Virus record (IMG/VR): IMGVR_UViG_3300037247_000335
Coordinates: 1 to 21,840 of that record
Length of the DNA: 21,840 nt
DNA from: a virus
Direction: 5' to 3' (one strand)
Positions within the stretch are counted from its first letter, which is position 1. The number at the start of each line of letters is the position of its first letter. Positions 1 through 21,840 of the stretch are shown here, one piece after another. A program made the position numbers and the translations under genes. The notes under the pieces were generated by a model, which was not told the origin of the DNA, searched no databases, and was given only the letters and a program-made list of their open reading frames with translations.

Positions 1-3000
1 TCCCCTAGATCATCACTTTTATTAGAGAAATTAGTGGTTACAGCAACATAAGCTTTCCATTTTCTTTCTAAAAATTCTTTAGCAACTTCTACCGGAGTTC
101 GCCCGAAATGCTGTTTTGTCCATCTTGAATTACCTGTAAGTATTTCTTCGACTTCCGCCTTTGCACGTTCAATATCGTATTTTGTATTAAGAGCCTTTGT
201 TACGTCTGTAATAGCACGTCTACCGTCAGATGTAAGAGATAATGCGCTGTCAAGGGCGTGCATCCATTCATGTGATAAAGAGCCATCACCGTTATTCTTA
301 GTCATATTAATAAGATGATTTGATGGTTCGTAATGTGCTGAGTGCCTTCCTCGTCCTCTGGCACCGAAAGCCATGGCTAATGTAGTACCTATTTGTACTT
401 GCCCGCCCATTTTGCTTTCTCCGGTGCCGTGTAAAAATCCACTAGCTCCGGCAACTACGGAAGAAGCTTTTATTGGTATGCCTAATAGGTTTGTTAGGTC
501 GTGGAAGCTATCCCATGCAAGGTTGATATGTCTACGTCCTGATTTGGAATCAACGTACTCCCCGAACTCGGCGGCTCTAAATCCGAACTTATCAATAAAA
601 TCCTGAGCGGAGGGATTTGGTTTTTCTTTTCGATGATCTGGAACGTTTTCTCGCTCCATTTCAGATATAGCTAACTTTGTACGTCTTAATTCTTTAGGTT
701 CTGGTTTGTCTTTTAATTCTTCCTCGATGAATCCGCCCGGCCTGAATATTTTATGGGCGTTCTGCCATGCAAATATATCCATGATAGCGGAACCTTCATC
801 ACTGAGATAATTCATAACAGAAATTTGTTGATTTTTTTCTATTATTGCACTGATAGCGGTTTCATTGCCAACAAGCCGAACTATATTATGATATGCCTCT
901 TGTACAGAATTGGTATCAGCCGTTGCCGCATTAAGCATTTGTAAGGCATTTTCGTATTTAGCTACCCACTCAACTATATCATTATAACCCTTTCTGTCAC
1001 CGGGTAATTCTTCTATCCCGGCGTATGTATCAAGTTTTGATTTTGCAGTTCCGGGCTGGATGTTTAAGCCCAGTTTATCAGCCACATAAGTATTAACTCC
1101 TATGGCGGAGTCTCTTACAAACTTTAAATATCTAGTCGTACCCGGAGTAGCGTTAGGTCTGTCTTCTTTTTTAATATCCCATATCTTACCTCTTGTTGCA
1201 CGATTAAGTATTTTATTAAGGTCTTTATTGGTGTTCCCGGTTTCAAGTTCTTTAAGTTCTTCTTTGATCTTGTCAAAGTTATTTTTTTGTGATCTCTTTC
1301 CCGGTACAACTTCTCCAACATCCTTAAGCCTTATTCTCTTTGGTTTTACAGGCTCCTTTTTCTTTTCCTTTTCAACCTTGACAGGTTTTTCTTTTTTCTC
1401 TCCAACATCAACTGGTTTTTTTGGTTCTTCCTTAACAGGTTTTTCTTTTGGTACCTCTGCTACTGTCCTTTGTTCTTGAACAAAAAACTTAAGGTAAGGC
1501 TTTATGCCCTCTCCAAAATTATTAACTGCAAACTGTATGAAATCCTTAAGGCTCTTTCCGGCCTTACCGAACTCTGTAAATGCTTTCTGGAAATGCGGTT
1601 TAGCTTTTTCGTAAGTCGCTTTATCCAATGCTCCGGGAAAAGATTTCAGAGAAGCACCACCGAACAACTCGAATAATCCCTTCATTGTACTTTCAACGCC
1701 TTTAACTCCTGACTTTGTAGCGTCTATAAGTATATCCCCGGCTGTTTTTTCTTTTAATTCCTTCTCCGTTGCCTGTGGCTTACGGCCTTCTTTCTTTTCA
1801 GAGACAGAGACAGGACGTTTCTTTTTAGTCTCCGGTTTTGTAGCTTCAAGTAAAGCGTCAAGGTCTTCGTCAGAAGTTATATCGCTTTCCTTTTGAAGTG
1901 CGCTTATTTTTGGAACCGAAGGTTCTACCGGAGCGACCGGAATCTCCTTCGGTTCCTCTCTCTTGGGTTTTGCGATGGGAGTCGGTACCGACAACTCCTT
2001 AGTCGTGTCTCCTTTAATCCATTCCTTGAATTCAGTCATGGACATAGGAACGATGCTTTTTAATCCCTTCCAACCTTCGGCATAGTTTTCAATATATCCG
2101 GCTCTGGCGGCTTCCTCTGTATTAAAACCAAGCATTATCTTGTGTTCGTCAAACTTGCCTGTGGAAGGATTGATTTGATTTACTACAAATACATTTTCAC
2201 TTGTTGGGTCATTGCCGATAAAAGCGTCAAGGTGTTCTTTGTCCCGGCCTTTAGTTTCTCTGATATAACCGTAATGACTTTTCATAGTCACAGTCCATGA
2301 CTTACCTGTTAAGTCCGTACCTGATCTGGATTGTCCTTTTGCGGTCTCAATAGAAATGTCAAGACCCTGTACGTTTACATGGCCTTTTTTTGCATTACCA
2401 GCTTCAATTTGCGCCTCAGTTGGCGTGGGGTCTGTTTGTTCTGCGGCAACGTCTACTTTCTGCATTGCTTCGGAGGCAGGTTCTTCGGCAGTAATGACAG
2501 GCTTCTCGCCGGGTATCGCCTCAGCTTCCGTAGGTTCCTCCGCCTCGACTACCGCCTTACGCTCTGTCACTACTTCCTTAGTTATCTTTTCCGGTATAAA
2601 TGGTTTAACGATCTTTTCTTTAGTTATTTTTTCAGGTACAAATGGAGTAACTACTTTTTCCGCTTCCTTTTCAATCTTTTCAGGTATAAACGGCGTAACT
2701 TCCTTTTCTTCCAGAAGTTCGGTTTCTTGTGGAGTGGCTAGTGCTTCATCAACCTCTTCTTCCGTATCTTTCGGTGTTTTAATATCTTTTACATCATCAA
2801 CGTCTTCAACGACTTCCTCAAGGTTTACATCACCGCCATTAATCATTGTATCAGCTAAATCTTGTGTGTCTCCGGGTTGTGCGGTTTCTCCAACATCTGC
2901 AACGTTATTAGCTATTCTATAACTACTTGTTATTTTTTGAAGCTCACTGCTTAAGGCTGGATTTTCATTTACTATGCCCTCAGCAAGTTTTTCTACTTCT

Positions 3001-4217
3001 ACTACGTCAAGAGCACCTGTGTTTAAATCCTTAGCCATTTGGCCTGCTACTTCTATTATTCCAAACTCTGTATCTAAATCTATACTTATTCCACTATCTA
3101 TATAAGCATAGGCACTATCCCTAAGTCTTTTAGCGGCCTCTGAATTCTTCTTACCGATTACCGCAACGGCGGCATCAACGGCTTTCTTCCTCTTGTCAGG
3201 ACTTGCCGGAGAGCCGTCAGGGTTTACGGCTTGTTCTAAGCCTTTTTTAATATTACGTCTATCTAATGTATTAATACCCTTGGCGGAACCAAGGAATAAT
3301 AAGCTGGTTACTAATGTAGGGGCTATAACGCTTAAGGCGGCTTCCAACGAACCCATGTCGGTTATACCTATATCACGTCTGAATTTTGTTTCTAGGGCTT
3401 CCTGAGAGGTTTCTGTGCCTACTTCTACTGCGGCTGTCTTAAGATATGCAACGGTGCCTCTCTTTAACAAACTTCCGGGTTGTTTGAATAAACTACCGAA
3501 TGTTGTTTTAATACCTGCTTTTGCGGCTGATTTAAATGGTCTGAATAATCCCAGCGTAATAACTTGCAAGGTATTAGCGGCAAGTTCAAATCCACCTTCA
3601 ACCAACGCTGATTTAATAGCTTGGGATTTGCCTTTCTCTCTCAGGTCGGCGGCCTCTGTGTCAGTAAGTTTATTTCGTGTAATAAAGGTTTCGACTTCTT
3701 CTTCAAATCTATCCTTCTCGGCTAGTCCAAATATAGCCGCACCTGTACCAGCACCAATGAAAGGAGCGGCAATTGGAATCACGGCTCCGGCGGCAAGGCC
3801 GGGGATAAACGCACTAGCACTTTCAATAAATGCAGTCGTACCTTCGGTAAGCGCACGCCTTAATCCTGATCTAGCTTCTTCGGATGGTTGTAGGAATGGA
3901 TGTCTTTCGGTAAATTCATCAAGGGCACCAAGACCTTTGGTAGCAATATCTTGTATTAACGTAGAACCACCTTCCGGGTCGAACTGTCTAAGTGTACGTA
4001 AATACAATTCGGCTGAACCAGTTATACCCCTACCAACGGCTCCGGCTATATCAGAAACTAAGCTTCTTTGTGGTAGTCCTGTTCCGGGAGTAGGTATTGC
4101 TTTAGCCGCTTTACCTCTTGATTGCAGAAATTCTTGTTTGAAGCTATCTTTGTCAAATCCCTCTTGTGTCTGCCTTATTGATAATTCTCGCCTGTATTCA
4201 TCGAGTAATGCCCCCAT
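1..4217 (-). CDS. Giant phage polyvalent protein with pyrophosphatase-like and LPD1/zincin domains (C-terminus cut by window edge)
   Basis: An open frame runs from ATG at 4217 off the left edge, giving at least 1405 residues with no stop. An AAAGGAG site precedes the start by 10 nt. Residues 129-166 and about 290-312 are hydrophobic and Gly/Ala rich, like membrane segments. Residues about 505-550 hold three copies of a PF(I/V)PEKI motif in an acidic linker. Residues 612-730 match the inorganic-pyrophosphatase-like domain of phage polyvalent proteins: YGYIRETKGRDKEHLDAFIG begins at 649, followed by FDEHKIMLGF and a MTEFKEWI end. Residues 845-912 form a helical segment often seen in such proteins. 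After a Lys/Pro/Glu linker, residues about 1200-1335 are an LPD1-type domain: FGFR at 1211, AFGARGRG, AHYEP at 1294, and a zincin HEWMH at 1316-1320. By family knowledge these proteins are packaged and injected to act early in the host. Domain calls are strong; the role in infection is inferred. Confidence 0.9.
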   Translation of the reverse strand, partial: MGALLDEYRRELSIRQTQEGFDKDSFKQEFLQSRGKAAKAIPTPGTGLPQRSLVSDIAGAVGRGITGSAELYLRTLRQFDPEGGSTLIQDIATKGLGALDEFTERHPFLQPSEEARSGLRRALTEGTTAFIESASAFIPGLAAGAVIPIAAPFIGAGTGAAIFGLAEKDRFEEEVETFITRNKLTDTEAADLREKGKSQAIKSALVEGGFELAANTLQVITLGLFRPFKSAAKAGIKTTFGSLFKQPGSLLKRGTVAYLKTAAVEVGTETSQEALETKFRRDIGITDMGSLEAALSVIAPTLVTSLLFLGSAKGINTLDRRNIKKGLEQAVNPDGSPASPDKRKKAVDAAVAVIGKKNSEAAKRLRDSAYAYIDSGISIDLDTEFGIIEVAGQMAKDLNTGALDVVEVEKLAEGIVNENPALSSELQKITSSYRIANNVADVGETAQPGDTQDLADTMINGGDVNLEEVVEDVDDVKDIKTPKDTEEEVDEALATPQETELLEEKEVTPFIPEKIEKEAEKVVTPFVPEKITKEKIVKPFIPEKITKEVVTERKAVVEAEEPTEAEAIPGEKPVITAEEPASEAMQKVDVAAEQTDPTPTEAQIEAGNAKKGHVNVQGLDISIETAKGQSRSGTDLTGKSWTVTMKSHYGYIRETKGRDKEHLDAFIGNDPTSENVFVVNQINPSTGKFDEHKIMLGFNTEEAARAGYIENYAEGWKGLKSIVPMSMTEFKEWIKGDTTKELSVPTPIAKPKREEPKEIPVAPVEPSVPKISALQKESDITSDEDLDALLEATKPETKKKRPVSVSEKKEGRKPQATEKELKEKTAGDILIDATKSGVKGVESTMKGLFELFGGASLKSFPGALDKATYEKAKPHFQKAFTEFGKAGKSLKDFIQFAVNNFGEGIKPYLKFFVQEQRTVAEVPKEKPVKEEPKKPVDVGEKKEKPVKVEKEKKKEPVKPKRIRLKDVGEVVPGKRSQKNNFDKIKEELKELETGNTNKDLNKILNRATRGKIWDIKKEDRPNATPGTTRYLKFVRDSAIGVNTYVADKLGLNIQPGTAKSKLDTYAGIEELPGDRKGYNDIVEWVAKYENALQMLNAATADTNSVQEAYHNIVRLVGNETAISAIIEKNQQISVMNYLSDEGSAIMDIFAWQNAHKIFRPGGFIEEELKDKPEPKELRRTKLAISEMERENVPDHRKEKPNPSAQDFIDKFGFRAAEFGEYVDSKSGRRHINLAWDSFHDLTNLLGIPIKASSVVAGASGFLHGTGESKMGGQVQIGTTLAMAFGARGRGRHSAHYEPSNHLINMTKNNGDGSLSHEWMHALDSALSLTSDGRRAITDVTKALNTKYDIERAKAEVEEILTGNSRWTKQHFGRTPVEVAKEFLERKWKAYVAVTTNFSNKSDDLG

Positions 4218-4232
4218 ATGTATCTGTCTCCT

Positions 4233-4922
4233 TTAAGATTCGAGGATAGCTTTTCTATCGGCCTCTGCTTCTGGATTTAAAATCTTGTCTAATTCAGACT
4301 TTATAGTTGTTCTTTCTGTATCTGTCAATGTTATATCGTCAAGCCTTTTCGCCAGTATAGTCGCTCTATCCTTCTGTGTCAAGGATAATCCATTTTGAGT
4401 GGTCTTTGCTATCTTACCGGGAATAAGCCCTAATGCTTCTCGCTTCTTTGTCAGCCCCCCAACAAATTTAAACATCTGTCCAATAGCTCCACCGAGTTCG
4501 GCAAATGACGGCATCCTATCAGTAGGTAAGCCAAAACTTGATACTCCGGCAGCACTTGGTCTGGTAATCCTTTTAGGCGGAATACTTACATTAGAAGGCA
4601 TACCTACAACTTCTGGTATAGGTTTTCCTTGAAAGGTATTAGTGAACCTTTCCTCGCCTTCCGGCTCTAAACCAGTAAACCTTTTCTTTAACGGTGTGGC
4701 TATTTCTTTTATACCTTCGGTGGCTAATCCAAGATCAACTGGCTCTACTGGCTCAACTCTCCCCTCTAAACCTCTGGTCTGAATTCCAGTCTTCTTAGGA
4801 GTTGGTCGATTTACTTTTGTGCTAAAAGGCTTCTTTTTTGTGCTTAAAAAATTAGTTATAAAATCTGGTAGCCCTTTTTCTCTTTTCTTCTGAGCTATTA
4901 ATAGTTCTCTATTAGTTGGCAT
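4233..4922 (-). CDS. Basic hypothetical phage protein, 229 aa, possible internal or ejected protein
   Basis: I do not recognise a family. The start overlaps the upstream stop as TAATG at 4922-4924, so translation is probably coupled. An AAGGA-like site lies in the end of the upstream gene. The N-terminal 60 residues are Lys/Arg rich (KKREKGLPDF, TKKKPFSTK) and likely disordered. The middle is Pro/Gly rich. Residues about 140-165 contain a short Gly/Phe-rich hydrophobic patch (ELGGAIGQMFKFVGGL). The C-terminus (LTQKDRATILAKRLDDI onward) looks helical, with alternating Thr-Asp-Thr-Glu. It sits between the coiled-coil virion protein and the giant polyvalent protein, with only 15 nt to the latter, so I infer a structural or ejected partner of one of them. 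A minor tail or internal core protein is possible. Coding status is well supported by context; function is unknown. Confidence 0.7.
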   Translation of the reverse strand: MPTNRELLIAQKKREKGLPDFITNFLSTKKKPFSTKVNRPTPKKTGIQTRGLEGRVEPVEPVDLGLATEGIKEIATPLKKRFTGLEPEGEERFTNTFQGKPIPEVVGMPSNVSIPPKRITRPSAAGVSSFGLPTDRMPSFAELGGAIGQMFKFVGGLTKKREALGLIPGKIAKTTQNGLSLTQKDRATILAKRLDDITLTDTERTTIKSELDKILNPEAEADRKAILES

Positions 4923-6778
4923 TATATAGTTCCTTCCTCAGTGGATAATCCACCTGACTCAATGCTGGCAATCGTGCTGAATCCACTCATAACTGCGGCT
5001 GTTATACTTACATAAGCACTTGCTATGCCTTTAGCGGCTTCGAGTCTTAGGTTTGCGGTTGATAATAAGGCTTGTAGATTCGCCTTTGCGTTTTCCAGTC
5101 TAATATTTGTATTTTGTAAATCAAGGGCACGGCCTTTAATTAATGTTTCCACTCCTAGTTCAAGCTGAGCTACATCTTTTTGTAGTTCCGCACGAAACTT
5201 ATTTACATCATGTCCGTACATTATGGCTTCCTGAGATAGTTCGATATTTGCTATTCCTATCTCTGCTTTATATCTTTCTATATTACCAAGATATGCCCGT
5301 AGTTCTAAATCTTGTAATTTAACGTTCTCAGTTACCTTTGCAATTTCTATATCTGTCTGGACTTTTAAAGTATTTACTCTTGTGTTTTCAGCTTGAAGCT
5401 CGGCGGTATATATAGTAATTTTACCGAGTTCGCCTTTAACTTGTGCCTCATAAAGCAATGCTTCATTCCGTTGTGCATCAAGTCTTGATTTATAATCATT
5501 AATATTTTCTTTGTATAAATCTATCTTTAATCCTTCAATCCCAAGAGCTATTTGTGCAGCCCCTTGTTCTTCTTTGAATAATTTCAAAAAGGAGTTATAC
5601 CTCTCTATGTCCAGATTATATTCAGCTAATAAATCTTTATCAAGGCCGGATTTTGCCTGAATCTCTAATAATGCAGTTCGGTATTCTTCAAGCTTTAATC
5701 TCTCGCCGTCCAACCGTGCGCTCTGTTCAATTGCCTGAACTTTAACACGTTCTAGTTGTATATTATAATCTGAAATCTTTAAATTATGAAAAGCTATGCC
5801 GAATTCCATAACAGCCCTTGCGGATTCAAGTGATCTATTAGCTACTTCGTTTGCATGATTGATCTCTAACTCTTCAAGTGATAGTGAGGATGTTATCGTA
5901 AAATGAGTATTTGTCTGAGCAAGTTCGGCTTGTTTGATAAGGATATCCCTTGATCTTTCAATCCTTTGGTTTCTATCATCAACTATAAGGTCTTGATGCA
6001 GGTTTGTAAGTACTCCATCTGGTAATCTAAATCCTTTACCACTCCACCGACTATTAACCTTGGCCGCAGCTTCTACATAATCCTTCTCGTCTCTTTCTCT
6101 TGTACGTTCCCATATAGCGTCTTCAACTTCGGCTGACAAGCCCGTTCCTCCGTTTTGAACATCACTTAATAGCTTTGTCCCTAAAGCATCCTTTAGGGCT
6201 GACGTATACTCCGACTCTACATAGCTGAATTCAATATCTGGCAATGTAATGTTATACGCCGGGATAGGGTCGCCAAAATCTGCAATAACAACGCTTGGCG
6301 GCGTTGGTATTGAATAATTTCCTATGCTTGTTAATTTATCGGGTACTGTATCAGTAGGTGCTACCGCATTTATTACGTCTGCTATGAACGGTTTATTAGC
6401 AGGTAATTCTGTCGTAAAACTCGGCGCATCTGGTAATGTAATCGTTGGTTTGGTAATTTCTTTTTCGTCTAATGTAGGATAATTAGTATCTACCGTAGAG
6501 ACGGTGAATTCATCTGCCGGAGGCGTTGCTATTCTTGCTTTAATTATATCTATAGCAGTGGTTGGTCTATCGGGTGCAACCGCACTTATTGGAGGAACAT
6601 ATATGCTTATATTACCGGGAAGTGTAAGTCCTACTTGTGGAGCAGTTGCTAGAGCCGCATCACGGAGAGCATTTAAGAAAGCCTCTGAATTATTACTGGC
6701 CTTATTTGCTCTGTCATTAGCGTTGTCTATTTGTTTATTCACAGCCGCAACCGTAGTCGCAATATCTGGATTTGGCAT
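4922..6778 (-). CDS. Large coiled-coil phage virion protein, 618 aa
   Basis: Residues 1-70 are Ala/Asn rich and helical. Residues about 70-200 are Pro and beta rich with repeated short segments of the type PTITLPDAPSF. A block near residues 215-275 (AIWERTRERDEKDYVEAAAK, then GKGFRLPDGVL) resembles a segment I know from large tail-module proteins of unknown function in proteobacterial phages. Residues about 270-570 are a nearly unbroken helix or coiled coil rich in Glu, Leu, Ala and Asn. The last 30 residues (GIASAYVSITAAVMSGFSTI) are small and hydrophobic and could insert in a membrane or pack as an oligomerisation helix. It starts at 6778 with an AAGGAG site that codes for the last residues of the fibre gene, 3 nt after its stop. 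Its stop overlaps the next start. A rod, stalk or ejection-conduit role is inference only. Confidence 0.75.
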   Translation of the reverse strand: MPNPDIATTVAAVNKQIDNANDRANKASNNSEAFLNALRDAALATAPQVGLTLPGNISIYVPPISAVAPDRPTTAIDIIKARIATPPADEFTVSTVDTNYPTLDEKEITKPTITLPDAPSFTTELPANKPFIADVINAVAPTDTVPDKLTSIGNYSIPTPPSVVIADFGDPIPAYNITLPDIEFSYVESEYTSALKDALGTKLLSDVQNGGTGLSAEVEDAIWERTRERDEKDYVEAAAKVNSRWSGKGFRLPDGVLTNLHQDLIVDDRNQRIERSRDILIKQAELAQTNTHFTITSSLSLEELEINHANEVANRSLESARAVMEFGIAFHNLKISDYNIQLERVKVQAIEQSARLDGERLKLEEYRTALLEIQAKSGLDKDLLAEYNLDIERYNSFLKLFKEEQGAAQIALGIEGLKIDLYKENINDYKSRLDAQRNEALLYEAQVKGELGKITIYTAELQAENTRVNTLKVQTDIEIAKVTENVKLQDLELRAYLGNIERYKAEIGIANIELSQEAIMYGHDVNKFRAELQKDVAQLELGVETLIKGRALDLQNTNIRLENAKANLQALLSTANLRLEAAKGIASAYVSITAAVMSGFSTIASIESGGLSTEEGTI

Positions 6779-6781
6779 TGT

Positions 6782-8302
6782 TTATCTCCTTTTCCTGATT
6801 GGTTCTGTCAATATCTCTATAGAATCAATTTCTAAAGTAGAACCGTTTATATTTGATACTCCAAAATTAAAATGTCTATCTTTTATGCCTTTCTCAAACT
6901 TAACCCGACGTTCGTGTATAGTGCTTGCTGTGGTTGGTGTTATAAAGTAAGTCCGTGGATTTATTTCATCTCCAACACTAAATAATTGAATATCACCGTC
7001 TGAACGGAAACTTAAATATACGTCTCTAAGTCTTTGTATTTCAGTTGTGTATATATCAATAGCACCTGTTTTATAACTTGCGTCTATTTGTGTGCCGTTA
7101 TCATTATCTCCGCCAGCTTCATAAATCCCGGATGAATTAGCGTATAGATATTTTCCGTTAAATAAACACATGCTGTTAAACCCGAAATTAGTATATTCAC
7201 TTATAGCAAAATTTCTTGTATTAGTCACTATAATTCTTATGTCATTTGTAACATTAATACTTGGAGCATGTATACTTAAGCCTGTTTCCTGTGATATCAT
7301 TGATATACCCGGTAATAATAATATAGCATCTCCTGATATAATAGGAAGACCGGGGATCGCCATACTAAAAGCCAGTGGTAATAAGCTTATAAAAACATCT
7401 GCCCCGGCAATAATACCTATTCCTTCTTGTAATAAGCCAAGTGTTAATTCGTCAGGTATTACAATAGTATCTGATATTAATATAGCAGTATTCAGACCAC
7501 CTGATAAAGATAAAACAGAGGCTGAGAATATAACATCAACGCCAGTAAGGGTTGGAGTGGGCATTGCTCCTGTTAATGATAAATTAACCACCTCTACGGT
7601 TATATCAGGAGGCACTAAATCCAATCTACCATTTATATTATTTGTTTCAATACCAGATATAAATCCTTCTATAACACTTACGTCTTCACTTGTCTTTACC
7701 GTTGATGTGAACTGACCTGATTGAAGGTATAACTTATTATCTATATTTCCGCCCCATGGAGTATTGGTACCGTCATATGATATACCAGAAGGTTTATCTA
7801 TAACACTTACGTCTTCACTTGTCTTTACCGTTGATGTGAACTGACCTGATTGAAGGTATAGTTTATCGAAAACCTGCCCGGTAAATGGAGTATTGGTACC
7901 GTCATATGATATACCAGTTGGTACACTATCAATTCCCCCAATGAATTCACTTGTCTTTAACGTTGATGTGAACTGACCGCTTTGAAGGTATAGCCTATCG
8001 CCTACAAATCCGCACCATGGAGTATTAGTCCCATCCCATGATATACCAGATGGGGCGGTTTCAATTGCCGTAATTAATTGGCTTGTTTTTAAAGTACTGG
8101 TAAATTGTCCACTTTGCAGGTAAAGCTTAGCATCGGTATTACCACCCCAAGGAGTATTGGTTCCATCCCACGATATACCATAAGGAACAGCGTCAATTCC
8201 CCCAACGCTTTGACTGGTTTTAATAGTTGACGTGAATTGCCCACTTTGCAGGTATAGTTTATCATCGTTATATCCAATCCAAGGGGTATCGTTAAGAGCC
8301 AT
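6782..8302 (-). CDS. Tail fibre-like protein with five N-terminal repeat modules and a conserved phage C-terminal domain, 506 aa
   Basis: I chose ATG 8302 (MALNDTPWIG) rather than the ATG at 8317. A GGAG site lies 9 nt before 8302, and the paralog at 9519-11129 begins with the same MAL-DTPWIG. Residues 1 to about 215 are five modules of about 43 residues with the pattern GIS(W/Y)DGTNTPW...KLYLQSGQFTST(L/V)KTS, which looks like short propeller blades or a beta-solenoid. Residues about 225-345 are degenerate beta-stalk repeats (IVIPDELTLGLLQ type). The last about 140 residues, from NFAISEYTNFGFNSM to IEILTEP, match a C-terminal domain I recognise from many phage tail proteins of unassigned function. 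The gene overlaps the glycosyltransferase gene by 11 nt. A host-contact or tail-tip role is inferred from architecture and position. The C-terminal domain is absent from the paralog. Confidence 0.8.
   Translation of the reverse strand: MALNDTPWIGYNDDKLYLQSGQFTSTIKTSQSVGGIDAVPYGISWDGTNTPWGGNTDAKLYLQSGQFTSTLKTSQLITAIETAPSGISWDGTNTPWCGFVGDRLYLQSGQFTSTLKTSEFIGGIDSVPTGISYDGTNTPFTGQVFDKLYLQSGQFTSTVKTSEDVSVIDKPSGISYDGTNTPWGGNIDNKLYLQSGQFTSTVKTSEDVSVIEGFISGIETNNINGRLDLVPPDITVEVVNLSLTGAMPTPTLTGVDVIFSASVLSLSGGLNTAILISDTIVIPDELTLGLLQEGIGIIAGADVFISLLPLAFSMAIPGLPIISGDAILLLPGISMISQETGLSIHAPSINVTNDIRIIVTNTRNFAISEYTNFGFNSMCLFNGKYLYANSSGIYEAGGDNDNGTQIDASYKTGAIDIYTTEIQRLRDVYLSFRSDGDIQLFSVGDEINPRTYFITPTTASTIHERRVKFEKGIKDRHFNFGVSNINGSTLEIDSIEILTEPIRKRR
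7668..7860. repeat. 64-bp perfect direct repeat within the fibre-like gene
   Basis: Positions 7668-7731 and 7797-7860 are identical over 64 bp, with a period of 129 bp (43 codons), matching one protein module. The flanks differ at the first base on each side, and further copies nearby are more diverged. Confidence 0.9.
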
Positions 8303-8942
8303 TTGTGTATACTCCATGAAATGCCCGTATTACTTCGTGCATTTCAAGTTCATTAAAATGTTGACATCTGTAATTGTAATGAGTAAAAATTTCAAAACCG
8401 TTTTCGGTTGCTCTTTCGCAAAAACTTATATCATTGCCTTTATTTACGGTTCCATCTGTATTTAGCTTTCTGGTAAAGGCTCCCTTTCTCATTTCAGGGT
8501 GGTCAAATACCCTACGTGCAATAAGTATACATCCAGTGCCTACTGCATCAACTTTTTGTAATCCTTGTTTTATCGGATATTCTTTATAGGCGTTTTCATC
8601 CTTGATATATTGGTATGCGTTTTCGTACCAAGGACGTTCGCCTTTGATCTTGTCGGTGAAATGATAAATAGGAGTCGGGCATCCTATGATATCCTTGTCA
8701 AGCTCGATTAAATCTAAGGGGTTGTTCATGGGCGGATTATCTGCATCAATATTTAACCAGTAATCATAATTACCACTGATAAAATCATTGACTATATGAT
8801 GTAGATTGTTTTCATATGGACTATGAGTAGGCACGATAATATTACAATCATACCTACGGTCGCTTAATAATCTCGTCGCTGTTATGAGAATTAGCTTATG
8901 TATCCAGCCTGTATTAGGAAATGATATTAATACTTTTTTCAT
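8292..8942 (-). CDS. GT-A fold glycosyltransferase, 216 aa
   Basis: The N-terminus (KKVLISFPNTGWIHKLI) and following 60 residues fit the nucleotide-sugar-binding half of a GT-A (GT2-like) enzyme. The metal-binding DxD motif is DAD at residues 66-68, within WLNIDADNPPMNNPLDL. A later GTGCILIARRVF segment and GNDISFCERATENGFEIF match the acceptor-side and (E/D)D.(D/S)FC blocks of these enzymes. Expected activity is transfer of a sugar from an activated donor; donor and acceptor cannot be read from sequence. The start overlaps the upstream stop as TAATG, and its own stop lies 11 nt inside the next fibre gene, so it is translationally tied to both. Its position between two fibre paralogs suggests it modifies virion or host-surface material. 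It lacks any membrane segment, so it is probably cytoplasmic. Confidence 0.85.
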   Translation of the reverse strand: MKKVLISFPNTGWIHKLILITATRLLSDRRYDCNIIVPTHSPYENNLHHIVNDFISGNYDYWLNIDADNPPMNNPLDLIELDKDIIGCPTPIYHFTDKIKGERPWYENAYQYIKDENAYKEYPIKQGLQKVDAVGTGCILIARRVFDHPEMRKGAFTRKLNTDGTVNKGNDISFCERATENGFEIFTHYNYRCQHFNELEMHEVIRAFHGVYTNGS

Positions 8943-9496
8943 TACGCATTATCCTTAAGAGTAATTCCTTGTTCTTTTTTTGCAGTAGCCCAGTTCTTCC
9001 TAGTATTTTTAGAAACACCGGGTTCGGTTAAATCATCGGGGTCTAATGCTTTTGATATTTTAATATCAATTGCGGCGGTATCCTGAGATACCGCAATCTT
9101 TAAACTTCTTTGAATGTTTAGACCGTTAAGAACTTCGGAATCAATTTTTTCATCGGGTTCGTGAGCGTGTGCTTTTACATCATGGAATGTCTCAAATTCA
9201 GCCGGAGTTATTGCACTGACTTTATCCGGGAATAAACTCAAGGCTTCGGTTGCAAAATCCTGTGGTACACACATGCAACAAATTTGCTGACCAAATGGAG
9301 ACTCAACGGAATCTTCTTTATGGCCACTGGTCTTGTCGTAATGCATACCGCCGCCATGAACATCTAAATACTTAGACCAATCCATACCTTTGCGAGTGCT
9401 ATCTGATACAAGGTTAAAATTAGGATATAATGCGTATCCGGTTATAGGGTCAATCCCTACGTTTAACTTTAAAGGTACTAAATTCCTTGTAGCCAT
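8942..9496 (-). CDS. Conserved phage protein of unknown function, 184 aa
   Basis: The start at 9496 has AAAGGAGA 7 nt upstream. The N-terminal half contains GMHYDKTSGHKEDSVESPFG followed by QQICCMCVPQDFATEAL. The C-terminal half has FHDVKAHAHEPDEKIDSEVL and ends with a basic GVSKNTRKNWATAKKEQGI segment. I recognise this layout from phage tail-region proteins that have no assigned role. His-rich and Cys-rich stretches (HGGGMHYD, CCMC, KAHAHEPDE) could bind metal, but no classical finger is present. It lies between the first fibre-like gene and the glycosyltransferase and overlaps the latter start by TAATG. A virion or fibre-assembly role is inferred only from position. Confidence 0.75.
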   Translation of the reverse strand: MATRNLVPLKLNVGIDPITGYALYPNFNLVSDSTRKGMDWSKYLDVHGGGMHYDKTSGHKEDSVESPFGQQICCMCVPQDFATEALSLFPDKVSAITPAEFETFHDVKAHAHEPDEKIDSEVLNGLNIQRSLKIAVSQDTAAIDIKISKALDPDDLTEPGVSKNTRKNWATAKKEQGITLKDNA

Positions 9497-9518
9497 TTCT
9501 GTTCTCCTTTATATAAAA

Positions 9519-11129
9519 TTAAATTATTCTAGTTTTATAACTCGTCATAAAAGCCCTAAGTGTTAGCATCGGCAAGGGTTTTGAAAAAGTCAGGTTATCG
9601 GAATTATACCCGGAAGCTGATAGAGATAGCAAGGGTAAAGTTCTATTAAATGTCATGGGTGAAGAAAATACCATATTCGCACTTAGCGTCATCATGGGTA
9701 GTGTACTGGCAAAACTATGGAGGCCGCCTGTGTTAAACACTGCATTTAATTCCAGCATTGGCAAGGAGTTCGTAAACGTAATGGCGTTTCCTCCGGTTAA
9801 GGTCGCACTCAACGTCATTAACGGTAAAGACTTGACAAGACTTCCTATATTTGACTGTGATAAAGTTGCAGATAACGTCAGTATTGGCAGTACATGACTT
9901 ACCTTAGTACCCATTCTAACTGTTAGCGTCATCATAGGTAGTGTACTTGCTGAATTATAGGTTTCACCATTAATCAGTGTTGCGCTTAGCTCAAGCATCG
10001 GCAACTTACTACTGAAATTCATTGTAGATGCTATTAATATTATTGGCGTTGGTTGTGATAATGCCAGAGCTTGTTCATCTGGTAAAACAGAAAAAACATA
10101 TGTTGGTGATGGTTGTGCTAATCCAAGTATTAATTCATTCGGCGTTATTGTTATGTCAGTCGGTATAACAATCGTTGGAGTTTCTAGAGCTAATCCTAGA
10201 GGTAATTCGTTAGGAGTTACTATAACATCTATGTTTATAGTTGGTGCTGGTAATGCCGTAGAAAGAGTGAGTTCGTTTGGTGTTACTGTTACGTTCCCCG
10301 GAATTAATATAGTTGGGGTTTCTGCCGTTGTTGTAAGAGTAAGAGCCGCTCCAATAACCACTGTCTCGTAATTCGTAATACTTGCCGGGGATAAGACGGC
10401 TACTGTGAGGGTTAATTCATTTGGAGTTACAGTTATATCTCCCCCAACGCCTAGTCTGGCGTCTATATCATTAGTGGATATATCTTCGATTGCGAGTTCT
10501 ATGCCGCTTACATCCTCAGATGTTTTCAGCGTAGAAGTAAACTGGCCTGATTGCAAGTATAGTTTATCGGCTTGCGTTCCTGCCCACGGAGTATTGGTGC
10601 CATCCCATGATATGCCAGTTGTGGAGTTTTCAACGGATAAAACATCCTCAGATGTTTTCAGCGTAGAAGTAAACTGGCCTGATTGCAAGTATAGCTTGTT
10701 TGAATTACACCATGGAGTATTGGTGCCATCGTATGATATTTCATTTACATTGCTTGACACACCGCTTACATCCTCAGATGTTTTCAGCGTAGAAGTAAAC
10801 TGGCCTGATTGCAAGTATAGTTTATCGGCTTGCGTTCCTGCCCACGGAGTATTGGTGCCATCCCATGATATACCAGAAGTAAACTGGTCGATAACACCTA
10901 TAGCTTCACTATCTTTAACAGTTGTTGTAAATTGTCCTGAGACAAGATATAACTTGTCGTTGGTATTGCCAATAACTGGCGTATTAGTGCCGTCCCAATC
11001 TATTCCTTTTGGAAAAATTTCATATGAAGTAGTAAGTTCACTTGTTTTTAACGTAGACGTAAACTGTCCAGACGTAAGGTATAGCTTATCACCATCACTG
11101 CCAATCCAAGGGGTATCTGTTAAAGCCAT
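9519..11129 (-). CDS. Repeat-built tail fibre-like protein, 536 aa, paralog of the 6782-8302 product
   Basis: The start at 11129 follows AAAGGA and lies 11 nt past the previous stop. The protein is almost wholly repeats of three kinds. Residues 1 to about 215 are five modules (TPWAGTQADKLYLQSG, TSTLKTSEDVSG, GISWDGTN) nearly identical to those in the 6782-8302 protein. Residues about 225-350 are copies of a 25-residue unit around (V/I)T(V/I)TPNELTL followed by PTI.I. Residues about 355-536 are seven or more copies of a unit of about 27 residues around LPM(L/M)TLSA. The last two kinds resemble beta-stalk repeats of phage fibres. It lacks the C-terminal NFAISEYTNF domain of its paralog, ending in a basic SYKTRII. 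Two modules are encoded by a perfect 110-bp DNA duplication. Adhesion or fibre function is inferred; the repeats themselves are plain to see. Confidence 0.8.
   Translation of the reverse strand: MALTDTPWIGSDGDKLYLTSGQFTSTLKTSELTTSYEIFPKGIDWDGTNTPVIGNTNDKLYLVSGQFTTTVKDSEAIGVIDQFTSGISWDGTNTPWAGTQADKLYLQSGQFTSTLKTSEDVSGVSSNVNEISYDGTNTPWCNSNKLYLQSGQFTSTLKTSEDVLSVENSTTGISWDGTNTPWAGTQADKLYLQSGQFTSTLKTSEDVSGIELAIEDISTNDIDARLGVGGDITVTPNELTLTVAVLSPASITNYETVVIGAALTLTTTAETPTILIPGNVTVTPNELTLSTALPAPTINIDVIVTPNELPLGLALETPTIVIPTDITITPNELILGLAQPSPTYVFSVLPDEQALALSQPTPIILIASTMNFSSKLPMLELSATLINGETYNSASTLPMMTLTVRMGTKVSHVLPILTLSATLSQSNIGSLVKSLPLMTLSATLTGGNAITFTNSLPMLELNAVFNTGGLHSFASTLPMMTLSANMVFSSPMTFNRTLPLLSLSASGYNSDNLTFSKPLPMLTLRAFMTSYKTRII
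10504..10871. repeat. 110-bp perfect direct repeat within the fibre-like gene
   Basis: Positions 10504-10613 and 10762-10871 are identical over 110 bp, with a spacing of 258 bp (86 codons, two modules). A third partial copy at 10642-10694 shares 53 bp. The repeats are in-frame and code for the five-module region. Confidence 0.9.
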
Positions 11130-11140
11130 TTATTTTTCCT

Positions 11141-11965
11141 TTAAGTTACTGTGATAGTTTTTGTTTTTGTAGCCAGACATTTGTATTTTATAAAATCCCA
11201 ATCCGGGTCTAACAGCCAAGGAACACCCCAAGGCGTACTAGACGTAACTACTGCCGTCATTACTTCTCCGGTTGCCGTTGCTCGTACTATTTGCACTGAT
11301 CTTGTAGGGTTGCTGGGACTTACTGTGATTTCAACTGGCTCTCCATCAATAGTGACTGTTATATCGTCTACGGTGAAAAGGGGTAATACTTCTAAACTAA
11401 AAGATAAATCTCCTAGTGCTTTTTTGGTACCATTGGTGTCTATAGTAAAAACTGCCTCGGTAGTTGAAAGGCTAAATGATGCTAAATTATAGTGGCGATC
11501 CGCATCATCTAAATCTTGTTCTGACGAATATAATGTAGTATCGAATTCCCCGGCATTAGGATATATATGGTTTCTCTGACTGCCCACACTACCTATAAGT
11601 TCAGTTGTTCCATCCCCGAAAAGCCAATATCCCCAAACCCCTGTTCCCGGTGGGTCGATTTCTTTCTTGTCTACCCAATGTTGGTAGGTAAAGCCTATTT
11701 GAAATGATGCCGGGAAAGCGATAGGCACTTCCTCGAAATCGTTCTTACAGCCTTTCAATTGAACTACCGCTATCCTTATCCAGTCAATATTATTAACTGA
11801 TCTTACGTGGACGGCAACTCCGGTCACTGGCCGGAAAACCTTATTCGCTATACCTGTAACGGTAAGATTTTTGATTCTATCCAGTGCCTTTATTGCCCAC
11901 GGAATCCACTTTTTAGCAAGTATTGTATTACCTTGTAATATCAGCTTAGGAGCAGTTGTTCTCAT
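11141..11965 (-). CDS. Phage virion protein with PKD-like domain, 274 aa
   Basis: I chose ATG 11965 (MRTTAPKLIL) over the upstream in-frame ATG at 12028, because AGGGG sits just before it, right after the previous stop, while the longer start would overlap that gene by 53 nt. Residues 113-147 carry YWLFGDGTTELIG and HIYPNAGEFDTTLY, the (W)(D/L)FGDG and H.Y...G.(Y/F) signature of a PKD (Ig-like) fold. Residues 1-70 contain KVFRPVTGVAVHVRS and DWIRIAVVQLKG beta strands; residues 195-274 look like a second beta-sandwich. Cytoplasmic synthesis without a signal peptide fits a virion part rather than an exported protein. The position between small virion proteins and the fibre-like gene suggests a tail accessory or adhesion protein. 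The PKD call is by pattern only. Confidence 0.7.
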   Translation of the reverse strand: MRTTAPKLILQGNTILAKKWIPWAIKALDRIKNLTVTGIANKVFRPVTGVAVHVRSVNNIDWIRIAVVQLKGCKNDFEEVPIAFPASFQIGFTYQHWVDKKEIDPPGTGVWGYWLFGDGTTELIGSVGSQRNHIYPNAGEFDTTLYSSEQDLDDADRHYNLASFSLSTTEAVFTIDTNGTKKALGDLSFSLEVLPLFTVDDITVTIDGEPVEITVSPSNPTRSVQIVRATATGEVMTAVVTSSTPWGVPWLLDPDWDFIKYKCLATKTKTITVT

Positions 11966-11975
11966 ATAAGCCCCT

Positions 11976-12410
11976 TTAAGATGCTGGCATAGTCTGATCC
12001 CAAGTATCAATGGTCTGAGTCGCACCACTTACAATACTTACGCTGCTCATATTGATATCAGCATTACTTGTACCTACGGTACCTTGCATTCTGATTTCAG
12101 TCGTACTCAATACTCCTGTATCGGTATTTACTACCATGCGGAAATAACTAGCAGTACCACTTGCACTGGCTACCGCACTCCATACATCACTGTTCTTACT
12201 AATAACTCCTGAACTGGCGGAGGCTGCAAAATGACAATGTGTATCTGCATTATCACTGCCGATACTTACAAGCAATGTACCTTCTGCATCATCCGCACTT
12301 GACGGAGCTACACCGGAATATATTTTTACCCGGCTTGCGTCTAAAAGAGTTTTAAACGGAGATGTATCAAGCATCCCGTCTCTTAATCCTGTACTAAGTT
12401 TTAAAGCCAT
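11976..12410 (-). CDS. Small conserved phage virion-type protein, 144 aa
   Basis: The start at 12410 has GGAGG at good spacing. The sequence MALKLSTGLRDGMLDTSPFKTLLDA, then RVKIYSGVAPSSADDAEGTLL, and later DLNMSS-type and TIDTWDQTMPAS blocks follow a layout I know from small tail-region proteins of many phages. Most of the rest is Ser/Thr/Ala rich and beta, as in fibre or decoration parts. It follows the 139-residue protein after 40 nt and precedes the PKD-like protein by 10 nt. The leader shares a short repeated sequence with that of the previous gene. The exact role is unknown; a structural role is inferred from family pattern and location. Confidence 0.75.
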   Translation of the reverse strand: MALKLSTGLRDGMLDTSPFKTLLDASRVKIYSGVAPSSADDAEGTLLVSIGSDNADTHCHFAASASSGVISKNSDVWSAVASASGTASYFRMVVNTDTGVLSTTEIRMQGTVGTSNADINMSSVSIVSGATQTIDTWDQTMPAS

Positions 12411-12450
12411 TGTAATCCTCCAAAATTAAATGTTAATTGATATAGTAGTA

Positions 12451-12870
12451 TTATGTTAATGTTATAATACCATTGGCGTGCCATTGGATAGTAAACGTAC
12501 CTGCGGTAACTGTCTTGACTCCACCAAAATCAAATGAACAAATAAGATCATCAACCGTTGGCGTTGTGATTGAATCATCCCAAAGAACGGCGTGATATGC
12601 GCTGAAAGTAGACGAAGTCCATGCTGTATCGGCACCGTCAAACTTAGTTGTTGCGCCTTGGGTTACTGCGGCACTTGCTAGTGTGGCTCCGCCAGCCGTA
12701 TAGCCCCCTGACGTTGGTAATTCATTTGCTGATACGTCAGCCCATACGTTATCCGTGGCGGAAAAGGTGTGTACGTTATCCATTAGAGACACTTTAATTA
12801 CGTCTGCCTCTAAGTCAATAGCTTTATTCATTAAATTTGCTTTGAACTTTTCATATATTCCAGATGCCAT
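12451..12870 (-). CDS. Small conserved phage virion-type protein, 139 aa
   Basis: The start at 12870 has AGGAGG 8 nt upstream. The N-terminus MASGIYEKFKANLMNKAIDLEADVI, followed by VSLMDNVHTFSATDNVWADVS and a C-terminal SFDFGGVKTVTAGTFTIQWHANGIITL, is a pattern I recognise from a widespread family of phage structural proteins. The protein is beta rich with no Cys, no membrane segment and no catalytic motif. It is the first gene after the 59-residue protein and has a 113-nt leader containing a stem-loop. Together with the next gene it appears to form a pair of small virion proteins. The family is well conserved, but its place in the particle is not known to me. Confidence 0.8.
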   Translation of the reverse strand: MASGIYEKFKANLMNKAIDLEADVIKVSLMDNVHTFSATDNVWADVSANELPTSGGYTAGGATLASAAVTQGATTKFDGADTAWTSSTFSAYHAVLWDDSITTPTVDDLICSFDFGGVKTVTAGTFTIQWHANGIITLT

Positions 12871-12939
12871 TTTGCAATCCTCCTAAATTAGATGTTAAAA
12901 AAAGTAATATTTTTCACTTAGCATCAATCTGAGAGTTTT

Positions 12940-12963
12940 GCGGTTGGAATATCCAAGAGTCGC
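12940..12963 (-). other. Stem-loop in the leader of the 12451-12870 gene
   Basis: On the minus strand TTGGA-TAT-TCCAA forms a 5-bp stem extended across an internal loop by GCG/CGC. No U-run follows, so it is not a standard terminator. The rest of the 113-nt gap (12871-12983) shows an AT-rich stretch and an AGGAGG site, with no clear promoter pair. An mRNA structure or protein-binding site is possible. Confidence 0.35.
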
Positions 12964-12983
12964 AAGTCAAACTTAACTATGTG

Positions 12984-13163
12984 TTAATTGATATTATGAG
13001 TAGATTTAAACTTATTAATCAACTCAATTGAGGGGGCATGTACTATTACATCTTGCCTCCCACACGGGTGTGTGATTTCTTCTATAATAGGGTCTATAAT
13101 TAATATCTCCTTACCATCAACTATTTTTTTTCTTGCTTTAAAATTCAAAGGTTTCTTGTCCAT
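12984..13163 (-). CDS. Small hypothetical phage protein, 59 aa
   Basis: ATG at 13163 lies 3 nt after the upstream stop (13167-13169), with GGGAG in the end of that gene at good spacing. The frame is open for 59 residues and ends in TAA at 12984. The sequence begins MDKKPLNFKARKKI, has DGKEILIIDPIIEEITHPCG and ends ELINKFKSTHNIN. It is basic at the N-terminus with one Cys and a likely beta-hairpin plus a short helix. The tight spacing and ribosome site make it a believable gene despite its length. I do not recognise a family. Confidence 0.65.
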   Translation of the reverse strand: MDKKPLNFKARKKIVDGKEILIIDPIIEEITHPCGRQDVIVHAPSIELINKFKSTHNIN

Positions 13164-13166
13164 GTA

Positions 13167-14081
13167 TTACTCCCATAAAGTTGTAATGTATTGAGATAAC
13201 CCATTTTTATCCCGGAAAAGCCCGGCTCCAAATCTTTTATTTGGAATGTTAAACTTACCGTCTGTTATATTGATAAATCTTCCAGAATTGCCGCCAATAC
13301 AAATTCCTCCGTCAGATGCCCACATAACAACCGTTCCAGAAAGTCCTTCGCCGATCTTACTGGCATCTTTAATCTTTACGTCTGAACCTTCAATACATCC
13401 ATAACTGGCAAAACTCCTTAAAGTATAGTCTTCTACGACTGCGCCTTGTATGAAATAAGTATTTTGCCTATTAATATCGCCAATACAAATCCAAATGCCG
13501 TCATCTACGGCTTGCATCATAGTTATTTCATTTTCAAACTGGATGAAATTATATCGTCTATCTACTTGATTGAAGTAATTTACGTCTGTATACCAAATGG
13601 TTTCGTTTTTCGCAATATAAATCCTGCCGTTGAAATATTCTATGTGTTGGCCGGGTAATGGAGCGAACTTGTAATCCTCGGTAGGGTCTGTAAATAAAGT
13701 ATTGACTCCGTTTTCAATGTACCCTATTACTGCCGGGTTGGTGTAGTAATACTTGTCGTTTACTTCAACATAGCTCATATGATAGTTCGACACACCTGTT
13801 CTTAATGTCGAACTCGTATAATCTTCGTGGAGTCTTTTTAGAACCCCATTATCTACATAGAAACACATCTTATTATCTCCGTACATACTATGCCCTTTAA
13901 TTGTTGTTACTTTCTTCGTGTTTCCGGCTCTCCGGGAAGGACGACCTTTATCAGAAATATCTATATTATAAGCATATACCAGTTGGTGTTGTTCCAGTCT
14001 TGCAGGGTCTATAACATTATTTACGCCAGACACCGTGCCTATTTTAATAGTGTTAGATGATATATCTAAATTACGGGTCAT
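13167..14081 (-). CDS. Propeller-like conserved phage virion protein, 304 aa
   Basis: The start overlaps the upstream gene by 11 nt and follows GGAG at 8 nt. The order of motifs is that of a common phage tail-region protein: GVNNVIDPARLEQHQLVYAYN near residues 19-39, SDKGRPSRRAGNTKKV, LRTGVSNYHMSYVEVNDKYYY near 93-115, PLPGQHIEYFNGRIYIAKN, FIQFENEITMMQAVDDGIWI, and MWASDGGICIGGNSGRFINIT near 255-275. Repeated aromatic beta strands with (Y/F)(F/Y).(G/N)(R/G)(I/L)Y patterns fit a beta-propeller. Homologs I recall usually have an extra middle segment, so this copy may be on the short side. It opens the tail and adhesion module. A structural role in the tail or tail-head joint is inferred; no catalytic motif is visible. 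Confidence 0.75.
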   Translation of the reverse strand: MTRNLDISSNTIKIGTVSGVNNVIDPARLEQHQLVYAYNIDISDKGRPSRRAGNTKKVTTIKGHSMYGDNKMCFYVDNGVLKRLHEDYTSSTLRTGVSNYHMSYVEVNDKYYYTNPAVIGYIENGVNTLFTDPTEDYKFAPLPGQHIEYFNGRIYIAKNETIWYTDVNYFNQVDRRYNFIQFENEITMMQAVDDGIWICIGDINRQNTYFIQGAVVEDYTLRSFASYGCIEGSDVKIKDASKIGEGLSGTVVMWASDGGICIGGNSGRFINITDGKFNIPNKRFGAGLFRDKNGLSQYITTLWE

Positions 14082-14283
14082 TGATGGTCTCCACTCTTAT
14101 TCCTATTTCTTCATTACAATGTGGACAGGATACAAATATATGGGCTTCGTTTTCTTCTACGGCGGATTGCATTCCTTCCCAGCATTTCCCACATAATTTA
14201 ATAGGAACCCCCGCAAGCTCTTTTTCCAGTCCTTCTTCGTCCGGTAAAAAGGGCGCATGGCAGAGATTACACTTAGTTGCCAT
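14071..14283 (-). CDS. Small zinc-ribbon-like protein with three CxxC motifs, 70 aa
   Basis: I chose ATG 14283 (MATKCNLCHAPF), which lies 1 nt after the stop of the HNH gene. A longer frame from 14379 would run about 95 nt through the HNH gene. Cysteine pairs occur at residues 5/8 (CNLC), 31/34 (CGKC) and 53/56 (CPHC), enough for one zinc ribbon plus a further pair. The ribosome site is weak (GGA), in keeping with translational coupling. The protein is acidic between the fingers. It may bind nucleic acid or be an assembly factor. It ends 11 nt inside the propeller-like gene. Metal binding is a fair inference; function is unknown. Confidence 0.65.
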   Translation of the reverse strand: MATKCNLCHAPFLPDEEGLEKELAGVPIKLCGKCWEGMQSAVEENEAHIFVSCPHCNEEIGIRVETINDP

Positions 14284-14284
14284 A

Positions 14285-14686
14285 TTATAATTCCTTTGCA
14301 TTGGATAGTTCCTTTTTCTTTTTTCGTCTTCTCTGTCTTGCGTGGAGCTTTGCGTGACAGTTGAAGCATAAGCATACACACTTTTTCAACTCTTTAATGA
14401 GAGTTGCGGGGGCATGTCTACCCCGTGATACCACACTGATAGAAAACTCTTTATTACTTGGAATCTTATGATGTGCACAAAGACAATCATAGTTTTTCTC
14501 AGAACATCGAGTACATCCATTCTTTCTAAACTCGGCAACAAGCTTACCAGCTTCAATTGAATAATCCTTGCTTTTGTTTGTTACTAATAGTCTCTGGCGG
14601 TTTCTATATTCGTTATCAGTCCAATATTTATTTTTCCGCCATTTCCTTTGATATTCCCGTTGCTTTTCTTTGTCTTTATAAGCCAT
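14285..14686 (-). CDS. HNH endonuclease, 133 aa
   Basis: The N-terminus MAYKDKEKQREYQRKW is typical of small phage HNH proteins and is basic, suited to DNA binding. The nuclease core has C58/C61 (CTRC), H72-H73 (CAHHK), and a second metal-site cluster CFNCH at 107-111 followed by H115. This is the treble-clef ßßa-metal fold arrangement, with the HH as the catalytic start and the CxxC pairs holding structural zinc. The C-terminus is a run of Arg and Lys. The ATG lies only 8 nt after the tRNA and has no Shine-Dalgarno; the TATAAT at the tRNA edge is described as a finding. It may be a free-standing homing nuclease or serve DNA packaging; being far from a terminase in this window favours the former. 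Confidence 0.85.
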   Translation of the reverse strand: MAYKDKEKQREYQRKWRKNKYWTDNEYRNRQRLLVTNKSKDYSIEAGKLVAEFRKNGCTRCSEKNYDCLCAHHKIPSNKEFSISVVSRGRHAPATLIKELKKCVCLCFNCHAKLHARQRRRKKKKELSNAKEL

Positions 14687-14694
14687 ATATATTA

Positions 14695-14767
14695 TAACGG
14701 CGGCAGGAATCGAACCTGCTCATATCAGGGATATGAACCCTGCGACTTCCCATTTGTCCACGCCGTA
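14695..14767 (-). tRNA. tRNA with CAU anticodon, initiator-like (tRNA-Met)
   Basis: A 73-nt cloverleaf can be folded by hand. The acceptor arm TACGGCG pairs with CGCCGTT in six of seven positions, leaving T1-T72 unpaired. The D-arm is GAC/GTC with A14, G18, G19 and A21 in place. The anticodon arm is CAGGG / CCCTG with loop TTCATAT. The T-arm is GCAGG / CCTGC with loop TTCGATT. The discriminator is A and no CCA is encoded. Unpaired 1:72, A11:U24 and three G:C pairs at 29-31:39-41 are the three bacterial initiator features. The gene starts 1 nt after the stop of the adaptor gene and ends 8 nt before the HNH start. Elongator Met or a lysidine-modified Ile tRNA remain possible. Confidence 0.85.
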
Positions 14768-15397
14768 TTAAGTGTTTAGCACGGAGGCCGCCGGGCGTTC
14801 TCCGAATCTTTTAGTAAACCTTACCAGATGTTCTTTTGCTTTTCCTTTATCCAATGTTTCTGAGTCCTGTTTTGAATAAGCCCGGTGTAGCATCCAGTCT
14901 ACTAATCCTAAATGATATTGTATATCGAGTTCCGGGGATACCGTGAGCTTATCAGCAAGTAACATTGGTGTTAATGGTAGCCTTGATATCATAAAGTTCA
15001 AGGTAGCATCTACTGTCGGAATTTTATACAACGTAATCTTATTTGTATCATCCGGGAGCCAACTCCTTACTGTTCCGGTATCCATTGCCCAGTTTGGATA
15101 TGTAGCGTCAAGAACCCGGTGTGACGTCTTAACTAAGGGTTCGGTACTGCTAGACAGCTTAGCACGCTTTATTAACAGTATTTTTTCGTCTATGCTGTAA
15201 GTAGCAGTACCGGAGATAACATTAATAACGGCTAAAGCCGATGTTTGATCAATTATAAGGTTAGCACGTATACAGGCTTCGTTTTCTGCATCATTGGCGT
15301 ATTCAGTCCACTCAAGAAGACTCCATAGAAGGTCTGGTTTATCTATTACTTCATCTGCCTGATTTTGTCCTGAAATTATTAATTCATTTAGATTCAT
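14768..15397 (-). CDS. Phage adaptor / head-tail connector protein, 209 aa
   Basis: Motif order matches the phage adaptor family: WSLLEWTEYANDAENEACIRANLIID near residues 25-50, TATYSIDEKILLIKRAKLSS near 64-83, a YPNWAMDTGTVRSWLPDD block, DATLNFMISRLPLTPM, and ELDIQYHLGLVDWMLHRAYSKQDSETLD near 160-187. Such proteins form the ring below the portal that joins head and tail. The start has AAGGAG overlapping the upstream stop. The gene is 9 nt from a second, more diverged adaptor-like gene, which suggests two stacked rings. The family is clear; ring position is inferred. Confidence 0.8.
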   Translation of the reverse strand: MNLNELIISGQNQADEVIDKPDLLWSLLEWTEYANDAENEACIRANLIIDQTSALAVINVISGTATYSIDEKILLIKRAKLSSSTEPLVKTSHRVLDATYPNWAMDTGTVRSWLPDDTNKITLYKIPTVDATLNFMISRLPLTPMLLADKLTVSPELDIQYHLGLVDWMLHRAYSKQDSETLDKGKAKEHLVRFTKRFGERPAASVLNT

Positions 15398-15406
15398 CTG
15401 AACTCC

Positions 15407-16039
15407 TTACACAAACCTTACTTGGCTGACTTGTGAATTTCCTGAAAATCCTGTTAATACGGATATCCGTAATTTACCCCTACCACCTTCATACTCTTTT
15501 TTATAGGATATTGCAAGCTTTTCGTTGAATAATCCTTCGATAGGCAATGAATAAACCTTCCATTTGACATAGTTTTTCACGGTTTCAAGGTGTTCATCTT
15601 CGATCTGAGATGGTATGTCGCTGTCCTCAATGGATGTAGGTATAAGAGCAACCGTAAACGTAACGGAATCGCCTGTGGTGTCTGGAATCTTCGACCAGCG
15701 AATGGTATTACCACCTTCATAGACAATATAGTTTGGAGTGCCAGTTGTTATTAACCACTCAGGATTCATATAAACCATTTCACCAACGGTTTTATTGTCA
15801 AGGGTCTTGTTTAAGTACTTGCCATACAAGAACCTAACAAACTTTGTATTTGCAGTTACCGGGGTTAATGTGTGAGTAGGCACGTTAATAGTAGACGTAT
15901 CAATGATTACCTCAGTAAAGCACTGGCTTTTCCGGCAAAGCTCCTGAATAGCTTCCATTAAAAACTTTTCAACAAATATATCTTCGTTAATTGGAAGCTC
16001 GGATAATACACTTTGTCTCCATTCTATAATTTTCGTCAT
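15407..16039 (-). CDS. Phage adaptor-like head completion / connector protein, 210 aa
   Basis: The sequence starts MTKIIEWRQSVLSELPINEDIFVEKFLMEAIQELCRKSQCFTEV, the helical N-terminus of phage adaptor proteins, where a helix carrying a (L/I).(A/E)(I/L)..(L/F)C(R/K) pattern is followed by beta strands. A beta domain with YLNKTLDNKTVGEM and a GTPNYIVYEGG loop follows, then a helical C-terminal part (EDEHLETVKNYVKWKVYSLP) and a Gly/Arg-rich tail. It overlaps the upstream stop as TAATG. It is probably a head-tail connector placed between portal and tail. Similarity to the next gene is in fold pattern rather than clear identity, so the call is a little weaker. Confidence 0.7.
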   Translation of the reverse strand: MTKIIEWRQSVLSELPINEDIFVEKFLMEAIQELCRKSQCFTEVIIDTSTINVPTHTLTPVTANTKFVRFLYGKYLNKTLDNKTVGEMVYMNPEWLITTGTPNYIVYEGGNTIRWSKIPDTTGDSVTFTVALIPTSIEDSDIPSQIEDEHLETVKNYVKWKVYSLPIEGLFNEKLAISYKKEYEGGRGKLRISVLTGFSGNSQVSQVRFV

Positions 16040-16515
16040 TACTGAATCTGCCTTTCCATGCCAGACGCAATGCGCTCCATTTCATTCTTACTGTTAGGAT
16101 TATTCGCAGGTTTATCCTCCGGGATGTAATACTCATGTGATTTTAGAGGTCTACCGTCTTCTGTACAAGGTATTAAATCCCCCCTTTTTAATAGCATGGG
16201 AGTTGCCGGGTTAATTCTCTTATTAACAGGATGTTTGAGAAATCGAGGAATAACTTTTTCAATGGCTAGTCTTGTTTCTTCATCACAGTATTCGTCATCG
16301 GCTATTTCGCCAAGTGCTACCTGAGCTTTCATTACTAATTCACCACGAATAATACTGGTATGTTTTAGCATATTCGGTTTGTATCCAAATTTCTTTTGTG
16401 CAAAACTACATAATGCGTCTTTGTTTAGTTTGGTTAATTTGTCTACATCTTCCGGTAATACTGGTTCTAACTCTACTTTTTTACCTTCACCCATTTCAAA
16501 ATTATCATTTGCCAT
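16039..16515 (-). CDS. Acidic hypothetical phage protein with LIPCT motif, 158 aa
   Basis: I chose ATG 16515 (MANDNFEMGEG), with GGAGG 5 nt upstream; the in-frame GTG at 16527 would place this site inside the gene. Residues about 25-65 (LTKLNKDALCSFAQKKFGYK onward to RGELVMKAQ) resemble a small helix-extension-helix (SAP/LEM-like) DNA-binding pattern seen in small phage proteins. The C-terminal part has INPATPMLLKRGDLIPCTEDGRPL, a motif shared with the neighbouring 164-residue protein. Its last residues (MERIASGMERQIQ) are helical. Position between decoration and adaptor genes suggests a head or connector accessory. Function is unknown. Confidence 0.65.
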   Translation of the reverse strand: MANDNFEMGEGKKVELEPVLPEDVDKLTKLNKDALCSFAQKKFGYKPNMLKHTSIIRGELVMKAQVALGEIADDEYCDEETRLAIEKVIPRFLKHPVNKRINPATPMLLKRGDLIPCTEDGRPLKSHEYYIPEDKPANNPNSKNEMERIASGMERQIQ

Positions 16516-16550
16516 TACAGCCTCCACGTTAAAAAATATAATATTAAAGA

Positions 16551-17045
16551 CTAAATAAAGTCTTGCGCTGTACGCTCGTCAGGTAAAAGCTTACCTTCCT
16601 TTGTACATGGTATAAGATGTTTCTGTTTAACTATGTCCTTATTAGCCGGAAACACTTTTTTGTTTTCTGGATTATAAAGGTACTCGATTACTGTATCAAC
16701 CGGATATTCCTTCTCTGGTTTAACCGTTGAAAGCCTGTGGTCATTGGCTCCATCATCTTGTGTGCCTACGGCTGGGTCAATAAAGCTCTGTTCATCCTTC
16801 GGGGTTTCTGTTACGGGATTTTCGCCGTTTTGAGCACCGCCCTTTATTGCTTCTTCGTTCCCAAAGTCTTCCGGGGTTGTGTTTTCATCTATTTGACTGC
16901 CTGTTAAGTCTACTGGGTTTTGTTTCATCGTCCCCCCCGGTTTTACTTCGGACAGAAACATTGAATCATCTTTGCCGAATGCTTCTTCCATACTACCTAC
17001 TTCATTGCTGTTTATTACTTCTTTATAATTCGTGGGTTCGTTCAT
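16551..17045 (-). CDS. Acidic hypothetical phage protein with LIPCT motif, 164 aa
   Basis: The start at 17045 has GGAGG 5 nt upstream. Residues 1-105 are low in hydrophobics and rich in Asn, Glu, Asp and Gly, so probably disordered. Residues about 110-164 hold a compact region with YLYNPENKKVFPANKD and KQKHLIPCTKEGKLL. The latter matches the LIPCT motif of the next gene. The gene lies just past a terminator-like inverted repeat and may depend on read-through. I know no function; a head accessory or assembly role is inferred from position. Confidence 0.65.
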   Translation of the reverse strand: MNEPTNYKEVINSNEVGSMEEAFGKDDSMFLSEVKPGGTMKQNPVDLTGSQIDENTTPEDFGNEEAIKGGAQNGENPVTETPKDEQSFIDPAVGTQDDGANDHRLSTVKPEKEYPVDTVIEYLYNPENKKVFPANKDIVKQKHLIPCTKEGKLLPDERTAQDFI

Positions 17046-17065
17046 ATTGCCTCCAAAAATGTTAG

Positions 17066-17111
17066 AAAAACAGGGCAGGAGACGGGCAAAAATCTATGTC
17101 CGTCCCCTGTT
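17066..17111 (-). terminator. Terminator-like inverted repeat after the decoration-type gene
   Basis: On the minus strand CAGGGGACGG (17109-17100) pairs with CCGTCTCCTG (17085-17076) with one G:U, enclosing a 14-nt loop. The doubled CAGG lets AACAGGG (17111-17105) pair instead with CCCTGTT (17075-17069), with GACGG/CCGTC above it, which brings the stem down to TTTTT. Two alternative folds are therefore possible, one a standard intrinsic terminator. It would lower expression of genes further on. Confidence 0.55.
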
Positions 17112-17124
17112 ATTCCCTTAGAAA

Positions 17125-17604
17125 TTACTCAAGAATGAAACCTGCCGCAAATACTGTTATAACTGCGGTAGCAAGATCATTGGCTGGGTCTATGTCAATA
17201 GTATCAGCCGCAGTGTAATACTTACCGGGATGATATAAGTCAAGGAAAGTATCCGGTGTTGCTGCCGCAAGTATTTTACCAGACTGAAAGAAATCATCGG
17301 CAGTACCGTCTAAATCAACGGCAGTTGCAAGCCAACCGTTAGGGTCAGCACCATCACCAAATACCGCCGTAGCAGTACCACCTTCAACTGTATCAAGACG
17401 TATACCGAAAGTATGCATCCAGAACTTAGCCGGGATATTAAGCAAGCGGCCTATGTCCGTAGAAAGCAGGTTATTTGATGTTGAAACCCCGCTTACCAAA
17501 TGTGTACCAGAGAAGTCGATTGTATTTGAGAATACAATCTGCTTTCTAGCGGCGGTCTCGGAAACACCTGTACTGCCTCCAAGAGTCAAGTCGATATTGG
17601 CCAT
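17125..17604 (-). CDS. Small head decoration-type virion protein, 159 aa
   Basis: The sequence starts MANIDLTLGGSTGVSETAARK and is beta rich. It has a GIRLDTVEGGTATAVFGDGADPNGWLATAVDLDG block near residues 67-100 and a GKYYTAADTIDIDP block near 127-140. I recognise this pattern from phage structural proteins coded just after the capsid gene. Such proteins usually sit on the capsid surface or stabilise it. It has its own strong-looking promoter, an AGGAGG site 7 nt before ATG 17604, a stem-loop at the predicted mRNA 5' end and a terminator-like repeat after the stop. This would allow far higher output than its neighbours, as expected for a decoration protein present in hundreds of copies. The decoration role is inferred; the virion family is recognised. 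Confidence 0.7.
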   Translation of the reverse strand: MANIDLTLGGSTGVSETAARKQIVFSNTIDFSGTHLVSGVSTSNNLLSTDIGRLLNIPAKFWMHTFGIRLDTVEGGTATAVFGDGADPNGWLATAVDLDGTADDFFQSGKILAAATPDTFLDLYHPGKYYTAADTIDIDPANDLATAVITVFAAGFILE

Positions 17605-17630
17605 AATAAAACCTCCTGTTAGAATTGTGC

Positions 17631-17654
17631 CCCGCCCCCACTATTGAGGGCAGG
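17631..17654 (-). promoter_or_regulatory. Stem-loop at predicted 5' end of the decoration-type mRNA
   Basis: On the minus strand CCTGCCC (17654-17648) can pair with GGGCGGG (17637-17631), seven pairs with one G:U, around a 10-nt loop. The predicted transcription start from the promoter at 17661-17689 falls near 17654, so the transcript would begin with this stem. No U-run follows. A 5' stem-loop of this kind often protects mRNA from decay; that role is inferred here. Confidence 0.45.
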
Positions 17655-17660
17655 ACGTTA

Positions 17661-17689
17661 ATTATACAAAATAAAATAGAATAAGTCAA
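17661..17689 (-). promoter_or_regulatory. Near-consensus sigma70-type promoter
   Basis: The -35 TTGACT (17689-17684) is separated by exactly 17 nt from -10 TATAAT (17666-17661). The spacer is AT-rich. It begins 8 nt after the capsid gene's stop and points toward the decoration-type gene. Confidence 0.7.
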
Positions 17690-17696
17690 CTTCGGT

Positions 17697-18572
17697 TTAC
17701 GCTTTTTTAGCTGGCATATAAACACCTGAATCAGCATGTGTTACTTTATATCCATATACGTTTAATCCACGAATAGCATCACCGAAAGTATCCTGCAATC
17801 TGATTGTTTCAGTCTTAACGAACTGAGAAGCGAAACAAACAAAAGTCTTAATACCTGCCAAGCAATGGAAAGTACCAGTTGCCGGAACACCTGTAAGGGC
17901 TATGTTGTTAGATACATAGATCATAAATCTGTCTATCATACCCAACCTACCATTCCTAAGAATAGAAGTCATATCACCTGCAAGGCTGGCATCCTTCAAA
18001 TCACCCTTCTTGATCATTCCAGCTATCCAAGGCGGAATTACCAACCATCTTCCCTCAACCGGGATATTAAGCTGGTCAAGCTCGGTTCCTGCATCAACGA
18101 TCCAATCCAGAACATTGGTCTTGGTAACTACGGTAGAACCTAAAGAACTTGTTGCATCCGTATAAATGTTCGCAAGCACATCAACATCAATAGTGATTTT
18201 GGTTTGCTCAGCCGCATCCAAAGTGGTTTCGTTGATGATATTAATATCTGACTGAGCCTTGTCGATATCATCTACTTTGAAAGCGTAAACCTTTGCTTTG
18301 TCAATTAACAGTTCTAACTTTTCATCGGTTAAATCCTGATAATTAATAGTTCCACCAACTTGATAATCGCTTACAGTGATAGTTGGCCTCTTACGGATGA
18401 TAACCTTGGAACCCTGTGCTTGGATTTCACCTTCCCAATCGTTATTTGATATTGCGCCAAATACAGTTGTAGCGTAAAATTTCGCTTGCAACTTCCTTGA
18501 CCAGACCTCTGGTATAAAATACCCATTAGGCAGATTATTATAGCCGGCTGCCACCGGAACGTTTCTAGGCAT
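17697..18572 (-). CDS. Major capsid protein, HK97-fold, 291 aa
   Basis: The sequence has IPEVWSRKLQAKFYATTVFGAISNNDWEGE near residues 20-50, then SKVIIRKRPTITVSDYQVGG, then LIDKAKVYAFKVDDIDKAQSDI near 88-110. These are hallmarks of the HK97-fold coat proteins of P22-like and related tailed phages (N-arm, E-loop and spine-helix segments). The C-terminal part has RWLVIPPWIAGMI, a GMIDRFMIYVSNNI strand, and ends with GYKVTHADSGVYMPAK. The length is normal for this group. The start has AAGGAGGG 8 nt upstream. The gene follows the scaffold-like gene and precedes the decoration-type gene, the classic head order. A promoter in the 122-nt leader (18573-18694) is likely. Small differences from canonical P22 coat (for instance no large inserted domain) are apparent. 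Confidence 0.88.
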   Translation of the reverse strand: MPRNVPVAAGYNNLPNGYFIPEVWSRKLQAKFYATTVFGAISNNDWEGEIQAQGSKVIIRKRPTITVSDYQVGGTINYQDLTDEKLELLIDKAKVYAFKVDDIDKAQSDINIINETTLDAAEQTKITIDVDVLANIYTDATSSLGSTVVTKTNVLDWIVDAGTELDQLNIPVEGRWLVIPPWIAGMIKKGDLKDASLAGDMTSILRNGRLGMIDRFMIYVSNNIALTGVPATGTFHCLAGIKTFVCFASQFVKTETIRLQDTFGDAIRGLNVYGYKVTHADSGVYMPAKKA

Positions 18573-18595
18573 CGCTAAGCCCTCCTTGTCTAAAA

Positions 18596-18625
18596 GTTAT
18601 AAAATAAATTACTGTTTTAGATCAA
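18596..18625 (-). promoter_or_regulatory. Likely sigma70-type promoter for the capsid gene
   Basis: -35 TTGATC (18625-18620), an 18-nt AT-rich spacer, and -10 TATAAC (18601-18596) lie in the gap between scaffold and capsid genes. The -35 matches four of six positions, the -10 five of six. Confidence 0.45.
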
Positions 18626-18694
18626 TTCGGGAATCATGGCTTGCCTAAGCAAGGTGTTCACGGCCTCTTATCTCTAAATCTTACAGCTACTTCT

Positions 18695-19816
18695 TTAACG
18701 AACCAATCCTTGTTTCATTGCCGCATCTACTGCGGATTCGTTTTCCTTCCACTCCTTTTCAGACCAATTTTTAATTTGCTCTTGAGTAAATAGAGTTTGT
18801 TTGTCTTGAGTATTAATATCTTTAGACTTATTAAACTGTGGAGTTACGGCTTTCTTGGCTTTGTCGAGTTTCGAGTCTTTATCAGTAGGAGTTTTCTTCA
18901 CTTCCTCAGTGGGAGCCGTGTATCCATTGGCCTTCTTAAAGATTGTTAATAATGATATTACATCCTCAGTTGAACCGCCCTTTCTAATTGCAGTCGCTCC
19001 GGCTTTTTCTATTGCCGGAAGGCTTTCTATCCATTCGTCTAATAGCGGTTCTTGAGTGATTTCATAAAAGTCTTTATGTACTTCCGATATATCGTTATAA
19101 TGTTTGGTTTCTTTTGTAACCTTTACATCGGCCTCTCTTTTAGTCTCACGTTCATCTTGTTTATCAATTCTATCTATTAATATCTGGTTTTCGGCCTTTT
19201 GCTTTTGCATCATCTTGATCATAGGTTCAGCAATTTCCGGGTATTCAACTCTTAATTTTTCAAGGTCTGTTTCTACTTCGTCTTCGGTCTTTTCTTTGAC
19301 TTCCGGGGGTTTGCCGTCTTCTGGTTTTTCCGGTGACTTGGTTGTGTTTTCATCAATTATTTTACGAAGATCATCGTTCTCTTTTTGAAGCTTGTTTTGT
19401 TCTTCAACGGCATCCTTGGCCGTCTTATTACTTGTATGCATTGCATTTTGTGCGGCACTTATGCGTTTGGTTGCATTTTCAACTGTTAAATCTTTTGTAA
19501 AGTCATCATCGTTTTTAGGCTCTGACTTTTCTTCCTTGGCTTCTTTTGATGGAATACCTTTTTCCGGGGGTTTACCGTCTTCTGGTTTTTCCTCAGTCTT
19601 TTCTTTGGCTTCCGGGGGTTTACCGTCTTCTGGTTTTTCCGGTGGTGCCTTTGGTTCTTCATCAAGTGGTGTAACACCATCTGCCTGTAAGCCATTGGCT
19701 TCGTAAAATATTCTATCTGCTTCCGCATCTTCTTTTTTAGAGAAGTCTAATATCTCTTTATTTGCCGTATCAATCATTGGTATTACTTCTTCGGTTTTCG
19801 TTTTTTCTTCTGCCAT
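18695..19816 (-). CDS. Scaffold-like protein, 373 aa
   Basis: The protein is highly charged, rich in Glu, Lys, Asp and Pro, and predicted helical, with no Cys. Residues 1-60 include DFSKKEDAEADRIFYEANGLQ. Three copies of KPEDGKPPE lie at 61-69, 77-85 and 164-172. A coiled coil spans about 112-158. A helical block VEYPEIAEPMIKMMQKQKAENQILIDRIDKQ lies near 190-220. The C-terminal 31 residues (TQEQIKNWSEKEWKENESAV onward) match the helical capsid-binding tail typical of phage scaffolds. Placement between portal and capsid genes is the usual scaffold site. The start has AGAGG upstream. I see no protease domain fused to it. The role as a scaffold that guides capsid assembly is inferred from position and composition. 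Confidence 0.75.
   Translation of the reverse strand: MAEEKTKTEEVIPMIDTANKEILDFSKKEDAEADRIFYEANGLQADGVTPLDEEPKAPPEKPEDGKPPEAKEKTEEKPEDGKPPEKGIPSKEAKEEKSEPKNDDDFTKDLTVENATKRISAAQNAMHTSNKTAKDAVEEQNKLQKENDDLRKIIDENTTKSPEKPEDGKPPEVKEKTEDEVETDLEKLRVEYPEIAEPMIKMMQKQKAENQILIDRIDKQDERETKREADVKVTKETKHYNDISEVHKDFYEITQEPLLDEWIESLPAIEKAGATAIRKGGSTEDVISLLTIFKKANGYTAPTEEVKKTPTDKDSKLDKAKKAVTPQFNKSKDINTQDKQTLFTQEQIKNWSEKEWKENESAVDAAMKQGLVR
19301..19640. repeat. Three copies of a 31-bp repeat in the scaffold-like gene
   Basis: Copies at 19301-19331, 19562-19592 and 19610-19640 differ at a single position (g or a) and code for KPEDGKPPE. Two are close together, the third about 260 bp away, within the Pro/Glu linkers. 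Confidence 0.85.
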
Positions 19817-19831
19817 TATATCCTCTCTTTT

Positions 19832-20056
19832 TTATTTTCCACCTAAAATATTAGCTGCTTTAGATTCAATTGTTTGAAGTTCTTTCAGTTCTAAAGCACT
19901 GCCCTGTTCAAACCTATGATCGTCTCTAACGGTCTCACAGTTGTTGCGGGCTATTATATATTTCCTCTGAATATATCCTTTGAATATTTGCCAATCAGGG
20001 TTGGTACTTAATTGTAAAATTGCCCGTGCTTCTTCTTGTTCGAGATGTTTGCCCAT
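19832..20056 (-). CDS. Small hypothetical phage protein, 74 aa
   Basis: The sequence is MGKHLEQEEARAILQLSTNP, then DWQIFKGYIQRKYIIARNNC, ending ELQTIESKAANILGGK. It is helical and amphipathic with a single Cys. The start at 20056 has AAGGAG overlapping the portal stop region, so it is probably coupled to portal translation. Small helical proteins between portal and scaffold are common in phages, some acting in assembly, but I cannot assign this one. Confidence 0.7.
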   Translation of the reverse strand: MGKHLEQEEARAILQLSTNPDWQIFKGYIQRKYIIARNNCETVRDDHRFEQGSALELKELQTIESKAANILGGK

Positions 20057-20066
20057 TTATTTCTCC

Positions 20067-21840
20067 TTATTTGTTTAATATTTTTACTGGTTTTGACTTG
20101 AGTTGCGGTTTTGTTTTATCATCTCCCCCCTTCATATTATTAACTCTACGGGTCTCTTTAATACTCTCAGCCAGACTGATTCTACGCTGCCTTAAGAATT
20201 CTTTATCATATTCAATCTTGGATTTATTTTTATCTTTCTCGCTATTTAGAACATCTATCTGTGCTTTTAACTCTGAATTTTCAAGTTCAGCTTTCTCGAT
20301 AGCAAGTTCTTTTAGCTTTTCTTCCATTGGGTCAGGCGTGTTTAGCTCTTTCTTGATTTCTTTATCTGTCTTAATATCTTCTTCATCCAGACCCATATTC
20401 TTGGCTATCTTACGTAAAATCCGTGGGCGTCTTACTAATGGCATGTCAAATTCATTTGCGGTGATAGTTAGGAATTCGCTCATGGTGCGGCTTTGGATTT
20501 CCTTAGCTACTAATATAGACGACCCAAGGGCTTCGATCTTCATGTCACCTTTAATATTGTCATCCGTACTCCACTCCATATTAAAGTTGTAGTATGACTT
20601 AATCAAAGGCTTTACAAGGTAATCATCAATATTCTTCACAACTGACTTAATTACTATTTGGGCGGCTCCCATTAACATTGACATGCCGCTTGCTGTTTCT
20701 GCTCCGGGGGTCGTACCCTCTAATGGTTGCCCGGATATAAGAGATGGTAGGTTTGTTTCGTCGTCAATGAAATTCCTTATCAGTGTTATAATCTGTATAA
20801 GGTCACTGCCTATGCTTGGTACTTTATGTATTTTTATTGCGCTATAGGATTCATCTCCACCACTGCGATACCATATTTTCCACGGCTTTATTTTATTGGC
20901 GTTATTAATACTTCTGTCATCGAGCCTGTCAACGTTTATTTCTAACTGGTTCCCGGTCATTGCTATGTCATCTAACAATCTACGGAAAGCGGCATTAAGG
21001 ACATCCTGAGAGTCCATCATTATCTCTGGTACTCCTACGCCCCATAACTGGTTAGAAATCGCTTCATATGGGAATACAAAGTATTTCCGGCCTTTATTAA
21101 TACTTTCATCTATAAATATTTTTATTACTTTATGGGCACTTATCCAAATATTAGCGGTGTAACCGACTTTTAATTGTTCCTCTGATACCTCCATTCCTGC
21201 ATCTCTGAGGTCTTGTCCATCTACATACCCCCAATATTCAAGTATTTCATAGTATCCAGAACTATCGAAATGTTGAATATTACCAAGACTCTGTCTTTCT
21301 ATTTCGTGATGTTCACGGTTATGGTTGCCGTCTGGATAATCCCTTATTAATTCTTCTATAACATCCTCTCTGAATCCCGTTAAATTTTTAAGGTCTCTGA
21401 CTTCTTCTTTATTTAAAACATGCCGTTCATAAACGCCTATTGAATTATCCGCACTATTCGCATTTATATCAAAATAAACATCGAAAGGGGAGGGCTGGCC
21501 TATTCCGGGAACTATATGATCTTCCTGTACTATCTCCCATTCATCAAGACCTTTTATCCAATTCTTCTTTCTTTCAACTTTTACCATTCCCGCTTTAATA
21601 ACCCCGGAACCAAAAATACAGGCATCCTTAATAGAGGCACGGATTAGAGTGTCAGCATCGGCCTCTACTAACTGATCATCAATCCTTGCAGACATTCTTT
21701 CGGTTGTTTCCGTAAGTATTTCTTCGTCAGTAAGTTCCTCCCCGGTTTCATTATCTATGAAATCTTCTTGATCATAAATTTTATCATCCAGAGTTGGGAA
21801 TGGAGTAGGTTTAATGCCCCAAAACTTATGGCCACTGGCG
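20067..21840 (-). CDS. Portal protein (N-terminus cut by window edge)
   Basis: The frame has no stop up to the right edge, so the ATG at 21695 is internal and the true start lies outside. About 590 residues are visible, beginning with ASGHKFWGIKPTPFPT. Typical portal blocks are IKDACIFGSGVIKAGMV, a PSPFDVYFDINANSADN block, RHVLNKEEVRDL, YEAISNQLWGVGVPEIMMDSQDVLNAAFRRLLDD, TNLPSLISGQPLE, and TASGMSMLMGAAQIVIKSV (the channel-helix region). The C-terminal 110 residues form a charged coiled coil with PMEEKLKELAIEKAELENSE. Twelve copies would form the DNA entry and exit ring at one capsid vertex. It is the first gene of the head module in the window; terminase is expected just to the right. Confidence 0.88.
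   Translation of the reverse strand, partial: ASGHKFWGIKPTPFPTLDDKIYDQEDFIDNETGEELTDEEILTETTERMSARIDDQLVEADADTLIRASIKDACIFGSGVIKAGMVKVERKKNWIKGLDEWEIVQEDHIVPGIGQPSPFDVYFDINANSADNSIGVYERHVLNKEEVRDLKNLTGFREDVIEELIRDYPDGNHNREHHEIERQSLGNIQHFDSSGYYEILEYWGYVDGQDLRDAGMEVSEEQLKVGYTANIWISAHKVIKIFIDESINKGRKYFVFPYEAISNQLWGVGVPEIMMDSQDVLNAAFRRLLDDIAMTGNQLEINVDRLDDRSINNANKIKPWKIWYRSGGDESYSAIKIHKVPSIGSDLIQIITLIRNFIDDETNLPSLISGQPLEGTTPGAETASGMSMLMGAAQIVIKSVVKNIDDYLVKPLIKSYYNFNMEWSTDDNIKGDMKIEALGSSILVAKEIQSRTMSEFLTITANEFDMPLVRRPRILRKIAKNMGLDEEDIKTDKEIKKELNTPDPMEEKLKELAIEKAELENSELKAQIDVLNSEKDKNKSKIEYDKEFLRQRRISLAESIKETRRVNNMKGGDDKTKPQLKSKPVKILNK

Follow-up and report, generated by a model that had tools for sequence, protein, structure and literature searches.

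The window analysed here is a virus record of 21,840 bases, in which the coordinates, strand and starts given by the initial annotation were checked and found to be correct. Read along the minus strand, it encodes an SU10-type portal, a major head protein, a head-closure-like protein, a PKD-domain protein, P2, orf184, GT216, P1 and orf618, with smaller ORFs interspersed. The features considered below are as follows.

4922-6778, minus strand: orf618 (phrog_10969), a neighbour in the structural region and a marker of a KPP25-like locus
6782-8302, minus strand: P1 gene, 506 aa, encoding a five-module head, a stalk and a KPP25-type C-terminal domain
6812-7252, minus strand: P1 C-terminal domain, approximately residues 351-497, matched by phrog_26502 and PDB 26gp_Q
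7616-8296, minus strand: predicted five-bladed propeller of P1, residues 3-229 (modules, AlphaFold, VIA)
8292-8942, minus strand: GT216, probable GT-A-like glycosyltransferase and cassette member, overlapping the P1 start by 11 nt
8942-9496, minus strand: orf184, conserved partner and cassette member, recognised by neighbourhood conservation
9519-11129, minus strand: P2 gene, 536 aa, encoding a five-module head, stalk repeats and an LPMLTLxA C-terminus
9522-10061, minus strand: conserved C-terminal part of P2, with RII at its end (alignment of loci)
10446-11123, minus strand: predicted five-bladed propeller of P2, residues 3-228 (modules, AlphaFold, VIA)
11976-12410, minus strand: 144-aa protein, a KPP25-like neighbour and relative of the solved chain 44nx_B
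13167-14081, minus strand: Hc3-like protein, a KPP25-like neighbour and relative of the solved chain 26fb_K

The P1 start at the ATG at 8302 agrees with the starts of its relatives, and another in-frame ATG lies upstream at 8317. The number of promoters counted in the window was 1.5 sd above that in shuffled sequences, and the number of terminators was close to expectation.

P1 and P2 had been described as paralogs that share an N-terminus and differ at the C-terminus, and the comparison bears this out. P1 begins with MALNDTPWIG and P2 with MALTDTPWIG, each carries five modules of 42-44 aa (about 43 had been proposed), and the two proteins are 61% identical over residues 1-288 of P1. The C-terminal domain marked by NFAISEYTNF is matched in P1 by phrog_26502 (E 1.6e-16), and no match is listed for P2, as expected if it belongs to P1 only. 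At the DNA level, a 139-nt module unit is present in six copies within and between the P1 and P2 genes, the other five being 63-72% identical to the reference copy; this recurring unit, together with the module profile, rules out chance repeats. Two of the copies in P2 are 99% identical over 115 nt, and blades have therefore been copied recently.

The initial annotation attributed the pair to duplication with module swapping. Duplication, and exchange at the level of the N-terminal domain, are supported by the occurrence of the pair in three other contigs, by the presence in one contig of other N-domains on both C-termini, and by the propeller tree. Because a P1-P2 type pair is also conserved in L001, L002 and L003, a duplication confined to this phage lineage is ruled out. 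The tree, in which most forks are poorly resolved, does not sort by C-terminal type; P1 and P2 labels (the latter assigned from neighbouring genes only for L013 and L097) were no more clustered than shuffled labels, since 113 and 120 of 500 shuffles gave values equally low, and separate clades of P1 and P2 propellers are not supported. One could envision that only one of the two proteins is the working adhesin, the other being a decoy or a head for a second receptor. The retention of paralogs with different C-termini in the window and in the same three contigs would suit such a division, as would the difference in size between P2-type proteins, which have 5, 10 or 15 modules, and the four P1-type proteins, all of which have 5. 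However, the heads of P1 and P2 both have the same intact scaffold, and we regard this explanation as quite unlikely.

The proposal that each N-terminus folds as a five-bladed ring was examined with a module HMM, which had been built from the initial loci and was then run on 62 non-redundant ORFs. Among the 49 complete ORFs, five modules were found in 37, ten in 7, fifteen in 3 and four in 2, so that the count was a multiple of five in 47; the same held for 14 of the 16 complete ORFs from loci fetched after the HMM had been fixed (L047 onward). The fifth module is distinct from the others: an xDG sequence occurs in 210 of the 246 inner modules but in none of the 40 fifth modules, when modules gapped at that position are left out. 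Among the 54 module units listed, each set of five lacks the GISWDG strand at its beginning, which lies at or near DTPW, and most sets finish with GIxTNDxxxRLG. The counts in fives and the distinct end of the fifth module indicate that the longer proteins are strings of complete five-module rings, and in L049 a serine-rich linker lies between such rings. The alternative is that the modules make up an open solenoid, extended and variable in length; it could draw on L091 and L092, the two complete ORFs with four modules. These are near relatives, each of which has blades absent from the other, a pattern that fits the loss, or the collapse in assembly, of different blades of one five-blade gene. 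Counts quantised in fives, the distinct end on the fifth modules and the confident, ring-like models described below led us to reject an open solenoid, which we consider extremely improbable.

AlphaFold modelling of the N-termini, which the initial annotation had named as a check, gave four-stranded blades for both proteins, with mean pLDDT of 78-95 by block over residues 1-230; confidence is low beyond residue 230 of P1 and P2, and the stalk and C-termini are poorly modelled. The N-terminus had been noted to begin in mid-module, as expected for ring closure. In agreement with the closure signature of the fifth module, the models predict a strand exchange between the two ends, in which the missing strand of blade 1 is filled by residues 214-218 according to DSSP. 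The best VIA match of P2 was the glutaminyl cyclase 3mbr (Z 19.7, 2.5 A, 193 residues), and those of P1 were 3mbr (Z 19.3, 2.8 A, 194 residues) and 3nol (Z 19.1, 2.6 A, 193 residues). The 3NOL glutaminyl cyclase is called five-bladed in a paper on phi11 Gp45 (PMC4876445). Six-bladed NHL domains scored within about 1 Z unit of the best match but at 3.5-4.3 A; given these Z scores, the models alone leave the blade number unsettled. Taking the models, VIA, the module counts and the closure signature together, the N-termini of P1 and P2 are, with high confidence, predicted to form a closed five-bladed ring.

NHL and YWTD propellers, the first matches returned by Foldseek, resemble P1 and P2 in their blades, which have four strands, 40-45 residues and an inner strand that is GI-x-x-D-like, but they have six blades rather than five, and a Pfam scan of 46 members at E 0.1 gave no NHL among the best 25 of 28 families. 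The lectin Tachylectin-2 is five-bladed; its near-identical blades are about 47 residues long and carry repeated sugar sites, for GlcNAc or GalNAc, one in each blade. Neither Tachylectin-2 nor 5EFV was among the structure matches listed, and a profile of 46 propellers found nothing among solved chains at E 0.1, 5EFV again being absent from the matches listed. 5EFV is the structure of Gp45 from Staphylococcus phage phi11, a five-bladed phage receptor-binding protein that is needed for adsorption (PMC4876445), and a cavity in this protein has been proposed to hold GlcNAc (PMC4876445 and PMC6115969). Proteins of the Gp45 type are trimers of the baseplate with a saccharide cavity. The HHpred match of Gp45 is 3NOL (PMC4876445), which is also among the best matches of P1 and P2. 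The Gp45 propeller, however, is central (residues 160-420; PMC4876445), whereas that of P1 and P2 is N-terminal and built of near-identical blades. Again unlike the situation for P1 and P2, a glycosyltransferase partner is not mentioned in those parts of PMC4876445 and PMC6115969 that were covered.

Propeller geometry places the B-C and D-A loops on one face. With strands and loops assigned from DSSP of the AlphaFold models, the mean column entropy over 378 modules was 2.77 bits in these loops as compared with 0.59 in the A-B and C-D turns. When one module was drawn per locus (57 loci), the values were 2.61 and 0.51 bits, and the order was the same in 200 of 200 draws. In the modelled ring, variability is thus concentrated in two loops per blade on one face, ten per ring, and a rigid scaffold that carries its variable loops in this way would be well suited to binding. 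We also compared pN/pS between loops and scaffold in 341 of the 378 modules, with pairs binned by scaffold identity. For the 806 least similar pairs, in which synonymous sites are saturated, the ratio was 0.69-0.70 in loops and 0.28 in the scaffold, and it exceeded 1 in the seven most similar pairs only (1.8-2.3). A loop ratio of about 0.7 against 0.15-0.28 in the scaffold shows change that is either relaxed or diversifying. These ratios do not prove positive selection in the loops, being below 1 with saturation in the least similar pairs and above 1 in those seven pairs alone.

A propeller need not be a binding head; it could be an enzyme or a purely structural ring, and the closest folds, glutaminyl cyclases together with NHL and YWTD domains, include enzymes. 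Against this, the blades are near-equivalent on a conserved scaffold, no single odd blade is conserved across the family, and the variability lies in the loops; moreover, the five-bladed Gp45 of phi11 is needed for adsorption (PMC4876445). We judge an enzymatic or structural role to be improbable, somewhat more so than the decoy described above, and think it likely that the heads bind a receptor on the cell surface.

The C-terminus of P1 points to the virion, as it matches the solved virion protein PDB 26gp_Q (E 1.1e-7). That of P2, aligned over six loci (the window and five others), consists of LPMLTLxA repeats ending in RII. The chain lengths of 26gp_Q (620), 44nx_B (147) and 26fb_K (398) equal those of KPP25 ORF005, ORF006 and ORF008 calculated from coordinates, and for this reason the three chains are probably parts of a KPP25-like virion. 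ORF005 of Pseudomonas phage KPP25 (phrog_26502, probably 26gp_Q) shares the C-terminal domain with P1, and the gene order is similar. In contrast to the window, KPP25 has no match to the propeller, P2 or orf184 and is not among the GT216 matches listed; its ORF006 adjoins ORF005, which leaves no space for P2, orf184 or GT216. The contig that holds L043 and L110 keeps both C-termini (39% identity over P2 253-536 and 49% over P1 233-506) but has different N-termini, a Laminin_G_3 domain (E 3.4e-15) on the P2-type protein and another domain on the P1-type protein; orf184 and GT216 were looked for in this contig and neither was found. Since only the N-domains are swapped, the C-terminus looks, from this one contig's sequence, like a virion anchor and the N-terminus like an exchangeable head. 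Most tail fibres have the opposite polarity.

The two genes between P1 and P2 had been called unrelated. This view was not upheld, as orf184 and GT216 accompany the module gene, as its conserved partners, in many uncultured phages that are unrelated to one another. Both lie within 3 kb of the propeller in 45 of the 62 propeller ORFs, and in 24 of 27 when at least 3 kb is available on each side; the contigs of the three misses (L062, L011 and L100) carry GT216 and orf184 elsewhere (L151, L152 and L184). A partner is located within 100 bases of the propeller in 39 of the 45 cassettes. The usual order is orf184, GT216, propeller, with the propeller first in L017, L030, L050 and L102. When loci were grouped by at least two shared other genes, the cassette was present in 17 of 20 groups, and grouping by three shared genes gave 23 of 26. 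Grouping by one shared gene gave only 10 groups, with the cassette in 8, and therefore some phage kinship remains among the cassette loci. Viewed from GT216, over at least 80 loci, 47 have orf184 and the propeller, 8 have orf184 only, 1 has the propeller only and 24 have neither; the last class, 24 of 80 listed, indicates that the enzyme also works elsewhere. Five of the orf184-only loci (L123, L147, L153, L159 and L167) end just behind the GT gene, and in the others a divergent five-motif gene adjoins the GT gene (L180), another large protein is present (L150) or a propeller lies farther along the contig (L184). Divergent five-repeat genes also stand beside the enzyme in L160, where the repeats were counted by eye, and in L166. 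From this conservation of neighbourhood, the propeller, orf184 and GT216 almost certainly constitute a functional cassette. Within the literature covered, in part and as titles and abstract openings, no paper described it.

DxD is a motif of GT-A / GT2 glycosyltransferases, and in GT216 the corresponding residues D66 and D68 are invariant in 31 of 31 aligned members. The Pfam family Glyco_tranf_2_3 was matched by 6 of the 31 (best E 2.5e-4) and weakly by the window protein (E 0.16; phrog_12406, E 0.012), and a GT216 profile had no match among solved chains in the PDB. In L002 and L049 a methyltransferase is joined to the GT domain in one protein, and L020 and L027 have a fusion with a GT-B-like domain that scores below the Pfam cut-off. 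GT216 is a probable GT-A-like glycosyltransferase, and orf184 may be an assembly partner.

In tblastn searches of 50,697 phage records with P1, P2, a stand-alone propeller and three divergent propellers, no propeller was found, and only the stalk and C-terminus of P1 matched. GT216 relatives were present in 52 phage records, 51 of them from Synechococcus phages, the listed matches all being Synechococcus or marine; orf184 had no match in the same records. One scan of bacterial genomes gave four propeller loci, all in metagenome-assembled genomes, and none was found in plasmids. A search of viral contigs with P2 gave no match, probably because the search patterns were poor. Predicted viral proteins include distant structural look-alikes, among them a protein of a cultured Lentibacter phage, and the propeller fold therefore also occurs outside these phages. 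Weak Pfam and NCBIfam hits to CopB, YjbF, GCV_T_C and ATP synthase gamma were put down to compositional noise.

On one interpretation of these results, a KPP25-like podovirus would carry P1 and P2 as two adhesins on its virion, and each of them would present a closed five-bladed propeller at an N-terminus that we infer to face outward. The C-termini would hold them to the virion, P1 through its KPP25-like domain and P2 through the LPMLTLxA repeats. With its scaffold constant and its ten one-face loops variable, the propeller could be adapted to different targets on the cell surface, which are most likely glycans, and it would move between phages together with orf184 and GT216. The enzyme would most likely glycosylate the propeller or the fibre during synthesis, perhaps on the Ser/Thr-rich outer strand SGQFTSTLKTS, which is conserved in every blade. 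The location of the GT gene in the structural region and its overlap with the adhesin start speak for a substrate in the virion, either the adhesin or another part, and we give such a substrate about an even chance. Alternatively, GT216 might modify a host surface glycan: the head would bind the glycan and the enzyme would mask it late in infection, so that progeny are spared debris and infected cells. Joint movement of head and enzyme is equally well explained in this way, and distant GT216 relatives occur in cyanophages. Nevertheless, a gene that lies among virion structural genes and overlaps the adhesin start fits co-production better, and we think modification of the host glycan rather unlikely. 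Taken as a whole, adhesin heads that are swapped together with an enzyme that probably glycosylates them seem to us the best explanation, and one that we moderately favour. A more elaborate version is only tentative and, to us, doubtful, namely that the mobile cassette is self-glycosylating, with a glycan on every blade forming a five-fold crown that protects or tunes the head, hypervariable loops of one face that choose the host, and dispersal among uncultured phages that are unrelated.

Phages are already known to have five-bladed adhesins; this family has no credible match in Pfam, NCBIfam or the annotated phage genomes searched here, and the putative five-bladed adhesin is portable together with a probable glycosyltransferase. 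The near-equivalent blades and the single variable face would make it a natural system for learning how specificity changes. If the enzyme modifies the adhesin, host recognition in these phages would depend in part on a modification made after translation by a dedicated enzyme, a step that travels together with the binding head.

Two modules of P2, the propeller paralog encoded at 9519-11129 on the minus strand, share 99% identity across 115 nt (within window positions 10504-10876, minus strand), and this near-identity is a sign that blades, each corresponding to one module, were recently copied or converted within the gene. The gene directly upstream of P2 encodes a protein with a recognizable domain:

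11141-12028, minus strand: PKD-domain protein (PF00801, E 3.1e-5)

Its relatives upstream of other P2-type genes vary in length from 278 to 446 aa and align only partially.

Two further features lie among the structural genes:

14285-14686, minus strand: ORF of 133 aa whose product contains paired Cys and His residues
14695-14767, minus strand: tRNA-Met gene, anticodon CAT

By eye, the ORF product resembles a protein of the HNH or zinc-binding type, inserted among the structural genes.

At locus L014 (13157-13731), only about 580 bases separate GT216, the GT-A-like glycosyltransferase, from the relative of orf618, the structural-region neighbour of P1; a P1-type gene therefore seems to be absent there. 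Distant GT216 relatives were also found at L173-L179, loci that lack both the partner gene orf184 and a propeller gene. The relative at L173 comes after a protein that, by eye, resembles a GT-B glycosyltransferase, a position hinting that GT216-type enzymes have a second use.

Follow-up and report, generated by a model that had tools for sequence, protein, structure and literature searches.

The only tRNA gene in the window, meaning the whole 21,840-base virus record IMGVR_UViG_3300037247_000335, is a tRNA-Met(CAU) on the minus strand (14695-14767) that is very probably of the initiator type, an identity well supported by its sequence. Among related viruses the start-tRNA signature at this site is kept unusually strictly, which suggests that the virus may bring a spare 'start' tRNA of its own. 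Our best reading, which we hold with moderate confidence, is that this is a working phage initiator tRNA made together with the late mRNA, and that it would most likely keep late initiation going once the host's own initiator is scarce or has been destroyed.

A CAU tRNA had been proposed at this position from inspection of the letters, and it proved to be real: ARAGORN called exactly one tRNA in the window, and Rfam RF00005 matched it with 51.9 bits (E 1e-8). The cloverleaf is the minimum-energy RNA fold (-25.5 kcal/mol), with a pairing probability of 0 for 1:72 and 0.84 for 2:71. When 20 nt of flanking sequence were included on each side a different fold won, and 1:72 was unpaired there as well. 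The preliminary description had named a best fold with 1:72 paired as something that would count against it, and no such fold was found. Every feature that it listed is present in the window copy, namely an unpaired 1:72 (T-T), A11:U24, three G:C pairs at the base of the anticodon stem, the anticodon loop TTCATAT and a variable loop of 6 nt. Position 1 (U, 14767) is unpaired with U72 (14696), forming a formylation-type acceptor end, while G29, G30 and G31 (14738-14740) pair with C41, C40 and C39, respectively (14728-14730), as the '3GC' pairs. The loop UUCAUAU (14731-14737) carries the anticodon CAU at 14733-14735, compared with CUCAUAA in the bacterial tRNA-fMet used as a reference panel. The discriminator is A73 (14695) and CCA is not encoded. 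Within the D arm C12:G23 is combined with A13xA22. Position 2:71 is A:U, versus the G:C listed among the formylation determinants (1x72, G2:C71, C3:G70 and A11:U24; PMC7949028), and C3:G70 is present.

The major genes of the window all lie on the minus strand and encode a virion of the short-tailed, SU10-like kind, with portal, capsid and two adaptor proteins. PHROG and Pfam assignments place the tRNA between head-tail genes, which bears out its earlier placement amid capsid-to-tail genes. Directly upstream, the SU10-type head-tail adaptor gene (14768-15397, minus strand; Pfam PF24175 E 1e-17, PHROG 399) ends in a TAA stop codon (14768-14770) that abuts tRNA position 1 with a gap of 0 nt. On the other side an 8-nt spacer, UAAUAUAU (14687-14694, minus strand), separates the tRNA 3' end from the start codon of an HNH endonuclease ORF (14285-14686, minus strand; PHROG 3106 E 5.5e-18, and relatives), and no Shine-Dalgarno-like sequence is present in this spacer. 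Then follow, on the same strand, a small multi-cysteine protein (CNLC...CGKC; 14071-14301), the start of which was placed from homologues and the weak Pfam match of which is below cut-off, and a head-closure Hc3-like gene (13167-14081; PHROG 8040 E 2.7e-37) that serves as the downstream anchor of the site. The multi-cysteine protein is conserved in relatives between the tRNA/HNH position and the head-closure gene. Neither a promoter nor a terminator of the tRNA's own was found above chance. Elsewhere in the window, two virion-region proteins (6782-8317 and 9519-11129) start with several near-identical repeats having a motif like DGTNTPW.G...DKLYLQSGQFTSTLKTSE.

For classification we used the CAU tRNAs of E. 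coli K-12 and of about 60 genomes from the Bacillota and Armatimonadota, a panel limited to E. coli and these two main phyla. Clustering without the diagnostic positions gave 28 Ile2, 20 elongator Met and 36 fMet tRNAs, the last number after three phage-like tRNAs had been taken out, and position matrices built on these 84 bacterial tRNAs were correct in 84/84 leave-one-out assignments. The window tRNA scored -93.7 bits as fMet, -124.4 as elongator Met and -147.6 as Ile2. The Met/fMet/Ile2 classification recommended in the preliminary description thus came out as fMet, with a lead of 31 bits over elongator Met and 54 over Ile2, and the tRNA was still assigned to fMet, by 8 bits, when the diagnostic positions were removed. 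Because its fMet score lies below the whole bacterial fMet range of the panel (-72 to -15), the window tRNA appears to be a divergent initiator type.

Such divergence could also belong to an elongator tRNA-Met in which the 1:72 pairing was lost by accident. Acceptor-stem letters alone lean towards elongator Met by 6 bits, and a similar loop, UUCAUAC, is found in 12 of the 20 bacterial elongator Met tRNAs of the panel and in none of its bacterial fMet tRNAs. We nevertheless consider an elongator very unlikely, and it was rejected as an identity, since the whole-tRNA score is 31 bits worse than for fMet, neither A11:U24 nor an unpaired 1:72 occurs in any bacterial elongator Met of the panel (0/20 each), and 1:72 is unpaired in all ten members of the virus group described below, in five base combinations. 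A tRNA-Ile2, in which CAU is modified to lysidine so as to read AUA, would have the same CAU anticodon. This identity is exceedingly improbable and was likewise rejected, given a score 54 bits below that for fMet and the unpaired 1:72 and A11:U24 of the window tRNA, compared with a paired 1:72 in 28/28 and A11:U24 in 0/28 bacterial Ile2 tRNAs of the panel.

Seventeen related viral contigs were found via the adaptor protein (75-86% identity). Nine of these relatives hold an intact CAU tRNA (L002, L004, L008-L012, L027 and L028) and six have none (L001, L003, L005, L006, L007 and L029). L025 and L026 contain a decayed copy with an affected anticodon loop (L025:5631-5706, L026:2539-2614); its anticodon stem-loop is short of one base and its acceptor strand has one extra, with the remaining cloverleaf and CCA retained. 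When the ten intact tRNAs, window included, were aligned, 1:72 was a standard pair in none of them (UU in four, AA in three, and AC, CU and CA), and the remaining 19 stem pairs were paired in 189 of 190 cells, twelve being changed on both sides. A11:U24 is present in 9/10. A 1:72 mismatch that is kept while its bases change is what a requirement for formylation predicts, and we take it as good evidence that selection maintains an initiator-type acceptor end in the group tRNAs. The tRNA of L002 (L002:3103-3179) is the sole one in the group with a host-like D arm, GAGCAG...TAGCTC, and its 30:40 position is also mismatched (U:U); it may have recombined with a different initiator tRNA.

The tRNA gene is dispensable in its group, being absent or decayed in seven distinct relatives, and as such is not essential. 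Within the adaptor tree, the deep forks of which are weak, intact tRNAs occur in most branches, making loss the simpler history. The six absences and the decayed loop of L025/L026, along with the odd loop, 6-nt variable loop, A2:U71 and lack of CCA in the window copy, would be in keeping with a passenger, a once-acquired phage tRNA that is now decaying and is held in place by tight packing against the adaptor gene. This seems quite unlikely, because the ten intact copies keep a full cloverleaf with covariation and a strict 1:72 mismatch, unlike what neutral decay would leave.

The tRNA is joined to or overlaps the adaptor stop codon (gap 0 or -2 nt) in nine of the ten intact copies, window included. 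In a set of 97 initiator-type tRNAs from other phages, only 4 have a stop codon no more than 1 nt upstream. Positions 1-2 of the tRNA are the AG of the adaptor TAG stop in L002, L008, L010 and L012, and the exception is L028, where the tRNA is located about 145 nt downstream. This arrangement could indicate that the cloverleaf is mainly an RNA-processing element, in which an RNase P cut behind or inside the adaptor stop codon would separate or destabilise the adaptor and downstream mRNAs; in the four relatives with a shared AG, tRNA maturation would remove the stop codon. CAU, A11:U24 and an unpaired 1:72 are not needed for such an element, yet all or nearly all copies retain them, which makes it distinctly unlikely as the main role, and processing may add to the tRNA function rather than replace it. 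Initiator-type tRNAs beginning with the AG of an upstream TAG were also seen in two unrelated phages (L062:3377-3451 and L078:1892-1963 (minus strand)), where the genes ending in that TAG are a 430-aa unknown ORF and a 529-aa ribonucleotide reductase, respectively.

An HNH ORF is found at the site in every relative with an absent or decayed tRNA (seven distinct), and in the tRNA-less relatives it sits at the adaptor stop codon. Intact tRNAs accompany 3 of 10 HNH carriers versus 7/7 members without HNH (Fisher 0.01, with related phages counted as independent). The position just after the tRNA seems to attract insertions, and the arrival of an endonuclease gene there may oust the tRNA. In L012 the tRNA is immediately followed by a 129-aa ORF (L012:4581-4970), nuclease-like by eye, in the place that HNH takes in other relatives.

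The preliminary description had taken three features together as the argument for an initiator. For this virus group the evidence comes from the acceptor end and A11:U24. The three G:C pairs (29-31:39-41) are not shared by the family, as they are present in the window copy only and absent in 9/9 relatives. Position 30:40 is G:C in nine of the ten group tRNAs. Searching viral sequences with a first D-arm pattern, in which the acceptor end and anticodon stem were left free, yielded 49 stretches and 36 distinct tRNAs, group included; this pattern fixes A11:U24, which is therefore no evidence in that set. Within it 1:72 is unpaired in 28/36, versus 2/126 other phage tRNAs (Fisher 6e-22), G30:C40 is found in 32/36 and all three G:C pairs in 2/36. 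A second, host-like D-arm pattern gave an independent sample of 73 distinct phage tRNAs, with 1:72 unpaired in 52 and U:A in 18 more, G30:C40 in 70 and all three G:C pairs in 19. With this same pattern the three pairs were present in 95 of 106 bacterial genomes versus the 19/73 phage tRNAs (Fisher 9e-19; hosts unmatched), and 31:39 was changed in 13/73 phage tRNAs versus 1/106 bacterial genomes. Initiator-type tRNAs on viral contigs thus usually keep G30:C40, and often do not keep 29:41 or 31:39. Structures of the ribosome show 16S A1339 and G1338 in contact with pairs 30:40 and 29:41, A1339 being the base that grips 30:40 (PMC11497404).

A29:U41 was found in 10 of the 59 Armatimonadota genomes with a match (G051, G056, G066, G068, G071, G172, G176, G186, G196 and G204), which shows that bacteria, too, can depart from the three-G:C rule. 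This weakens the notion that phages alone have lost G29:C41, and because the hosts are unmatched part of the difference at 29:41 may reflect hosts. A host effect would explain the 31:39 changes in phages less easily.

No relatives of the adaptor were found in genome contigs of 84,980 bacterial and archaeal species, nor was there a DNA match to INPHARED. The nearest cultured capsids, about 41% identical, are those of Rhizobium phages. The phage tRNA pattern had four matches in bacterial genomes, three of them a single 98-100% identical contig (L091, L092 and L093) in two bacterial MAGs and one archaeal MAG named Clostridia, Bacilli and Methanobrevibacter, a single mobile element or phage that ended up in three genome bins. 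With so few matches, three of them one contig, no host is indicated. Capture of a host tRNA by integration was considered and rejected, as the tRNA lies in a virion operon and the ten larger ORFs checked in a 65.7-kb relative included no integrase. The primase/helicase of that relative (L180:226-2910) appears to hold an intein, judging from residues about 299-668, which match terminase families and a LAGLIDADG domain. It also encodes a 4751-aa polyvalent protein (L179:498-14753) with pyrophosphatase, LPD1 and helicase domains.

If the tRNA is a working initiator, its position and strand imply that it would be transcribed within the late polycistronic message. Cleavage by RNase P would free its 5' end precisely after the stop codon of the adaptor gene, and host enzymes would trim the 3' end and add CCA, a step proposed because the gene encodes none. 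Going by known determinants, the host MetRS would recognise CAU and A73 and charge the tRNA, C3:G70, A11:U24 and the open 1:72 end would allow its formylation by the host formyltransferase, and the formylated phage tRNA would enter the ribosomal P site. Counted against initiator function are A:U at 2:71, the acceptor-stem preference for elongator Met (6 bits) and a score below that of bacterial fMet. With its changed anticodon stem-loop the tRNA could be less easily attacked by nucleases that cleave host tRNA-fMet in this region. For enteric VapC the cleavage site in fMet is between A38 and C39 (PMC4105405); position 38 is U in the window tRNA, C in L004 and A in most relatives. Phage tRNA-Tyr and tRNA-Lys have been shown to rescue phage growth after host tRNA cleavage (PMC11555353). 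The preliminary description had put forward two possible roles, a boost to initiation late in infection and replacement of a cleaved host tRNA; the altered anticodon stem-loop would be compatible with the latter. A wider proposal, tentative and on balance unlikely, is that there is a widespread class of phage initiators in which the formylation signature is kept and 3GC has been relaxed to the middle pair by selection on the anticodon stem-loop, either to escape initiator-cutting nucleases or to win ribosomes under phage-altered initiation, and that in the window virus group the tRNA is freed from late mRNA when a virion gene is cut at its stop codon or inside it.

The reason for tRNA genes in phages has long been debated, mostly from studies of elongator tRNAs. 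In the 65.7-kb record of L009 the tRNA at the adaptor site is the sole tRNA. Where an initiator is the only tRNA of a phage codon compensation cannot explain it, and a lone initiator therefore isolates the other hypotheses, initiator supply or evasion of defences that cut initiators. The phage set additionally provides natural variants of the '3GC' rule, in which G30:C40 stays and its neighbours change.

Phage tRNA-fMet is already known elsewhere, and the window tRNA is a variant. With bacterial tRNA-fMet it shares CAU, A73, an unpaired 1:72, C3:G70, A11:U24, G29-G31:C39-C41 and its classifier group, whereas it differs in U:U at 1:72, A2:U71, UUCAUAU in place of CUCAUAA, C12:G23 with A13xA22, the 6-nt variable loop and the lack of CCA. 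Annotated tRNA-fMet genes are present in Caulobacter phage CcrSC and in phiLM21-like prophages, often as the only tRNA of the latter (PMC12429752). These are likewise phage-borne initiator-type CAU tRNAs with A11:U24, but they belong to other phage families, and in the two records compared (CcrSC and phiLM21) no virion-gene stop codon is joined to the tRNA. BLAST with the L008 tRNA hit 284 INPHARED records, mostly labelled tRNA-Met among the matches listed. The neighbouring endonuclease recalls SegB of T6 (PMC13096335), where a free-standing endonuclease gene likewise adjoins a phage tRNA, although the window neighbour is an HNH gene whose presence goes with tRNA loss, and no amplification was seen. 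Phage tRNAs have been proposed to resist anticodon nucleases, with tRNA-fMet generally avoided where VapC targets tRNA-fMet (PMC10264068), and T5 tRNA-Tyr defeats retron-Eco7 (PMC11555353). Those cases resemble the window tRNA in having an anticodon stem-loop altered from the usual bacterial form, yet they are elongator tRNAs, whereas the window tRNA is of the initiator type. Mycoplasmas have unconventional initiator tRNAs (AU/GC/GU; Ayyub 2018, cited in PMC10568206). These are chromosomal and bacterial, and the window copy differs from them in having all three G:C pairs, but in their relaxed 29:41 and 31:39 and retained G30:C40 they are like most of the phage copies.
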